DNA of 64,000 bases, taken from NCBI GenBank assembly GCA_026416455.1, contig JAOAFE010000001.1, forward strand, positions 124,001-188,000, read 5' to 3'. The notes below the pieces were generated by a model. The model searched no databases. It had not been told where the DNA came from and worked only from the letters and a program-made list of their open reading frames with translations. The stretch comes from Syntrophales bacterium (lineage in GTDB: Bacteria; Desulfobacterota; Syntrophia; Syntrophales; UBA8958). This document shows, in pieces, positions 1-64,000 of the stretch (within the stretch, counting starts at the first letter, position 1; each line of letters starts with the position of its first letter). A program made the translations under genes and the position numbers.

Positions 1-110
1 TTTCCAACCCACCGGCGGAAGTTACATTTTGTGGAGACGACGTGCTGTTCGTGGTGGGGCCGAATACAAAGATCGAAGAGGTAAGAAAACTTTTTAAGGC
101 ATGTAATTGA
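1..110 (+). CDS. C-terminal end of a TrkA-C (RCK_C) domain protein, partial
   Basis: The frame is open from base 3 to a TGA at 108-110, giving 35 residues that end in VRKLFKACN. The stretch GDDVLFVVGPNTKIEEVRKLF matches the closing strand and helix of RCK_C/TrkA-C domains, which bind ligands in potassium channels, Trk regulators and some antiporters or SLC13-type carriers. Only the tail is present, so the type of protein cannot be decided. It ends 17 bases before the next gene's GTG start. Confidence 0.55.
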   Translation, partial: SNPPAEVTFCGDDVLFVVGPNTKIEEVRKLFKACN

Positions 111-127
111 GAAAGGGGGTAGCAATT

Positions 128-1093
128 GTGAACGTTTCAAGACGATTTTTTTTGAAAGTATTTGCCGGATCGGCAGTGGCCAGCTTGGCCTGGTCGAATG
201 TGAGTAATAGTGCTCCGATCGAAGGTAATCTTGCCACACTCATCGACCTGAGCTTGTGCGACGGGTGCGTAAATTTACGCCTGCCAGCCTGCGTGCAGGC
301 CTGTCGGGAAATAAATAAAAACAGAGTTCCTCCGGTGAAGGAGCCTATCCCTGAACCGTGGCCCAGAAAAACGATCGAAGACTGGTCAAAAAAAAAGGAC
401 GTTTTCGATCGCCTAACGCCTTATAACTTCCTTTACATCCATCGGGCTGAATTAATAGTTGGGGGAGAGAAGAAGACTTTTTTCATACCTCGCAGATGTA
501 TGCACTGCGATAATCCGGCTTGTGCTACCATCTGTCCCTTTTCTGCTAACCATAAGTTCAAAAACGGAGCTGTTGTCATTGATGAGGGTCTCTGTTTCGG
601 GGGGGCAAAATGTCGGGACGTATGCCCTTGGAACATACCCCAAAGGCAGTCCGGAGTGGGCATTTACCTTCATATCTTGCCATCTTTCATGGGCAATGGG
701 GTTATGTACAAATGCGATCTCTGCCACGAGCGTCTGGGGAAGGGAAAACTGCCAGCCTGTATAGAGATTTGCCCCCGGCGGGCCATGATAATTGGAAAAC
801 GAAAAGAAATAGAAGAGATGGCAGAAAGAAGAAGAAGAGAGATGAATGGATTTATATACGGAAAGGTGGAAAATGGAGGGACCTCAACCCTGTATGTCTC
901 TCCCGTCTCTTTCGAACTGCTTAATAAGACGATGAAAAAATCGCCCGGGAAACCGGACATGGTGCCGGGCATAAAACGCCGTATGGAGATTACCGATCCC
1001 CTAGGTAAGGTAGTTCTATTTTCTCCTTTAGTAGGAGCCGTGGTGGGTATTGCCGCTGGGTGGAAGAGAAGAAAGGAGGAGAAGAATGACTAG
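128..1093 (+). CDS. Tat-exported 4Fe-4S ferredoxin-type electron transfer subunit (HybA/NrfC-like)
   Basis: This 321-residue protein should carry electrons through four iron-sulfur clusters on the outer face of the inner membrane. A twin-arginine leader (SRRFFLK, then a hydrophobic stretch) opens it. Four cysteine groups follow: CDGCVNLRLPAC, CMHCDNPACATIC, CFGGAKCRDVC and CDLCHERLGKGKLPAC. A hydrophobic segment near the C-terminus (VVLFSPLVGAVVGIAAG) followed by basic residues looks like a HybA-style membrane anchor. The GTG at 128 is chosen because it follows a strong AAGGGGG ribosome site; a TTG at 107 would add seven residues before the leader. The cytochrome b gene overlaps its end by 8 bases. 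No catalytic molybdopterin subunit lies next to it, so the substrate is unknown. Confidence 0.8.
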   Translation: MNVSRRFFLKVFAGSAVASLAWSNVSNSAPIEGNLATLIDLSLCDGCVNLRLPACVQACREINKNRVPPVKEPIPEPWPRKTIEDWSKKKDVFDRLTPYNFLYIHRAELIVGGEKKTFFIPRRCMHCDNPACATICPFSANHKFKNGAVVIDEGLCFGGAKCRDVCPWNIPQRQSGVGIYLHILPSFMGNGVMYKCDLCHERLGKGKLPACIEICPRRAMIIGKRKEIEEMAERRRREMNGFIYGKVENGGTSTLYVSPVSFELLNKTMKKSPGKPDMVPGIKRRMEITDPLGKVVLFSPLVGAVVGIAAGWKRRKEEKND

Positions 1094-1772
1094 ACACATA
1101 GATGAAGAAAAGAACCTCATTGTACGTCACACTAAAATAGAACTTTTAGAACATTGGCTTATTGCCTTATCTGGTTTAGTTCTCTTCGTTACCGGGCTTT
1201 TTGAGATGCCCTTCGCGAAAAGATATTATATAAGCTCTGTGCCTGGTTTAGGGTGGTCGGAGGATTACATCGTTACCCTCAATGTCCATTATGCGGCGGC
1301 GATTGTTTTCGTCGGAACCTCCCTCTTTCACGTAATCTATCACTTGGCCAGGGGAGATAGGGGGCTCATACCGAGGAAAGGCGATTTCAAAGCCTCTTTA
1401 CAGGTTATAAAGAGTTTTTTCGGGGCAGGTGAGGAGCCTCGATTTGATAAATACTTGCCAGAACAGAGACTTGCCTATATTGGCATGGCGTTTATAAATT
1501 TTATGCTCATCATGTCAGGGCTGGTGAAGACTTACAAAAATCTCTACGCTCCCGATATGTCATACGGCATCGTACTTACAGCGACCTGGATTCACAATAT
1601 TTTCTTTGTCCTCTTCTTTCTTGCCTTCCTTGCCCATATTGGAGCGATTGTCATTAAGCCCAATCGGCCTCTTGTAAGGGGTATTTTTACCGGCAAAGTA
1701 CGTCTCGATTATGCCCGTGTGCGCCACCCCATCTGGCTCGAAGAATTGGAGAAGGGGACGAAAGATGGTTAA
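1086..1772 (+). CDS. Membrane cytochrome b subunit (formate dehydrogenase gamma / FdnI-like)
   Basis: This 228-residue membrane protein probably holds two b hemes and passes electrons between quinone and the neighbouring ferredoxin subunit. Four hydrophobic segments are visible. Heme-ligand candidates are the His in ELLEHWLIALSG of helix 1, HYAAAIVFVGTSLFHVIYH in helix 2, and IHNIFFVLFFLAFLAHIG in the last helix, the pattern of FdnI/PhsC-type cytochromes. The ATG at 1086 follows GGAGGAG and overlaps the ferredoxin gene, so the two are translationally coupled. No catalytic partner is next to it, so the donor or acceptor enzyme is probably encoded elsewhere or is one of the downstream redox proteins. 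Confidence 0.8.
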   Translation: MTRHIDEEKNLIVRHTKIELLEHWLIALSGLVLFVTGLFEMPFAKRYYISSVPGLGWSEDYIVTLNVHYAAAIVFVGTSLFHVIYHLARGDRGLIPRKGDFKASLQVIKSFFGAGEEPRFDKYLPEQRLAYIGMAFINFMLIMSGLVKTYKNLYAPDMSYGIVLTATWIHNIFFVLFFLAFLAHIGAIVIKPNRPLVRGIFTGKVRLDYARVRHPIWLEELEKGTKDG

Positions 1773-2367
1773 AGAAGAAGTGCTATGCGTGTTGAGAGAA
1801 CAATTACCTGAGGCCTGGATAAAATCGACGTCGGCAATATCTATGGAGAGAGAATTATGTTTTGCCGCCATTGAGCAGGCAGGTTATACATTTATGCCCC
1901 GCCAGACGATAGAGGAAAACCCCCGATACAAGCAGATAATTCCTTATGTAATTGTAAGGGAGCAAGAGACGTTTACTTTTGCCTCTTACAAGAGAGGAGG
2001 AAGCGAATCTCGTCTGCACGATCTTACTTCTTGCGGTATTGGGGGGCATATTGGAAGAAATGATGCTCTGGGGGAGTGCGATAACCTAGAAAAAATTGTC
2101 AACCGCAGCATGAAAAGAGAGCTGACAGAGGAATTCGTTATCTTGCCCTCCATAGAGTCTCTTTCGTTTTTAGGCGTAATAAATGAAGACGAAACACCGG
2201 TCGGTTCCGTTCATTTGGGATTAGTGTTCCTGTTGGAGATAAAAAGCAGACAGGGGGTTGTCCCCGGATCCGAGCTCAAGGAGTTCACTTGGTGCACATG
2301 GGATGAACTTAAGAAAATGAATCTCGAGCTATGGTCGCACTTAGCCCTTAACTTTGTCGAGGGGTAG
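1765..2367 (+). CDS. Nudix-like predicted phosphoesterase with an imperfect Nudix box
   Basis: This 200-residue protein resembles the MutT/Nudix-related predicted phosphoesterases: a RYKQIIPYVIVR strand, a GGESRLHDL-like segment (GGSESRLHDLTSCGIGGHIG), and the Nudix core RELTEEF. In the Nudix consensus a Glu should sit eight residues before the Arg of RELTEE; here that place holds Lys, so the box is degenerate although the metal-binding REL-EE core is kept. The ATG at 1765 overlaps the end of the cytochrome gene by 8 bases, so it belongs to the same transcript. Its link to the redox genes is unclear. The substrate cannot be read from sequence. Confidence 0.6.
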   Translation: MVKEEVLCVLREQLPEAWIKSTSAISMERELCFAAIEQAGYTFMPRQTIEENPRYKQIIPYVIVREQETFTFASYKRGGSESRLHDLTSCGIGGHIGRNDALGECDNLEKIVNRSMKRELTEEFVILPSIESLSFLGVINEDETPVGSVHLGLVFLLEIKSRQGVVPGSELKEFTWCTWDELKKMNLELWSHLALNFVEG

Positions 2368-2435
2368 AAATGGACGAATCCCTCTTTCACCCCTCATTTT
2401 ACTTTTGGTTTTGTTAGGACAAGGGGGTAAAAAAG

Positions 2436-3353
2436 ATGAAACATAAAGAGGTAACGAGGCGGGAGTTTATCCAGTTGACCCTTTCTTCTTCGGTGGCCTT
2501 TACGTTGGGAGGGCTTTTCCAGGCGATGCCCATGGGTGCCGATGAAGGGCAAAGACCGGATCTCGTTGTAGCTCGAGGTCCTTCCCCGACCCGAATTACC
2601 CGTGCCGCCATTGATGGTTTGGGAGGTATGAAAAGATTTATCTCCAGAGGTGACGTGGTGGTGGTGAAGCCAAACATCGGATGGGATCGAACGCCTGAAT
2701 ACGCAGCCAATAGCAATCCGCAAGTAGTCGCAGCCATAGTTGCTATGTGTTATGAAGCGGGAGCCAAGAAGGTGAAGGTATTTGATCACACAGTTGCCAA
2801 CCCTCAGAGGTGCTATACTCAAAGTGGCATAGCCGAAGCGGTGACGGCAGTCGGAGGAGAGGTAAGCTACATTAATGAGAAGAAGTTTCGAGAAGTAAAA
2901 TTGCCAGGTTATGGGATCAAATCTTGGCCCCTCTATGGTGAGATATTCGAGGTAGATAAAATTATAAATGTGCCTATTGCCAAAACGCACGGTTTGACGA
3001 AGCTCACGTTGGGGATTAAGAATTGGATGGGTGTCATGGGTGGATGGCGAGGTCGGATACACCAAAGAATCGATGGCAGTCTGATCGATTTAGCTCTTAC
3101 CATTAGGCCCACCTTAATTGTCCTTGATGCGGTCCGCATTCTTGAGGCTAACGGACCTCAAGGAGGCGATCTATCCGATGTTAAAACATTAAATACGGTT
3201 GTAGTCGGGACAGATCAGGTGGCGGTGGATGCGTATGGGGCGACCTTGTTCGGGCTGGCAGGTGGCGATATAGGATATATCCGTCTGGGGCATGAGGTGG
3301 GGTTGGGTACGATGGACTTGAAGAAGTTGAAAATCAAGCATCTTCAGATCTAA
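2436..3353 (+). CDS. DUF362 domain protein with Tat leader
   Basis: This 305-residue protein has a twin-arginine leader (TRREFIQ followed by a hydrophobic run to about residue 35) and then a DUF362 domain. The domain shows VKPNIGWDRTPEYAANSNPQ and the IAKTHGLTKLTLGIKNWMGV segment typical of the family. DUF362 proteins are of unknown biochemical role and are often found beside ferredoxins. The ATG at 2436 follows AAGGGGG at a normal distance. The NapH-like polyferredoxin begins 7 bases after its stop, a pairing that recurs in anaerobes, so the two probably work together at the periplasmic face of the membrane. Confidence 0.8.
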   Translation: MKHKEVTRREFIQLTLSSSVAFTLGGLFQAMPMGADEGQRPDLVVARGPSPTRITRAAIDGLGGMKRFISRGDVVVVKPNIGWDRTPEYAANSNPQVVAAIVAMCYEAGAKKVKVFDHTVANPQRCYTQSGIAEAVTAVGGEVSYINEKKFREVKLPGYGIKSWPLYGEIFEVDKIINVPIAKTHGLTKLTLGIKNWMGVMGGWRGRIHQRIDGSLIDLALTIRPTLIVLDAVRILEANGPQGGDLSDVKTLNTVVVGTDQVAVDAYGATLFGLAGGDIGYIRLGHEVGLGTMDLKKLKIKHLQI

Positions 3354-3360
3354 AGATGGC

Positions 3361-4833
3361 ATGTTGAAAAAAGTACGAATCACAACCCAGGTTGTGTTTT
3401 TTCTTCTCTTTCTATGGCTTTTCTGGGAGACGAGATCTAAAGGAGGCGATGAACTGGCGTATCCCGTCAAAATCTTTCTCGATGCCGACCCCCTGATCTT
3501 TATTTTGACGTCTCTTGCCTCCATGCGTATTGATGGATTTCCCTATTTGGTGATCCCGGTCATATTGTTAACCCTTTTCTTAGGTCGCGTGTTCTGCGGC
3601 TGGGTATGCCCCTTGGGGACGCTTCATAATTTCGTCGGAATTTTTAACAAGATAAAGGTCGCATATCGTCCCGTAGGCTGGTATTGGTTGAAGTATGCCT
3701 TGTTGTTCTTTTTAGCTGTTGCGGCTCTTTTTTCCTTAAATCTTTCTGGTATCTTTGATCCTTTGAGTCTCATCATACGCTCCTTTGCCGTATCCATATA
3801 CCCTGCACTGGTGAACACGATGAGAAGTTTTTTCGGTTCAGCAGGTTTAGGTGGTGTAGCGTCCGAACCGAGACTGTTTTTTCGAGAAAGTGTATTGATC
3901 GGGGCCTTCTTTTTTCTCATCCTGTCCTTGAATTTACTGGAAAGACGTTTTTGGTGCCGTTATCTGTGCCCCCTTGGTGCTTTGCTCGGCTTACTCTCCC
4001 GCTACTCATTTTTAAGAAGAGAAATTAGCGAAGGATGTAATGCCTGCGGTCGATGTGAGGTGCTGTGTCAGGGGGGGAGGATGAAAACGGAGTGTCTGGC
4101 CTGTGGTGATTGTGACGATGCGTGCGCGAAGAGGTCTATTCACTTCCTCTTTGGCCGGCCAGTGGAGGGAGTGGAGATTGATTTAGGTCGGCGGCGGATA
4201 GTAGGTGCCGTGACGGCAGGTATAATTGTTCCGCCTGTATTGAAACTTTCGCCCGTCGGTAATCCTGCTTCAGTCGATGAGAGGCTTATCCGCCCTCCCG
4301 GGGCTTTAGAAGAACGTGAGTTTGTAAAAAGGTGCATAAAATGTGGTGAGTGCATGAAGGTCTGCATAACAAATGGCTTGCAGCCCACCTTTTTGGAGGG
4401 GGGGGTAGTGGGTATTTGGACCCCCATATTAGTGCCCAGGATAGGCTATTGCGAATATAGATGCACCCTATGTGGACAAGTGTGTCCGACTGGGGCCATC
4501 AGAAGACTTAATCTAGAGGAAAAGAAGCGTACGAAAATTGGAGTTGCCGTGATTGATCGCGGCAAATGCCTCCCTTATGCGTATGGGATTCCTTGCATCG
4601 TGTGCGAGGAGGTGTGTCCAACTCCCAAGAAGGCCATCTGGCTCGAGGTTACTGAGCTAAATTTGAGAGATGGTAAGAAGGTCATTTTGAAGAGGCCTCA
4701 CGTGGACCCTCACCTGTGTGTCGGTTGCGGTATCTGCGAGGCCAAGTGTCCAATTTTGGGTAGCCCTGCTATATACGTTATAAGTACGGGAGAGTCGAGA
4801 TCAAAAGAAAGGCAATTTTTGCTCGATAGCTAG
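3361..4833 (+). CDS. NapH/MauM-like membrane polyferredoxin
   Basis: This 490-residue protein has an N-terminal membrane part (about residues 1-220, with several hydrophobic helices) with the two NapH-type motifs FCGWVCPLG near residue 79 and CRYLCPLGALLG near 200. After these comes a chain of ferredoxin motifs: CNACGRC, CLACGDC, CIKCGECMKVC, CTLCGQVCP, CIVCEEVCP and CVGCGICEAKCP. It probably moves electrons between the quinone pool or cytoplasm and the exported DUF362 protein or ferredoxin encoded just upstream. A further hydrophobic segment near residue 290 (GAVTAGIIVPPVL) resembles an internal MauM-type leader, so the protein may be a NapH-MauM fusion. Its stop overlaps the convergent htpX stop by 4 bases. 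Confidence 0.8.
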   Translation: MLKKVRITTQVVFFLLFLWLFWETRSKGGDELAYPVKIFLDADPLIFILTSLASMRIDGFPYLVIPVILLTLFLGRVFCGWVCPLGTLHNFVGIFNKIKVAYRPVGWYWLKYALLFFLAVAALFSLNLSGIFDPLSLIIRSFAVSIYPALVNTMRSFFGSAGLGGVASEPRLFFRESVLIGAFFFLILSLNLLERRFWCRYLCPLGALLGLLSRYSFLRREISEGCNACGRCEVLCQGGRMKTECLACGDCDDACAKRSIHFLFGRPVEGVEIDLGRRRIVGAVTAGIIVPPVLKLSPVGNPASVDERLIRPPGALEEREFVKRCIKCGECMKVCITNGLQPTFLEGGVVGIWTPILVPRIGYCEYRCTLCGQVCPTGAIRRLNLEEKKRTKIGVAVIDRGKCLPYAYGIPCIVCEEVCPTPKKAIWLEVTELNLRDGKKVILKRPHVDPHLCVGCGICEAKCPILGSPAIYVISTGESRSKERQFLLDS

Positions 4834-5657
4834 TAGTACTTTTCTTTCTTCATTTTGAGAAGCTTTTCCACCCTCTTCTCAATAGGGGGATGGGTGCTAA
4901 AGAGGTTCATAACAGAGCCACCGGAAAGGGGACTGACGATAAACATATGAGCCGTTGCTGGATTGGCGTTCATGGGCCTCTTTTCGTTTACCTGTGCGAG
5001 TTTTATTAGGGCCGAGGCTAAGGCTTCTGGTTTACCCGTGATGTGGGCTGCCCCCGCGTCAGCCTCGTACTCCCTCGATCTAGAGATGGCCATCTGGATG
5101 GCGGTTGCAGCAATGGGGGCCACAATAGCGGTCGCCAAGGTGGAAATGAGTCCCCGATCATCAGAACCGAAGAAAAAGGCAAAGCGGGCAAGCATTACAA
5201 CTGCGCCCGCCAAGGTTGCCGTCATTGTCCCAATGAGCACGTCTTTGTGCTTGATATGGGAAAGTTCATGCGCCAGGACTCCTTCTAGTTCTTCCCGTGA
5301 TACAATTTCTAATATGCCCGTCGTTACGGCTACCGCGGCATGATGTTCGTCTCGACCCGTAGCAAAGGCATTGGGCGTTCTTGATGGAACGATATAGATC
5401 CGTGGTGTCGGTATCCTAGCTTTTTCGGCTAGCTCTTGAACAATTCGGTAGAGTTCCGGTGCTTGTTCGGGTGAGACCGGCTGGGCGCGATACATACTGA
5501 GAACGATGCGGTCCGAGTACCAGTAACCACCTAAATTCATAAGAGCAGAGATGATAAGGGCAATGAACACCCCTTTACCCCTGGCCGTGAGGTAACCTAC
5601 GGCCATCAAGAGCCCGGTTAGGAGGCTTAAAAGAAAAATGAATCTAACGGTATTCAT
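4830..5657 (-). CDS. htpX: Membrane zinc metalloprotease HtpX
   Basis: This is a full-length (275-residue) HtpX, the inner-membrane M48 peptidase that degrades misfolded membrane proteins. Two N-terminal hydrophobic helices come first (about residues 3-50). The zinc site HELSH lies in VLAHELSHIKHKD, and the third-ligand region is SREYEADAGAAHITG. Two further hydrophobic segments lie between these. It is a single gene convergent with the redox cluster. The upstream 168 bases contain no other gene. Confidence 0.92.
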   Translation of the reverse strand: MNTVRFIFLLSLLTGLLMAVGYLTARGKGVFIALIISALMNLGGYWYSDRIVLSMYRAQPVSPEQAPELYRIVQELAEKARIPTPRIYIVPSRTPNAFATGRDEHHAAVAVTTGILEIVSREELEGVLAHELSHIKHKDVLIGTMTATLAGAVVMLARFAFFFGSDDRGLISTLATAIVAPIAATAIQMAISRSREYEADAGAAHITGKPEALASALIKLAQVNEKRPMNANPATAHMFIVSPLSGGSVMNLFSTHPPIEKRVEKLLKMKKEKYY

Positions 5658-5774
5658 ACTTAAAATTTTAAAGACATTTGATTTTATGTCAAGGTGCGTT
5701 CTTAAAAATTTTTAGGAGTGTGCCGGGATTCAGTGAAGTTATGTTTTCCCTATATTGCTTGCCGCCATCATTTT

Positions 5775-5806
5775 ATTCTCCTTTGGCTAGTAAAGGTAAG
5801 GAGAAT
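5775..5806. repeat. Inverted repeat downstream of the radical SAM gene
   Basis: ATTCTCCTT at 5775-5783 pairs perfectly with AAGGAGAAT at 5798-5806 around a 14-base loop. It lies 21 bases past the stop of the minus-strand radical SAM gene. No clear T-run follows on either strand, so it may be a weak terminator or an mRNA-end hairpin rather than a classical intrinsic terminator. Confidence 0.4.
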
Positions 5807-5826
5807 GTTCCCTTGTAGTTACTTCT

Positions 5827-6975
5827 CTAGGTGAAAAATACACCAGGTATGGCGGTATGGCAGTGACGGCATTTGCCTTTTAAGACGTTATTGTTAAGAA
5901 TTCTGAACCCCTTTCTTTCGATTATCAATCTCTTGCAGTGATGGCAGTAAGTGTTTTCGCCCGGATGTCCGGGTACGTTACCGATGTAGACATACTTGAT
6001 ACCCGAATTGATGGCTATTTCTCGCGCCTTTTCCAATGTGCTTATCGGTGTCAAAGGGAGGTGGGTAAGCTTGAACATGGGAGAAAATCGGGTAAAGTGA
6101 AGGGGGCATTCGGAGAGGCCATTTCCGCTCAACCATTCACACATGCGTTTTATCATGTCCATGTTATCCGTCCACTCCGGGACAATGAGGTTCGTGATTT
6201 CCAGCCATACTCCTTCATTCTTTAAAATTTTTAAAGTGTTCAAAACGGGTTCCAACCTGACGCTACTCAATTTCCTGTAAATGTTATCGTCGAAACATTT
6301 AAGGTCGATATTTGCGGCATCTATCACCTTGGCTAAATATTTCAGGGGTATTTCGTTGATGTACCCAGACGATTTAATGACGTTTTTTATACCTTTGCCG
6401 CGGGCAATCTTTGCTGTATCGTACGTGTATTCGTAAAAAGTTGTCGGCTCGGAATAAGTGTAGGCAATAGATGCGCAGCGGCTAGAGGCTGACTCCTCCA
6501 CAACTTTTTCGGGTGGGAGATCTACATTGTAGGTATCGAGAGGACTAAACTGGGAAATCTGCCAGTTTTGGCAACTGAGACATCGGAGATTGCAGCCGGC
6601 AGTAGCGATGGAGAAAGAGCGGGTGCCGGGTAGAAAATGGAAAAATGGTTTTTTCTCAATTGGGTCAATGTGAACGGCGCACGGATTACCATACGCTATA
6701 GTGTAAAGTTTTCCTTCATAATTCATTCGGTTCCGGCAGAGGCCCAAGCTGTTTTCCTTGAGTACACATTCGTGGGGACATTTTCGACATTTTAAAGCAC
6801 CCGTGGATGTTTTTTCGTAGAATAGGGCTTCGCGGGAATATTTGTTGGGACCGGCGGCCAAAGCCGGGCTGACGGTGAACATAAAGATAGTATCCACGTA
6901 CGTTGCCAGGCCAGTGCCTGTAAGGCCTAAGATGCAGCATTTAAAAAAATCCCTTCTGGTTAACCCATCTTTCAT
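5827..6975 (-). CDS. amrS: AmmeMemoRadiSam system radical SAM enzyme with a Tat-like leader
   Basis: This 382-residue radical SAM protein belongs to the AmmeMemoRadiSam family. The SAM-cluster motif is CNLRCLSC (Cys128, 132, 135). Before it lies the family's Cys-rich CRKCPHECVLKENSLGLC region, and at the end a zinc-ribbon-like YCHHC...CRHCH pair. Oddly, the N-terminus reads TRRDFFK followed by a hydrophobic stretch to SPALA-AG near residue 40, a textbook twin-arginine signal with a signal peptidase site. Export of a radical SAM enzyme would be surprising because SAM and reductants are cytoplasmic. The ATG at 6975 starts 4 bases after the stop of the membrane protein gene upstream, so it is in the operon with the MEMO-AMMECR1 fusion. 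The family's reaction is not established. Confidence 0.88.
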   Translation of the reverse strand: MKDGLTRRDFFKCCILGLTGTGLATYVDTIFMFTVSPALAAGPNKYSREALFYEKTSTGALKCRKCPHECVLKENSLGLCRNRMNYEGKLYTIAYGNPCAVHIDPIEKKPFFHFLPGTRSFSIATAGCNLRCLSCQNWQISQFSPLDTYNVDLPPEKVVEESASSRCASIAYTYSEPTTFYEYTYDTAKIARGKGIKNVIKSSGYINEIPLKYLAKVIDAANIDLKCFDDNIYRKLSSVRLEPVLNTLKILKNEGVWLEITNLIVPEWTDNMDMIKRMCEWLSGNGLSECPLHFTRFSPMFKLTHLPLTPISTLEKAREIAINSGIKYVYIGNVPGHPGENTYCHHCKRLIIERKGFRILNNNVLKGKCRHCHTAIPGVFFT

Positions 6976-6979
6976 GTCC

Positions 6980-9175
6980 CTACCCACCTTGGATGGTGTA
7001 ATTTCTTTTGTTCCATAAAGCGAGGGTTCCACTTGCGATGTTCAGGAGCGAGATAACCAACCCCGTTCGAGGGAGACCGAGGACAGGCACCAGTAAGGTA
7101 GAGGTCAGCATGGCTCCTATAGCTGCTCCGATTAAATCCACTCCATATAGCTGGGCCGCTCGGTTAACGATGTGACCGGGGCTGAGGAAGGAGGCTAAAG
7201 AAAATTGGGCGCCAATAAGAAGGGCGACGAGAAATGTTATACTTACGAAAAAGAGATGGGGATAGATGTCCGATCTAGGTATAATTGATTTAGTCATCAG
7301 GAGGAGGAAGAAGAGAAAAGATAGCAAGGCGACCCCGTATTGAACACAGGCGAAATGATTTATCCATTTACCGAAATTTGGACGATATAGGGCCCCGACA
7401 CTGAGCCCAGCCATGAAGACGGTGATAATAATACTCAGCATTTGATAAACATAACCGTAGATGGCTTGAAAGGAAAGAAGTATCATTACCTCTAAGGAAG
7501 AGGCAGATAAGCCGGCCGTGAAGATACCGTAAGAGATAGTATTGAAGGACTTAAAAAGGATGAACAGTGGAATTAGGATAACGATCGAAAGAAGCCACCA
7601 AGGCTTCCACTCAAAGGCACTAAACCAAAGAGCCAAGCTTCTCCAATAGGCGAGGGGATAAAAGTCGCTATTTATCCTTACCTCTTTGTCAACACTGGTC
7701 ATAATTTGTTGACTCCTTCTCATTATTAGATCTTCATCTATATAGTGACGATTGACGTAAGTGTTGACAATGCCTTTCTGCTCTAGGAGTGGGATGATTT
7801 TTTCCTCTATGGGGGAGTCAGAGGCCAGGAGAAAATCTTTGGAGGCAGGAATAACTTTTACATGGGTAAAATTCTTTTTCAGCGTTGATATAATATTGCC
7901 TTTAAAGGCTCTTGCTTCTTTGCTTAGATAGTCGGCAGAAGACGATAGGCTCAAGGAAACTATAGAATGCCTATCCAAAGAAGATTTTAGCTCCTGAAAA
8001 AATTCGTCGGTGTAAAATCTGTTTATCTGAGCAGTTTGAGGGTCCGGCAGATTTATCAGGACGACATCGTAGGTTTGGTGTGAGTCTTTTATAAAAATGC
8101 GCGCGTCTTTGTTAATCACGTGAATTCTCGGGTCTTCCAACTTTGGGGTGAAAACTTTTCCTAATTCCGTCAGGGCGGGATTCAGTTCTATGTAATCTAC
8201 CTGCCTGACACTTTTATATTTCATTATTTCTTCTGTCAGGCCGGTGAAACCGCCTGAGATGACTAGGATGCGCCGAGGTTGCCGATGGCGGACCATCGCA
8301 TAGTGGACCGACTCTTCCAGATATACATAATCAGGGGAAGAAAAAAGTAAGATGCCGTTTTCATAAAAATTTATTTGGCCTTGGCGATCGGTAACTGTCA
8401 CCTGTCCGTAGGGGGTGTCTTTAAAGAAAAGCAGTTTCTCACGAGGGAAGAGGTATTGCCTAGTTATTGCCTCCAGATCACAATAGATTAAAGAAAGCGC
8501 CCCCGTCACAAAACATAAGAGGGAAAGAAATATGATGGCCAGCCGTTTTTCTCTGATAGAGAAAGCAAAGGCAATGAGAAAGTTCGTGATCGCCATGAGG
8601 CTTAGAATTTGGAAGCTGGATAAGTGATTAATTAAGATTGAACTAAATACAATTCCACCTATGACACTACCCAATGCCTCCCAGGAATAGACGCGGGGGA
8701 TAGTATTTTCTCCCCTTCGACCTGAAGACAGCTGAGATAGTCGGGGAAATGTAAACCCCGCGATGAAGCAGAAAGGAAAAAGAAGGATGGCTGAAGAGGC
8801 AAGAAATGTCCCGAAGTTTACCATAACCCCCGGGTCAAAGATGAGATGTCGTATGAACCGGAGAAAAAAAATGGATATTAACGGTGTAATGCCGAGAGAG
8901 AAAAAGATGACACCGAGGGATATATGCTCGATCCTTTTTCCGATCATGGAGCCGAGACCGGTGATTATCATCCAGAGGGCCAAAATGGTACCAAGGATTA
9001 GTTCGTTACCGTAGAAGACACTTAAGAATTCTCTTAAAAAGACAAACTGAGTAACTATCGCCGCAGCTCCTAGCGCCACGGCGGGGAAAAAAATTGGCCT
9101 ATCAGCGGGGCCGGAAATCTTTTTCGCTGAAGACCAAGGCTTCGTAAACGTATATATCCGCCTCCTTCCAGCCAT
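6980..9175 (-). CDS. Membrane-bound spermidine-synthase-like protein
   Basis: This protein of about 731 residues has two blocks of hydrophobic helices around a soluble Rossmann-type domain related to spermidine/spermine synthase. The soluble part includes GQVTVTDRQGQINFYENG, a nucleotide-binding-like LVISGGFTG, then DYIELNPAL and YDVVLINLPDPQT. The usual GGGDG motif of true aminopropyltransferases is altered, so spermidine synthesis is doubtful. The start is uncertain: an ATG at 9175 is used, a GTG at 9205 is possible, and both overlap the upstream gene's 3' end; a GTG at 9079 would cut into the first helix. It sits between the two AmmeMemoRadiSam genes with almost no spacing, which suggests a shared role at the membrane. 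Confidence 0.72.
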   Translation of the reverse strand: MAGRRRIYTFTKPWSSAKKISGPADRPIFFPAVALGAAAIVTQFVFLREFLSVFYGNELILGTILALWMIITGLGSMIGKRIEHISLGVIFFSLGITPLISIFFLRFIRHLIFDPGVMVNFGTFLASSAILLFPFCFIAGFTFPRLSQLSSGRRGENTIPRVYSWEALGSVIGGIVFSSILINHLSSFQILSLMAITNFLIAFAFSIREKRLAIIFLSLLCFVTGALSLIYCDLEAITRQYLFPREKLLFFKDTPYGQVTVTDRQGQINFYENGILLFSSPDYVYLEESVHYAMVRHRQPRRILVISGGFTGLTEEIMKYKSVRQVDYIELNPALTELGKVFTPKLEDPRIHVINKDARIFIKDSHQTYDVVLINLPDPQTAQINRFYTDEFFQELKSSLDRHSIVSLSLSSSADYLSKEARAFKGNIISTLKKNFTHVKVIPASKDFLLASDSPIEEKIIPLLEQKGIVNTYVNRHYIDEDLIMRRSQQIMTSVDKEVRINSDFYPLAYWRSLALWFSAFEWKPWWLLSIVILIPLFILFKSFNTISYGIFTAGLSASSLEVMILLSFQAIYGYVYQMLSIIITVFMAGLSVGALYRPNFGKWINHFACVQYGVALLSFLFFLLLMTKSIIPRSDIYPHLFFVSITFLVALLIGAQFSLASFLSPGHIVNRAAQLYGVDLIGAAIGAMLTSTLLVPVLGLPRTGLVISLLNIASGTLALWNKRNYTIQGG

Positions 9176-10589
9176 TCCAGCCCAATCCTGCTTTGTCCCG
9201 CGCACAGTGTCCCAGGAACTCTTCTTTGGACCAGCCTGTTTCTGTTGCTACCTGTGGGAGGAAGGTACCTGCGCGTGCTCCTTTCTTGATGTAAATACCA
9301 TGCCTTCCCAGCTCGATTTCATCGATCGATTTTATTTTCTTGAGGGGGGTGAGAACGGATATTTCAATGTCTAAACTATCCACTTCCGAAGGTTGAACTG
9401 GAGGAAAACGAAAATCTTCCGTTGCTGCCGCTACTGCCATTTGCTGTACCACCTGGTAGAGAGGTTCGTTAGGTTCAAACCTCCCTATACATCCTCGTAA
9501 TGCCCCACCGCGGTGAAGGGTTACAAAGGCACCGCATGGGGTTTTAAGATTTTCCGATAAGATGGCCGGTTCAATCGCGGGTAGTTTCCGTCTTTCGACG
9601 TACTCTTTGATCGTTTTTCTGGCCAAAGAGAGTAGATCTTTCTTTTCTTTGTCCGATAGACTGAATCTTTTGGGATTTTCCCGTCGAGACACGACGACGG
9701 CTCCGTAACCTACGACGCGGATTCGATCACCGTAGATACTATCCCCTGAGTTTTTGTAATCCACAAGAGTGTAAGTAATGGATGGATCGCCGGACGTGAT
9801 GTACATGAGGGTCAAGACGGATGTCCACCCGCAGAGGCTGGTGGCCAGGCGGGGTATCTTTTTCCTTTCATTTTCTTCCAGAGTACGGAGTAAAGTCTCT
9901 GGCTCGTTGGTGGTTATCGCCCTCAGCGTTAATTGATCTACTACCTTCGCATCTTCATAGGATGGGTAGTGGGACAAATCGGTACTGACAATAAAGAGGT
10001 TTTTCTCATTAAAATATGGTTTTAGGGCCTCCGCAATTTGGGCACATTTTTGTGGTGAATGGGTGCCAATGACGATCGGTACTATTTGCAAATCTTTTTT
10101 CAACCGGTATTGGAGAAAAGGTAACTCCACTTCTAAGCTGTGTTCGTATTGATGGGCATCTACTCGATCGGTAAAGATGCTGTGTTTTTTAACCAATTCC
10201 TTTCCCAATTCTGTGTTAACTCTGACCTTACCGAGGGGCATTTTAAAGTCTCCCCTCGTGTATACGGCCGCCCCATCGAAGGCCACCTGATGGCTACTAC
10301 CGATGAGAAAGATGTTTTCGTAACTCTTATCTGGGTCTATTTGGTTGAAGCCCGAAGCCGCAACCTCTCCGGAGAAAACGTAACCCGCGTGAGGAACGAT
10401 GACGGCTAACACGTTTTTTTCCCCCTTGGGGGGAACCGCTCGGGCGAACAGACTTTTCAACTGGTTCTTTAATTCACCCGGATCGGCGGGGTAGAACTGT
10501 CCTGCCACTGCCGGCTGTCGGTCAAGCGGTTGAGAGCATCCGCTTCCCCAGGAAAAAAGAATCATCGCCACCACCATCCAATACTTCAT
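9102..10589 (-). CDS. AmmeMemoRadiSam fusion protein: MEMO domain plus AMMECR1 domain, lipoprotein-like leader
   Basis: This 495-residue protein joins the B (MEMO-like) and A (AMMECR1-like) components of the AmmeMemoRadiSam system. The MEMO part spans about residues 22-300, with putative metal ligands His67 (VPHAGY), His100 (SSH) and Cys253 (SLCGW), in the same order and similar spacing as in human MEMO1. The AMMECR1 part spans about 310-495 and carries the conserved LRGCIG at 364-369. The first 18 residues (a hydrophobic run ending GSGC) look like a lipoprotein signal, implying a membrane-tethered extracytoplasmic protein. It heads the operon with the membrane protein and radical SAM enzyme. 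Its reaction is not known. Confidence 0.88.
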   Translation of the reverse strand: MKYWMVVAMILFSWGSGCSQPLDRQPAVAGQFYPADPGELKNQLKSLFARAVPPKGEKNVLAVIVPHAGYVFSGEVAASGFNQIDPDKSYENIFLIGSSHQVAFDGAAVYTRGDFKMPLGKVRVNTELGKELVKKHSIFTDRVDAHQYEHSLEVELPFLQYRLKKDLQIVPIVIGTHSPQKCAQIAEALKPYFNEKNLFIVSTDLSHYPSYEDAKVVDQLTLRAITTNEPETLLRTLEENERKKIPRLATSLCGWTSVLTLMYITSGDPSITYTLVDYKNSGDSIYGDRIRVVGYGAVVVSRRENPKRFSLSDKEKKDLLSLARKTIKEYVERRKLPAIEPAILSENLKTPCGAFVTLHRGGALRGCIGRFEPNEPLYQVVQQMAVAAATEDFRFPPVQPSEVDSLDIEISVLTPLKKIKSIDEIELGRHGIYIKKGARAGTFLPQVATETGWSKEEFLGHCARDKAGLGWNGWKEADIYVYEALVFSEKDFRPR

Positions 10590-10702
10590 CTTTGTAAAGG
10601 TTTATATGATTCACCACTCCTCTGAAATTGACAGTGTTGAAATACCGCGGAAATAATTTTTTCTCTTTTTATCTCATTCGAGAAAAATGTGCAAGAAACC
10701 CT

Positions 10703-12442
10703 TTATTTTGCCTTAAAACTCAGGCGCACCGTTGTACCTTGACCTGGAAGACTTGTGATTTCCATTTTCCCCCCATGTGCCTTCATGATGTGACGCACAA
10801 TGGAGAGACCTAAACCTGTGCCCCCTAGTTTGCGCGAACGATCTCGATCTACGCGATAGAATCTCTCCCCTAAGCGCGGTAAATGAATTGGCGGGATCCC
10901 GATGCCCGTATCTGATATTTCAACGGTTATAAATCCGCTTCTTTCGGGCTCAACCTTAAGTACCACCTTACCCTTATCCGTGTATTTAATGGCATTATCG
11001 AGGATATTGAGGAGGGCCTGGTAAATACGGTCATAATCGCCGAGAATGACCGGTTCCGGGGAAGGTATTTGGGTTTCAAAAGTTAACCCTTTTTCTTCCA
11101 TGCGGGGCAAAATGGTGGGTGTTATTTCTTCAAGCATACCACTTATACTAACTTCCGCCGTGTTCAATTCTATGGTACCTTGTTCTAAATGCGTCAGCAG
11201 AATCAAGTCATCCACCAGGCGATTTAACCGGTTTGCCTGTTTTTGAAGTATATTCAAAAATTTTTCCCTCTCATTTCTCTTTAGGTCCGATGACATGAGG
11301 GATTCAATGTAACCAATAATAGCCGTGAGGGGAGTTTTGAGTTCGTGGGTGACGTTCGCCAGAAATTCGCTTCGCATTTTTTCCAGCTTTTTGAGCTGTG
11401 AGATGTCCTGGAGTACAATAACAGCTTTGCCTCGGCGATCTGAATCAGGTGGAGCCGAAATAGTCACTTCAAATGTCGTTTCCTTACCTTCTTCCAGATA
11501 CGATGCCTCCCCTTCGACCACCTGCCCCGTTTCACGGAACTGTTTTATCAGGTCGTTTAAGGTTGCATTTTGAAAGGCCTCGATTAACGTTTTTCCAACC
11601 ATTTCATCCTTTTTTTTATTCATCATTAGGGCGGCCGCCTGATTTGTGTAAATTATGCGATTTTCCCCATCAATAACCACAACCCCCTCCTTCATAGCGC
11701 CGAAGGCGGCCTTAAGTATCTCACCTTCCCTCTCCAACTGGTCATATTTGTCGTATATGCCCTTTATCGCTTCATTAATTTCCCCGGTTAATCTCTCTAG
11801 CTCGTCGCCTGTTTCCAAGGCTAGGGTAGAGGGCCGCTCTCCCTTTTTTATTTGATTTATCAGCAAGGAGATCCTCTTCCAAGGGGAAGAAAGATGGAAG
11901 GCAAAAAGGAGAGATAGAATCAAAGCGGGAAGAACGGTCAAAATTACTATCAAGTGTATGTGAGTATTCACCTGTTCTAATGCTTCCCGCAATTTTTCCA
12001 TGCTTCGGGCCAGGCGGATGTATCCTACTAGCTTCCCTTCCGATTTTAATGGGAGAGCTATGTAGAGAAAGTTTTCTTTTAAAGTTTTGCTGTAGCGGAC
12101 GGACCGTCCCACGCCCTTTACCCTTGCCTCCTGTATTTCTGTCCGGTATAGGTGATTATCCATTTCTTCGGCCAGTGCCTCCGTATCGGCCAATACCTTT
12201 CCCGTGGCGTCGATAAGGGTGATTCTTAGGTGGGATCTTTCGGCCAATTCTTTTATTCTTTTCTCAATTTCCGACATCTTCATGAGGGAAATAGCTTTTC
12301 CGGTATCGATCATGGCCTCTTCCATACTTGACGAGATGTGTTCGCGAACAAAGGGAGTAAGGAGTAGATCTAGAACCGCCCCCATAAAGACGGCTAAAAG
12401 AAAATAGGAGGAGAAAATCTTTAGAAATAATCTTCCCTTCAT
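10703..12442 (-). CDS. phoR: Phosphate regulon sensor histidine kinase PhoR
   Basis: This 579-residue membrane kinase senses phosphate status and phosphorylates PhoB. Order: helix 1 (about residues 7-30), periplasmic sensor region, helix 2 (about 162-186), HAMP, a PAS domain (EGVVVIDGENRIIYTNQAA), the HisKA phosphosite in FLANVTHELKTPLTAIIGY, and an ATPase domain with NILDNAIKYT, DTGIGIP and GGTGLGLSIV. It overlaps the end of phoU by 4 bases and is the last gene of the pst operon. The matching phoB is about 7.5 kb away on the same strand. Confidence 0.92.
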   Translation of the reverse strand: MKGRLFLKIFSSYFLLAVFMGAVLDLLLTPFVREHISSSMEEAMIDTGKAISLMKMSEIEKRIKELAERSHLRITLIDATGKVLADTEALAEEMDNHLYRTEIQEARVKGVGRSVRYSKTLKENFLYIALPLKSEGKLVGYIRLARSMEKLREALEQVNTHIHLIVILTVLPALILSLLFAFHLSSPWKRISLLINQIKKGERPSTLALETGDELERLTGEINEAIKGIYDKYDQLEREGEILKAAFGAMKEGVVVIDGENRIIYTNQAAALMMNKKKDEMVGKTLIEAFQNATLNDLIKQFRETGQVVEGEASYLEEGKETTFEVTISAPPDSDRRGKAVIVLQDISQLKKLEKMRSEFLANVTHELKTPLTAIIGYIESLMSSDLKRNEREKFLNILQKQANRLNRLVDDLILLTHLEQGTIELNTAEVSISGMLEEITPTILPRMEEKGLTFETQIPSPEPVILGDYDRIYQALLNILDNAIKYTDKGKVVLKVEPERSGFITVEISDTGIGIPPIHLPRLGERFYRVDRDRSRKLGGTGLGLSIVRHIMKAHGGKMEITSLPGQGTTVRLSFKAK

Positions 12443-13128
12443 GTGTCTCCATCTATTTCCGGCATGTGTCTCACATTTCTCCCCGTGATCATGTAGACAA
12501 CCATATCGGCAATTCCCTTCGCATGGTCACAGATTCTTTCCAGGCTCTTGGATATCTGCATAATAAGAATGGCGCGGTGAATGGTTTGGGGGTCGGCAAT
12601 CATGAAAGTTAGGAGTTCCCGGAAAATTTGCTCATTTAAGTCATCTACGAGATCGTCGTTTCTTCTCACGTGATTTGCCAATTCAATGTCTTCTTTTACC
12701 ATGGCCTCTAAGCTTTCTCTTACCATTGAGCGGGCGATTTCCGACATCCGGGGCAAATCTATATAGGGCTTGAGCTGAGGTTCCCTATTTAACTGCAGTA
12801 TTTTTTCGCAGATATTTACGGTCATATCGCCGATCCGTTCCAGGTGTCCATTGATTTTTATGGCCGTCGTAATAAATCTGAGGTCTCGGGCTGCCGGTTG
12901 TCTCAACGCCAGGAGGCGAATACATTTTTCTTCCATTTCTTCATCTAGACGGTCTATGCGGTCATCTAATTCAATTACCTGCTTTGCCTTTTCGTCCGAA
13001 CGCTCTATGAGGGCTTGATTGCTTTCGACGATGGCTTTTTCAACTAGAGATCCTAAATACAAAAGACCGTCTTTAATTTCCTGCAACTCCCTCTCATACT
13101 CCTTGCTCGTGTGTTTTCTGTCTTCCAT
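12439..13128 (-). CDS. phoU: Phosphate signalling protein PhoU
   Basis: This 229-residue helical protein links the Pst transporter to PhoR and restrains signalling when phosphate is plentiful. Both PhoU repeats are visible, each with the E/D-x3-D metal-binding pattern (VIELDDRIDRLDEEMEEKC and ELANHVRRNDDLVDDLNEQI). The sequence RFITTAIKINGHLERIGDMTVNICE and KSLERICDHAKGIAD are strongly conserved in the family. The ATG at 13128 follows TGGAGGA. It sits between pstB and phoR in one transcript. Confidence 0.94.
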   Translation of the reverse strand: MEDRKHTSKEYERELQEIKDGLLYLGSLVEKAIVESNQALIERSDEKAKQVIELDDRIDRLDEEMEEKCIRLLALRQPAARDLRFITTAIKINGHLERIGDMTVNICEKILQLNREPQLKPYIDLPRMSEIARSMVRESLEAMVKEDIELANHVRRNDDLVDDLNEQIFRELLTFMIADPQTIHRAILIMQISKSLERICDHAKGIADMVVYMITGRNVRHMPEIDGDT

Positions 13129-13145
13129 TTATGTCCTCCAAATTG

Positions 13146-13901
13146 TTAACCGAAGCGTCCCGTTATGTAATCTTCCGTCTGCTTCACCTCCGGGTTGGTG
13201 AAGATTTTTTCCGTGTTGTTGTATTCTATCAATTTCCCCATATATAAAAATGCTGTTTTCTCTGACACACGGGCCGCCTGCTGCATATTGTGGGTCACGA
13301 TAATGATCGTGTAGCGTGATTTTAGCTCTTCTATCAATTCTTCGATTTTAGCAGTGGAGATAGGATCGAGGGCCGAGGTAGGTTCGTCCATGAGAAGCAC
13401 CTCCGGTTTCATCGCCAAAGCTCTGGCAATACATAATCTCTGCTGTTGGCCTCCGGAGAGGGTCATGGCCGATCGGTCGAGAATGTCCTTTACCTCGTCC
13501 CAAAGGGCAGCCTGTTTAAGGCTTTCTTCCACCAATGCTGCCAAGGTTTCTTTGTCCCTTACCCCACAGAGGCGAGGGGCAAAGGTGATGTTGTTGTAGA
13601 TGGATTTGGGAAAAGGATTCGGTTTCTGAAAAACCATGCCAATCTTTCGCCTCAGTTCGACGGGATCAACATCAGGGGCATAGATATCTTGTCCATGAAA
13701 TGTAATCTGCCCCTCTACCCGAGCACCGTCGATCAAATCGTTCATGCGGTTGAAGACACGAAGAAGTGTGGACTTTCCACATCCTGACGGACCAATCAGG
13801 GCAGTCACCCGATTTTTTTCGATATCCATGGTGATATCTTTTAGGGCCGCCACCTCCCCATAATAAAAAGACAGGTTTTTTAAAGAAAAGACAACATCCA
13901 T
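13146..13901 (-). CDS. pstB: Phosphate ABC transporter ATP-binding protein PstB
   Basis: PstB (251 residues, usual length) powers phosphate import. It shows Walker A GPSGCGKS, the Q-loop [14 protein letters not shown], the ABC signature LSGGQQQR, Walker [14 protein letters not shown] and the switch His in IIIVTHNM. The gene starts one base after the stop of pstA and is followed by phoU, the standard order. Confidence 0.97.
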
Positions 13902-13902
13902 A

Positions 13903-14769
13903 TCACCACCTCTTTCGTCGACGGATGGAAATCCTTAAGGCCGAGGCGACAAGATTCATACTTAAAACAAGCACCATGAGAACGAGCACTGTACCGTATT
14001 GGAGAGGACGTGTTTCTTCTATCTGTGTTCCCGCCGTTGCCAGCACATAAATGTGGTAAGGCAGGGCCATGACCTCATCGAAAATTGACGCAGGGAGACG
14101 GGCTGTGTAGAAAGTAGCGGCTGTAAACATGATGGGGGCAGTCTCTCCGGCAGCGCGTCCTAGGCCTAAGATGGAGCCCGTTAGAATTCCGGGTAAGGCG
14201 TTGGGTAAAACGATGCGCAAGATGGTGGACCATTTTGATACCCCCAAGGCGAGTGATGCTTCGCGGAAGGTCTGAGGAACGGCTTTTAAGGCCTCTTCCG
14301 ATGCTCCAATAATGGTGGGTAGAATGAGGATCCCTAAGGTTAACGAGCCGGCCAGAATTGAAGAGCCGAATTTCAAAAAAATTACAAAAAAGGCCAACCC
14401 GAAGAGGCCGAAGACGACAGAGGGAACCCCTGCCAGGCAGTTGATTCCCACCCGGACCAGGCGGGTGAAGCGCCCGACTCGCGCATATTCGGCAAGATAA
14501 ATAGCAGTTGCTATTCCGAGAGGGAGGGCAATTACTATTGCCCCCACGGTCAGATAGAACGTCCCTAAAATGGCGGGCATGATACCGCCTTTTGTCATTG
14601 AGTCTCGAGGAGGACTGGTCAGAAATTCCCAACTAATGGCCTGTATGCCTTGAGCTACGATAAACGATATAATGCCAATGAGGGTAACAAAAATGGCAAA
14701 AGAAGCGAGATTGACGAAAGAAAAAAATATTTTTTGCTTAACATATCTAGTTTTGAGGGAAGTTATCAT
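13903..14769 (-). CDS. pstA: Phosphate ABC transporter permease PstA
   Basis: This 288-residue permease has six hydrophobic helices and the binding-protein-dependent transport motif [26 protein letters not shown]. It forms the membrane channel with PstC. The start ATG overlaps the end of pstC by 4 bases. Confidence 0.95.
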
Positions 14770-15656
14770 AGGGTACCCGAGCCGACCTCCTTGAATTTGT
14801 TAGAAAGATAATCGGCAACGAGGTTAAAAGCGAGGGTAATGAGAAAAAGTACTATACCTGTTGCAAAAAGGGCATGGTAATGATGGCTTCTAAAAGGTGC
14901 CTCTCCCATTTCGGCGGCAATACTGGCCGTCATAGGGCGCACAGAATCGAATATACTGTGAGGAACGGAGGCGGCCCCTCCGGCGGCCATTAAAACAACC
15001 ATCGTTTCTCCTATGGCGCGTGACATACCGAGAATGATGGCCGTACAAATGCCAGATAAAGCGGCTGGTATTACGACGCGGACAATGGTTTCGTAATGTG
15101 TTGCTCCTAGCGCATAGGATGCTTCTTTGTATTCCCGCGGTACGGCATAAATGGCATCTTCCGCAATACTGGATATGGTTGGTATAGCCATAATAGCAAG
15201 GATAAGAGAGGCGTTCAGTATATTGAGACCTGTTGGAAGGTCAAATGTTTCTTGCAACCAAGGTGCTACCACTACCATGGCGAAAAAACCCAAAACGACG
15301 GAAGGAAGGCCGGCGAGAAGTTCGATAGCCGATTTGAGGATACCTTTAATTGCAGACGGAGCAAGTTCGGCTATATAGATCGCTGATAGGATGCCAAAGG
15401 GGACGGCGATCAAGCTGGCTAGTGCGGTGACGGCGAAGGAGCCTACAATCAAGGGCCAAATACCGTACGATGGTGGACTACTGGTAGGATACCATTCGAC
15501 ACCCAATAGAAACCCTTCCAGTGAGGTAACCCGAAAGATGGGAATTCCTTCCCGGAAAAGAAAAAAAACGATGAAGGAAAGAATGAGGACGGAGAAAAGT
15601 GCGACGGTGGCAAATAATATTTTTATTAGATTTTCCCGTCCCTGTCTTCCCTTCAT
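14766..15656 (-). CDS. pstC: Phosphate ABC transporter permease PstC
   Basis: This 296-residue permease has six hydrophobic helices and the EAA-type cytoplasmic loop IAEDAIYAVPREYKEASYALGATHYETI. The segment ELLAGLPSVVLGFFA is typical of PstC. It lies 21 bases after pstS and overlaps pstA, so all of them are one transcript. Confidence 0.95.
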   Translation of the reverse strand: MKGRQGRENLIKILFATVALFSVLILSFIVFFLFREGIPIFRVTSLEGFLLGVEWYPTSSPPSYGIWPLIVGSFAVTALASLIAVPFGILSAIYIAELAPSAIKGILKSAIELLAGLPSVVLGFFAMVVVAPWLQETFDLPTGLNILNASLILAIMAIPTISSIAEDAIYAVPREYKEASYALGATHYETIVRVVIPAALSGICTAIILGMSRAIGETMVVLMAAGGAASVPHSIFDSVRPMTASIAAEMGEAPFRSHHYHALFATGIVLFLITLAFNLVADYLSNKFKEVGSGTL

Positions 15657-15677
15657 CTCTAAATCTAAATATGTTAC

Positions 15678-16526
15678 CTATTTTTTCTTCTTTGTCGGCG
15701 CGGCGATTTTTTTCACCGGAACAAACCCTACAGATTCGACAAGGGCCTGCCCTTCGTTGCTAAGAGCAAATTTGATAAAGGAGGCAACGGCGTCTTTCGG
15801 CTCTCCATTGGTATACATGTAAAGGGGTCTTGATATTGGATACTGCCCCGATCTGGCCGTTTCTACCGTAGCCGCAATACCGTTTACGGAGAGAGGCTTA
15901 ACCGACTTGTTAATGTAACCCAAACCGATGTAACCGATAGCGTATTTATTTTTGGCTACTGTCTGCACTACGGCACCGTTGGAAGCTTGCATTTGAGCCT
16001 TGGGCGTCACACGTGCCCCTTTGAGCACCAGGTGTCCCCATGATTCAAATGTGCCGGAGCTGCTATCTCGCGAAACGACAACAATTTCCAAATCTTCCCC
16101 TCCCACTTCTTTCCAGTTCGTTATCTTCCCCTGATATATCTGGCTCAGTTGATCCAAAGAAAGGTCTTTTATCTTGTTCTTGGGGTGTACAATTGGCACG
16201 ATGGCATCGTATGCCACCACATGGGCCAGAGGTGTCACATTCTTTTCTCGTGCCTTCGCCTCCTCTTCCGGCTTAATTTCGCGAGAAGAATTTGCTATGT
16301 CCGTCATGCCATCTATAAGGGCTTTTATACCGTCGCCGGATCCTCCACCGGAAAGGGAAATGTTGACATCCGGATGCTTGCTTGTGTAAGCTTCCAATAA
16401 CTTTTGCGCAATGGGAAGCACAGTTGTCGATCCTTTGATGACGATGTTGGTTTTACCCACGCTTAGGCTCGTAAACCCAAGCAAGATGGCAGAAGCCACC
16501 ATGAAACACAAAACCTTCTTCTTCAT
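15678..16526 (-). CDS. pstS: Periplasmic phosphate-binding protein PstS
   Basis: This 282-residue binding protein captures phosphate for the Pst transporter. It has a Sec signal peptide (KKKVLCFMVASAILLGF), then the phosphate-contacting segments IKGSTTVLPIAQ, SGGGSGDGIKALIDG and SRDSSSGTFESW. The C-terminus is basic (APTKKKK), an oddity of unknown meaning. The ATG at 16526 is chosen because it follows AAAGGAGGT; an upstream in-frame codon lacks a ribosome site and a signal peptide context. Four 11-bp repeats that look like Pho boxes lie 30 bases upstream. Confidence 0.95.
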   Translation of the reverse strand: MKKKVLCFMVASAILLGFTSLSVGKTNIVIKGSTTVLPIAQKLLEAYTSKHPDVNISLSGGGSGDGIKALIDGMTDIANSSREIKPEEEAKAREKNVTPLAHVVAYDAIVPIVHPKNKIKDLSLDQLSQIYQGKITNWKEVGGEDLEIVVVSRDSSSGTFESWGHLVLKGARVTPKAQMQASNGAVVQTVAKNKYAIGYIGLGYINKSVKPLSVNGIAATVETARSGQYPISRPLYMYTNGEPKDAVASFIKFALSNEGQALVESVGFVPVKKIAAPTKKKK

Positions 16527-16555
16527 CGTTCTACCTCCTTTATATATTTTAAACC

Positions 16556-16599
16556 AAAATATCAAACGAATGTTACAAAAATGTTAAGGCGAGATTACA
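16556..16599 (-). promoter_or_regulatory. Pho-box-like array, four tandem 11-bp repeats upstream of pstS
   Basis: Read on the minus strand, four consecutive 11-mers are TGTAATCTCGC, CTTAACATTTT, TGTAACATTCG and TTTGATATTTT. They share a T-rich half-site close to YKTAACATT and exactly one-helical-turn spacing, the layout of PhoB binding sites. The AT-rich stretch between this array and the pstS ribosome site can supply a -10 box. The same pattern is seen upstream of the porin at 19851-19894. Binding by PhoB is inferred. Confidence 0.65.
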
Positions 16600-16717
16600 G
16601 TTTTTTTAATCTTAAAATAGCAAGTGAAAAAAGAAAAAAAGAAATATAATATAACTCTGAAAAATAATCCCCCCGTAGGTGGAGGGAGGAAGGTAAATTG
16701 ACTTCCTCGAGCTTATA

Positions 16718-18025
16718 ATGTCAGAGATTTTCAGCGACATAGCGGTTCTCTTTTTTCTCGTGCTTATAAACGGAATTTTTTCCTTATCAGAAATCGCCGT
16801 CGTTTCCTCCCGTAAGACCAAACTGAAAATCATGGCCGACCAAAGAAAAAAATGGGCGGCCCGAGCTTTGGAATTGGCAGAGGAACCGAGCCATTTTCTA
16901 TCCACGATTCAGGTCGGTATAACGCTGGTGGGAGTAATTTCTGGTGCCTACGGTGGCGCCGTTATTGCCCAAGATTTAGGTGTCTATTTACGTCATTGGC
17001 CTCTTATAGGCCCCTATAGTGAAATCGTTAGTATTACCCTTGTTGTCGCCGTCATTACCTATCTTTCCATAGTGGTGGGAGAGCTTATACCCAAAAGGCT
17101 GGCTTTACAAAACCCGGAGCAGGTTGCGTCTTTGATATCTGTACCTATTCATTATTTTTCTCTGGTCGTATATCCGGCGGTGAAAATTTTGAGCGCTTCT
17201 TCTGAATTTATAGTGCGTCTTTTAGGTCTTAAAAAACCTGTGACAACGGTATCAGAGGAAGAAGTGAAGGTACTTTTGGAAGAGGGGACGGAAGCCGGAG
17301 TTTTCCATCAGATGGAACACGATATCATCCACGGGGCGTTCGAGATTGACGATTTGAGTGTTAAGGATGTTATGACTCCTCGACCTGACATCGTGTGGTT
17401 GGATTTAGAGGCACCGTGGTCTGAAACGCTTATGGTTATCAAAGGCTCGGACCATGCTTCCTTTCCGGTTTGTGAAGGGGAACTCGATCACGTCATTGGA
17501 TTCCTTCATGTTAAGGACTTGTTCAAGAGATATCCCGACCTGGAAAACATAAATTTACGTTCGATTTTAAGGAAGCCTTTTATCTTTCCCGAGACAATAA
17601 CGGCCCTAAAACTTTTAGAGCACTTTAAGGCTTCACCTATTCATGCGGCGCTGATCGTAGACGAGTACGGGACAGTACAGGGGCTGGTGACGGTTAACGA
17701 CATCATCGAGGCAATCGTTGGCGATATTCCCTCTTTTAAAGAAGCGGAAGACGACTCTATCGTAAAAAGAGAGGATGGGACTTGGCTCGTGGATGGTACC
17801 TTGTCGATCGAAGAATTTAGGGAGAAATTCCATATCTCTTCCCTACCGGAAGAGGAAGATAGGGAATACCATACGATAGCTGGTTTCATTCTGACTTATT
17901 TAGGTCGTCTACCGGTGGCGGGTGATAAATTTACTTGGGATAGATTCGAAATCGAAATCTTAGATATGGACGGTAACCGGATCGATAAGATCCTTGTCAA
18001 AGAAACGTCTATGCCAACTCAATAG
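16718..18025 (+). CDS. CNNM/CorC-type membrane protein (hemolysin C family)
   Basis: This 435-residue inner-membrane protein has an N-terminal DUF21/CNNM domain with hydrophobic helices (about residues 1-180), a pair of CBS domains (VKDVMTPRPDIVWLD and IHAALIVDEYGTVQGLVTVNDIIEAI), and a C-terminal CorC_HlyC domain. Family members are linked to magnesium or other divalent cation efflux. The ATG at 16718 lacks a nearby ribosome site: GGAGGGAGGAAGG ends about 25 bases upstream, while an in-frame ATT at 16697 is correctly spaced from it. It is a lone plus-strand gene splitting the two Pho gene blocks. Confidence 0.85.
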   Translation: MSEIFSDIAVLFFLVLINGIFSLSEIAVVSSRKTKLKIMADQRKKWAARALELAEEPSHFLSTIQVGITLVGVISGAYGGAVIAQDLGVYLRHWPLIGPYSEIVSITLVVAVITYLSIVVGELIPKRLALQNPEQVASLISVPIHYFSLVVYPAVKILSASSEFIVRLLGLKKPVTTVSEEEVKVLLEEGTEAGVFHQMEHDIIHGAFEIDDLSVKDVMTPRPDIVWLDLEAPWSETLMVIKGSDHASFPVCEGELDHVIGFLHVKDLFKRYPDLENINLRSILRKPFIFPETITALKLLEHFKASPIHAALIVDEYGTVQGLVTVNDIIEAIVGDIPSFKEAEDDSIVKREDGTWLVDGTLSIEEFREKFHISSLPEEEDREYHTIAGFILTYLGRLPVAGDKFTWDRFEIEILDMDGNRIDKILVKETSMPTQ

Positions 18026-18034
18026 AGGCCCAGT

Positions 18035-18460
18035 TCAGTTTTCCTTGAGGAAATCAAGAATTCTCTTCTTTATGTCATCACGAATGTGACGGATAGCCTC
18101 AAGTTTTTCTTCATGCGTGCCCGTGAGCTTGGCGGGGTCGGGAATCGACCAGTGCAGACGACGGGTAAAAGCGGGGAAAACGGGGCACTTCTCCGCTTCT
18201 GATTCATCGCAAACAGTAATGACGTACGAAAAAAGTATCCCTCGTTTAATTATCTCCATAACCGATTTCGTTTTGTGTTCGGAGATATCGAGTCCGACCT
18301 CCTTCATTGCTTCAACGGCTAAAGGATTTAATTCTCCAGCTTCTAAGCCGGCGCTCATGGCTTCCCATTTATCTCCCCCTAAGTGGTTAAGCCAGGCCTC
18401 AGCCATTTGACTGCGCGCACTGTTATGACTGCATAGAAAAAGTACTTTTGGTTTTCCCAT
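18035..18460 (-). CDS. arsC: Arsenate reductase, thioredoxin-linked LMW phosphatase type
   Basis: This 141-residue enzyme reduces arsenate to arsenite. The P-loop CSHNSARS near the N-terminus contains the nucleophile Cys, and the two redox Cys are in [11 protein letters not shown], as in the Staphylococcus/Bacillus ArsC type that uses thioredoxin. The catalytic Asp is in SIPDPAKL. The ATG at 18460 is chosen from its spacing to AAAGGAG; the ATG six bases upstream would be too close to it. It follows the porin gene in the Pho block, which makes sense because arsenate enters by phosphate transport. Confidence 0.92.
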
Positions 18461-18480
18461 GTTCATCTCCTTTAAGTGAA

Positions 18481-18507
18481 TGGGGGGCTTTTTAAATGAG
18501 CCCCCCA
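18481..18507. terminator. GC-rich hairpin between the porin and arsC genes
   Basis: TGGGGGGCT at 18481-18489 pairs perfectly with AGCCCCCCA at 18499-18507 around a 9-base loop. It lies just past the porin stop on the minus strand. No T-run follows it, so it may attenuate rather than fully stop transcription into arsC, or protect the porin mRNA end. Confidence 0.55.
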
Positions 18508-18516
18508 ATGAACTGA

Positions 18517-19803
18517 CTAAAATCGTAACTGGAACCCAACTTGGTAGCGATTGTAGTCGATGCGGGTAGAATAAGATTTGTTGTCTTCCCTTTCCCAAGC
18601 GACGAAAGGCATAAATTCTTTGCTCCAATCATAGGATAGACCCACGGCGTACAGTTGATACTCATCCTTTTTATTCTTCTGCGAGCCAACGAGGTCCGTA
18701 TTCGGATCGTAAGTATAATATTTACCAAAAATCCTCAGTTTTTCAACCTTAGGCACGCGCACAAAACCGGCTACCATATAGGCCTTCCTATTTTTTTCTT
18801 CCGTTGAGGTACTTGTCGCCTTACCCCAATAGTATTGACCCATCAAGGTAAAGTATGGATGGACCAGTGAAGCATGAGCAATATTTACCCGCCACGTAGG
18901 GTAATCCGTTAGGGGGCCATCGGCAACATTGGTAAAGTTGCGGTTGCTTAAGCCATAGGTGCCGATATAAGCTAGCTGAAGGCCCTTCAATATCGGAACC
19001 ATTGGGAGTGGACGGATATAAACGAGACCGGATACGACTTTATTGTTATTCTTCTCCGGGTTGTTATAACCGGGTCCGTTATATACACCTATTAACCAGC
19101 CACCCCATTTTCCGCCGAAAGTTCTACTTCCGTATTGATAGTATTCTTTATCCATTTCGCCGATATTAAACTGATTAGATACACCTATGTCGGCCGATGA
19201 CATGATTCCCAAGGCATCGAGTAAATGCTTCCCTTGTACACGGTACGGCCAGATAGAACTATCGTAGGCATCCGATGGAGTCGGTATCATACCCAACTTG
19301 GTCGAGGTACCAAAGTATTTTACATCGGCGTATGCGTATTTCACTCGAAGCTCAAGACCATTCCCTTCATCCTGGGCATCACGAGAGGTGAATAGATCAG
19401 CCGTTACGTTCATGGATAGATGTTCTGAAAGGTCTTTGGCGATGGTAAAATAGGCCCGTTCTAATACAAACCGATTGAGGTTGGCGTCATTACCCCGAAA
19501 GGCGCTTTTGTTTTCCCAGTAGAAAAAAATGGTGGATCGCACACTCAACCCCTTCAGGGCAGAGGGGAGAGATACTTTCTTCACCTCATCCTGAATGTCC
19601 TTTTTAATCTCTTCTTTTCCTTTTTTATCTCTCTGTTTGGCCTCTTCGAGCAGCCGAGCGGCTTCAGCATCCGTTAGATATTTCTTCTCATGTAATAAAC
19701 GGATTAGGTTTTCGTCCGCCGCCCAGGAAAAAGGAGAGATTAGTAGGCAGAATAAAGTAACGAAGATGAAACTTGTTTTGAATTTTTTGAACTTTTCTCT
19801 CAT
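18517..19803 (-). CDS. Outer-membrane porin, probably phosphate-selective (OprP/OprO type)
   Basis: This 428-residue protein has a signal peptide ending at SWA-AD, a short acidic/basic helical region (about residues 28-75, probably a trimerising coil), then many alternating beta strands. It ends in YQVGFQLRF, a terminal aromatic residue typical of outer-membrane barrels. The order coiled N-terminus plus barrel matches the phosphate-selective porin O/P family. The ATG at 19803 follows AAGGAGGAG. A Pho-box-like array lies 48 bases upstream, and phoB is the next gene upstream, both supporting a role in phosphate uptake. The specificity is inferred. Confidence 0.8.
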
Positions 19804-19850
19804 CGGCTCCTCCTTCTTTTTTGTTGTTGAAGTGGAGCCGTTATATTTAT

Positions 19851-19894
19851 TTTTCGTTAAAGAAGGTTTACGGGAATTTTAAAGTTTTGTAAAA
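19851..19894 (-). promoter_or_regulatory. Pho-box-like array, four tandem 11-bp repeats upstream of the porin
   Basis: On the minus strand four consecutive 11-mers are TTTTACAAAAC, TTTAAAATTCC, CGTAAACCTTC and TTTAACGAAAA. They match the periodic half-site pattern found upstream of pstS. The array lies in the 99-base gap between phoB and the porin gene, suggesting that the porin has its own phosphate-controlled promoter. Confidence 0.6.
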
Positions 19895-19902
19895 ATTGAG
19901 TT

Positions 19903-20622
19903 TCAGGCAGGTGGATGTGTTCCATTGGCGAGAACGTATTTGTAACCGATGCCGCGGACTGTTTGGATGCGTTTCGGATTGTCTTTGTCCTCTTCGATTG
20001 CCGCCCTCAGGCGACTTATGTGGACATCCACCGTACGGGGCTCGACGAAGGTTTCATCTCCCCAGATGGCATCTAGGAGTTGATCCCGACTGTAGACTCG
20101 ATTCGGATGGGTGGTGAGGAAGAAGAGCAATTTGAGTTCCGTTGAACTCAGAGAGAGGGGCTTATTGTTCCGGTATACGGTGTAGGCTTCGTAATCAATA
20201 GTAAGATCGCCATCGGTAAAAATTTTTTTGGTGTCGCCCATGTCCGTACGCGTACGCCGAAGTACCGCTCTCACCCGCGCCACCAATTCTCGAGGATTAA
20301 ATGGCTTGGTTATGTAGTCGTCCGCCCCTAACTCCAACCCTATAACTTTATCAACATCTTCACTTTTTGCCGTTACCATGATGATCGGTATCGATGTCGT
20401 CTGCTTTTGCTCTCTTATGAGCCGGCATAACTCAAGCCCATTCATTCCGGGTAACATGAGGTCCAAAACGATAAGATCGGGATGATTCTTTTGTAATCGA
20501 CGCCAGGCTGTTTCTCCATCGAAGAGTTGCTCGACGGAAAACCCCTCTTTCTTGAGATGAAAAGCCATCAAGTCACAGATATCCTTTTCATCCTCAATGA
20601 TCAGGATTTTTTTTCCCGCCAT
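19903..20622 (-). CDS. phoB: Phosphate regulon response regulator PhoB
   Basis: This 239-residue OmpR-family regulator has a receiver domain (acidic pocket IEDEKD, phospho-Asp in IVLDLMLPG, Lys in ITKPFNPREL) and a C-terminal winged helix (YSRDQLLDAIWGDETFVEPRTVDVHISRLRAAIE, VRGIGYKY). It is assigned to PhoB from this DNA-binding sequence and its setting beside a porin with Pho-box-like repeats. Its start overlaps the end of pgeF by 29 bases, so it is probably co-transcribed with rluD and pgeF. Confidence 0.88.
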   Translation of the reverse strand: MAGKKILIIEDEKDICDLMAFHLKKEGFSVEQLFDGETAWRRLQKNHPDLIVLDLMLPGMNGLELCRLIREQKQTTSIPIIMVTAKSEDVDKVIGLELGADDYITKPFNPRELVARVRAVLRRTRTDMGDTKKIFTDGDLTIDYEAYTVYRNNKPLSLSSTELKLLFFLTTHPNRVYSRDQLLDAIWGDETFVEPRTVDVHISRLRAAIEEDKDNPKRIQTVRGIGYKYVLANGTHPPA

Positions 20623-21412
20623 GTTCCTTCTCCGTAATTTTTCTTATCATAATGAAGCTCAATTGCCTTCCCGTCCTTCCCTGCTCCCGTCGATAGGAGA
20701 AGAAGAGGTTTTTTTCACAGGATGTGCAGAGCTCGATGAGCGATATATTCTCTTCTTTTATACCGCATTTTAAAAGCTGTGTCATGTTGACCTGGGCGAG
20801 ATCCACATAGCACTTGTGTTCTTTTTTCAAAGCCCCGGATCCTTCCCAGGGGGCAAAGAGGGAGAAGATCTCAGAATCGACTTCATAGCAACAGGCGCGA
20901 ATGCCGGGCCCGATAGCCGCCATGATTTTTTTTCTCTCGGTGCCGAAGTTTTTCTCCATCGCTAAAACCGTATTCGGGGCAATGTTTAATACCGTACCCC
21001 GCCATCCGGCATGGATGGCTGCGACGGCTAACCTTTCAACATCACATAGAAATATGGGCACACAATCGGCCGTTTTTATGGCGAGAGCAATACCAGCTTC
21101 CTGAGTAATTACGGCGTCGGCTGCTTGTGTGTGGTTTTTTCTCTTGTCAGCTAAAATAACACGGTTGCTATGTATCTGGTGGAGAAAAAAGAAGTCACTT
21201 TCGAGAAGGCCGAAATTTTTAGCGATGAGCGAGCGATTACTTTTCACGTTATTAGGATCGTCTCCCACCTCAAATGATACATTAAGGGTACCAAAATCTC
21301 CCGCACTTATTCCACCACTTCGGCCCAGGAAGGCATGCTCGATAAAGGGAACAGCTTTAAGAGAGCTCGCTCGGATGATGGTCATATGGCCTATGTGTTC
21401 GAGTTCATACAT
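20594..21412 (-). CDS. pgeF: Laccase-domain protein PgeF/YfiH (peptidoglycan editing / purine nucleoside phosphorylase family)
   Basis: This 272-residue protein has the DUF152/YfiH fold. Zinc ligands are visible in KTADCVPIFL (Cys), AAIHAGWRGTVLNI (His) and GPGIRACCYEV. Family members have been reported to act on purine nucleosides and to edit muropeptides; which applies here cannot be told. The gene overlaps the end of rluD by 8 bases and phoB by 29. Confidence 0.88.
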   Translation of the reverse strand: MYELEHIGHMTIIRASSLKAVPFIEHAFLGRSGGISAGDFGTLNVSFEVGDDPNNVKSNRSLIAKNFGLLESDFFFLHQIHSNRVILADKRKNHTQAADAVITQEAGIALAIKTADCVPIFLCDVERLAVAAIHAGWRGTVLNIAPNTVLAMEKNFGTERKKIMAAIGPGIRACCYEVDSEIFSLFAPWEGSGALKKEHKCYVDLAQVNMTQLLKCGIKEENISLIELCTSCEKNLFFSYRREQGRTGRQLSFIMIRKITEKEHGGKKNPDH

Positions 21413-22373
21413 GACCTGTGTCCTTTAATCGGAGGTAGAAATCGACCATGTCGGAGGGCATGGGAGAGGTAAGTTCTAATCTTACTCCTGTAACCGGGTG
21501 GAGGAAACAGAGACGACAGGCATGTAAGAGCTGTCTTTTGGGCAACTCAATTCTATTTTTTTTCCACAGGCTCTCCGCCTGACGCCTTATCTCTTTATGT
21601 CGGCCGTAGGTAGGATCTCCTACCACGGGATGTCCCGCTTCGTTTAAATGGACTCTAATTTGATGGGTTCTGCCGGTTCGTAAGTGCACTTCCAGCCAAG
21701 TGGCAGCTGGTAGTCTTTCTTTTACCTTCCATTCCGTCACCGCCTCCTTCGGATGCCTACTTCGCGGCGACATGATTACTCTCTGCCTGGGGTGGCGTCC
21801 TAGAGGTAGGTCGATTATGCCCTCATCTTTTGCCATCTCTCCGTAAACAATGGCAAAATAGACTTTTTCAATTTGCCTGTTTTTAAAAGATTCGGCGAGA
21901 GAACGATGAGTTTCTTCCTTCTTAGCTACGACCAACAGGCCAGAGGTATCTTTGTCTAGGCGATGAACGATGCCCGGCCTCGTGAAATCACCCACACCCG
22001 ATATTTCGCGGCAGTGGTAGAGAAGGCCGTGTACTAGAGTTTTTCGTCGGTGGCCGGCACCGGGATGAACGACCGTTCCTGCCGGTTTCTCCACCACCAT
22101 GAGATAATCATCTTCATAGACAATCTTAAGGGGCATGGCCTCGGGTTCCGGAACGGGAGATTCAGGGGGAGGGATGGTCACCTCAATCCCATCACCTACC
22201 TTTAAGCGATAGCTTCTTTTTATTGCTCGACCGTTAACCTTTACGCACCCGTCATCTATTAATTTCCCCGCTCGGGACCGAGAGAGGGAAGAGATAAGCT
22301 GGGGAAGAAGGGTATCTATCCTTTCCCCTTTTTCCCTTTCCGTGACCTTATGGGACCATCGGTTGGCGTTCAA
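21405..22373 (-). CDS. rluD: Ribosomal large subunit pseudouridine synthase, RluD type
   Basis: This 322-residue enzyme isomerises uridines in 23S rRNA. It has an N-terminal S4 domain (SRSRAGKLIDDGCVKVNGRAIKRSYRLKVGD) and the catalytic motif VHRLDKDTSGLLVVAK with its Asp. Later motifs LRTGRTHQIRVH and HPVVGDPTYG are also intact. The start appears to be a TTG at 22373, preceded by GAGAGG at a suitable distance; no ATG or GTG is in frame before the S4 domain. Confidence 0.92.
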   Translation of the reverse strand: MNANRWSHKVTEREKGERIDTLLPQLISSLSRSRAGKLIDDGCVKVNGRAIKRSYRLKVGDGIEVTIPPPESPVPEPEAMPLKIVYEDDYLMVVEKPAGTVVHPGAGHRRKTLVHGLLYHCREISGVGDFTRPGIVHRLDKDTSGLLVVAKKEETHRSLAESFKNRQIEKVYFAIVYGEMAKDEGIIDLPLGRHPRQRVIMSPRSRHPKEAVTEWKVKERLPAATWLEVHLRTGRTHQIRVHLNEAGHPVVGDPTYGRHKEIRRQAESLWKKNRIELPKRQLLHACRLCFLHPVTGVRLELTSPMPSDMVDFYLRLKDTGHV

Positions 22374-22411
22374 TCTGTAAAAGCCTCTCGTCTATCTTAT
22401 ACTTATATCAA

Positions 22412-23821
22412 TCAATTTTGGATGAGAGAGCAGAGACCAGAAACCAAAGGCTCGATATCCTCCTCTTGAATGGTGCGAATATCGAGTAATACACAATCTT
22501 CCTCCACGCGGGGGATGATAGGCACAGGAAGTTGGCGCAACTTAACAGACAGCTGGCTGGAGGTAAGTCCTGGCAGTTCTATTTGAAGAAGGATCGTTTC
22601 CAATTCCTGACCGGGTAAGGAACCACCCCCTACGAGTGATTTACCTGGCCACAGATGTACGTTTATTTTATTGCCCCGCCGCTTTTGGAGGCGTCTACAT
22701 ATTAGAAGGGCTCTTTTTTTTACTTCTTTCACCGGTTCCGACAGGATTTTAAGAACCGGTATTTCCTGCCGGGCCCCCTCCGGATTTAGGTATTCTTTGA
22801 GAGTCGCTTCTAGGGCTATAAGAGTCAGCTTATCTATCCTTAGAGCACGGTTCAGAGGGTTTCTCATGATCCCTGCGATCAAGTCTTTCCTACCTAATAT
22901 GATGCCAGCCTGAGGACCCCCGAGGAGTTTATCTCCACTACAGGTTACTATGTCTGCGCCCGCCGCCACTACGCTCTGGACGGTAGGCTCGTCTAGTAGG
23001 TGGTAACGTTTCAAATCGATTAGATTGCCACTACCCAAATCGTACATGACCGGGATAGACGTTCTCTTACCTAAATGAACCAGTTCTTCAATTGACACCT
23101 CGTTGGTAAAACCCACGATACGATAATTGCTGGGATGGACCTTGAGAAGTAGAGCAGTTTCCGGTCCGATGGCCTTTTCATAATCCCATAAGTGTGTCCG
23201 GTTTGTGGTACCCACTTCTTTTAGAATGGCTCCACTTTTTTCCATAACCTCGGGAATTCTAAATTCTCCTCCGATTTCGATCAGTTCACCGCGGGAGACA
23301 ATAACCTCCCTTCCCTTTGCCATCGTTTCCAAGGCAATAAGTACGGCGGCAGCGTTATTGTTAACGACACATCCGTCTTCGGCGCCGGTTAATATTTGGA
23401 GCAATCCCCGCACATGGTCGTATCTCAGGCCCCTTTCCCCTTTTTCGAGATCGAATTCGAGGTTCGAATATCCACCCGCGATTTCCGTGATCTTCTTTAC
23501 TATCTTTTTCCCTAAAGGGGCGCGTCCCAGGTTAGTATGAAGGATAACGCCGGTTGCGTTGATGACACGACGAAGACGAAAATCCGTTAAATTCTCGATG
23601 CGTTCTTTTACTTGTCGCAAGATGTGATCTTCTATTCTCTCCTCGGTGACTGATTCACCTCTCTTAATGGTTTGTCTTACCTTTTCCACCTCTTTTCGGC
23701 AGAGGTCTTTCAGCATAACCTCTGAAAGAGGAGTGAGATCTGATTGAGCTCTCACTTTTTCCACTAGTTCGTCGATTTTTGGTAGCCTTCTTAGGAGCTC
23801 TTGTCTTTCTTCTGCCGTCAT
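22412..23821 (-). CDS. selA: L-seryl-tRNA(Sec) selenium transferase SelA
   Basis: SelA (469 residues) converts seryl-tRNA(Sec) to selenocysteinyl-tRNA(Sec) using selenophosphate and PLP. The PLP lysine is in SGDKLLGGPQAG. Other family marks are RRVINATGVILHTNLGRAPL and NNNAAAVLIAL near the substrate pocket. Its presence implies that the organism makes selenoproteins. selB, selC and selD are not in the window. It starts 8 bases after the stop of the HemN-like gene. Confidence 0.95.
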   Translation of the reverse strand: MTAEERQELLRRLPKIDELVEKVRAQSDLTPLSEVMLKDLCRKEVEKVRQTIKRGESVTEERIEDHILRQVKERIENLTDFRLRRVINATGVILHTNLGRAPLGKKIVKKITEIAGGYSNLEFDLEKGERGLRYDHVRGLLQILTGAEDGCVVNNNAAAVLIALETMAKGREVIVSRGELIEIGGEFRIPEVMEKSGAILKEVGTTNRTHLWDYEKAIGPETALLLKVHPSNYRIVGFTNEVSIEELVHLGKRTSIPVMYDLGSGNLIDLKRYHLLDEPTVQSVVAAGADIVTCSGDKLLGGPQAGIILGRKDLIAGIMRNPLNRALRIDKLTLIALEATLKEYLNPEGARQEIPVLKILSEPVKEVKKRALLICRRLQKRRGNKINVHLWPGKSLVGGGSLPGQELETILLQIELPGLTSSQLSVKLRQLPVPIIPRVEEDCVLLDIRTIQEEDIEPLVSGLCSLIQN

Positions 23822-23829
23822 AGCTTATA

Positions 23830-25077
23830 TTAAATTCCTTTTCGACAATAGTCACGGAAGTTATTTACGGCCGTAAAAAATTCTCTCATCATCACTACCC
23901 ACGTATAGCAGCCCCGCGGCGTAAGCTCCCACCATTGCCCCTGTTGTCTAATTCGACCGGTAACGAAAAAGACAAGGAAGGGGAAGACGATGGCTTGCCA
24001 CCATCGTTTTCCGTATTTTCCCTTTAGGCGACGTCGGTAGAGACGGGTGGAAAATAGTTGCATTAAGAAATCGTATCGAATGCGGTCTCTTTCGTTAAAG
24101 GAGCGGCTAGCCATAAGGGGGAGTTCCCCTTTTTCTAGACGGGAGATGTATTCGGTAATGTTAAATGTATTAGCGTAGCAGACACCATTGAGGTATCCAA
24201 TAGATCCGCTTCCTAACCCAGCGTATTCGTCGTAATCGACAATGTACTCGTCGATCATCGACCTCTTTTTCGAGAAACACCAGGCAGAGGAGAAATTATA
24301 ATCGTGCGTAAGGTTATCTACGATGAGTCGATAATAGTCAGCTTCTCGGTGAAAAGACGTTTTACCCAATGTGTTGCTTATCAATCTGCGAGTCGAGGAG
24401 GAAACCATTAACGGATAGTAAGTTATCTGATCGAGAGATAATTTCTTTAACATTTCTAAATCCCACTGCAGGATGTCTTCCGTTTGAGTGGGGAAATTGA
24501 ACATCATGTCCGCATTTAAGGTTTGAAAAGCTCCTTGCACTGAGCGCAAGCGACTCGCAATTTCTTTGCCGCTGCCGTATTTTTCAAAACGATCCATGCG
24601 AACGAGGAGCCCGTCATCGAAACTTTGAACTCCCACGGAGAGACGATTGACGCCAGCCTCGACGAGCAGCCTGACATTTTCCTCTGATAGATGGTTCGGG
24701 TTTGTTTCGACCGAAATCTCTCGAATACCGAAAAGGGCTCGAGCCGATGATAAAACGGAAACGAGACCCTCGATCATCACAGTGGGGGTCCCTCCTCCTA
24801 CATAGATGCCAGTAAAATCATATCCCATCTCCCGGTAGAGATGCATTTCTTTTATAAGAGCGCGATAGTATTCTTTGGTGAGAGATGGTTCGAAAGGCAC
24901 GCGATGAAAAGAACAGTATGGACATAACTGTTCGCAAAAAGGGATATGCAAGTAAAGTAGTCGTGGTTTGGGGTTTTCTGGTAAGGGAAGGGAAGGACTC
25001 TCTCCGACGTCAAACCTCATCGCGCGGGAAAACTGTTTCCTCACCACGGATTGAATTATGTTATCCGTAATATTCAT
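23830..25077 (-). CDS. HemN-like radical SAM protein (coproporphyrinogen III oxidase family)
   Basis: This 415-residue radical SAM protein has the cluster motif CEQLCPYC, followed by YVGGGTPTVM, SVETNPNHL and SVGVQSFDD, all family marks of HemN/HemW/HutW proteins. HemW family members act as heme chaperones and HutW/ChuW-type proteins degrade heme, so true coproporphyrinogen oxidase activity is uncertain; the second SAM-binding features of HemN were not checked. The C-terminal part holds a hydrophobic patch (WWQAIVFPFLVFFVTG), unusual for HemW. Its close link to selA is noted but unexplained. Confidence 0.78.
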   Translation of the reverse strand: MNITDNIIQSVVRKQFSRAMRFDVGESPSLPLPENPKPRLLYLHIPFCEQLCPYCSFHRVPFEPSLTKEYYRALIKEMHLYREMGYDFTGIYVGGGTPTVMIEGLVSVLSSARALFGIREISVETNPNHLSEENVRLLVEAGVNRLSVGVQSFDDGLLVRMDRFEKYGSGKEIASRLRSVQGAFQTLNADMMFNFPTQTEDILQWDLEMLKKLSLDQITYYPLMVSSSTRRLISNTLGKTSFHREADYYRLIVDNLTHDYNFSSAWCFSKKRSMIDEYIVDYDEYAGLGSGSIGYLNGVCYANTFNITEYISRLEKGELPLMASRSFNERDRIRYDFLMQLFSTRLYRRRLKGKYGKRWWQAIVFPFLVFFVTGRIRQQGQWWELTPRGCYTWVVMMREFFTAVNNFRDYCRKGI

Positions 25078-25210
25078 GAGGTAATCACCGAGGTGAGAGA
25101 ACTAACAAATCCGGGGCAAATGTTCAAGTTATTTACCCTCAGCCAAGCTTGCAAATGGGAAGAAGGGTTGATATACAAAATAAAAATGAAAGAACGGGAG
25201 TTATAAACTG

Positions 25211-25786
25211 ATGAACACCGTACCGAGGGTACTTACCCTTTGGCAAGATGGAGAGTCAAACGAAGAAGATGCCCGCGTTTTACGAGCCGTAAGTGCTGAG
25301 GTTCCCCTACCTTTGCAAGAGGAAGATAGAAGGGATATTAAGTTGCTCATTACAGCCTTTCTCGAAAGGGATGATGCAGCCGGACTTTCTGCCCCTCAGA
25401 TTGGCATCAACAAGCGGATAATAATCTTTAGAAACAAAGGCTTCGAAAAAGATGGAACCCCCGATGGTAAGGGGACAAAAAGAGATGTGGAAGTTCTGGT
25501 TAATCCCAGAATTACTCAGGCAAGAGGGGAACCCGTTGTTTTAGCTGAGGGATGCCTATCTTGTCCGGAGGTTCGCGTCGAGATCGCACGTTATCCGGAA
25601 ATCAAGGTTCGCGGGTACGACCAATATGGGAATAAGGTAAACAAGAGATATTTAGATTATGTAGCTCGAATCGTTCAGCACGAGATCGATCATTTGGAGG
25701 GTAAACTTATCGTTGATTATCAAGGAACGATCTACGTGCCCAAGAAGAAATTGGCTGTTTTTGATCGCTTGTTAACGTCACGGTGA
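25211..25786 (+). CDS. def: Peptide deformylase
   Basis: This 191-residue metalloenzyme removes N-formyl groups from new proteins. The three motifs are present: GLSAPQIG, EGCLSCPE with its metal Cys, and QHEIDHLEG with the two His ligands and catalytic Glu. The N-terminal 30 residues are longer than in E. coli. The stop TGA overlaps the GTG start of gcvT, so it leads the glycine operon. Confidence 0.93.
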   Translation: MNTVPRVLTLWQDGESNEEDARVLRAVSAEVPLPLQEEDRRDIKLLITAFLERDDAAGLSAPQIGINKRIIIFRNKGFEKDGTPDGKGTKRDVEVLVNPRITQARGEPVVLAEGCLSCPEVRVEIARYPEIKVRGYDQYGNKVNKRYLDYVARIVQHEIDHLEGKLIVDYQGTIYVPKKKLAVFDRLLTSR

Positions 25787-26889
25787 ATTCGTTGAAACGA
25801 ACTCCTCTGTATGCATGGCATGTGGCACACGGTGCCCGGATGGTAGACTTTGGCGGTTGGGAAATGCCCCTCCAATATGCGGGCATAATAGAAGAGCATC
25901 GAGCCACAAGAGAGAGGGCTGGTCTTTTTGATGTATCTCATATGGGGGAAATAGACGTTCACGGTCAGGGTGCTTTACCCTTTTTGCAATACCTCCTCAC
26001 GAGGAACATTGATCCCCTTCCGAAAGGGCATATGAAACTCTCCTTGATTTTGAATGAATCGGGGGGGATCAAGGATGACGTCACCGTGTACGCGCGAGGT
26101 GAAAATTCGTATCGCCTCGTAACCAATGCCGCAAATAAAGAGAAAATCTTAGCGTGGCTGCTTAAAGTGAGAGACGAAAAACAGTGGGGTAAGCTGGATA
26201 TTAAAGACGTTTCCGAAGAGGTGGGGAAAATTGATCTTCAAGGGCCGGCGGCGAGGGCGATATTGGGTGATTTGGGTGTGGTAGGTGGGGGTGAAATACC
26301 CTATTACCGTTTCATTGAAACAAAGCTCATCTCCGTTCCTGCGCTAATTTCTCGGAGTGGATATACGGGAGAAGATGGTTTTGAAATTTATGTGTCGGGA
26401 GATGACGTGCAATCAGTATGGGAAAAGATACTCGAAGTGGGCAAACCTTATGGGGTCATGCCAGTTGGTTTGGGGGCGAGAGATACCCTTCGCCTTGAAG
26501 CGGGCATGATGCTCTACGGTAACGAGTTAGAAGAATCGGTCAATCCCTTTGAGGTTGTCTATGAGTGGGTCGTGGACATGGGAAAGGAGTTTCTGGGAAA
26601 GGACGCCCTTGTGGAGATCAAAAAACAGGGCGTAAGCCGCACTCTGGTGGGTTTTATCGTCGATGGTCGGGGGATTGCCCGCCACGGTTATGCGGTGGTG
26701 AAAAACGGAATCAAGTTAGGGGAAGTGACGTCGGGTACCTTCTCTCCAACGCTGGGTCAGGCGATCGGTATGGCTTTTATCCCGGTTTCTATGGTGCGTG
26801 AAGGAGAACAAATAGAAATCGACGTACGAGGGCATACTGTTTCGGCCCACGTTGTGAGGCTACCTTTTTATCGCAGGAAAAGGGGGTAA
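25783..26889 (+). CDS. gcvT: Glycine cleavage T protein (aminomethyltransferase)
   Basis: GcvT (368 residues) transfers the aminomethyl carbon to or from tetrahydrofolate. It shows MVDFGGWEMPLQY, FDVSHMGEI, SRSGYTGEDGFEIY and GLGARDTLRLEAGMMLYG, all standard, the last including the folate-site residues. The GTG start at 25783 overlaps the def stop by 4 bases, so translation is coupled. Confidence 0.96.
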   Translation: MNSLKRTPLYAWHVAHGARMVDFGGWEMPLQYAGIIEEHRATRERAGLFDVSHMGEIDVHGQGALPFLQYLLTRNIDPLPKGHMKLSLILNESGGIKDDVTVYARGENSYRLVTNAANKEKILAWLLKVRDEKQWGKLDIKDVSEEVGKIDLQGPAARAILGDLGVVGGGEIPYYRFIETKLISVPALISRSGYTGEDGFEIYVSGDDVQSVWEKILEVGKPYGVMPVGLGARDTLRLEAGMMLYGNELEESVNPFEVVYEWVVDMGKEFLGKDALVEIKKQGVSRTLVGFIVDGRGIARHGYAVVKNGIKLGEVTSGTFSPTLGQAIGMAFIPVSMVREGEQIEIDVRGHTVSAHVVRLPFYRRKRG

Positions 26890-26901
26890 AAAGAGAAGAG
26901 C

Positions 26902-27300
26902 ATGGCCAAACAAAATCCAAGAGATAGGAAGTATACGCCTGAACACGAATGGGTATTGGAAAAAGGAGACGGTCACGTTGTGGTGGGGATCACCGATTTT
27001 GCCCAGGAGCAACTTACGGACATTGTTTACGTGGAACTGCCGGAGATCGGAAGAAAGGTTGAGCGCGGAGATCAACTGGCGGTAGTAGAATCGGTTAAGT
27101 CGGTTTCGGATGTGTATGCGCCTGTAAGCGGGGTGGTAGTAGAGGTGAATCGGAGGTTAGAAAGTGACCCTGGTCTTATAAACCGCGATGCCTTCGGGGA
27201 GGGGTGGATTGCCGTCTTGGAGATGAATAATTCGAGAGAATGGCTGCTCCTGATGGAAGCAGGGGATTACGAGGCGATGATAGCCGGGGAGGGAAAATAA
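26902..27300 (+). CDS. gcvH: Glycine cleavage H protein
   Basis: GcvH (132 residues) carries the lipoyl arm that shuttles the aminomethyl group between P, T and L proteins. The lipoylated Lys is in VVESVKSVSDVYAPVSG. The opening YTPEHEWV is typical. It sits 12 bases after gcvT and its stop touches the gcvPA start. Confidence 0.97.
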   Translation: MAKQNPRDRKYTPEHEWVLEKGDGHVVVGITDFAQEQLTDIVYVELPEIGRKVERGDQLAVVESVKSVSDVYAPVSGVVVEVNRRLESDPGLINRDAFGEGWIAVLEMNNSREWLLLMEAGDYEAMIAGEGK

Positions 27301-28632
27301 ATGGATTATATTCCCCACACGGTGGAAGAGATAAACCGCATGTTGCAGGTGATCGGGGTCAAGAGCCTGGAAGATCTCTTTGTGGATATACCGCCACATC
27401 TTCGGCTCTCCCGCCGGCTCGATTTACCTGGATCGCTCTCGGAACAGGAGTTGGCTCAAGAAATTAAGGTCCTAAGCGGGAAGAACCGGATTCCCTCTTT
27501 GTGTCTGATGGGCGCCGGTGCTTATAACCATTACATACCGGCCGTCGTAAGACATGTGATCAGTAGGTCCGAATTCTACACGGCATATACCCCTTACCAG
27601 CCGGAGATTAGTCAGGGCATACTTCAGGCCATATACGAATACCAGACGATGATTCTCGAACTTACGGGCATGGAGGTAACTAATGCCTCCATGTACGATG
27701 GAGCCACGGCCATGGCGGAGGCATGCCTTATGGCCTTGAAAGCGAGAGGAACCTCCCGCGTTGTCGTATCGCGGGCCGTTCACCCTGAATACCGTAGTGT
27801 TCTTAAGACCTATGTCGGTACAAACAATTACGATGTTCAAGAGGTGCCCTTCGATAAGGAAGGGAGAACGGATTTAAGGGTCTTGACCAATGTACTCGAT
27901 CATGAGGTAGCGGTGGTGGTCATACAGAGCCCCAATTTCTTCGGTGTAATAGAAGATATGGCCGCTATTGCTCACCTAACTCGGGAAAGAAAGATAAGTC
28001 TTTGTTATACCTTCACGGAAGCCCTCTCCTTAGCTTTCCTTAAGCCACCAGGAGATTGGGGAGTTGACTTCGTTGCGGGAGAAGGGCAATCCTTTGGCAT
28101 TCCCATGAATTATGGTGGCCCTTCTCTGGGCATTCTGGCCACGACCAGAGAATTTCTGCGTCGCATTCCCGGTCGAATAGTAGGGGCAACTAAAGACAGA
28201 GAAGGTAACAGAGGCTTTGTTCTTACACTTCAGACAAGGGAGCAGCATATTAGGAGAGAAAAGGCGACCTCAAATATTTGTTCCAACGAAGCCCTGTGTG
28301 CCTTGGCGGCTTGCGTATACCTCTCCCTGATGGGGAAGAATATAATGAAGCTTGCCCGGCTAAATTTTGAGAAAGCCCATTATCTGGCCGATCAATTGTC
28401 AAAATTGAAAGGTTGGAAACTGTCTTTTCCGACCCCGTTTTTTAACGAGTTCACCCTCCAGGTACCGGACATGCCATCCGTTGTCGAGGCTCTGTCCCAG
28501 GAAGGAATTTTGCCGGGCTACGTGCTCAATAGGGATTATCCGGAATTGGCATCAGACCTTGTTTTTTGCGTGACCGAGGTGGTCACGCGAGAAGATATGG
28601 ATAAAGTGGTATCAATCTTGAGGCGGGTGTAA
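27301..28632 (+). CDS. gcvPA: Glycine dehydrogenase (decarboxylating) subunit 1
   Basis: This 443-residue protein is the alpha half of the split, two-subunit P protein found in many anaerobes. It begins MDYIPHTVEEINRMLQVIG and includes FYTAYTPYQPEISQGILQ, GMEVTNASMYDG and GRIVGATKDREGNRGFVLTL, all family marks. It starts directly after gcvH. Confidence 0.96.
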   Translation: MDYIPHTVEEINRMLQVIGVKSLEDLFVDIPPHLRLSRRLDLPGSLSEQELAQEIKVLSGKNRIPSLCLMGAGAYNHYIPAVVRHVISRSEFYTAYTPYQPEISQGILQAIYEYQTMILELTGMEVTNASMYDGATAMAEACLMALKARGTSRVVVSRAVHPEYRSVLKTYVGTNNYDVQEVPFDKEGRTDLRVLTNVLDHEVAVVVIQSPNFFGVIEDMAAIAHLTRERKISLCYTFTEALSLAFLKPPGDWGVDFVAGEGQSFGIPMNYGGPSLGILATTREFLRRIPGRIVGATKDREGNRGFVLTLQTREQHIRREKATSNICSNEALCALAACVYLSLMGKNIMKLARLNFEKAHYLADQLSKLKGWKLSFPTPFFNEFTLQVPDMPSVVEALSQEGILPGYVLNRDYPELASDLVFCVTEVVTREDMDKVVSILRRV

Positions 28633-28636
28633 TTCT

Positions 28637-30097
28637 ATGGAACTGATCTTCGAAAAAAGCAGGCCGGGATATGGGGGTTACCAGGTACCGAAAACAGACG
28701 TTCCCGAAATTATTTTAGAAGAGTATATAGATAGCTCGCTGATTAGGGAAGATCTTTCTCTTCCCGAAGTGGCGGAAATAGAGGTTATTCGTCACTACAC
28801 CGCCCTATCACGCATGAATTTTGGAGTGGATACGGGCTTCTACCCTCTCGGTTCCTGTACGATGAAGTATAACCCGAAGATAAACGAGGATCTATCGCAC
28901 CTTCCGGCCTTTGAGGAGCTTCATCCCTATGGACCGGAATCTTGGTCTCAAGGGTCTCTTCAGCTCATGTACGAGCTCAAATCTTTCCTGTGTGAGATAT
29001 TCGGTATGGCCGATTTTTCATTGCAACCGGCCGCCGGTGCCCATGGTGAACTTACGGGGATGATTATTTGTCGAAAGTACTTCGACAAGAAAAAAGAGAG
29101 GAGGAGTAAAATTCTTATCCCCGATACGGCGCACGGGACAAATCCGGCCTCCGGTGCCCTCTGCGGTTACGAAGTTGTGACGGTAAAAAGCGATAGGGAC
29201 GGTAACATAGACCTTGATCATCTTGGTCGCATGATGACAGATGACGTAGCTGCTCTTATGCTGACCAATCCCAATACTCTTGGTTTGTTCGAACGCAACA
29301 TAGAAGCCGTGGCCGATATAGTGCACATCAAGGGCGGTATCCTCTATGGGGACGGGGCCAATGCCAATGCCTTTCTAGGGAAATGTCGTCCTGGTGATCT
29401 CGGATTTGATATCATCCAAGTAAATCTACACAAGACCTTCTCCTCTCCTCACGGCTCCGGAGGTCCGGGGAGTGGTCCCGTCGGGGTTGCACCTCATCTC
29501 GTTGATTTTCTTCCCATACCCAGGGTTGTGAGGGATGGAGAAGCCTACAGAATGGAGTACGATTTTCCCGATTCCATAGGACGCGTCAAATCTTTCTACG
29601 GCAATTTTTCTGTTCTTCTTCGTGCTTATGCCTACATAAGATCTCTGGGAGCTGAGGGACTAATGAAGGTCGCGGAAATCGCCGTCCTCAATGCCAACTA
29701 CGTACGCACGCGTCTCAAACCCTTCTTCGACCTGCCCTACGATCGCATGTGTATGCACGAGTGTGTCTTTTCGGGTCGTAGACAACTTGCGAATTGGGGG
29801 GTTAAAACGGCTCATATGGCGAAAAGGCTAATAGATTATGGATTTCATCCACCTACGGTGTATTTTCCTCTCATCGTACCGGAGGCCATGATGATTGAAC
29901 CGACGGAGACGGAAAGCGTGACGATGTTGGATAAGTTCTGTGAAGCGATGATTGCCATAGCGAAAGAGGCAGAAAAGGCGCCAGAAAACCTAAAAAAGGC
30001 ACCCTTGAATGGGGCTATCTCACAGTTGGATGAAGTGCTTGCGGCGAGGGAGCCTGACATCAGGTGGAAAAAAAGAGGTGAAGGAAATGGTCATTGA
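28637..30097 (+). CDS. gcvPB: Glycine dehydrogenase (decarboxylating) subunit 2
   Basis: The 486-residue beta half of the P protein holds the PLP site, with the lysine in VNLHKTFSSPHGSGGPG. It also shows YPLGSCTMKYNPK and DTAHGTNPASGAL. With PA it decarboxylates glycine, or runs in reverse to make glycine from CO2. It begins 4 bases after gcvPA and overlaps lipA by 11. Confidence 0.96.
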   Translation: MELIFEKSRPGYGGYQVPKTDVPEIILEEYIDSSLIREDLSLPEVAEIEVIRHYTALSRMNFGVDTGFYPLGSCTMKYNPKINEDLSHLPAFEELHPYGPESWSQGSLQLMYELKSFLCEIFGMADFSLQPAAGAHGELTGMIICRKYFDKKKERRSKILIPDTAHGTNPASGALCGYEVVTVKSDRDGNIDLDHLGRMMTDDVAALMLTNPNTLGLFERNIEAVADIVHIKGGILYGDGANANAFLGKCRPGDLGFDIIQVNLHKTFSSPHGSGGPGSGPVGVAPHLVDFLPIPRVVRDGEAYRMEYDFPDSIGRVKSFYGNFSVLLRAYAYIRSLGAEGLMKVAEIAVLNANYVRTRLKPFFDLPYDRMCMHECVFSGRRQLANWGVKTAHMAKRLIDYGFHPPTVYFPLIVPEAMMIEPTETESVTMLDKFCEAMIAIAKEAEKAPENLKKAPLNGAISQLDEVLAAREPDIRWKKRGEGNGH

Positions 30098-30986
30098 GGT
30101 GGTGCCAAAAGGGGTGAGAAAACCTTCTTGGTTGAAGGTGCCCCTGCCTTCCGGCTATAGGTACTACGAGGTAAGAAAAATATTAAGGGAGAGGAGACTT
30201 CATACCGTCTGTGAGGAAGGGAATTGCCCAAACCGGGCTGAATGCTTTAATCGAGGAACGGCAACGTTTCTCATAATGGGACGGATCTGCACCCGCCGTT
30301 GTCTTTATTGTAACGTGCACAGTGGATATCCGGAAGAAATAGACTTGGGAGAAGTGGAGCGGGTTGTGCAGGCCGTGAGAGACCTTGATTTGAAATACGC
30401 TGTAATCACTTCCGTGACAAGAGATGATTTGACTGATGGAGGGGCAAGCCTCTTTGCTACATTGGTGAAGGGATTAAGACAGGAGTTTCAGGGAATGGGA
30501 ATAGAGATTCTTATTCCTGACTTTGGCGGAAACCTGGATGCCTTGGAGCAAGTGATTGAAGCGCGTCCAGATGTAATTAATCATAATATAGAATGTGTTT
30601 CTTCCCTGTTTCAATCTCTTAGACCCCAGGGCAATTATAGAAGGTCACTTGAAGTGCTGAAACGTGCAGCCGAAGGAGGGATTAGGACAAAATCTGGTCT
30701 TATGGTAGGTCTGGGTGAAAATTATATAGAAATAAGGAACACCCTCCAGGATCTTTTGGCGGCCCATTGTCGCTGGGTTACCATTGGGCAGTATCAGCAG
30801 CCCACGTATAAACACTGGCCCGTTTACAAATACTATACTCCTGAGGAGTTTGTTCATTTAGATAAAGAAGCTCGTGCGTTGGGTTTTGAAGTAGTAGTCT
30901 CGGGACCGCTCGTTAGAAGTTCTTATCGCGCCAGCCTTTACTGTGGCCAAGAAGGGAAAAATTACAGAGGAGGAAAGGGTGAATAA
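30087..30986 (+). CDS. lipA: Lipoyl synthase LipA
   Basis: LipA (299 residues) inserts two sulfurs into octanoyl-GcvH. Both clusters are marked: the auxiliary CEEGNCPNRAEC and the radical SAM CTRRCLYC. The C-terminus carries VRSSYRAS, where the Ser ligates the auxiliary cluster. The ATG at 30087 follows GAGGTGAAGGA; a longer start at 30009 would lie inside gcvPB. Placement here supplies the lipoyl group for GcvH. Confidence 0.95.
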   Translation: MVIEVVPKGVRKPSWLKVPLPSGYRYYEVRKILRERRLHTVCEEGNCPNRAECFNRGTATFLIMGRICTRRCLYCNVHSGYPEEIDLGEVERVVQAVRDLDLKYAVITSVTRDDLTDGGASLFATLVKGLRQEFQGMGIEILIPDFGGNLDALEQVIEARPDVINHNIECVSSLFQSLRPQGNYRRSLEVLKRAAEGGIRTKSGLMVGLGENYIEIRNTLQDLLAAHCRWVTIGQYQQPTYKHWPVYKYYTPEEFVHLDKEARALGFEVVVSGPLVRSSYRASLYCGQEGKNYRGGKGE

Positions 30987-32334
30987 AAATTATACCCACG
31001 ATTTAATCGTTATTGGTGGAGGGCCCGGTGGCCACGCAGTGGCAGAAAACGCGGCCAATTACGGGGCCAAGGTATGTATCATAGAGCGTTCTGATTGGGG
31101 TGGAACCTGTACCCATCGAGGTTGCATCCCGACCAAGGCTCTCCTCGCTTCCAGCAAGAGATTTGCTGATTTAAAGAAATTGAAACGTTTAGGTATCTCC
31201 GTGCGGGACTCGTCTTTCGACTTCGAGGCCGTTAAAAGACATCAAATGCAGATGGTGAGGCTTTCGGCCATGGGAATTGAAATCACGCTCCGGGAGGCAG
31301 GGGTGGAGCTCAAGCTGGGGGAAGGGGTGCTGCTTGGACCGGAGGAAGTGGAATTCCGATCTCCCGCGGGAGAAAAGCAGCTCTTGACGGCGCCTTACAT
31401 TGCTTTGGCCTGGGGATCGGAACCGAAACAGCTGCCTATTCTCGGTCAGAGCGATCGCATTCTTACCTCCGATGAATTTCTTTCCCTCGTTACTTTACCT
31501 CGGCAGGTGATCATAATCGGGGCCAATGTAATTGGGGTAGAATTTGCTACTTTTCTCGCCGAAATGGGAAGTAACGTCATCTTGGTGGAAATTCTTGACC
31601 GTATTCTGCCCTACGAAGACGAGGAGGCGGCCGAGCTATTGGAGAAAGAACTAAAACAGCTGGGTGTCGTGATTCACACCGCCACGCACGTGAAAGGATC
31701 CGAAGATAAGGAAAGTGGAATTGTGGTGATGGCGGAAAAAGGAGGACAGACCTTAACGCTAGAAGGGGATTGTATCCTTCTATGTGTAGGTCGTAAGCCA
31801 CGTCTTTACCGTGATCAATTGGATCAAGCGGGAGTAAAATATACAGAGGAGGGAATATTGGTGGATCGGAGGCTTCGGACTAATGTGCCGGGGATATTCG
31901 CCGTGGGCGATGTTACGGGAGGGATGATGCTCGCTCATCGGGCCATACAGCAGGGCAGGGCGTTGGCTTCGTGTCTCTTTTCTGATGGATCCATAACTTA
32001 CATTGAAGAAGCGGTACCTTCAGTGGTTTATTCTCATCCACCTCTAGCTCGCGTGGGGCTCACAGTACGGGAAGCAAGGAACAAGGGACTAGATATTGAC
32101 GTGATAAAAAAGGAGTATAGTGCCAACATTATGGCCCGGACTGAGTTGGCGGGACAGGGGTTTGTAAAGTTTGTCTTCCATGAGAATCGCTTGGTTGGTG
32201 CCACTATATTTGGAGCCGAATCTTCAGAGCTTATTGTTTCCCTCGGATTGGCCGTAGCTGGCCGCTTGGAGAGACAGGTACTTTCATCGTGGATCATTCC
32301 TCACCCGACCTTAAGCGAGGTGCTGAGAATATAA
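30979..32334 (+). CDS. lpdA: Dihydrolipoyl dehydrogenase (L protein)
   Basis: This 451-residue flavoprotein reoxidises the H-protein dihydrolipoyl arm with NAD. It shows an FAD motif VIGGGPGGHAVAENAA, the redox disulfide GGTCTHRGCIPTKALL, an NAD-binding IIGANVIGVEFATFLAEMG, the second FAD motif GIFAVGDVTGG and the catalytic HPTLSE near the end. The GTG at 30979, after GAGGAGGAAAG, is preferred to the GTG at 30943; it overlaps lipA by 8 bases. It is the last gene of the glycine operon. Confidence 0.93.
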   Translation: MNKNYTHDLIVIGGGPGGHAVAENAANYGAKVCIIERSDWGGTCTHRGCIPTKALLASSKRFADLKKLKRLGISVRDSSFDFEAVKRHQMQMVRLSAMGIEITLREAGVELKLGEGVLLGPEEVEFRSPAGEKQLLTAPYIALAWGSEPKQLPILGQSDRILTSDEFLSLVTLPRQVIIIGANVIGVEFATFLAEMGSNVILVEILDRILPYEDEEAAELLEKELKQLGVVIHTATHVKGSEDKESGIVVMAEKGGQTLTLEGDCILLCVGRKPRLYRDQLDQAGVKYTEEGILVDRRLRTNVPGIFAVGDVTGGMMLAHRAIQQGRALASCLFSDGSITYIEEAVPSVVYSHPPLARVGLTVREARNKGLDIDVIKKEYSANIMARTELAGQGFVKFVFHENRLVGATIFGAESSELIVSLGLAVAGRLERQVLSSWIIPHPTLSEVLRI

Positions 32335-32335
32335 T

Positions 32336-32791
32336 TTAGGCATTTATTTCATCTATCATCGTACCGAGAAGGAAAGCTGTTTTTCCTACCAAGTCCACAC
32401 ACCTTTGGGATTTACTTCGATAGAAATCTTTAACTTCTTCACGGTTGTTCCAGTCAATACCAATAATGTGTCGACATAGGATTTGACCTTCTCCTACTTC
32501 CTGAGAAAAACGTCGGATAAAGTCTCTTGTGTATAACCACATTCTCCGATCTTCTAATTCCTCCTCTCGACCACGGCTGAAGATGAGACCTATAACGGCG
32601 AGCCCTCCTACCACTGCTCCGCAGACCTCACCGTTTCCACCCAAGCCTCCGCCGAATGCCCCCATGGCCTTTACAAGTTCGTTCGAAAGAAGATTAAGCC
32701 TTTTCATACCCACTGCCGCTACCGCTTGGCTGCAGTGAAATCTTTTCCGCATCATTTGCATGGCTTCATTTTTCATTTCCTCGGGGGTCAT
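32336..32791 (-). CDS. C_GCAxxG_C_C family protein
   Basis: This 151-residue protein has the Cys/Gly pattern that names its family: Cys in FHCSQAV, GGGLGGNGEVCGAVVGG in the middle, and later single Cys (ILCRHI, QRCVDLV). Family members are common in anaerobes and are predicted to be redox-active or to bind a metal cluster. It lies 6 bases past the CoA-binding protein gene and is probably co-transcribed with it. The function is not known. Confidence 0.82.
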   Translation of the reverse strand: MTPEEMKNEAMQMMRKRFHCSQAVAAVGMKRLNLLSNELVKAMGAFGGGLGGNGEVCGAVVGGLAVIGLIFSRGREEELEDRRMWLYTRDFIRRFSQEVGEGQILCRHIIGIDWNNREEVKDFYRSKSQRCVDLVGKTAFLLGTMIDEINA

Positions 32792-32797
32792 TTTTGG

Positions 32798-34198
32798 TTA
32801 CCTCCTCTTGTGTCTTTCTTTAATCTGGGCATACTTCCACATGCGGGAAAAAACTCTCACTGCCATCTCCGGTAAATCAAAGCAGGGGAAACCATGCTCT
32901 TCAAGAAAAGCCTGACATTCTTGGAAATCTTTTTTACTTCCCAACAGGCTGAAGAATAGAGGCTTCGAACATTGGCCGGAAAAGGCCTCCGCTAAGGGTT
33001 GATAAACTTCGGCGCCCGCGTTTGCGAAGGAAATTGAGATGATGCCATGCACATTTTCGTCTTCCATCAGGGCTTTAAGGGTGGTAATCATCGTCTTTTC
33101 GAATCCGTGAACGGCCATGTCGGGGAATATATCCACCGGATTTCTTGCCTTAGAGGGAGTACTTATCACCTGCTTCAATTTCTGCTGTGTTTCGTTGTTG
33201 AAATTGGCTATCGTTAGGCCTTCTTCCACGGCCGTATCGATTGACATGATAGCTTGAGCACCACTAAAAGTAACCAGGGCAAGGGACGGCCCTTTCGGTT
33301 GAGGCATGGTGAGGAATCCACGTAAAGTGCGGATCAATTCGTCGATGGAGGGTATGCGCAAAATACCGGCTTGGCGGAGGGCTCCATTCAAAACTTCGTC
33401 AGATACGGCCATGCTCGCGGTATGAGATGCCGCCCGGGCAGCTCCGGCTTCTGTTTTTCCTCCCTTCAGCAGAAGAACTGGTTTGACGGCTGTTGTTTGC
33501 CGCGCAATATCTATGAACCTCCTGCCGTCTCGAACATCTTCCAAATACATACCCACGATTTTAGTCTTTTCATCGTCTTTTAGATATTCGAGCGCGTCCG
33601 ATTCATCTACATCTACTTTGTTGCCCAGGCCAAGACCTTTCGATAGCTGAAGACCTTCGTAAGAGCTCAGATGACGGAGAAGGGCACCGACGAAGATACC
33701 GGATTGGGCTACAAAACCTATGGAACCGGGCCTCATCATCCATCGATTGGCGAAGTATGAGGTCGTAAGCCCTGTGTCAGTATTGACGATGCCCAGGGTA
33801 TTGGGACCGAAACCCCTAATGCCCGATTCTTTTATTATTTCTTTTATCTCGTTTTGGTAGCGAGCTCCTTCGGCACCGGTTTCGGCAAACCCTTCGGAAG
33901 TAATAACGACACCCTTTACCCCTTTCTTCACACAATCGCGCAAAACGGAGGGAACCACTGGAGGTGGCACATGAAAGACAGCAATGTCAACCTGAAAAGG
34001 TACCTCATCTAAACTCTTGTAAAGAGGAAGTCCGAACACTTCTCCTCCCTGCGGGTTAATTCCAGCAAAATTGCCCTGGAATCCCACTCTCTTAAGAACG
34101 TATAATAGTTGAGAACCACTCTTTTTCTCGTCTCTCGACGCCCCTACGACCACTACGCCCTTTGCCTCCATGATTTCGCTCAGAGAAACCCTCTGCAT
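32798..34198 (-). CDS. NDP-forming acyl-CoA synthetase, alpha-type subunit (CoA-binding)
   Basis: This 466-residue protein matches the alpha part of ADP-forming acetyl-CoA synthetases: an N-terminal CoA-binding domain (VVVVGASRDEKKSGSQLLYVLKRVGF), a second succinyl-CoA ligase-like domain (GFVAQSGIFVGALL) and the region SHTASMA, whose His aligns with the phosphorylated His. The ATP-grasp beta part is not fused and not in the window, so it must be supplied elsewhere if it forms an energy-conserving acyl-CoA ligase. The ATG at 34198 follows AGGAGG; an ATG at 34216 has no ribosome site. Confidence 0.82.
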   Translation of the reverse strand: MQRVSLSEIMEAKGVVVVGASRDEKKSGSQLLYVLKRVGFQGNFAGINPQGGEVFGLPLYKSLDEVPFQVDIAVFHVPPPVVPSVLRDCVKKGVKGVVITSEGFAETGAEGARYQNEIKEIIKESGIRGFGPNTLGIVNTDTGLTTSYFANRWMMRPGSIGFVAQSGIFVGALLRHLSSYEGLQLSKGLGLGNKVDVDESDALEYLKDDEKTKIVGMYLEDVRDGRRFIDIARQTTAVKPVLLLKGGKTEAGAARAASHTASMAVSDEVLNGALRQAGILRIPSIDELIRTLRGFLTMPQPKGPSLALVTFSGAQAIMSIDTAVEEGLTIANFNNETQQKLKQVISTPSKARNPVDIFPDMAVHGFEKTMITTLKALMEDENVHGIISISFANAGAEVYQPLAEAFSGQCSKPLFFSLLGSKKDFQECQAFLEEHGFPCFDLPEMAVRVFSRMWKYAQIKERHKRR

Positions 34199-34264
34199 CT
34201 CCGCCTCCTGTACCATCTGGTTAAGAACGATATTTTATGTAACAGGTAAGGAAGTCACCAGTCA

Positions 34265-34444
34265 ATGATGAATATTTCCTCACGGGATGGGGAGTTATTT
34301 GCCTTGTATTTAGGTACGGATATGATAATAATTCTCGCCAAACCGTATGGGGAAAAGAACTATAGAAGGGTAATGAGGGGAACAAAAAAATATGGTACGT
34401 ATCTTGCTGTCAAAACAGTCGTAGTGTTAATCTTTTATTTATAG
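34265..34444 (+). CDS. Possible small ORF, 59 residues
   Basis: The frame starts with two ATG codons and ends at a TAG at 34442-34444. The product is basic in the middle (KNYRRVMRGTKKYG) and ends in a hydrophobic run (VKTVVVLIFYL). An AAGGAAG lies about 15 bases upstream, rather far for a ribosome site. It fills the gap before the small exported protein gene. No family is recognised; it may be chance. Confidence 0.2.
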   Translation: MMNISSRDGELFALYLGTDMIIILAKPYGEKNYRRVMRGTKKYGTYLAVKTVVVLIFYL

Positions 34445-34450
34445 GCGCCC

Positions 34451-34834
34451 ATGATTAGGATTTTGATTTTCTCTCTGGTGTCAACCATTTTCTTTTGTTT
34501 TACCTATCCACTTTCGGTGTCTATCGGCACCGAGAAAAAGGATAAGGTGGAAAAGGCGGTCTCCAAAACACCCACTCAGCGAGAGACGAGGATGAAGGCA
34601 TCGGGTCTGGTAAGGGAGATCACCGAGGGGGTCCTTGTCATCGAAAGGAATATAACCGGTGAGCTCATGGAGTTTCAGTTGGAGAAGCCCTTGAGTGGCA
34701 TTTCAGGGGGAGACAAAGTGTTAGTAAGTTACATCCAGGCGAATGGTCGTAATATAGCGAAAAAAGTGATAAAGCACACCCCGAAGCCAAAAGCCCCCCT
34801 TCCTGCCTCGTCCCCTGCCCATACGGGCAAGTAA
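34451..34834 (+). CDS. Small exported protein of unknown function
   Basis: This 127-residue protein has an N-terminal hydrophobic signal (ILIFSLVSTIFFCFTYPLSVS), a basic linker, then a compact beta-rich region of about 60 residues (ASGLVREITEGVLVIERN through VLVSYIQANGRNIAKKVI) and a proline/lysine-rich tail. This shape resembles small OB-like or DUF5666-type periplasmic domains, but I do not recognise the family. It starts 6 bases past the small ORF and lies 23 bases before the histidine kinase gene, so it may be sensed or controlled by that kinase. Confidence 0.6.
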   Translation: MIRILIFSLVSTIFFCFTYPLSVSIGTEKKDKVEKAVSKTPTQRETRMKASGLVREITEGVLVIERNITGELMEFQLEKPLSGISGGDKVLVSYIQANGRNIAKKVIKHTPKPKAPLPASSPAHTGK

Positions 34835-34857
34835 CGATCGTGAGGATATAAAGACAG

Positions 34858-36351
34858 GTGACATTACGGACAAGACTGCTAGTGGTGACAGTATTGGGGC
34901 TGGCCTTGACGATGGGCATTTGGGGTTGGTTACAGCTGAAACTGCTTGATCGCATTATTCTTTCCCAACAAGAGAAGAGACTTACCGAGCTTGCAGAAAC
35001 CGTGAGCACTTACTACCAACATTTCCCCACTCGACGTGGGCTGGCGGCACTGGATATAACCCTGAAAGACCAGGTTCAAGGGGACCCACGTCTCGCCAGA
35101 ATTGACCTTTTTACCATGCACCGAGGTAACGTCGAATTCGTAGCGGGAGCCGGTAGGATAGCTTACGATTGGCCGGATGTAAAAGTTGCTGATGCGATTA
35201 GGACGATGAAATCCGAAACGTTCCAACTAGAGACAGAAAGCGGTCCAGCCCTTGGAATACTCGTGCCTTGGGCCAGTGAGGAGCATCAATCTGTCCATGC
35301 TGTAGGTATCATAGGTTTTTCCCAGTTAAGATACGAGGTCGTCAAAAGGGCCAGAATATTTCTCTTTTTCAGTAGTGTTGGATTTCTCGTGGTATTTCTT
35401 TTTTTAATTATATTTGCCTTTGATAGCATGATCGGTCGGCCTCTCGAAAAAATGGTAAATACTATCGATAAATTCCAGGCTGGACAGTACAAAGACCGTA
35501 TCAGTGTAACGAGGCGGGATGAACTGGGAATTGTAGCTGAACATTTTAATGCCATGGCGGAAGAGATAGAGAGGGTGATGGCGAGGAATGAAGAATTGAC
35601 GGCACATCTGCAGATGAGGGTACAAGAGGAAACGGCTAAGGTGGTACAATTACAAAATCAAGTCAGTCAGCTACAAAAGCTTTCGGCTATGGGCTACCTC
35701 ATGGCCACCTTGGCCCATGACATGGGGACCCCTCTTCACTCAATTGCGGGCATGGCGGAGCTACTGTTGGAGCGAGGGGGATGGCCGCCTGATGTGGAAA
35801 GAAAATTGGAAATCGTCGTTCAGCAGGCGCGAAAGTTAAATCTCGCTATCCAACATATGAAAAGAATGACCAGACCTCCCGAAGCCCATTTTGAGGATGT
35901 CACCTGTGAAGAGTTAATCGAAGAGAATCTGCCACTGCTTGAGTCCCTGCTGAAAAGATTGCCTATTTCCATCTCCTTTAAAATAGAAAAAGAACTGCCT
36001 CGCATTTACGTCGATCGGAATCGTTTTCAGACAGCTCTGCTTAATCTGGTCCAGAATTCGGCGGAAGCCATAGGTGAAAAGGAAGGGAAAATTGAGATTA
36101 GGGTTGACTTCGTGGCAGAGACTAACGCCATTCGTTTGTCCGTCAAAGATGATGGGCCTGGTATCCCGGAGGAGATAAAGGACCGAGTGTGTGAGCCTTT
36201 CTTCAGCACCCATGAGGCCGAGGGTTTAAGAGGGCTGGGGCTGGCGATCGTACAGGATATTATGAAGACCCATGCCGGATGGATGGAAATAAAAAGTGCT
36301 GAGGGACAAGGAACTGAAGTAGCGCTTTATTTTCCTGTGTTGACACATTAA
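34858..36351 (+). CDS. Membrane sensor histidine kinase with HAMP domain
   Basis: This 497-residue kinase has helix 1 (about residues 6-25), a periplasmic sensor of about 135 residues, helix 2 (about 167-188), a HAMP domain ending near residue 245, a coiled-coil linker (LQMRVQEETAKVVQLQNQVSQLQ), the phospho-His in LAHDMGTPLHSIAGM, and an ATPase domain with NLVQNSAEAI, DDGPGIP and GLRGLGLAIVQD. The start is a GTG at 34858. Its stop overlaps the convergent stop of the sigma-54 response regulator, the likely partner. Confidence 0.88.
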   Translation: MTLRTRLLVVTVLGLALTMGIWGWLQLKLLDRIILSQQEKRLTELAETVSTYYQHFPTRRGLAALDITLKDQVQGDPRLARIDLFTMHRGNVEFVAGAGRIAYDWPDVKVADAIRTMKSETFQLETESGPALGILVPWASEEHQSVHAVGIIGFSQLRYEVVKRARIFLFFSSVGFLVVFLFLIIFAFDSMIGRPLEKMVNTIDKFQAGQYKDRISVTRRDELGIVAEHFNAMAEEIERVMARNEELTAHLQMRVQEETAKVVQLQNQVSQLQKLSAMGYLMATLAHDMGTPLHSIAGMAELLLERGGWPPDVERKLEIVVQQARKLNLAIQHMKRMTRPPEAHFEDVTCEELIEENLPLLESLLKRLPISISFKIEKELPRIYVDRNRFQTALLNLVQNSAEAIGEKEGKIEIRVDFVAETNAIRLSVKDDGPGIPEEIKDRVCEPFFSTHEAEGLRGLGLAIVQDIMKTHAGWMEIKSAEGQGTEVALYFPVLTH

Positions 36352-37688
36352 GAACCAGAAAAAGTATCCCGGACGAGACCATATTTAACCATCTTGGATT
36401 TTAAGGTCTTCCGGTCAATATCGAGCAGTTGAGCCGCTCGAGAGATATTCCATTGGGTTGCATTGAGACAGTTTAGGATTTGTTCCCGCTCTGCCATCTC
36501 CAAAGGCGGCAGTGGCAAAGCGTCCTGCTGCTTCCTTCTAATCCTATCCGGCAGGTTTTCCGGCTGGATAATGCCGAAGGGAGAAAGAAGAATGGATTGC
36601 TTAAGAACGTTTTGCAACTCACGAACGTTCCCCGGCCAATCGTAAGCCATAAGCATTTCCATGGCTTCATCCGAAACGCGAATATGGGCATAACCCATTT
36701 TTTTAAGTAGGGATTCTATAAGGAGGGGTAAATCTTCCTTGTGCTCCCGGAGAGGTGGGATGTGGAGACGAACGACGAAACGGTACAGTAGGTCCGCCCG
36801 AAAACTACCCTTCTTTACCTCTTCATCAACGTTTTTATTAGCCGCCGCCACTACTCTAACCGTGACCTGTCTTGGTTTCGTGTCTCCCAACCTTCGAATT
36901 TCACCGTTTTGCATAAATCTTAAGAGCTTTCCCTGGAGATTGGGAGACATTTCAGTGATCTCGTCGAGGAAGATAGTTCCTCCCTGAGCCGCCTCAAGGA
37001 GCCCCGTATGGGATTTATCGGCCCCTGTGAAGGCGCCCTTTTCATATCCGAAGAGTTCTGACTCCAAGAGGGTCTCCGGTATAGCGCCACAATGAACCGG
37101 TATAAAGGGTCGGTCCCTCCTTTCGCTCAGTAGATGGAGGGATCGGGCGGCCAGTTCTTTGCCCGTTCCGCTTTCGCCCTCGATGAGAATGCTCACGTCG
37201 GAATCGGCTACTCTTGCAATCTGCTTGTAAAACTCTACCATAACAGCCGAAGAACCGATGAATTGGGGGGTATCGCTTTTTTCTCCCCGTTTTTCTTTTT
37301 GGTGGGCATGGAGCTGTCTCATGTCGAGGACTTTTTTTACCAGTTTTCGAATGGCGTCGGGCGAGAACGGTTTACTTATATAGTCCCAGGCACCGATGCG
37401 AAGTGCCTCCATGGTTGTCTCCAAAGTACCGAATGCGGTGACGAGGATAACGGGCATTTCCGGCCAGTTCTTCTTAACCTCCCGTAAGAAGGCAATCCCA
37501 TCCATCCCGGGCATCTTTATATCGGAGATTAAGAGGTCATAAGATGAAAGACTTTCTTCCTCCAAGGCCCTTCGGGCAGAGGTAAAATACTTAACCCTAT
37601 ACCCTTCGCTGGAGAGGGCCTCCTGAAGAAACTCACAGGCTATTTCGTCGTCGTCAATAACCAATATCTTGGCGGCCGAAGACCTCAA
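36348..37688 (-). CDS. Sigma-54-dependent response regulator (NtrC/ZraR type)
   Basis: This 446-residue activator has a receiver domain (VIDDDE, phospho-Asp in LLISDIKMPGMDG, ISKPF), an AAA+ domain with GESGTGKE, the sigma-54 contact loop [18 protein letters not shown] and RDRPFIPVHCGAIP, then a Fis-type helix-turn-helix (LNATQWNISRAAQLLDIDRKTLKSKM). The start is a TTG at 37688, just after the gapA stop and preceded by AAAGGGG; no ATG or GTG is available between gapA and the receiver domain. It faces the histidine kinase gene tail to tail and is probably its partner. Confidence 0.88.
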   Translation of the reverse strand: MRSSAAKILVIDDDEIACEFLQEALSSEGYRVKYFTSARRALEEESLSSYDLLISDIKMPGMDGIAFLREVKKNWPEMPVILVTAFGTLETTMEALRIGAWDYISKPFSPDAIRKLVKKVLDMRQLHAHQKEKRGEKSDTPQFIGSSAVMVEFYKQIARVADSDVSILIEGESGTGKELAARSLHLLSERRDRPFIPVHCGAIPETLLESELFGYEKGAFTGADKSHTGLLEAAQGGTIFLDEITEMSPNLQGKLLRFMQNGEIRRLGDTKPRQVTVRVVAAANKNVDEEVKKGSFRADLLYRFVVRLHIPPLREHKEDLPLLIESLLKKMGYAHIRVSDEAMEMLMAYDWPGNVRELQNVLKQSILLSPFGIIQPENLPDRIRRKQQDALPLPPLEMAEREQILNCLNATQWNISRAAQLLDIDRKTLKSKMVKYGLVRDTFSGS

Positions 37689-37693
37689 GTTAA

Positions 37694-38704
37694 CTACAAC
37701 CCCTTTTTCGCAATGTATGCGGCCAAATCTGCCACCCGACAGGCATATCCCCATTCGTTGTCGTACCAAGCCACTACTTTAACCATATCTTCCCTCAAAA
37801 CCTGCGTAAATTCTAAATCGATGATGGAGGAATGGGGATTGGCCTTAAAATCGGAGGAGACTAATTTCTCTGTCTCGCAGGACATAATACCCTTCAGCGA
37901 TTTTTTCGACGCGCTGATTAAAACCTTTTTTAAGGCCTCCGTTGTTGTTTTTGTCTTGATCTGGGCAACGAAATCAACAACGGAAACGGTCGGGGTGGGA
38001 ACGCGCAGGGCGTACCCATCGAATCTTCCCGCCAGATCAGGGATTACTAGAGATAAAGCACGGGCAGCCCCGGTCGAGGTCGGTATAATGTTCAGAGCTG
38101 CCGCCCGGGCTCGACGAAGATCTTTGTGTGGCAAGTCGAGAATTCTCTGATCGTTCGTATAGGCATGAACGGTTGTCATCATGCCTTTTTCAACGCCAAA
38201 TACCTGGTGAATGACAAAGACCGGAGGAGCAAGACAATTGGTCGTACACGAGGCGTTAGAGATGATGTGATGTTTTTGAGGTATGTAACTCTTGTGGTTT
38301 ACCCCCATAACAATAGTTATGTCCTCTTCGCTGGCCGGAGCCGTTATGATGACTTTTTTAGCTCCCCCTTTCATATGGGCCGCCGCTTTTGGTCCGGAGG
38401 TGAACAGACCGGTACTTTCAATAACTATATCCACCATCTCTTCCTCCCAGGGTATTTGCGCTGGGTCCCGGAAGGCGAAATTCTTGATGGATAATTCTCC
38501 TACGATGAGGCGGTCGTTTTTCGTAGTAACCGTTCCCCGGAAGGGACCGTAAGATGAGTCGTATTTAAAAAGATGGGCGTTTGTTTCGACGTCAAATAGA
38601 TCGTTAATGGCCACTACTTTTAAAGATTCGGGATATCGTTCTAATATTGCCTTTAATACTTGCCTCCCAATCCTTCCAAAACCGTTGATGCCGATTCTCG
38701 TCAT
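37694..38704 (-). CDS. gapA: Glyceraldehyde-3-phosphate dehydrogenase
   Basis: GapA (336 residues) is the NAD-linked glycolytic/gluconeogenic enzyme. It shows [15 protein letters not shown], the catalytic Cys in [12 protein letters not shown], the phosphate site [15 protein letters not shown] and the closing [12 protein letters not shown]. The ATG at 38704 follows CAGGAGGGAG; a longer frame at 38743 has no support. Its stop lies 5 bases before the regulator's TTG start. Confidence 0.96.
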
Positions 38705-38966
38705 GTCTCCCTCCTGTAGTGTATTCCCTTTTTTTTCATCCATCCGTCACCATTGGATGATGCCGGTTCGGTACCTCTTTCGTCAAATGTCTTATATCAA
38801 AATATGGGCTTCCCGTGAATCACGCTTTTTACCCCAAATCTTTATTTTACCCTGCGCCACCGTCACTGCCTCTTCTTATAGGCGTGAAAAATAGTCAAGC
38901 TCTTTCCCCTTTGCGGTGATTCGCAAGGCGTCCTTCCGTCCTTTTTTCCCCTCAGATCTCAAAATA
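38705..38966. other. Non-coding stretch upstream of gapA
   Basis: These 262 bases separate gapA from aat, both on the minus strand, and must hold the gapA promoter. No gene, tRNA or obvious terminator hairpin was found here. Confidence 0.4.
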
Positions 38967-39659
38967 TTACAACAATATTCCCGGTTTGTTCCATTTTCCC
39001 CGGTGGGTCGGTGCATCTACCGCCTGTTTCAGATATTGCAAAAAGACAGGGCGCGTCACATTACGCGCACCGAGGATGAAAAGGTGATGAGAATAGATCT
39101 GACAGTCGATGAGGATAAAGCCTGCTTCCTTCAATTTTTCGATGAGATAGACGAAGGCCACCTTGGAGGCGTTCGTGATTTTCGAAAACATGGATTCACC
39201 GAAAAAGCATTTTCCTAAGGATACGCCGTAGAGCCCACCGACCAGTTCGGTATCCTCCCAGACCTCAACAGAATGAGCATAACCGAGCTCGTGAAGTGTC
39301 AGATACGCCTCCGCCATCTCTCTGGTAATCCAGGTGCCATCTCCCCCCTTTCTGGGGGCTTGGCAACCGGCGATTACGTCAGCAAAGGAGAAATCGAACG
39401 TACATGTAAGCTTTCTCTTCTTTAAGAATTGCCTCAGGCTTCGAGGTATATGGAGCCAATCAGGGAGGATAATGAAGCGTGGATCTGGGGACCACCAGAG
39501 GATGGGTTCTCCTTCGGAGAACCAGGGAAAGATGCCCATACGGTAGGCCGAAAGCAGGCTTTCGGGCGAGAGGTCTCCTCCTATGGCCAGCAGGCCGTTG
39601 GGTAAGGAAAATTCTGGTGGCGGAAATAGTTGAGGAGAATTAAGGAAAAAAACCGGCAT
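38967..39659 (-). CDS. aat: Leucyl/phenylalanyl-tRNA--protein transferase
   Basis: Aat (230 residues) attaches Leu or Phe to proteins with N-terminal Arg or Lys, marking them for ClpS-ClpAP. Family marks are FPPPEFSLPNGLLAIGGDLSPESLLSAYRMGIFPWF, WWSPDPRFII, VEVWEDTELVGGLYGVSLGKCFFGESMFS and IDCQIYSHHL. It lies 9 bases past clpA, giving a neat N-end-rule operon with clpS and clpA. Confidence 0.95.
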   Translation of the reverse strand: MPVFFLNSPQLFPPPEFSLPNGLLAIGGDLSPESLLSAYRMGIFPWFSEGEPILWWSPDPRFIILPDWLHIPRSLRQFLKKRKLTCTFDFSFADVIAGCQAPRKGGDGTWITREMAEAYLTLHELGYAHSVEVWEDTELVGGLYGVSLGKCFFGESMFSKITNASKVAFVYLIEKLKEAGFILIDCQIYSHHLFILGARNVTRPVFLQYLKQAVDAPTHRGKWNKPGILL

Positions 39660-39668
39660 GCCCTGACG

Positions 39669-41906
39669 TCAAAACACCTCGATTACGATGTCGTCTCCTT
39701 TCACCACCACTTTTGTCTCGCCTCCGTAAACCAGCCGACCGAAAAGAACTTCATCAACGAAGAAGTCTTTGATTTTTGTTTGTATGAGGCGACTGATCTC
39801 CCGAGCTCCGAATTCGTCGGAATAACCTTTCTTTGCTATCCATTTGATGACTTCGTCTGTCACCTCCAGTCGAACGTTCTTCTCTGCGAGTCTTTCTGCG
39901 AAATCATCCAGTTGTCTTTTTACAATATCTTTTACGGCCTCCTCCGTAAGGTGGGAAAACGTAACCACTCCATCGAGGCGATTTCGGAATTCGGGAGAAA
40001 ATATTTTCTTTACCGCCTCTGTCAGGGCCTTCCGACTGATTTTCCGATCACCGAACCCAATTTCTTGTCGACCTATTTCTCGGGCTCCTGCGTTTGAGGT
40101 CATGATTATGATAATATTGCGAAAATCGGCCTTGCGACCGTTGTTGTCGGTGAGAGTGGCATAGTCCATAACTTGTAAAAGGGTATTGAAAATGTCTTGG
40201 TGCGCTTTCTCGATCTCATCGAGCAGGAGAACAGCATGAGGGGACTTTCTCACCGCCTCCGTTAAAAGACCACCCTCTTCAAATCCCACATACCCTGGTG
40301 GAGCTCCGATGAGTCGCGAAACCGTATGTTTTTCCTGATACTCTGACATGTCGAATCTCAATAGAGGGATTCCCATAATCATGGCCAGCTGCCTGGCCAG
40401 TTCCGTCTTCCCTACCCCCGTAGGGCCAGCGAATAAAAGCGAGGCAACCGGTTTATTGGGGTCTCCAAAACCGGCTCGGGAACGGCGTATGGCTCGAACG
40501 ACCGTCTCCACCGCTTGATCTTGCCCGAATATTCTCGATTTAAGTGTTTTTTCCAGGTCTTTAAGACGAGTGGACTCGCTGCTGGAGACCGACTTTTCGG
40601 GTATTCTGGCCATACGGGCCACTATCTTTTCAATATCTTCGTTCGTTATGACCACCCTTTCGAATGGGTTTTCTCTATACAACTTGGTACGAGCCCCCGC
40701 TTCGTCAATCACGTCTATGGCTTTATCTGGCAAGCGACGATCGATGATATGTTTGCCCGCCAATTCTGCCGCAGCACGAAGGGCATCTTCCGTGTAGCGT
40801 ACGTTATGAAAGGATTCATACTTTTCCCGAAGCCCTTTGAGAATTTCAAAGGTCTCTTCGATCGTCGGCTCTGTGACCTCAACCGGCTGGAATCGTCTCG
40901 AAAGTGCCCGGTCTTTCTCGAAGATCTTTCTGTATTCCTCATGGGTAGTGGAGCCGATACATCTTATTTTCCCAGATGTAAGGACGGGCTTAAGTATGTT
41001 AGAGGCATCCATCGAGCCGCCCGAGGCAGCTCCTGCTCCAACGATGGTATGGATTTCGTCGATAAAGAGAATTGCCCCTTTTATGACCTGTAACTCGGCT
41101 ATAACCTTTTTCAGTCTCTCTTCGAAATCTCCACGAAATCTCGTGCCCGCAAGCAGTGCTCCCATGTCGAGAGCGTATATGCGAGCGTCTTTCAGCGGTC
41201 GGGGAACATTGCCTTCGGCTATCATTCGGGCGATGCCTTCCGTTATGGCCGTCTTTCCCACCCCCGCATCACCTACGTGGATGGGATTATTTTTGTAGCG
41301 GCGACAGAGAATTTGGATGGTTCTTTCCACGATTTCTTCTCGACCGATGAGAGGATCTATTTCTCCTGCCCTGGCCTTTTGGACAAGCTCAGTCGTAAAA
41401 GCACTAAGGGCCCGTCCTTCTCTTTGGATGTAACTTTCCCGGCGGTCGTATTCTCCGGGGCGGCCCTTTTCCTTAGGGACGGAGGTGATGCCGTGAGAGA
41501 TGTAATTGAGGAGATCAAGACGTGTAATACCCTCCCGTTGGAGGAAAAAGGCAGCATAGGATTCTTTCTCGTCAAAGATGGAAATCAAGATATCCCCAAT
41601 GTCGAGTTCGCCCTTTTGAGCTGATGTATTATGCCAAACGGCTCTTTCGATTACGTTTTGAAAACTGGCACTTTGAATAGGCTCCGCTCCACTCTTACTC
41701 TTCGGAATTTTCGTAGAGAAGAATTCTTCTAGCCTGGATTGCAGTGATTTTACATCGCCCCCACATGATTGGATGATATCGATCGCCGATTCGAAAAATA
41801 GGGCTGCAAACAGTATATGCTCAGGTGTCAGATACTCGTGGGACCTGAGTTTTGCCTCCGTATAGGCGGCCCGAAAAATGTTGTCTAATTCTTCACTTAT
41901 CTTCAT
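39669..41906 (-). CDS. clpA: ATP-dependent Clp protease ATP-binding subunit ClpA
   Basis: ClpA (745 residues) unfolds substrates for ClpP. It has a ClpN double repeat (about residues 1-150), AAA domain 1, where the expected Walker A GEPGVGKT is read as HVGDAGVGKTAI with the lysine kept, and AAA domain 2 with GPTGVGKTELA. Walker B boxes ILFIDEIHTI and VLLLDEIEKAH are clear. It lacks the ClpB-type middle coiled coil. clpS lies just upstream. Confidence 0.95.
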   Translation of the reverse strand: MKISEELDNIFRAAYTEAKLRSHEYLTPEHILFAALFFESAIDIIQSCGGDVKSLQSRLEEFFSTKIPKSKSGAEPIQSASFQNVIERAVWHNTSAQKGELDIGDILISIFDEKESYAAFFLQREGITRLDLLNYISHGITSVPKEKGRPGEYDRRESYIQREGRALSAFTTELVQKARAGEIDPLIGREEIVERTIQILCRRYKNNPIHVGDAGVGKTAITEGIARMIAEGNVPRPLKDARIYALDMGALLAGTRFRGDFEERLKKVIAELQVIKGAILFIDEIHTIVGAGAASGGSMDASNILKPVLTSGKIRCIGSTTHEEYRKIFEKDRALSRRFQPVEVTEPTIEETFEILKGLREKYESFHNVRYTEDALRAAAELAGKHIIDRRLPDKAIDVIDEAGARTKLYRENPFERVVITNEDIEKIVARMARIPEKSVSSSESTRLKDLEKTLKSRIFGQDQAVETVVRAIRRSRAGFGDPNKPVASLLFAGPTGVGKTELARQLAMIMGIPLLRFDMSEYQEKHTVSRLIGAPPGYVGFEEGGLLTEAVRKSPHAVLLLDEIEKAHQDIFNTLLQVMDYATLTDNNGRKADFRNIIIIMTSNAGAREIGRQEIGFGDRKISRKALTEAVKKIFSPEFRNRLDGVVTFSHLTEEAVKDIVKRQLDDFAERLAEKNVRLEVTDEVIKWIAKKGYSDEFGAREISRLIQTKIKDFFVDEVLFGRLVYGGETKVVVKGDDIVIEVF

Positions 41907-41921
41907 AAAAATCTCTTCCCA

Positions 41922-42227
41922 TTAGGCTTCCTCGTAGCTACATTTGAGGGGGAAGCCTCTCATTCTCGCAATTCGGTGTACCTGCGATACCTTCGTTACT
42001 GCCAGATCATACGTGTATATACCGCATATGCCGCGTCCCAGTCGGTGAGTGTCGAGCATTATCTTGACCGCTTCCGCAGTTGATTTATCGAAGATACGAA
42101 TTAGGATTTCCACGACGAAGTCCATAGTCGTATAGTGGTCATTATGTATTATGACGCGGTATAGGCGCGGCTCCTCACATTTTAACTTTTTCTCAACTAT
42201 GAAATCCGTTTTGTTTTCCGTGGTCAC
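41922..42227 (-). CDS. clpS: ClpS adaptor protein
   Basis: ClpS (101 residues from the GTG at 42227) hands N-end-rule substrates to ClpA. The core YRVIIHNDHYTTMDFVVEIL contains the N-degron-binding residues, and HRLGRGICGIYTYDLAVTKV follows as usual. A longer start (TTG at 42281) would add 18 residues not typical of the family. It sits 15 bases before clpA. Confidence 0.93.
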   Translation of the reverse strand: MTTENKTDFIVEKKLKCEEPRLYRVIIHNDHYTTMDFVVEILIRIFDKSTAEAVKIMLDTHRLGRGICGIYTYDLAVTKVSQVHRIARMRGFPLKCSYEEA

Positions 42228-42356
42228 GATGGAACCCCGATGCTTTTTTCTATATTTTATTATTTGGGTTGGGAAAAGCAAGCCCTTTTCCGAAAAACTC
42301 TTTTGAGATATTTATAGTAAAAAATTAAAACATCAAGGACATCGAGGAGGGTGACC

Positions 42357-42929
42357 ATGAAGGTGGTCTGCGTACTGGGGAGCCCAAGATCGAAGGGTAA
42401 TTCTTCTTTCTTAGCTAGAAGAATCTGCGATCGGGTTCGTTCTTCCGGAGCAAAGGTAAAGATTTTCTCTTTAAACAAAATCTCATATCGGGGGTGTCAA
42501 GGATGCATGGCGTGCAAGGATAAACTGGAAAGATGTGGTGTGGATGACGATCTTAGCCAAGTATTGGAAGCAGTGCGCCTATCTGACTGCTTAATCCTTG
42601 CCACTCCTGTTTACTATGGGGATGTGTCGAGTCAACTCAAGGCCTTCATCGATCGAACCTTTTCATTTTTAAAACCCGATTTTCCATCGAATCCCATGCC
42701 ATCTCGACTTGCGCCGGGAAAGAAAATGGTCTTTATTCTCACGCAGGGGCAGCCGGATGAAGATCAGTTTGCCGATATTTTTCCACGATACGATAGTTTC
42801 TTCCGTCTGTATGGATTTTCGACAACTTTAATACGGGTCTGTGGTGTCTTCAATCCCGGTGATGTAGAAAACCATCCAGAGGCTTTGCAGTGGGCCGATG
42901 AGACAGCAGAGAGACTTATCAAGAGTTGA
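42357..42929 (+). CDS. Flavodoxin-fold NAD(P)H-dependent FMN reductase-like protein
   Basis: This 190-residue protein has the FMN phosphate loop [15 protein letters not shown], then GCQGCMACK, then [19 protein letters not shown]. The two Cys in GCQGCMACK resemble those in iron-sulfur flavoproteins, though with fewer Cys. It probably reduces flavin or a quinone. The ATG at 42357 is favoured by its spacing from GAGGAGG, over the GTG at 42351. thiM follows by 23 bases. Confidence 0.8.
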
Positions 42930-42952
42930 AGTACATATGGAAGGAGGTCGGT

Positions 42953-43756
42953 ATGGTTACAGGAGAGGATATATGGATGGACTTTTCTGCCGTTCGCGAG
43001 AACTGTCCTTTGATTCATAACATTACAAACTACGTCGTAATGAATACGACGGCTAATGCATTACTGGCAATTGGAGCCTCACCGGTTATGGCCCACGCGG
43101 AGGAAGAAGTAGCAGATATGGTCTCTATTGCCAAAGCGCTGGTGATTAACATAGGAACGTTGAGCGGCCATTGGGTTAAGTCAATGGTCAAGGCGGCTGA
43201 GAGGGCCAGGGAGATGAATATCCCCATCGTGGTCGATCCCGTAGGAGCAGGTGCAACACCATTTCGTACCCAGGTTGCCCTCGAATTGATAGAAGAATTC
43301 TCTCCCGCTATCATCAGGGGTAACCCATCGGAGATCATCTCCTTAGGGATGGAAAGGGGCAAGACTAAGGGTGTAGACAGCACGGAACCGTCACATCGAG
43401 CCTTGGAAGCGGCAGCAAGGCTGGTTGAGAAAACGGGTGCCGTAGTATGTGTGAGCGGGGAAATAGATTATATTATAGGCTCCAGGGGTAAAACGGCCGT
43501 CAAAAATGGGCATCCTCTTATGACCAGGGTCACTGGTCTTGGATGCACGGCAACGGCCCTGTGCGGAGCTTTCGCTGCCGTAACTCCGGATTTTGAAAGG
43601 GCAGCTATAGGTGCCATGGCCGTTATGGGCATTGCCGGGGAGATGGCCGCCATCAAAGCCCAAGGCCCAGGCAGTATGCAGATGCATTTTTTGGATTGTC
43701 TATACCAGATGACGGAACAAGATATAGTTATGAGGGTGAAAATTGAATCGCTTTAA
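42953..43756 (+). CDS. thiM: Hydroxyethylthiazole kinase ThiM
   Basis: ThiM (267 residues) phosphorylates the thiazole alcohol in thiamine salvage. It shows [46 protein letters not shown], the ADP-binding region RGNPSEI and the catalytic Cys in [13 protein letters not shown]. The ATG at 42953 follows AAGGAGG. It overlaps thiE by 14 bases. Confidence 0.95.
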
Positions 43757-44396
43757 AATATCGGGTATTTACCTAGTTACCGATCGAGGTCTATGTGGCG
43801 GACGACCACTTGAAGAAGTGGTATTGGCCGCTGTCAAAGGTGGAGTGAGGGCAGTGCAACTGCGGGAGAAAGAGTTGTCCACTCGCCAGTTCATTTCTGA
43901 GGCCCTTAAAATAAAAGACATCGTGTCCCGGTTTGGCGTCCCCCTGATTATCAACGACCGGGTAGATGTAGCCTTGGCGGTTCAGGCGGAGGGGGTACAT
44001 TTAGGCCAGGAAGACATGCCGTGGGACTTGGCGAGAAAAATTCTGGGAGAAAAGGCTATTATCGGCTTATCGGTAGAGACATGGGATGATGTGACTAAAG
44101 CGGAATTTGCCGAGGTGGATTATCTAGGAGTGAGTCCGGTCTTTCCCACTCCCACGAAAACGGATACAAAGGGTGTTTGGGGATTAGATGGGCTCAGGCG
44201 TATTCGCTCGGTCAGTCGCCACCAATTGGTCGCGATCGGAGGAATGAACGAAGGCAATGCCGCCTTGGCCATCGAGGCTGGAGCAGATGCCATAGCCGTC
44301 GTTTCGGCCATCTGTGGGAATCCTGATCCTTTTGGGGCGGCAAAGAGGTTATGTGAAGTCTTCACTCGTGCTTACCGGTCAAATGCCAATGAGTGA
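43743..44396 (+). CDS. thiE: Thiamine-phosphate synthase ThiE
   Basis: ThiE (217 residues) joins the thiazole and pyrimidine phosphates. It shows [47 protein letters not shown] and [17 protein letters not shown]. The start is a TTG at 43743 preceded by GAGGGTGA, inside the thiM end. Its stop overlaps the next gene by up to 14 bases. Confidence 0.95.
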
Positions 44397-45180
44397 AAGC
44401 ACTCTGGTGATAATTGATTTTTCTGGTACCTTAAGCCTCGACATGAGCCGATTTGCGGAACCGGGAAATCTGGTTATTGCCCTTCACGAGTCGGGCCTGG
44501 CGGAATTCGGGGTGGATACGGTGGAAAAATTCTGGGAAAGGATTGTGAATCCCACCTGGGTTAAGGGAGCCACAACTGACGTGGGATATGCGAATCTTAT
44601 CGTTCAGGCGTTGGAGATGGGAGAAAATAGCCGAGTGCGGCAGGCGGCAGCAGAATTCGTGCGCCGTTATATGTCGGCGGCCACGATAGACCAAAGATGG
44701 CGTCCTCTTCTTGCCCGGCTCTGGAATAAAGAAGGGGTTCGTCTGCTCATCGCGACGGATCATTATGCTGAAGCTACGTCTGCGATCGTAAGAGCATTCA
44801 AGCGAATCGACATCCCTGCCGTTCCCTTGAGATCGTTCGGAACCTCCTCTGAAAAGGCGGTTTTGATTGCCAATTCTTCCGATCTTGGATACTTTAAAAT
44901 CAGCGAAGCCTACTGGAGAGTGGTAAAGAGAGTTTTGGGATACCCCATAAGTAAAATGATTTTGATAGACGATTTCGGAGGGGCCGAAGAAAAAGGGGAT
45001 GCTTACCAGGAAAAGATTCACGATCGCTTTAAAAAAACGGTAGAAGCCATTTCAACCGTTTTCTGTCTACCTGTTATTACTTTCTTTTTTCACCCGACCA
45101 TAGATTTTTCAGAAGTGGAAGTATGGATAGAAAGGCAGGTTTTTCCTGACAATGCCATCTTTTCACGTCCACCTAATTAA
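44383..45180 (+). CDS. HAD-superfamily-like protein with altered first motif
   Basis: This 265-residue protein opens its core with VIIDFSGTLS, resembling the HAD motif DxDGT but with Ser in place of the second Asp; ATDHYAE may be motif II and ILIDDFGGAEEKGDAY motif IV. It therefore has a phosphatase-like fold with changed chemistry. A predicted ATG at 44383 or 44389 overlaps thiE. It ends inside the start of the RNase Z-like gene. Its location after thiM-thiE might hint at a thiamine-phosphate step, but this is guesswork. Confidence 0.6.
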   Translation: MPMSESTLVIIDFSGTLSLDMSRFAEPGNLVIALHESGLAEFGVDTVEKFWERIVNPTWVKGATTDVGYANLIVQALEMGENSRVRQAAAEFVRRYMSAATIDQRWRPLLARLWNKEGVRLLIATDHYAEATSAIVRAFKRIDIPAVPLRSFGTSSEKAVLIANSSDLGYFKISEAYWRVVKRVLGYPISKMILIDDFGGAEEKGDAYQEKIHDRFKKTVEAISTVFCLPVITFFFHPTIDFSEVEVWIERQVFPDNAIFSRPPN

Positions 45181-46156
45181 TGATCCCTTTGGTGATCCTG
45201 GTGTCTATTTAGAATTTACGTACCGCCGCGAGGCCATTTTGTTCGATTTAGGGGATTTACGCCTGCTACACCCGAGAAAGATTCTCAAAGCGTCCCATAT
45301 TTTTGTCTCCCATACTCATATGGATCACTTTATCGGGTTCGATCATTTGGTGCGTCTCTCCCTCGGGCGAAACCGACATGTCCAGCTCTTTGGACCGCCC
45401 GGTTTCATCGACCACGTGCGACATAAACTTATGGCCTATACTTGGAATCTGGTGGAAGAATATACAAATGACTTTGTGCTGGAAGTGACGGAGGTGACAG
45501 ATCGTCGAACTTTAGCCACCTCAATTTTTTCCTGCCGTCGCGCTTTTGCCGAAGAGCCGCAGGAAAGAGAAGAAAACTTTGATGGTCTTCTTACCCGAAA
45601 TAGGTTATTTGCCGTGAAAACCACCTGTCTTGACCATCGGATACCGACCCTGGCGTTTGCGATGGAAGAACTATTCCGCTTGAGCATAATGCAAAATGCC
45701 CTCCACGAAATGGGGTTGGCAACGGGGTCGTGGTTAAATGAGTTGAAGGAACATATATTAAAAGAAGCTCCTCCGGATACGGCCATTCCGGTTAAGTGGA
45801 AGGAGGAGGTGGAGAAGAAAGAAGACAGGTTGCCCCTAGGCTACTTACAGGAACGCATCGTGAAGAGAGCCGCAGGGAGAAAGGTTGCCTATGTTACGGA
45901 TTGCGCCTACACGGAGGAAAACAGACGTAAAATTATCGACCTGGTAGAAGGAGCGGACCTTCTTTTTATTGAATCGGCTTTCCTTCAGGAGGACGCAGAA
46001 AAGGCAAGGGAGAGAAATCATCTTACGGCCGCACAGGCAGGAGAAATTGCCCGTGAAGCGAAAGTGAAGAGGATGATCCTTTTTCACTTTTCGCCTAAAT
46101 ATAAGACCCGTCCGGAGGCTTTTCAAAAGGAGGCGATGAAATCATTCCTCCGTTGA
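45152..46156 (+). CDS. Ribonuclease Z-like metallo-beta-lactamase fold protein
   Basis: This 334-residue protein has the MBL zinc motif SHTHMDHFIGFDHL, a distant DCAYTEEN zinc-bridging Asp and the final His in ILFHFSPKY, the order seen in RNase Z. Between them is an insertion (about residues 100-230) longer than in typical RNase Z and lacking the clear exosite arm. It may process tRNA 3' ends or act on another phosphodiester. It overlaps the HAD-like gene by 29 bases. Confidence 0.8.
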   Translation: MPSFHVHLINDPFGDPGVYLEFTYRREAILFDLGDLRLLHPRKILKASHIFVSHTHMDHFIGFDHLVRLSLGRNRHVQLFGPPGFIDHVRHKLMAYTWNLVEEYTNDFVLEVTEVTDRRTLATSIFSCRRAFAEEPQEREENFDGLLTRNRLFAVKTTCLDHRIPTLAFAMEELFRLSIMQNALHEMGLATGSWLNELKEHILKEAPPDTAIPVKWKEEVEKKEDRLPLGYLQERIVKRAAGRKVAYVTDCAYTEENRRKIIDLVEGADLLFIESAFLQEDAEKARERNHLTAAQAGEIAREAKVKRMILFHFSPKYKTRPEAFQKEAMKSFLR

Positions 46157-46189
46157 CCGGTTGCCTCCCTTGTGTTAGCGAAGGGCCTG

Positions 46190-46846
46190 ATGAAAAAATT
46201 AGACCTTCATGTTCACACGCGCCGATATTCCGATTGTGCTTTCATAAAACCCGAGGACTTAATCACCCGGGCGATAGAAGAGGGGCTAGACGGCTTGGCA
46301 ATAACCGAGCATGGAATGAGATGGCCGGAGCGGGAATTTAACGCTCTCCGATCTCAGGCGGAGGCACGGGGACTTTTACTTATAAACGGTCAAGAAATTT
46401 ACACGACCGATGAATTAGGCCGGATGGAAGGGGAATTTTTGGTCTTTGGCTTCACCCGAAGCCTGACGGGTACCTATAAGGCCGTGGATTTGATTGATAT
46501 TGTGCACCGGGAAGGTGGAGTCGTAATCGCCGCCCATCCATATAAGCTTTCGAGAAACGGAAAGATGCATTATTATGGGGTGGGGGATCGGTTAGAATAT
46601 TTGAAGGTTGACGCGGTTGAGTTGTTCCACCCGGATCAGAATGAAAGGGCCAGGAGCAAGGTGCAGAGGGTCATGAAGAAAAGGGGGATACCAGGTACGG
46701 GAGGAAGCGATGCCCATGTCGCTTCCGCCATTGGAGCCTGTTTCACGATATTTGAGTCGGATATTAATACAGAAGAGGAACTTATTGAGGAAATAAGGGC
46801 CGGTCGCATTCGAGGAACGCATCGCCCCGCGGAGGAGAAAAAGTAG
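46190..46846 (+). CDS. PHP domain metal-dependent phosphoesterase
   Basis: This 218-residue protein has the PHP motifs LDLHVHTRRYSDCA, AITEHGMRW, GVVIAAHPYKLS and GSDAHVASAIG, which hold the metal-binding His and Asp residues. Such proteins hydrolyse phosphoesters, e.g. nucleotides or histidinol phosphate. The ATG at 46190 follows AAGGG; the in-frame GTG at 46172 is possible. It is the last gene before a strong terminator. Confidence 0.85.
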   Translation: MKKLDLHVHTRRYSDCAFIKPEDLITRAIEEGLDGLAITEHGMRWPEREFNALRSQAEARGLLLINGQEIYTTDELGRMEGEFLVFGFTRSLTGTYKAVDLIDIVHREGGVVIAAHPYKLSRNGKMHYYGVGDRLEYLKVDAVELFHPDQNERARSKVQRVMKKRGIPGTGGSDAHVASAIGACFTIFESDINTEEELIEEIRAGRIRGTHRPAEEKK

Positions 46847-46873
46847 AAAAGGCGCCTAAAAATGGCGCCTTTT
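46847..46873. terminator. Bidirectional intrinsic terminator
   Basis: AAAAGGCGCC at 46847-46856 pairs perfectly with GGCGCCTTTT at 46864-46873 around a 7-base loop. The T/A runs on both sides let it stop transcription from the PHP gene (+) and from the dehydrogenase gene (-), which converge here. Confidence 0.88.
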
Positions 46874-46901
46874 CTGATGGCCTTATTTCATGATTAGGAT
46901 C

Positions 46902-47771
46902 TTACTTATCGTATTTATACCAGCCTTCTCCCGTTTTCTGTCCATATTTGCCTTTAGCTACCCGCTCGACTAAACTGGGGGAGGGTAGATCGGCGGGATT
47001 ACCCGTCCGGCGGAATCTCTCCATCGCAATATCATAAGACAGATCGAGACCCGTCAGGTCATTGAGACGGAACGGACCCATGGGATGTCCGGCCCCATAG
47101 ACGCACGCCTTATCAATATCTTCGAAGGATGCCACACCCATTTCTAGGATCCACATGGCTTCCCGATAAATGGCAGCAAAGATGCGGTTGAGGAGGAATC
47201 CATCCACTTCTTTTTTCAGAAGCACTGGCACTTTCTCAATACGTTCGGAAAATTTCATCAGTATTTCCGCCGTCTCATCTGATGTATGGGGACCTTTAAC
47301 CACTTCTACCAGTTTCATGACCAGGGCAGGATTGAAGAAGTGAAGATTGGCCACTTTGTCTGGTCTCTTCGTTACATCTGCAATTTTTGAACTTACGATG
47401 AAGGAGCTGTTGGTGGCCAAAATGGCATGGGGAGGTGCAATTCTATCTAGATCGGCAAAGATCTTTCTCTTGAGGTCCAATCGCTCTAAGACCGCTTCGA
47501 TGACCAGGTCGGCGTCCTTGGCTGCCTCATTGAGATCCTGAGTGAACGAAATGCGGGCTTTCGTTTCATTGGCCTTTTCTTCTGTGAGCTTGCCCTTCTG
47601 CACACGGCCCGCAAGGTAGTTTACTGCAAAATCTTGAGCTTTTTTCAATACTTCCGGCACTACATCGGTAGCCACGGTTTTGTAACCACAGAGGGCACAT
47701 TGAAGGGCAATCTGATGGCCCATGTTGCCCGCACCTACTACGCATACGTTCTTTACGTCATCGATGTTCAT
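46902..47771 (-). CDS. 3-hydroxyacyl-CoA (3-hydroxybutyryl-CoA) dehydrogenase
   Basis: This 289-residue enzyme oxidises or reduces 3-hydroxyacyl-CoA with NAD. It shows the Rossmann motif VVGAGNMGHQIALQCALCG, AVLERLDLKRKIFADLD, NLHFFNPALVMKLVEVV with the catalytic His, and a C-terminal domain ending GQKTGEGWYKYD. It is a single gene, divergent from carB. Beta-oxidation or butyrate-type routes are possible; no other genes of these routes adjoin it. Confidence 0.93.
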   Translation of the reverse strand: MNIDDVKNVCVVGAGNMGHQIALQCALCGYKTVATDVVPEVLKKAQDFAVNYLAGRVQKGKLTEEKANETKARISFTQDLNEAAKDADLVIEAVLERLDLKRKIFADLDRIAPPHAILATNSSFIVSSKIADVTKRPDKVANLHFFNPALVMKLVEVVKGPHTSDETAEILMKFSERIEKVPVLLKKEVDGFLLNRIFAAIYREAMWILEMGVASFEDIDKACVYGAGHPMGPFRLNDLTGLDLSYDIAMERFRRTGNPADLPSPSLVERVAKGKYGQKTGEGWYKYDK

Positions 47772-47889
47772 TTCCTCTCACCTCTTTTTTTATTTTTCAG
47801 CTCTTGTAATTGAGCTTCCTCTCCCCCTTTTCTCTTCTAAGGGTAAAGTTTATGGCCGCAAAGATAAGGTTCACGTATACTATCTCGTA

Positions 47890-47928
47890 AAATCTTGTCA
47901 AGCTTAAAGCGGCGGGGTCAAGATTTAA
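47890..47928. repeat. Inverted repeat in the dehydrogenase-carB intergenic region
   Basis: AAATCTTG near 47890 is repeated inverted as CAAGATTT near 47920, just upstream of the carB promoter. It could be an operator or part of the divergent promoter; no regulator is assigned. Confidence 0.3.
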
Positions 47929-47934
47929 ATACCC

Positions 47935-47963
47935 TTGACTTTGCAGGTTCATATCCATATAAA
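47935..47963 (+). promoter_or_regulatory. Sigma-70-type promoter of carB
   Basis: TTGACT at 47935-47940 and TATAAA at 47958-47963 are separated by exactly 17 bases, close to the housekeeping consensus. Transcription would start near 47970, about 30 bases before the carB ATG. Confidence 0.7.
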
Positions 47964-47998
47964 GGCACGAATTCAGTTCAGTTAAGGGGACAATAAAT

Positions 47999-50900
47999 AT
48001 GCCGAGAAGAGATGATATTAAAAGTGTGCTTATAATTGGTTCCGGGCCCATTGTTATCGGTCAAGCATGTGAATTTGATTATTCCGGTACACAAGCCTGT
48101 AAGGCATTACGTAGATTAGGGTATAAGATTATTCTCGTCAATTCCAATCCTGCCACCATTATGACAGACCCCGGGATGGCGGATGTGACGTATATAGAGC
48201 CGCTCAATGTTCAGTCTTTAACGGAAATTATAGAAAACGAGAGGCCCGATGCGATTCTGCCTAATCTGGGAGGTCAAACGGGTCTCAATTTAACGGCCGA
48301 ACTTTATCGTGCTGGCATTTTGGACCGATATAACGTGAAGGTTATTGGCGTTCAGGTGGATGCCATCGAGCGAGGGGAAGATCGAATTGCCTTCAAAGAG
48401 ACGATGAAGCGCCTGGGGATCGAGATGCCAAGGAGCGCTCCCGCCTTTAGTGTAGAAGAAGCGGAATCGATTGCCAGTGAACTGGGCTATCCTGTGGTTA
48501 TCCGTCCTGCCTATACGTTGGGTGGAACGGGCGGTGGGTTGGTGTACAATGTAGAGGAATTAAGGGTGGTGGCGTCGCGTGGGATCGCCGCTTCGATGGT
48601 TGGTCAAATTCTAGTCGAAGAATCTGTCTTGGGATGGGAAGAATTGGAATTAGAAGTGGTGCGTGATGCCAAGAATCAGATTATCACCGTGTGTTTTATC
48701 GAAAATGTGGATGCCATGGGTGTCCATACGGGAGACTCTTTTTGTACCGCCCCGATGTTGACCATTCACCAGGATTTACAGGCACGTATGCAGAAGCATG
48801 CCTATGACATTGTTGAGGCAATTGGGGTAATCGGGGGTACGAACATTCAATTTGCCCATGACCCTAAATCGGATCGCTTGGTTGTCATCGAGATCAATCC
48901 TCGCACTTCTCGCTCTTCGGCCCTGGCCTCTAAAGCCACTGGCTTCCCCATCGCCTTTGTCTCTGCCCTTCTCGCAGGAGGACTTACGCTCGACGAAATT
49001 CCTTACTGGCGAGAGGGAACCCTGGATAAGTATACCCCCAGTGGGGATTATGTGGTGGTCAAGTTTGCCCGGTGGGATTTCGAAAAGTACCCAGGTGCAG
49101 TGGACAAACTGGGGACCCAGATGCGCGCCGTGGGTGAGGTTATGAGCATTGGGAAGACGTATAAGGAGGCCTTCCAAAAGGCGATTCGGTCTCTCGAGAA
49201 GGGGCGCTTTGGTCTCGGTTTTGCGAAGGATTTTCATGAGAAATCTTTGGAGGACCTACTTGATCTTTTGTCTGAGCCCTCGAGTGAAAGACAATTCATC
49301 ATGTACGAAGCCTTGAGGAAAGGGGCGACGGTCGAGGAATTATCCCGCAAAACCCACATCAAAGAATGGTTTATCCAACAGATGAAAGAACTGGTTGAAT
49401 TGGAAGAAGAAATCTTAACCTACAGGGGTCGCGAGCTTCCTGAAGCGCTCCTTCGAAAAGCGAAGGAGGATGGATTTGCTGATCGTTACCTCGCTCAGCT
49501 CTTGGGGGTGAAGGAAAAAGAGATTAGGGAGAAAAGAAAATCATTAGGCATTGTGCAAGCTTGGGATGCCATACCCGTCAGTGGAGTGGAAAATGCAGCC
49601 TATTATTACTCAACATACAATGGTTCGGACCGGGTTGGTGTGTCTGATCGGAAGAAAATAATGGTCTTGGGTGGGGGACCGAATAGAATCGGTCAGGGTA
49701 TAGAGTTTGATTATTGCTGCGTTCACGCTGCTTTTACACTTCGGGATGAAGGTTACGAATCGATCATGGTTAATTGTAATCCCGAGACCGTTTCGACCGA
49801 TTACGATACGTCGGATAAGCTCTATTTCGAGCCCTTAACAGTTGAAGACGTACTTTCGATCTATGAAAAGGAAAAGCCAGAGGGTGTCATCGTTCAATTC
49901 GGCGGGCAAACCCCCCTTAACATCGCCCAAGATTTAGCCGAGGCGGGGGTGAAAATTATTGGAACGTCACCGGACACGATCGATTTAGCCGAAGATCGGG
50001 ATCGGTTCAGGAAAATGATGAAAGAGCTCGGCATCCCTATGCCGGAAGCGGGAATGGCAAGCAATCTCGAAGAGGCGCTTGAGGTGGCAAAAAGAATTGG
50101 ATTTCCCTTGATTGTACGCCCTTCGTACGTATTGGGAGGGCGAGGAATGGAGGTTGTCTACGACGAACAGATGTTAAAGCAGTATGTTCAAGCAGCGGTT
50201 GGGGTAACCCCGGAAAGACCGATTCTCATCGATAAATTTTTGGAGAACGCCATCGAATGTGAGGCCGATGCCATATCAGACGGCAGCGAGGCGTTCGTTC
50301 CTGCCATCATGGAGCATATTGAACTGGCCGGTATCCACTCAGGAGATTCGGCGTGTGTAATTCCACCCATCAGCATCCCCGTAAGGCACATGGAAACCAT
50401 AGAGACTTACACGAAACGGATTGCTACCTCGCTTAAAGTGGTGGGTCTCATGAATATTCAGTACGCAATTGCCCAGGATGTGGTTTATGTCCTAGAAGCG
50501 AACCCACGTGCCTCAAGAACAGTTCCTCTCGTTTCTAAAGTATGCAATGTACAAATGGCTCGCTTAGCAACGCAGATTATGTTGGGCAAAAAACTGTCTT
50601 CTTTTTCTATCAAGAAGAAAACCATCCCCTATTACGGGGTAAAAGAAGCGGTTTTCCCCTTTAACATGTTTCATGAGGTAGATCCCGTTTTGGGGCCGGA
50701 GATGAGGTCGACCGGGGAGGTACTTGGGTTGGCTCCCAGCTTTGGCCTAGCCTTCTATAAAGCGGAAGAGGCGGCGCAACAGCTCTTGCCAGCTGGAGGG
50801 GTAGTCTTGATCACCGTTAACGATAGAGATAAAAACGGGGCATTAGAAGTGGCTCGGGCTTTTCATGAACTTGGTTTCACCATCAAGGCGACCTCCGGAA

Positions 50901-51217
50901 CTTATAAGCTCCTTGCTACCCATGACATACCTGTTGAGCCTATATTAAAGATGCATGAGGGAAGGCCGAATATAGTAGATGCCATTAAAAACGGGGAAAT
51001 ACAACTTATCATAAATACCCCAAGTGGTAGAATGAGTCAGTACGATGATTCTTACATTAGGAAGGCTGCTATCAAGTACAAGGTGCCTTACATTACGACC
51101 GTAGCGGCTGCCCATGCGGCGGTTAAGGGAATTGAATCCTTCCGCCGAGGCCATGGCCGGGCGAAATCGTTGCAAGCATATCACAAGGAGATTGGTGATC
51201 AAGTCGTAGCCGGGTAG
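47999..51217 (+). CDS. carB: Carbamoyl-phosphate synthase large subunit
   Basis: CarB (1072 residues, standard length) makes carbamoyl phosphate for pyrimidine and arginine synthesis. Two homologous ATP-grasp halves are clear (starting LIIGSGPIVIGQACEFDYSG and VLGGGPNRIGQGIEFDYCC), and a C-terminal MGS-like allosteric domain (about 940-1072) ends it. The small subunit carA is not in the window. purF begins 7 bases later, so the two are likely one transcript. Confidence 0.97.
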   Translation: MPRRDDIKSVLIIGSGPIVIGQACEFDYSGTQACKALRRLGYKIILVNSNPATIMTDPGMADVTYIEPLNVQSLTEIIENERPDAILPNLGGQTGLNLTAELYRAGILDRYNVKVIGVQVDAIERGEDRIAFKETMKRLGIEMPRSAPAFSVEEAESIASELGYPVVIRPAYTLGGTGGGLVYNVEELRVVASRGIAASMVGQILVEESVLGWEELELEVVRDAKNQIITVCFIENVDAMGVHTGDSFCTAPMLTIHQDLQARMQKHAYDIVEAIGVIGGTNIQFAHDPKSDRLVVIEINPRTSRSSALASKATGFPIAFVSALLAGGLTLDEIPYWREGTLDKYTPSGDYVVVKFARWDFEKYPGAVDKLGTQMRAVGEVMSIGKTYKEAFQKAIRSLEKGRFGLGFAKDFHEKSLEDLLDLLSEPSSERQFIMYEALRKGATVEELSRKTHIKEWFIQQMKELVELEEEILTYRGRELPEALLRKAKEDGFADRYLAQLLGVKEKEIREKRKSLGIVQAWDAIPVSGVENAAYYYSTYNGSDRVGVSDRKKIMVLGGGPNRIGQGIEFDYCCVHAAFTLRDEGYESIMVNCNPETVSTDYDTSDKLYFEPLTVEDVLSIYEKEKPEGVIVQFGGQTPLNIAQDLAEAGVKIIGTSPDTIDLAEDRDRFRKMMKELGIPMPEAGMASNLEEALEVAKRIGFPLIVRPSYVLGGRGMEVVYDEQMLKQYVQAAVGVTPERPILIDKFLENAIECEADAISDGSEAFVPAIMEHIELAGIHSGDSACVIPPISIPVRHMETIETYTKRIATSLKVVGLMNIQYAIAQDVVYVLEANPRASRTVPLVSKVCNVQMARLATQIMLGKKLSSFSIKKKTIPYYGVKEAVFPFNMFHEVDPVLGPEMRSTGEVLGLAPSFGLAFYKAEEAAQQLLPAGGVVLITVNDRDKNGALEVARAFHELGFTIKATSGTYKLLATHDIPVEPILKMHEGRPNIVDAIKNGEIQLIINTPSGRMSQYDDSYIRKAAIKYKVPYITTVAAAHAAVKGIESFRRGHGRAKSLQAYHKEIGDQVVAG

Positions 51218-51224
51218 GTAAATA

Positions 51225-52613
51225 ATGGGAGAAGTATACGATAACTGTGGAGTTTTTGGTATTTATTCGCGCAATTCTTGTGTTTACGATATTTATAATG
51301 CTCTCGACTTCCTTCAGCATCGAGGGCAGCAATTCTGTGGCATCGCCGTTTACGCTGAAGGGGTCAAGCAGGTAACCCATCATGGAAGGGTAGGAAATGC
51401 CTTCACGGAGGCAGATTTGAATTACCTCGAGGGGGGCAGGTGGGGTATCGGTCATGTAAGTCTTTGGGAGAGGCAGCCGATGAGTTGGTCCTCCCGTATG
51501 GGAGAGATCTCCTTGGCCTTTAGCGGCAACGTAATTAATGCGACGGAAATTATCGAACAGATGAAGGCAAGAGGGGATGCCTTCTACCGAGAATATCACA
51601 CGGAGATTCTGGGAAAGATCATAATGGCCAGCGATGATATTGTTTCCGGTATCTCTCGCCTGGCGAAAATGGTGAAAGGGGCGTATTCCTTGGTCATTCT
51701 TGCTCGGGATGGGGTTTACGCTACCCGTGATGTTTACGGTTTTAGGCCTCTAATTTTGGGGAGAGACGGAAATCGATATGCCGTGAGCTCCGAGTCACGG
51801 GCGCTTCAGAACTTGGAAATGGAAGTGGTAAGAGATGTAAAACCGGGAGAAATAGTCCTGGTAAACGAAGATGGTTTTCATACCCTCAAGCAGCTTGCAT
51901 CACCCCGGAGTGCTTTTTGTGCCTTCGAATGGGCCTATACGGCAAGTATCGATTCGATCATCGAGGGGCTATATGTACAAGAGGCACGGCACCGACTGGG
52001 GGTAAGCCTTGCCGAAAGAGATCTCCAGGAAAGAGATATTGAGGCTGAAATCGTGGCTCCGGTACCCATGTCCGGCATCGGACACGCCCTAGGTTATCAT
52101 GCCAAATCGGGCCTACCCTATCAAGAGGTGTTTCTTTACAATCGTTATGCCGATCGCAGTTATACCCAGATAAATCAGATGGCCCGAGAGAAAATGGCCA
52201 AGCGGAAACTATCTGTATTAAAATATGCTGTTCAGGGCAAACGCATTGTTATCTGTGATGATTCTATCGTGCGAGGTACTCAAATCCGAGATAAAGTGAG
52301 AGAGCTGAAAAAGGCTGGGGCGAAGGAGGTTCATGTTCGTGTGGCCTGTCCACCTCTTCTTTACACCTGTGACTTTGGAGTTTCTACGAGAACGATGGAT
52401 GAACTAGTAGCCCGGCAATTTGTAGTTGATGGTAACATAGAAACGATGGAAGAATTGAGACGATTGGAGAAATGGATTGCCGATCAAATAGAAGCCGATT
52501 CGGTAAAATATAACAGTATCGAAGCCTTCGTCGGGGCCATCGGAAAAGGGAGGGATGAACTCTGTCTCAAATGCTGGGATGGCTTGGCTCCGTCTGGCCA
52601 TCTGTTAGAATAA
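51225..52613 (+). CDS. purF: Amidophosphoribosyltransferase
   Basis: PurF (462 residues) starts purine synthesis by transferring glutamine nitrogen to PRPP. The N-terminal nucleophile Cys is preceded by a short propeptide (MGEVYDN, then CGVFGIYS), so it must be cleaved. The PRPP loop is VICDDSIVRGTQ. Cys residues in AFCAFEW, ACPPLLYTC and LCLKC fit the 4Fe-4S cluster of the B. subtilis-type enzyme. Confidence 0.93.
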   Translation: MGEVYDNCGVFGIYSRNSCVYDIYNALDFLQHRGQQFCGIAVYAEGVKQVTHHGRVGNAFTEADLNYLEGGRWGIGHVSLWERQPMSWSSRMGEISLAFSGNVINATEIIEQMKARGDAFYREYHTEILGKIIMASDDIVSGISRLAKMVKGAYSLVILARDGVYATRDVYGFRPLILGRDGNRYAVSSESRALQNLEMEVVRDVKPGEIVLVNEDGFHTLKQLASPRSAFCAFEWAYTASIDSIIEGLYVQEARHRLGVSLAERDLQERDIEAEIVAPVPMSGIGHALGYHAKSGLPYQEVFLYNRYADRSYTQINQMAREKMAKRKLSVLKYAVQGKRIVICDDSIVRGTQIRDKVRELKKAGAKEVHVRVACPPLLYTCDFGVSTRTMDELVARQFVVDGNIETMEELRRLEKWIADQIEADSVKYNSIEAFVGAIGKGRDELCLKCWDGLAPSGHLLE

Positions 52614-52632
52614 AATAAAAAAGGGGTGGAGG

Positions 52633-55479
52633 ATGAAAATTCTTTGGGCAAATGTGAAAGAAAAACGGTTTTCTGCAGAGGAACTGCCGGCCGACAGGCA
52701 GATTCTGGGGGGTAGTGCGCTAATTGCTAAATTCATGACAGAGAGGGTTTCACCTGAGGTCGATCCGTTAGGTTCGGAAAATCCTTTGATAATCGCGTGC
52801 GGGCCTCTGGCTGGTACTCGAGCTCCACAATTGGGCCGCCTTTCGATTGGTGCTAAAAGTCCTATGACTAAGGGCATCAAGGAGGCGAATTCAGGTGGGC
52901 CGGCCGGTCAGATATTGGACCGCTTGGGGTTTCGGGCGATCGTTTTAGAAGGGAAGAGTGATAGCCCCTTGGGCATATACGTGGGCAAGGATCGTTGGGA
53001 GTTCTTCGATGCCCGTGATTTGTGGGGGAAGAAAACATACGAGGTCGTAAAACATATCCACGAGAGGTTTGGCCAAAAGGTAGCCGTTATATGTATTGGT
53101 TTGGCAGGAGAGAGAAAGTATAGAGGGGCGTCTATCTCGATTACCGATATATTTGGAGATCCCTCTCGAAATGCGGCACGAGGCGGATTGGGAGCGGTCA
53201 TGGGGGCCAAAGGTGTGAAGGCCATTGTCCTAGATCCGCGGGGGGCCGATCAGGTGTCCATTGCCCGCCCGGAAGAATTTCGGGCCTGCGTCCAAAAGTG
53301 GATCGATATCTTCAAACATGATGTGAGTTGTAGTTTGTTCTCCCGCTTCGGTACACCATTTGCCATTAACACGTCCGCGAGCCAGGGCACACTGCCGACG
53401 ATGAACTACCGCACTGGAAGACCGGCATATTATACGGCCGTAAGTGGCCATACGATCCAAAAAATTCTCTTTGAGCGTGGAGGAAAAATGCACGGATGTA
53501 TGCCCGGCTGTGTAATACAGTGTTCAATCATCTATCCAGACGAAAATGGCGAGAAGATATGTGGTGCTTATGAATACGAGACAATTGCCCTTTTAGGCAC
53601 TAATTTGGGAATCCTCGATAACGACGCGATTGCTCGTCTAAAATTTATGTGTGACAACTTGGGAGTCGATGCCATCGATACGGGTAGCGCTTTAGGTCTT
53701 GCGGCTGAAAAAGGTCTCATATCCTGGGGTGACGGGGAAGGGGCGATGCGACTTTTGGAAGAAATAGAGAAAGGAAGCCCCCTCGGGGAGGCATTGGGGA
53801 ACGGTGTGGTGGCCACTGCCCACTTCCTCGGTATAGACCGGATTCCGGCTTACAAAGGGCAAGCTTTACCGGCCCATGACCCCCGAGCCGTTAAAGGTAC
53901 GGGCCTCACTTATTTTACTAGCCCTATGGGAGCCGACCATACGGCTGGTCTTACCTACCGGATCCCCAAGAGTAAAGAGCGACAGTTGGAGAATTCCCTT
54001 GGGGCTCAAATACGAGCGGCTACCTGCGATGCTATGGGATACTGCATAAATGCCCTTCCCGGAGGGAGGGAGTCTATTTATTCTTATTTTGCGGAGCTGC
54101 TAAACGCAAGGTATGGCCTTAGTCTTACTCCGGATGATGTCATGGAGATCGGCAAGGAGACCCTGAGAAATCAAGTGGCCTTCAATGAAAGGGCGGAATT
54201 TTCGAAGATAGATGAAACACTTCCGAGCTTTGTAAAGGAGGAGACATTAGCACCCACGAATTCCGTATTCGATGTGCCAGAGGAGGAAGTGAGATCATTC
54301 TGGCAGCATCTTTCTGACTATCGAGAGCCGGAGAAGGTGTGGGAAATTAGAATACCCCCACTGCCGGATATCATGTTTGGCGCCGGTGTGATGAAGAACC
54401 TTGGTAATCGCATAGCCGATCTGAAAATAAGAAAGGCCTTTCTTATCACCGATTCTTTCCTCGCTCAGAGTGGGATGGTAGAGACGGTAAAAGACGCGCT
54501 CAAAAAGAAGGGAATCGAGGTGGTCGTCTTCTCAGAGGTGGAGCCCGATCCTCCAACTGATCTGGTAGAACGGGCTGGCCAGATGTATAAAGAGACTGGA
54601 TGTGAAGGTATCATCGGCTTTGGCGGGGGGAGTTCTCTAGATACGGCCAAGACAGTCGGTCTTCGGGTAAGCCATGGAGGGGACCTTCGGGAATACGAGG
54701 GTATTGTCGGAGGCAGTGGTAAAATTAAGCCCATCTTTCCCCCTATGGTGCTCATCCCCACCACGTCGGGGACGGGCAGCGAGGTGAATCCTTGCGCTGT
54801 TCTCACCGATAAAGAAAGAGATCTTAAATTCATTCTTATGAGCAATCATTTCATTCCCAAACTTGCTGTCATTGATCCATTAATCACACGAACCATGCCG
54901 CCAAAGCTGACGGTCGAATCGGGTATGGACGCCCTTGCCCATTGCATCGAAGGGTACGTATCCCTTGCCACTCCTTATCATCCATACTACGAGACCATGG
55001 CCGTCTATGGCGTCAAGCTAGTTGGGAGGAGCCTCGTCCGCGCTTACAGAAATGGAGATGATATCGCAGCCAGGACGGACATGTGTATGGCTGCCATGTG
55101 CGGAGGACTGGCTTTCTTGAAGGGACTGGGGGTCGGTCATGCCATAACTCATACCCTAGGAGCCCAATATCATTTGCCCCACGGTCGAGCGGCCATGTTC
55201 GGTCTCATGGGTTTTGTCAAAATAAATCAGCAGAAATGTCGGGAGCAGTTTCGAGATCTCGCCTTCCTACTAAACAGATCGGAAGATTTGGTAACGGCTT
55301 TGACAAAGCTCTATGAGGAATTAGACATAAAACTCAGTTTAAAGGCTTTCGGTATTCCGGAAAATGATTTAAGGAAAATTGCCTTCTTTACCTCCCGAGA
55401 TGCGGTAAACATGGCGACAGACCCGACCACGCCTTCGGAAAAAATGATCGAGCAAGTGTTGAGGGAGATGTACGATTAG
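52633..55479 (+). CDS. Fusion of aldehyde:ferredoxin oxidoreductase and iron-type alcohol dehydrogenase
   Basis: One open frame of 948 residues joins two enzymes. Residues 1 to about 555 are an aldehyde:ferredoxin oxidoreductase with a tungsto/molybdopterin site, the cluster Cys at 289, 293 and 297 (CMPGCVIQC) and probably 471 (MGYCINALPG). Residues about 572-948 are a group III iron alcohol dehydrogenase with GFGGGSSLDTAK and metal ligands Asp766, His770, His836 and His850 in normal spacing. A joint of about 20 charged residues links them with no stop or frame break. The fused protein could reduce an acid to an aldehyde with ferredoxin and then to an alcohol with NAD(P)H, or run in reverse. 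It follows purF by 19 bases, behind AAAGGGGTGGAGG, and is ended by a terminator. Confidence 0.9.
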   Translation: MKILWANVKEKRFSAEELPADRQILGGSALIAKFMTERVSPEVDPLGSENPLIIACGPLAGTRAPQLGRLSIGAKSPMTKGIKEANSGGPAGQILDRLGFRAIVLEGKSDSPLGIYVGKDRWEFFDARDLWGKKTYEVVKHIHERFGQKVAVICIGLAGERKYRGASISITDIFGDPSRNAARGGLGAVMGAKGVKAIVLDPRGADQVSIARPEEFRACVQKWIDIFKHDVSCSLFSRFGTPFAINTSASQGTLPTMNYRTGRPAYYTAVSGHTIQKILFERGGKMHGCMPGCVIQCSIIYPDENGEKICGAYEYETIALLGTNLGILDNDAIARLKFMCDNLGVDAIDTGSALGLAAEKGLISWGDGEGAMRLLEEIEKGSPLGEALGNGVVATAHFLGIDRIPAYKGQALPAHDPRAVKGTGLTYFTSPMGADHTAGLTYRIPKSKERQLENSLGAQIRAATCDAMGYCINALPGGRESIYSYFAELLNARYGLSLTPDDVMEIGKETLRNQVAFNERAEFSKIDETLPSFVKEETLAPTNSVFDVPEEEVRSFWQHLSDYREPEKVWEIRIPPLPDIMFGAGVMKNLGNRIADLKIRKAFLITDSFLAQSGMVETVKDALKKKGIEVVVFSEVEPDPPTDLVERAGQMYKETGCEGIIGFGGGSSLDTAKTVGLRVSHGGDLREYEGIVGGSGKIKPIFPPMVLIPTTSGTGSEVNPCAVLTDKERDLKFILMSNHFIPKLAVIDPLITRTMPPKLTVESGMDALAHCIEGYVSLATPYHPYYETMAVYGVKLVGRSLVRAYRNGDDIAARTDMCMAAMCGGLAFLKGLGVGHAITHTLGAQYHLPHGRAAMFGLMGFVKINQQKCREQFRDLAFLLNRSEDLVTALTKLYEELDIKLSLKAFGIPENDLRKIAFFTSRDAVNMATDPTTPSEKMIEQVLREMYD

Positions 55480-55484
55480 GAGTG

Positions 55485-55514
55485 CCGGGGTGAGGGGGAA
55501 ACCCTTCACCCCGG
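55485..55514. terminator. Bidirectional terminator between the AOR-ADH fusion and the TorF-like porin
   Basis: CCGGGGTGAGGG at 55485-55496 pairs with CCCTTCACCCCGG at 55502-55514, one base bulged. It sits 6 bases past the stop of the fusion gene and 8 bases past the stop of the convergent porin gene. There is no long T-run. Confidence 0.75.
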
Positions 55515-55521
55515 AATGGAT

Positions 55522-56367
55522 TCAAAAAGAAAAGCCGAAAGTTAAAGATCCGACGAGAAAGGATGATTCTCGATCGGAAGGTGTGAGGCTTCCTTTCAAT
55601 GCGAAGCCTTTCATTTCGTTTTTTGCCATCTTCGAAAGAGGAAAGACATAGGTCACACCAGGGGTTAGACTGATCAGGGAACTGAGTTTTATGGGTAGAC
55701 TGACTGATAGGGTGCCGTCGTGAAAGTGCTTAAATTTTTTTGTCGTCGGGAGGGCATTATCGTCAAATTCGGGATAAAAATTCTCATCCGTAGATAGTAG
55801 GTAACTTACCGAGCCCGATATTCTCAAAGATAGAAATTTGTTTAAAGCAAACTCGTGGGAAAGCCCAGCCCATAGGTACCAGTTTTTGTAGTGAGACACT
55901 TCTTTATAAACGGTAAGGGTCGGATTAAGCACGGTGTTGAAGGAAGCGGAGACAAAAATGTCTTGTGCGTCCGGCCGATCGGGGAGGTTTCTCCTTAAAG
56001 GGGCCAGACTATAATAAATATAACCCACCGTAAGATTTACCGGGGTAAAGGCCTTGGTATAGGAGAAGGTAAAGTCCGTCTCGTTCCATTCAGAGCTATA
56101 ATCGGTACCCGCCCCTTGCGCATACGGTTTCAGATCCAGATTACCCCATAGGGAGGCATTAAAACCTTTATACCCGACGGAAACTGTTGGTTGGAGTACG
56201 AGGCTGTTTCGGCTCATTTCATAACCACGCCAAATGTATTTGTTGGCTGCCGAAAGGGAAAATTGGCCGGTGGGCTTGTCTTCTCCCCACAGGAGTGATG
56301 GAAGGGCAAAAAATGTGCAAGTAATTAATAACATTAATAAATAGCGAAATTTAGTTTTTGCGTGCAT
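55522..56367 (-). CDS. TorF-family putative outer-membrane porin
   Basis: This 281-residue protein has a signal peptide ending near LLWGED and a beta-rich body that opens with SAANKYIWRGYEMSRNSLVLQPTVSVGYKGF, the mark of the TorF/gcw_chp family, and ends in SLTFGFSF with a terminal Phe. What it transports is unknown. It is a single gene; no operon partner is visible. Confidence 0.78.
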   Translation of the reverse strand: MHAKTKFRYLLMLLITCTFFALPSLLWGEDKPTGQFSLSAANKYIWRGYEMSRNSLVLQPTVSVGYKGFNASLWGNLDLKPYAQGAGTDYSSEWNETDFTFSYTKAFTPVNLTVGYIYYSLAPLRRNLPDRPDAQDIFVSASFNTVLNPTLTVYKEVSHYKNWYLWAGLSHEFALNKFLSLRISGSVSYLLSTDENFYPEFDDNALPTTKKFKHFHDGTLSVSLPIKLSSLISLTPGVTYVFPLSKMAKNEMKGFALKGSLTPSDRESSFLVGSLTFGFSF

Positions 56368-56446
56368 TGGTACACCTCTCTTTTCATGGTTAATGGTCGT
56401 TTATTTTTCTAAAATTGTTTTCTTCCGTTGCGATGAGGGATCTGGG

Positions 56447-57157
56447 CTACGGGCCGGCCCTGATTTTTGAATTCCCTGAGGTAAGGAACAGAAGAAGTTG
56501 CTCCATAATACGGTTTGCACCGGCGCAATAATGCTCTTGAGACAAAATGTCTTCCTGAGATTGGACATAGGGTGAAGGTATTAATTCGGAAAGGCAGTAG
56601 TCAGTCATAGCTTTTATATCTTTTGGTGTAACCTCCAGATGAAATTGCAGACCGATCACATTTTCTCCTAGCTGAAAGGCTTGGTTTTTACAGGCCTGGC
56701 TTGTCGCCAGCAGTGTTGAGCCAGATGGCAGTTCGAAAGTTTCTTCGTGCCACTGGAAGGCAAAAAATGAGGGAGGGAAAGAAAAAAAACGGTTCCCTTC
56801 CACTGGCAGACCCTGGAGGGGAAACCACCCGATTTCCTTCACAGGGCTTCCGTGGACCCTGGCTCCGAGCGAACTGGCGATGAGTTGGGCTCCCAAGCAG
56901 ATGCCAAGCACCGGTTTTCCTTGTTCCATTATCCTCTGGATGAAAGACTTTTCTTCCTTCAGCCAGGGAAATGTTTTTTCATCATTAGCACTCATCGGAC
57001 CGCCTAAAATGATGAGCATGTCCACGTCTTGCGTGTTGGGTAGTTGAGGTGAGGTGAAAAATTTGGTCCAGTATATCTCGTGGCCTTGTGAGACGAGCCA
57101 AGAGTCAATGAAACCCGGACCATCGACGGGGTCGTGTTGGAAAAAGTGTATCTTCAT
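56447..57157 (-). CDS. Class I glutamine amidotransferase-like protein
   Basis: This 236-residue protein has the class I triad: Cys in GICLGAQL, and His and Glu in QFHLEVT. It resembles GMP-synthase-type stand-alone amidotransferases that are not joined to a synthase domain. The opening IHFFQHDPVDGPGFIDSWLVSQGHEIYW is family-like. It is the last gene of the amt-glnK group, spaced by 3 bases from the Fis-type gene, which suggests a nitrogen role. The acceptor is unknown. Confidence 0.85.
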   Translation of the reverse strand: MKIHFFQHDPVDGPGFIDSWLVSQGHEIYWTKFFTSPQLPNTQDVDMLIILGGPMSANDEKTFPWLKEEKSFIQRIMEQGKPVLGICLGAQLIASSLGARVHGSPVKEIGWFPLQGLPVEGNRFFSFPPSFFAFQWHEETFELPSGSTLLATSQACKNQAFQLGENVIGLQFHLEVTPKDIKAMTDYCLSELIPSPYVQSQEDILSQEHYCAGANRIMEQLLLFLTSGNSKIRAGP

Positions 57158-57160
57158 CGA

Positions 57161-57394
57161 TCAACCTTTCCTCTTTCGTTTACATGGCTTTCGTTTTTGC
57201 GGGTCCACCGTTTTGAATGATTCTATATTGATGCCGTATTTTCTGATGCGATACATGAGAATACGGTGGGTGGTGCCCAATTGCTTTGCTGCTTCCCTCC
57301 CATTTCCGTTAGATCTTCGCAGTGCCGATTCGATTATGTGCCTTTCAATCTCCGCAATCGTTCTTTTAAGGAGGTCTTCTTTCACCCCATTCAC
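57161..57394 (-). CDS. Stand-alone Fis-type helix-turn-helix protein
   Basis: This 77-residue protein is just the DNA-binding part usually found at the end of sigma-54 activators: IESALRRSNGNGREAAKQLGTTHRILMYRIRKYGINI. A very basic tail (KRKPCKRKRKG) follows. There is no receiver or AAA+ domain. A GTG at 57394 or 57385 is the start; neither has a strong ribosome site. It lies between glnK and the amidotransferase gene, so it may regulate nitrogen genes. Confidence 0.78.
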   Translation of the reverse strand: MNGVKEDLLKRTIAEIERHIIESALRRSNGNGREAAKQLGTTHRILMYRIRKYGINIESFKTVDPQKRKPCKRKRKG

Positions 57395-57412
57395 TTCTAA
57401 CTACTCCCATTT

Positions 57413-57754
57413 CTAACCAATGGCTTCAGAACCTTTTTCTCCCGTTCTGATCCTCATCACGTCGTGCAGATCGAGGACGAATATTTTACCATCCCCAATA
57501 TCACCCGTCTTTGCGCTGGATGTAATAGCTTCTATTGCCGGGGCGACAAAGTCTTCGTTGACAGCAATTTCCAATTTTACCTTTTGCAACAAACTTCCTA
57601 CTTCGCGTGTACCACGATAGGTTTGTGTGATACCCTTTTGACGTCCTCGTCCGAGAACATTTGAGACCGTAATAAGAGGAATGTTAGCCTTCTCTAAGGC
57701 ACCCATGACCTCAGTTAATTTGTGTGGCTGAATGATAGCGATTATGTATTTCAT
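57413..57754 (-). CDS. glnK: Nitrogen regulatory PII protein
   Basis: This 113-residue PII protein senses nitrogen and energy state. The T-loop GRQKGITQTYRG has the Tyr used for uridylylation. The B- and C-loop motifs AITSSAKTGDIGDGKIFV and RTGEKGSEAI are intact. Its ATG follows AGGGAGGT and it lies 17 bases past amt, the classic pairing in which GlnK blocks the ammonium channel. Confidence 0.95.
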   Translation of the reverse strand: MKYIIAIIQPHKLTEVMGALEKANIPLITVSNVLGRGRQKGITQTYRGTREVGSLLQKVKLEIAVNEDFVAPAIEAITSSAKTGDIGDGKIFVLDLHDVMRIRTGEKGSEAIG

Positions 57755-57771
57755 GTTTGTTTACCTCCCTC

Positions 57772-59004
57772 CTATTCGATTACGGTGTAGGCCGCTTCGC
57801 CATGTTGGGTTAAGTCCAGCCCTATGGTTTCTTCTTTCTCTTTCACCCGGACTCCTAACGTTAGATCCACCACCTTATAAATGATGAAGGTAACAATGGC
57901 CGCATAAATGGGGGCAGCTAACACCATGATCAATTGGGGCATTAATTGTGGACCGCCGAAGAAGAGTCCATCGGCTCCTGCAGGATTTACAGCCTTTTCG
58001 GCGAATAATCCGGTGGCAATTGTTCCCCAGATTCCTCCGACACCATGGATGCCAAAGGCATCAAGAGAGTCATCGTAACCCAACGCGGCTTTGATTTTGA
58101 CGACGAATAGATAGCATAGAACGCTAGCGATAATGCCTATGATGATGGCATTTCCCACATTGACAAATCCACAGGCTGGCGTGATTGCGACTAGTCCGGC
58201 TAAGGCACCGGAGATGGCACCTAGTATTGTCGGTTTTTCGTTGACGTACCATTCGATGAAAGCCCACGTAAGACCAGCGGCAGCAGGGGCAATCAGCGTA
58301 GTGATTAAAGCGTGGGTGGCGATATCGTTGGCCGCGAGAGCGGACCCGGCGTTAAAACCAAACCAACCGATCCACAGTAAGCTTCCTCCCAATATGGTAT
58401 ACGGTAGATTATGGGGTCTAAAAGGCTCTTTTAAATATCCCGTTCTTTTGCCCAACAAGAGGCAGATAATCAAAGCGGATATACCAGAACTGGCGTGCAC
58501 AACTATCCCGCCAGCGAAGTCAAGACCGCCCAGAGATTTCATCCAGCCTCCGTTGCCCCACACCCAGTGGGCAAGAGGGTCATAGACGAAAGTGGCCCAC
58601 AGAAGTGTAAAAATTAAGAAGGAAGAGAATTTCATTCTCTCGGCGAAGGCACCGATCATGAGGGCGGGAGTGATGATAGCAAACATACATTGAAATACCA
58701 TAAAGAGAGTATGGGGAATGGTACCCGCATAATCCGGGAAAGGGGTCCCACTTACTTTTTTAAGGCCAATCCAGTCGAGACCCCCGATCACTCCAAAACC
58801 AGTATCCGGGCCAAAAGAGAGAGAGTAACCGAAGAGCACCCACTGAATAGAGATGAGTGCGGCGACCGTAAAACACTGCATAAGGATAGATAAGACATTC
58901 TTTCTCCTCACAAGACCGCCGTAAAAGAAAGATAGGCCCGGGAGCGTCATGGCAAACACAAGCACGGTTGAAATAAGTAGCCAAGCAGTATCTCCTGCAT
59001 TCAT
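57772..59004 (-). CDS. amt: Ammonium transporter
   Basis: Amt (410 residues) is an ammonium channel with about 11 helices. It shows LSFFYGGLVRRKNVLS, the vestibule Trp region and the central-pore His residues in GSALAANDIATHAL, DAFGIHGVGGIWG. The ATG at 59004 follows GGAGG at good spacing; a longer start at 59049 is not supported. glnK follows. Confidence 0.95.
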   Translation of the reverse strand: MNAGDTAWLLISTVLVFAMTLPGLSFFYGGLVRRKNVLSILMQCFTVAALISIQWVLFGYSLSFGPDTGFGVIGGLDWIGLKKVSGTPFPDYAGTIPHTLFMVFQCMFAIITPALMIGAFAERMKFSSFLIFTLLWATFVYDPLAHWVWGNGGWMKSLGGLDFAGGIVVHASSGISALIICLLLGKRTGYLKEPFRPHNLPYTILGGSLLWIGWFGFNAGSALAANDIATHALITTLIAPAAAGLTWAFIEWYVNEKPTILGAISGALAGLVAITPACGFVNVGNAIIIGIIASVLCYLFVVKIKAALGYDDSLDAFGIHGVGGIWGTIATGLFAEKAVNPAGADGLFFGGPQLMPQLIMVLAAPIYAAIVTFIIYKVVDLTLGVRVKEKEETIGLDLTQHGEAAYTVIE

Positions 59005-59567
59005 GATAAAACCTCCGAAACTTTTTCCCCCTTTAGAGACAAGGTCCATGCCATCGGTTTGTAATTCATGTATCTTATTGATTTATTTTAGTTTTAGTTA
59101 GAAGCGGGGAGAAGAGCCAATCGAAGAGGGGGTACAATGTTGTTCCTAAAAAACAGAAGAGAACAAAATTGTATCATGATGCAGAAACTGCCCAGGGTAG
59201 AAAGCTCGATTATGGGCTCCATGTTCTTCAAAAAGACCCTAAAAATCTTGACAGATTTGTCTCTCTAATATAGGGGAAAGCATGTTTTCTCCTACTTTCA
59301 AGAGACGCTCTCAAGGGGAGGCTAAGAAGAAAACTGAGGTGACATAGTGTACTTTTCATTCCTCGGCTAAGCCCGAGAAAGTAGTAAAGTCAGTGCCGCC
59401 GGGATGGGAATCGGTCGGGTATTGTACTCACCGACTTCGTTAGGAGGCTTATTAGAATCGTACTCGATGGAAGAGGGGAGGCATTTCTAGTCGGGGAAGG
59501 TGGTTCATCAGTAGATATCAGAGAAGTTTCTGTTTAGAATAAAAATTTTTGACAGGAGGCGTGAAGA
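59005..59567. other. Non-coding stretch between divergent amt and the glutamate synthase gene
   Basis: These 563 bases must hold the promoters of amt (-) and the glutamate synthase gene (+). I found no good -24/-12 sequence here. Small hairpins include CTCGG/CCGAG near 59362-59377 and GTCGG/CCGAC near 59414-59435. At 59404-59487 a short frame encodes GMGIGRVLYSPTSLGGLLES followed by Y, with a weak match (LGGLLESY) to the class II amidotransferase gene at 63042, so a decayed duplicate is possible but unproved. Confidence 0.4.
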
Positions 59568-61160
59568 ATGAATTTACAAAGACCGAATGCAAACGATGCG
59601 ACAAGAACAGCAAACCGTTCGCGCAGTGTGGTGCCCATGAGCGGTTTATGTACCCGCTGTTTGGATGGTTGCCCGGGGAACTGTGAGGTTTTTAAAGCGA
59701 GTTTTAGGGGACGGGAATTGATTTATCCCGGTCCGTTTGGAGAGGTAACGGCCGGTGGTGATAAAGATTATCCCATCGATTATTCCCACCTCAACATCCA
59801 GGGTTACGCCATGGGTGCCCGAGGATTGCCGGCTGATATCGAGGCGAGTCCCGACACCGCCATTTTCCCTAAAGTTAGCACCGAGACTGAATACGGGTGG
59901 GATATAAAAGTAAAGATGAAAGTGCCCATCTTTACCGGTGCCCTTGGCTCTACGGAGATAGCGAGGAAAAACTGGGAGCATTTTGCTTGTGGAGCCGCCA
60001 TCAGTGGAATTACAATTGTATGTGGAGAGAATGTGTGTGGTATTGATCCGGGCCTTGAGCTTGATTCTAATGGCAAAGTAAAGCTTGCTCCAGAAATGGA
60101 TCGGCGAATTGAGATATATCGTCGGTATTATCAGGGTTGGGGTGAAATCCTGGTACAGATGAACGTGGAAGATACACGTTTAGGAGTCGCCGAGTATATT
60201 TTAAACAAGCATGGCATTACCACGATTGAGCTTAAATGGGGGCAGGGAGCCAAGAGCATTGGAGGGGAAATAAAGGTTAACAGTTTAGAGCGGGCCCTTG
60301 AGTTACAGCGTCGCGGTTACATCGTTACCCCCGACCCGTCGGATCCTGTAAATCAGGCAGCGTTCAAAGCTGGTGCTCTTAAGGAATTTGAGAGGCACAG
60401 CAGGCTTGGTTTTATCAGTGAAGAGTCTTTCTTTGCCGAAGTGGAACGGTTGAGAAAACTAGGATTTAAACGTATTACATTGAAGACCGGGGCTTACAGC
60501 CTTAGAGAATTGGCGATGGCCATAAAATGGGGTGCCAAAGCCAAAATTGATCTGCTTACGATCGATGGTGCTCCCGGTGGTACAGGTATGAGCCCATGGA
60601 GGATGATGGAAGAGTGGGGTATTCCGAGTTTGTATCTTCATTCAGCCGCCTATGAATTTGCCAAAATCCTTGCCGATAAGGGAGAGAGACCTCCAGACAT
60701 GGCTTTTGCTGGTGGTTTCAGTAGCGAAGACGGCGTATTCAAAGCATTAGCCTTGGGGTCACCATATGCAAAGGCAGTTTGTATGGGTAGGGCGTTGATG
60801 ATACCTGGAATGGTCGGCAAAAACATTCAACAGTGGTTGAAAGAAGGGAAGTTGCCCAATACGGTTGGGCAGTTCGGCTCGACTCCGGAAGAGATATTCG
60901 TAGGTTGGGAGGAGGTAAAGAAAATAGTAGGCGCGAGCGAGATGAACCACATCCCTTGGGGTGCCGTAGGCATTTTCTGTTACGTTGATAAAATTAAGGT
61001 AGGATTGCAACAGCTGATGGCGGGAGCGAGGTGCTTTAGTTTGCCGGCGATTACTCGGCGCGAGCTCATGTCGTTGACGGAAGAATGTGCGAAGGTTACG
61101 GGAATTCCTTACCTTATGGACGCGTACCGAGAAGAGGCAATGGAAATTTTGAAGTCTTAG
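59568..61160 (+). CDS. FMN-binding glutamate synthase domain protein with N-terminal cysteine cluster
   Basis: This 530-residue protein is the FMN/synthase domain of glutamate synthase as a separate polypeptide. It begins with a Cys group (CTRCLDGCPGNCEVF) and then the synthase domain with FTGALGSTEIARKNW, LKWGQGAKSIGGE, LTIDGAPGGTGMSP and GRALMIPG. It lacks the amidotransferase and alpha-helix domains of the standard enzyme. The ATG follows ACAGGAGG. A class II amidotransferase gene lies downstream and probably supplies ammonia from glutamine. Confidence 0.88.
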   Translation: MNLQRPNANDATRTANRSRSVVPMSGLCTRCLDGCPGNCEVFKASFRGRELIYPGPFGEVTAGGDKDYPIDYSHLNIQGYAMGARGLPADIEASPDTAIFPKVSTETEYGWDIKVKMKVPIFTGALGSTEIARKNWEHFACGAAISGITIVCGENVCGIDPGLELDSNGKVKLAPEMDRRIEIYRRYYQGWGEILVQMNVEDTRLGVAEYILNKHGITTIELKWGQGAKSIGGEIKVNSLERALELQRRGYIVTPDPSDPVNQAAFKAGALKEFERHSRLGFISEESFFAEVERLRKLGFKRITLKTGAYSLRELAMAIKWGAKAKIDLLTIDGAPGGTGMSPWRMMEEWGIPSLYLHSAAYEFAKILADKGERPPDMAFAGGFSSEDGVFKALALGSPYAKAVCMGRALMIPGMVGKNIQQWLKEGKLPNTVGQFGSTPEEIFVGWEEVKKIVGASEMNHIPWGAVGIFCYVDKIKVGLQQLMAGARCFSLPAITRRELMSLTEECAKVTGIPYLMDAYREEAMEILKS

Positions 61161-61170
61161 TAAACCAAAG

Positions 61171-61207
61171 GCGTGCGGAGGGGTGTCTATGAGACCCTTC
61201 CGCACGT
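61171..61207 (+). terminator. Terminator hairpin after the glutamate synthase domain gene
   Basis: CGTGCGGAGGGGT at 61172-61184 pairs with ACCCTTCCGCACG at 61194-61206 (one G-T pair), starting 12 bases past the stop. It is followed by only a weak T-rich stretch. It separates this gene from the activator gene. Confidence 0.75.
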
Positions 61208-61339
61208 CTATTCCTGCATATGTTTCTCCTCGACTTAAAGGCGCGGAATATGTTTGAAGCACACGCGCTTTTTGGGCCTTTCCAGAGTTAAACAGAACAG
61301 CAGTTGCTTTCCCAATAGAGAATAAGGTAATATAAAATC

Positions 61340-62869
61340 ATGAGTACGCATAGTTACGAGGAATTGGCAGCTCTTCATGCTATTGCCCGTATTCTCTCCC
61401 GCCCCATGGAGATCAGGGACCAACTAGAGCAGGTCCTGGCGGAGATGAGTGAACGTCTCGGTATGAAGAGGGGCATGATCTCCCTCATGAATAATCTAAA
61501 CGGAGAAGTGTGGTTGGAAGTAGCCCACGGAGTTGACATCGAAAACCTACAAGTAAGCTACCGCTTGGGAGAGGGGATTACGGGCATGGTGGCCCAGACG
61601 GGTAAACCAGTAGCCATACCCATTCTGGGTAAAGAGCCCATGTTTCTCGATCGCACGGGTGCCCGGAAGTCCCTTAATCGGGATGAACTTTCCTTCCTTT
61701 GCGTCCCCATAATCTACGATGGCCGCGTGGTAGGCATACTATCTGCCGATAAGTGGCACAAAATTGTATCAAATTTGGAAAGAGAGCTGGCTCTCCTGTC
61801 CTCCATTGCCGAACTCATCGCCAAAGCCGTATACATCTTGTCGGTTGAGGAAGAAAATAAGCGCCTCCGATTGATGTTAAGTGAGGAAAAATCGCCTTTC
61901 AAAGAGATCATTGGACAGTCTAAGGCCATGAAAGATGTTTATCGTCTGATAGAGCATGTTTCCATGTCTAATACCACCGTGCTCATTTATGGGGAGACGG
62001 GTACGGGGAAGGAACTGGTGGCCAGGGCTATACATAAAAACAGCAATCGAGCGGGCGGGCCTTTGATTATGGTAAACTGTGCGGCCATTCCCGATACGTT
62101 GATTGAAAGCGAACTGTTCGGTTACGACAAGGGGGCATTTACTGGCGCTTTTCGGTCTTACCGGGGAAAGTTTGAGGAGGCAAACGGAGGTACCATCTTT
62201 CTTGACGAGGTAGCAGAGTTGTCTTCCACGGCCCAAGCCAAATTGTTAAGAATATTGCAGGAAAAAGTATTTCAGCCTTTAGGGTCTTCGCGGACTATTA
62301 AGTCTGATGCCCGAGTTATAGCGGCCACCAATCGCAATCTCGAGTTATGCGTTGCCAACGGATCCTTTCGTAAGGATCTTTATTATCGGTTGAGTGTTTT
62401 TCCTATCTATCTACCCCCGCTGAGAGAAAGGGGCAATGACATTATCATGTTGGCCGACTATTTTGTCCTCAAATATGCTAAAGAAACCGGTAAGAATATA
62501 CGGAGGATTTCGCCTGCGGTGATTGATGCCTTTATGAGTCACTCCTGGCCGGGGAACGTGAGAGAATTGGAAAATTGCATTGAAAGGGCCGTTCTGCTGG
62601 CGGAAGGCGATACCATAGAAATGATTCACCTTCCCCCTTCTTTACAAGTTAAAACCCGTGAGGAAAAAACTAAAGATACTGGTAAGTTCCACGCTATTGT
62701 ATCTGCCCAGGAGAGGGCTTTGATTATCGATGCCCTAAAGGAGTTTAATGGTAACCAAAGCATGGCAGCTCGATCCCTGGGCCTTACGAAGAGAATCATT
62801 CAATACAAGATAAAAAAACTGGGCATCGACGCTGATCGATTTCGCCGAAAAAAATCCCCAACAGCTTAA
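61340..62869 (+). CDS. NifA-like sigma-54 activator with GAF domain
   Basis: This 509-residue activator has an N-terminal GAF domain (about residues 20-170, including [19 protein letters not shown]), an AAA+ domain with [26 protein letters not shown], and a Fis-type helix-turn-helix at the C-terminus ([23 protein letters not shown]). The arrangement matches NifA/AnfA-type regulators, but I did not see the Cys motif of oxygen-sensitive NifA, and no nif genes are in the window. The next gene has a -24/-12 promoter with inverted repeats, its likely target. Confidence 0.88.
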
Positions 62870-62898
62870 TACAATTTTGTTTTCGTTAGTCGATATTC

Positions 62899-62935
62899 GG
62901 TACATATTTGTACCCATATTCGGGTCTAAATATGG
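62899..62935 (+). promoter_or_regulatory. Inverted repeats upstream of the -24/-12 promoter (candidate activator sites)
   Basis: GGTACATATTTGTACC at 62899-62914 is a near-perfect palindrome, followed at once by CCATATT at 62914-62920 and its inverted match AAATATGG at 62928-62935. They lie about 45-80 bases upstream of a sigma-54-type promoter and just past the gene of a sigma-54 activator. This is the place expected for enhancer sites; binding is inferred. Confidence 0.5.
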
Positions 62936-62977
62936 TGATCTCATTGCAACATGCCGTAATGTTGAATCATTTTAATG

Positions 62978-62993
62978 TGGCATGAAAATAGCT
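62978..62993 (+). promoter_or_regulatory. Sigma-54 (-24/-12) promoter of the class II amidotransferase gene
   Basis: The sequence TGGCATGAAAATAGCT keeps the essential GG and GC at 12-base spacing, close to the consensus TGGCACG-N4-TTGC. Transcription would begin near 63004, about 38 bases before the ATG at 63042. Confidence 0.65.
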
Positions 62994-63041
62994 TGTCTGG
63001 GTCCAGGCGGCGGAAGTCGCCCCATGTTGGGAGGACGAGGA

Positions 63042-64000
63042 ATGTGTCGTTTGATTGCAATTACGAGTCTGGAGCCTATCAGCCCTATGGTAGCCATCAG
63101 GGCATTGAATGTCATGAAGGAAGGGCATGATGGTTCCGGTATGGGTTTGTATCTAACCGATTTAGGGGGTTTGTTTGAATCATATAAAGGATTGCCGATA
63201 CTATCGGGAATTTTTTCCTTTGAAGGATTGGAAGAATTGGACCGATATATGTCATCTCAGGGTTTTTCTGTTCGCTATAAATTATCTTTTTCTCCGGTCG
63301 GTGATCCACCAAAGGGTACCCCAAAAAGAGATAACTATTCGATTATAGTTTATGATTATCCTCCCTCTTGGGTGTCATTGAGTCAAGAGGAACGGGAAAA
63401 CCGGTTAATGATGGAACAGCTTTTTCTGAGAAAAAAAGGTGAGCAAGATGACTCGATGCATATATTTAGCTTTTGGCCTGATTGCGTGATGATCAAAGAA
63501 GTAGGTGATCCCATGGAGTTAGCGGATTATCTCGGATTGGAGGGACGTGAGGAACTAAAGGCCCGTGTTATCATGGCTCAAGGTCGTCAAAATACTAATT
63601 ACGCCATAAACATTTACGCCTGTCATCCCTTTTTTATTCAGGGATATGCGACGATGACGAATGGTGAAAATACGGCTTTTGTTCCCATCCGGGAATTTTT
63701 GACCTCGAGAAACTTCCCCGGTTATATAGGCTATCAGTCGGACTCGGAGGTATTCACTCACATCCTCCATTTTACCCATAAGTTTCTGAAAAAAGGGTTA
63801 GCTACGTATAAGCATATCATTACTCCTTTGAGTGATGAGGAAATAGAACGACATCCCAATCGCGACGAGTTGAGGATGCTAAAACATGTATGCCGGCCTT
63901 TGATTATAGACGGTCCCAATTGTGTGATCGGCTGTCTTCCCGATAAAACGATGTTTATGGTCCAAGATAGTAAGAAATTGAGACCCGGCGTTGTGGGAGG
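63042..64000 (+). CDS. Class II glutamine amidotransferase of split glutamate synthase, partial
   Basis: The frame is open from ATG 63042 to the window end (319 codons), so the 3' end is missing. The second residue is Cys (MCRLIAITSLEP), the N-terminal nucleophile of class II amidotransferases after Met removal. GHDGSGMGLYLTDLGGLFESY and QGRQNTNY are typical of the GltB amidotransferase domain when encoded alone. GGGAGGACGAGG precedes the start. It probably feeds ammonia to the FMN synthase protein at 59568. Confidence 0.85.
   Translation, partial: MCRLIAITSLEPISPMVAIRALNVMKEGHDGSGMGLYLTDLGGLFESYKGLPILSGIFSFEGLEELDRYMSSQGFSVRYKLSFSPVGDPPKGTPKRDNYSIIVYDYPPSWVSLSQEERENRLMMEQLFLRKKGEQDDSMHIFSFWPDCVMIKEVGDPMELADYLGLEGREELKARVIMAQGRQNTNYAINIYACHPFFIQGYATMTNGENTAFVPIREFLTSRNFPGYIGYQSDSEVFTHILHFTHKFLKKGLATYKHIITPLSDEEIERHPNRDELRMLKHVCRPLIIDGPNCVIGCLPDKTMFMVQDSKKLRPGVVG

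Follow-up and report, generated by a model that had tools for sequence, protein, structure and literature searches.

The formation of alcohols by way of an aldehyde is known from two rather different systems. In the AOR-ADH pathway of Clostridium autoethanogenum and Thermoanaerobacter, a ferredoxin-dependent aldehyde oxidoreductase (AOR) acts first and an alcohol dehydrogenase (ADH) second, an established arrangement that uses two separate proteins (PMC10816221). According to PMC9295118, the reduction of non-activated acids by low-potential electron donors is known from AORs alone. Thermoanaerobacter kivui, an anaerobe capable of W/Mo cofactor synthesis, has already served as a host for an AOR (PMC10816221). 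The other system is AdhE, in which a C-terminal group III iron-containing ADH follows an aldehyde-forming oxidoreductase in one chain, with the aldehyde as the shared intermediate. Its N-terminal half is a CoA-acylating aldehyde dehydrogenase (PF00171), and AdhE forms spirosome filaments.

Two further bodies of knowledge bear on the gene described here. Tungsten oxidoreductases (WORs) have been sorted into five classes, I-V, by subunit make-up and electron carrier, in a 2026 classification of 4,064 sequences (PMC13328260). Clostridium kluyveri and C. aminobutyricum run a succinate-4-hydroxybutyrate route (SucD, 4HbD, AbfT and AbfD), of which SucD is CoA-dependent.

Our subject is a single gene in a Syntrophales genome that joins the two enzyme families, and the same two reactions, of the AOR-ADH pathway in one chain. 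It is likely to encode a bifunctional single-chain carboxylate/aldehyde/alcohol oxidoreductase, although there are no biochemical data and both activities are inferred. Its AOR half belongs to another subclade than the AORs of the two-protein pathway, marked by a CX3CX3C motif and a His in place of Tyr427. With the classified WORs it has in common the two WorL domains and the conserved residues T, E and H. The likeness to AdhE lies in the C-terminal ADH and in the single chain. The difference is that an AOR stands where AdhE has its CoA-acylating domain, so that the acid need not be activated; a Pfam search of the fusion for PF00171 gave no match. That the fusion might form filaments is inference only.

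Neither ‘alcohol dehydrogenase’ nor ‘fusion’ occurs in the text of PMC13328260, and no description of an AOR-ADH fusion was found in the open-licence literature that we searched, although absence there is not proof. Within that literature the one-chain enzyme has no described counterpart, in agreement with a first-pass annotation of the sequence, which knew of no such enzyme; the two-protein pathway and the CoA-dependent AdhE were already known.

The fusion frame and its conservation

The window, i.e. the whole stretch of DNA that was analysed, is 64,000 nucleotides long, and all window coordinates given below are on its + strand. The fusion gene occupies 52633..55479, a single open frame of 948 amino acids with no stop between the AOR and ADH halves. 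A strong Shine-Dalgarno sequence, GGGGTGGAGG (52623..52632), abuts its ATG start. An amidophosphoribosyltransferase-like gene identified by its frame and by Pfam (51225..52613) lies 19 bp upstream in the same orientation, and it is possible that the two share a transcript. This gene is not kept beside other fusions, and no functional link was seen in relatives. The fusion's neighbours in the window (this gene, carB and then genes on the opposite strand) are uninformative on function.

Four Pfam domains cover the chain, each far over its cut-off. The N-terminal half consists of the tungstopterin-binding AFOR_N (PF02730, residues 2-201, 52636..53235, E 2.5e-63, 213.9 bits against a cut-off of 29.8) and AFOR_C (PF01314, residues 228-541, 53314..54255, E 1e-54, 186.6 bits against 27). 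It therefore meets the criterion for the AOR/WorL family, which is that both domains exceed their curated cut-offs. The C-terminal half has the N-terminal domain of Fe-ADHs (PF00465, residues 579-749, 54367..54879, E 3e-50) and ADH_Fe_C (PF25137, residues 760-947, 54910..55473, E 7e-40), and it meets the fold-and-domain criterion for group III iron-containing ADHs. The joint spans residues 562-578 (54316..54366), and the chains of the nearest stand-alone AORs finish at the equivalent of residue 560.

An obvious objection is that sequencing, assembly or a frameshift has merged two adjacent genes. The source is a draft assembly (the genome is 95.8% complete), and an Fe-ADH and an AOR do adjoin in this genome and elsewhere. 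Against this, the fusion is present at full length and without interruption in 21 other genomes among 197 relatives, at 49-68% identity, and several more of these carry copies that are broken or cut by a contig end. We also searched 84,980 species genomes by pattern, using the joint region; this returned 38 loci, of which about 29 hold the complete fusion as a single frame, within the same range of identity. The carriers are anaerobic bacteria that belong to the Syntrophaceae and Smithellaceae (both Syntrophales), the Desulfobacteraceae and Desulfatitalea, with some Spirochaetota records. Many of these sequences come from independent studies, the joint is conserved, and the unfused neighbour pairs run in the opposite order, ADH before AOR. 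An artefact is thus all but excluded. The first-pass annotation had read the locus as an uninterrupted 948-residue AOR-ADH frame, a reading borne out by the frame and by Pfam; the sequencing error that it had named as fatal, one removing a stop between the domains, is ruled out by the homologues.

The fusion is under purifying selection. Among close pairs for which it could be measured, dN/dS lies mostly at 0.04-0.2 in both halves; for the 40-residue joint alone the values are noisy (0.04-0.6). The distances between AOR halves are congruent with those between ADH halves (r = 0.97), and in the 197 relatives no homologue of the ADH half at E <= 1e-75 lies outside a fusion frame or a broken or contig-cut fragment of such a frame. 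The AOR tree places the fusions together in one group, which adjoins the nearest stand-alone AORs. One genome (L051) has a tandem pair of fusions. A search of a plasmid collection found no fusion and AOR-like matches only, and an Rfam search of eight fusion loci gave no molybdenum or tungsten cofactor riboswitch, the sole match being a tRNA-Sec.

Active-site residues and predicted architecture

The AOR half has P. furiosus AOR (1aor) as its nearest PDB chain, and its residues were mapped by alignment to that enzyme, with conservation scored over 32 fusions. T241 (53353..53355) corresponds to P. furiosus T243 and is kept in 32/32 fusions. E316 (53578..53580) and H436 (53938..53940) correspond to E313 and H448, and the pterin motif D341-x4-D346 (53653..53670) to D338/D343; all are supported by the alignment and by conservation among the fusions. 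Three probable [4Fe-4S] ligands, C289-x3-C293-x3-C297 (53497..53523), are joined by a fourth, C471, in the stretch C465-D466-AMGY-C471 (54025..54045), where D466 and C471 align to P. furiosus D489 and C494. The four-Cys criterion for a [4Fe-4S] cluster is thereby met. The first gap is one residue wider than in P. furiosus AOR, which has CX2CX3C, and the wider spacing is common among related stand-alone AORs too.

Two positions set these proteins apart. Thr243, Glu313, Tyr427 and His448 have been listed as the active site of most aldehyde-oxidising members (PMC13328260); the equivalents of three are retained, and the Tyr is replaced by H415 (53875..53877) in every fusion. This change is specific to the clade, with His in 32/32 fusions and 5/5 of the nearest stand-alone AORs, against Tyr in 20/21 other related AORs. 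The extra cysteine, C465, is specific to the fusions, being found in 32/32 of them and in 0/5 of the nearest stand-alone AORs. Together these features give a convenient search signature, AFOR domains followed by an Fe-ADH in one frame with His415 and Cys465, that is easy to find.

From sequence alone we infer that the AOR half binds tungstopterin and oxidises an aldehyde with ferredoxin. A moaA gene is present in the source genome.

The ADH half meets the Asp, His, His, His metal-ligand criterion of group III Fe-ADHs with D766, H770, H836 and H850, which are invariant in 19 fusions and are spaced as in FucO. It has a GGGSSLD nucleotide motif at residues 664-670. D607 occupies the position of FucO Asp39, which favours NAD(H) over NADP(H), and by analogy with FucO we infer that the ADH half is likely to prefer NAD(H). 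By sequence, its nearest PDB entry is the methanol dehydrogenase of Bacillus methanolicus. No NCBIfam profile reached its curated cut-off against this half: the best match is ErcA (271.8 bits, half its cut-off), tied by 4-hydroxybutyrate dehydrogenase (NF058672), at 268.7 bits against a 500-bit cut-off.

It could be argued that only one half is an active enzyme and that the other, catalytically dead, is a scaffold or regulator. In favour of this, ErcA is annotated as a regulatory protein, and one fusion (L064) has Arg at C289 and so lacks the first cluster Cys. That said, the ErcA match reaches merely half its cut-off, and the four metal ligands, the GGGS motif and the T, E, H, D, D and C residues of the AOR half are invariant in the aligned fusions. 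We regard a dead half as very unlikely, and prefer two working sites. The first-pass annotation had proposed a full AOR domain with four likely cluster Cys and a full group III ADH with all four metal ligands. Both claims hold, the former with the refinement that the first Cys spacing is one residue wider.

The listing of PDB matches held no chain spanning both halves. An AlphaFold2 model of the whole chain, built from 56 sequences, has a pLDDT of 92.7 and a pTM of 0.90, and the packing of the halves is therefore predicted with some confidence. Foldseek gives TM-scores of 0.85 to 1aor and 0.92 to ZmADH2 (3owo). The model supersedes an earlier one, from 19 close sequences, which had a poor active site.

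On the bifunctional reading, the AOR half would carry a tungsto- or molybdo-bis-pterin and one [4Fe-4S] cluster, and would use low-potential electrons, with ferredoxin as their most likely source, to interconvert an unactivated acid and the corresponding aldehyde. The acid and 2 reduced ferredoxin would give the aldehyde at the W (or Mo) pterin, and the iron site would then make a primary alcohol from the aldehyde and NADH. Both steps might instead run in reverse; the direction is open, and the metals and carriers are inferred. Forward, the uphill reduction of the acid would be pulled by alcohol formation; in reverse, the uphill oxidation of the alcohol by NAD would be pulled by ferredoxin-linked oxidation of the aldehyde. 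With the halves joined, the free concentration of a reactive and thermodynamically awkward aldehyde would stay low, as in AdhE but with no CoA ester involved. Both directions require little aldehyde to be present, which would explain the fusion, although channelling too is an inference. If this is correct, then the protein is a natural one-chain acid-to-alcohol enzyme, maintained by selection in dozens of species, that is to say the AdhE of the AOR-ADH route. As a catalyst it would be ready for use in acid-to-alcohol conversion from syngas or H2, and its structure would serve as a model for the passage of an unstable aldehyde between tungsten and iron sites.

Neighbouring genes and candidate substrates

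The gene neighbourhoods of the fusion's relatives are the main guide to its substrate. In five loci (L042, L051, L052, L053 and L055) a 4-hydroxybutyryl-CoA dehydratase gene (1u8v, E 1e-230) lies directly upstream of the fusion, an adjacency limited to one genus-level group of Smithellaceae. Thiolase genes are found in the same five clusters, and a 611-aa acyl-CoA dehydrogenase follows downstream in 4/5. In another group (L040, L045, L046 and L048) the upstream genes are succinyl-CoA synthetase, glutaconyl-CoA decarboxylase A and a sodium-pump decarboxylase subunit; the decarboxylase in L040/L113, alongside the upstream succinyl-CoA synthetase, matches 3gf3 with an E of 1e-224. Downstream, where the locus extends far enough, this group has the same acyl-CoA dehydrogenase, and past it enoyl-CoA hydratase and succinate dehydrogenase-like genes. 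Judged by these neighbours, both types converge on crotonyl-CoA and C4 acids.

Relatives without the fusion place the dehydratase beside an Fe-ADH (L149, L150 and L155) or a CoA-transferase (L153, L157 and L163), so that an ADH next to the dehydratase is a recurring theme. The source genome has its own dehydratase (81% identical), in a row with a thiolase and an acyl-CoA dehydrogenase, and a close homologue of 4-hydroxybutyrate CoA-transferase (3eh7, E 2e-167); thus AbfD and an AbfT homologue of the clostridial route are both present. The only aldehyde-dehydrogenase-family protein found there is ProA. Where the clostridia use SucD this genome would have the AOR half, and its AORs (the fusion and two others) are hence the only candidates found for the step between succinate and succinic semialdehyde. 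It also encodes another Fe-ADH, butanol-dehydrogenase-like (L006) and of the kind that adjoins the dehydratase elsewhere, so the fusion need not be the sole 4-hydroxybutyrate dehydrogenase.

Because the dehydratase precedes the fusion in five loci, and because of the dehydratase, the CoA-transferase and the lone ProA of the source genome, our best guess for the substrates of this clade (type I) is succinate, succinic semialdehyde and 4-hydroxybutyrate. This is an inference, and we think it slightly more probable to be wrong than right. The fusion could then cover the succinate-to-4-hydroxybutyrate part of the clostridial route, substituting for the SucD plus 4HbD pair of C. kluyveri, and its chemistry would feed or drain 4-hydroxybutyryl-CoA and crotonyl-CoA. 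A bolder version is that syntrophic Smithellaceae and their relatives have a CoA-independent single-chain succinate:4-hydroxybutyrate oxidoreductase, driven by ferredoxin plus NADH, that connects succinate with crotonyl-CoA and dispenses with succinyl-CoA reductase, and whose architecture evolved at least twice. The balance of evidence leans a little against this stronger form. If the C4 reading were true, the annotation of 4-hydroxybutyrate metabolism would change in syntrophic bacteria that, like the source of the window, have no CoA-dependent succinic semialdehyde dehydrogenase that could be identified.

Across genomes, aldehyde dehydrogenases other than ProA are missing from 13/29 carriers and 9/30 non-carriers, which is no significant association. 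The dehydratase occurs widely among relatives that lack the fusion; since nearly all genomes of the main carrier family have an enzyme of the dehydratase family, co-occurrence with the fusion is uninformative.

The main competitor of the C4 substrates, though not of the bifunctional reading, is a broad-specificity acid/alcohol converter, comparable to the two-enzyme AOR-ADH pathway of acetogens and Thermoanaerobacter. It would act on acetate, propionate, butyrate or aromatic and alicyclic acids, and would serve to balance redox or to detoxify aldehydes. Characterised AORs act with separate ADHs on various acids (PMC10816221). Outside the dehydratase group the fusion's neighbours are not conserved, at most loci and at the source locus included, and the 611-aa acyl-CoA dehydrogenase, enoyl-CoA hydratase and thiolase fit fatty-acid or alicyclic metabolism equally well. 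On the other hand, His415 for Tyr427 and the extra Cys465 are retained in 32/32 fusions, and five fusions sit after the 4-hydroxybutyryl-CoA dehydratase. We would give this rival marginally less than an even chance.

A further alternative is an aldehyde dismutase or sink, in which one half oxidises and the other reduces an aldehyde made elsewhere, e.g. by the ThDP-dependent decarboxylase of the same cluster. Six loci (L042, L051, L052, L053, L055 and L057) do have a ThDP enzyme (acetolactate synthase-like) among the clustered genes downstream of the fusion, and in L116 a similar gene appears to come after a stand-alone AOR, judged by the start of the sequence only. However, the halves are inferred to use carriers of unlike potential (ferredoxin and NAD(H)), and the ThDP gene is confined to one genus-level group and missing from other contexts. 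We consider a dismutase unlikely, and retain the acid-to-alcohol (or reverse) conversion as the preferred function.

The initial suggestion of alcohol metabolism or redox balancing without CoA needs one refinement. ‘Without CoA’ suits the step between acid and aldehyde but not the surrounding pathway, as the genes beside the fusion in relatives point to a C4 metabolism centred on 4-hydroxybutyrate and crotonyl-CoA.

A second fusion type and unfused gene pairs

When 395 genomes of the phylum were searched with the joint region, a distant set of AOR-ADH proteins came to light. This second type is about 985 aa long (L165, L166 and L167; the copies in L168, L169 and L170 are cut by contig ends), and Pfam confirms its architecture in L165 and L166. 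Its AOR half is only 39-40% identical to that of the first type and is placed among stand-alone AORs elsewhere in the tree. Forcing the AOR halves of both types together is rejected (delta lnL 230, AU test p = 0.0004). The ADH tree also separates the types, yet a single clade is not rejected there (p = 0.19). A single origin is accordingly rejected for the AOR half and not for the ADH half; given the AU result for the former, the architecture probably arose twice, apparently separately.

The two enzymes are also encoded side by side without fusion. Same-strand pairs of ADH then AOR occur in L183, L190, L191, L195 and L196, and the source genome itself has such a pair (L110:7890-11009). That the association recurs, in fusions as well as between neighbouring genes, is good reason to think that both reactions belong together. 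The original proposal of an acid:alcohol converter, an AdhE analogue using ferredoxin and an unactivated acid, is strengthened by the apparently separate second fusion and the unfused neighbours, and is supported as the best reading, with activity and substrate inferred.

The second type has a setting of its own. It is located behind genes of the DUF1302, DUF1329 and MMPL families, and in L165, L166 and L168 it is directly followed by an AMP-binding acyl-CoA ligase gene. These neighbours suggest a hydrophobic alcohol or acid as its possible substrate.

A distant second clade of fusions

A second clade of fusions between aldehyde oxidoreductase (AOR) and alcohol dehydrogenase (ADH), distant from the first, was found at loci L165 (7943-10894, plus strand), L166 (7438-10377, minus strand), L167 (about 3408-6362, minus strand), L168, L169 and L170. 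Genes for DUF1302, DUF1329, MMPL and AMP-ligase proteins lie nearby. We infer that this clade probably stems from a fusion event that was apparently independent, and that its substrate would be hydrophobic.

Variant and unfused forms

One Smithellaceae locus carries a tandem pair of fusion genes (L051:3561-9479), flanked by 4-hydroxybutyryl-CoA dehydratase and acyl-CoA dehydrogenase. A full-length fusion elsewhere (L064:2748-5594) has Arg in place of the first cluster Cys (C289), with the remaining ligands all present; this may be a natural variant or a sequencing error. The window's own genome also hosts adjoining, unfused iron ADH and AOR genes on the same strand (contig C22, L110:7890-11009), in the order ADH then AOR; the ADH is AdhE-like and the AOR classical (CX2CX3C).

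Neighbouring genes

In relatives without the fusion (L149, L150 and L155), a butanol-dehydrogenase-like iron ADH, likely a 4-hydroxybutyrate dehydrogenase, adjoins 4-hydroxybutyryl-CoA dehydratase. Many Syntrophales genomes host up to seven or more genes resembling the 4-hydroxybutyryl-CoA dehydratase/HpaB family. In one genome, at L112:916-9033, several such genes, assigned by appearance, surround the dehydratase ortholog.

Downstream of the fusion in the window, on the opposite strand, a gene (55522-56367, minus strand) encodes a 281-residue protein that had no match in a Pfam search and is probably an outer-membrane barrel. It is followed by genes that, by appearance, resemble P-II and an ammonium transporter.
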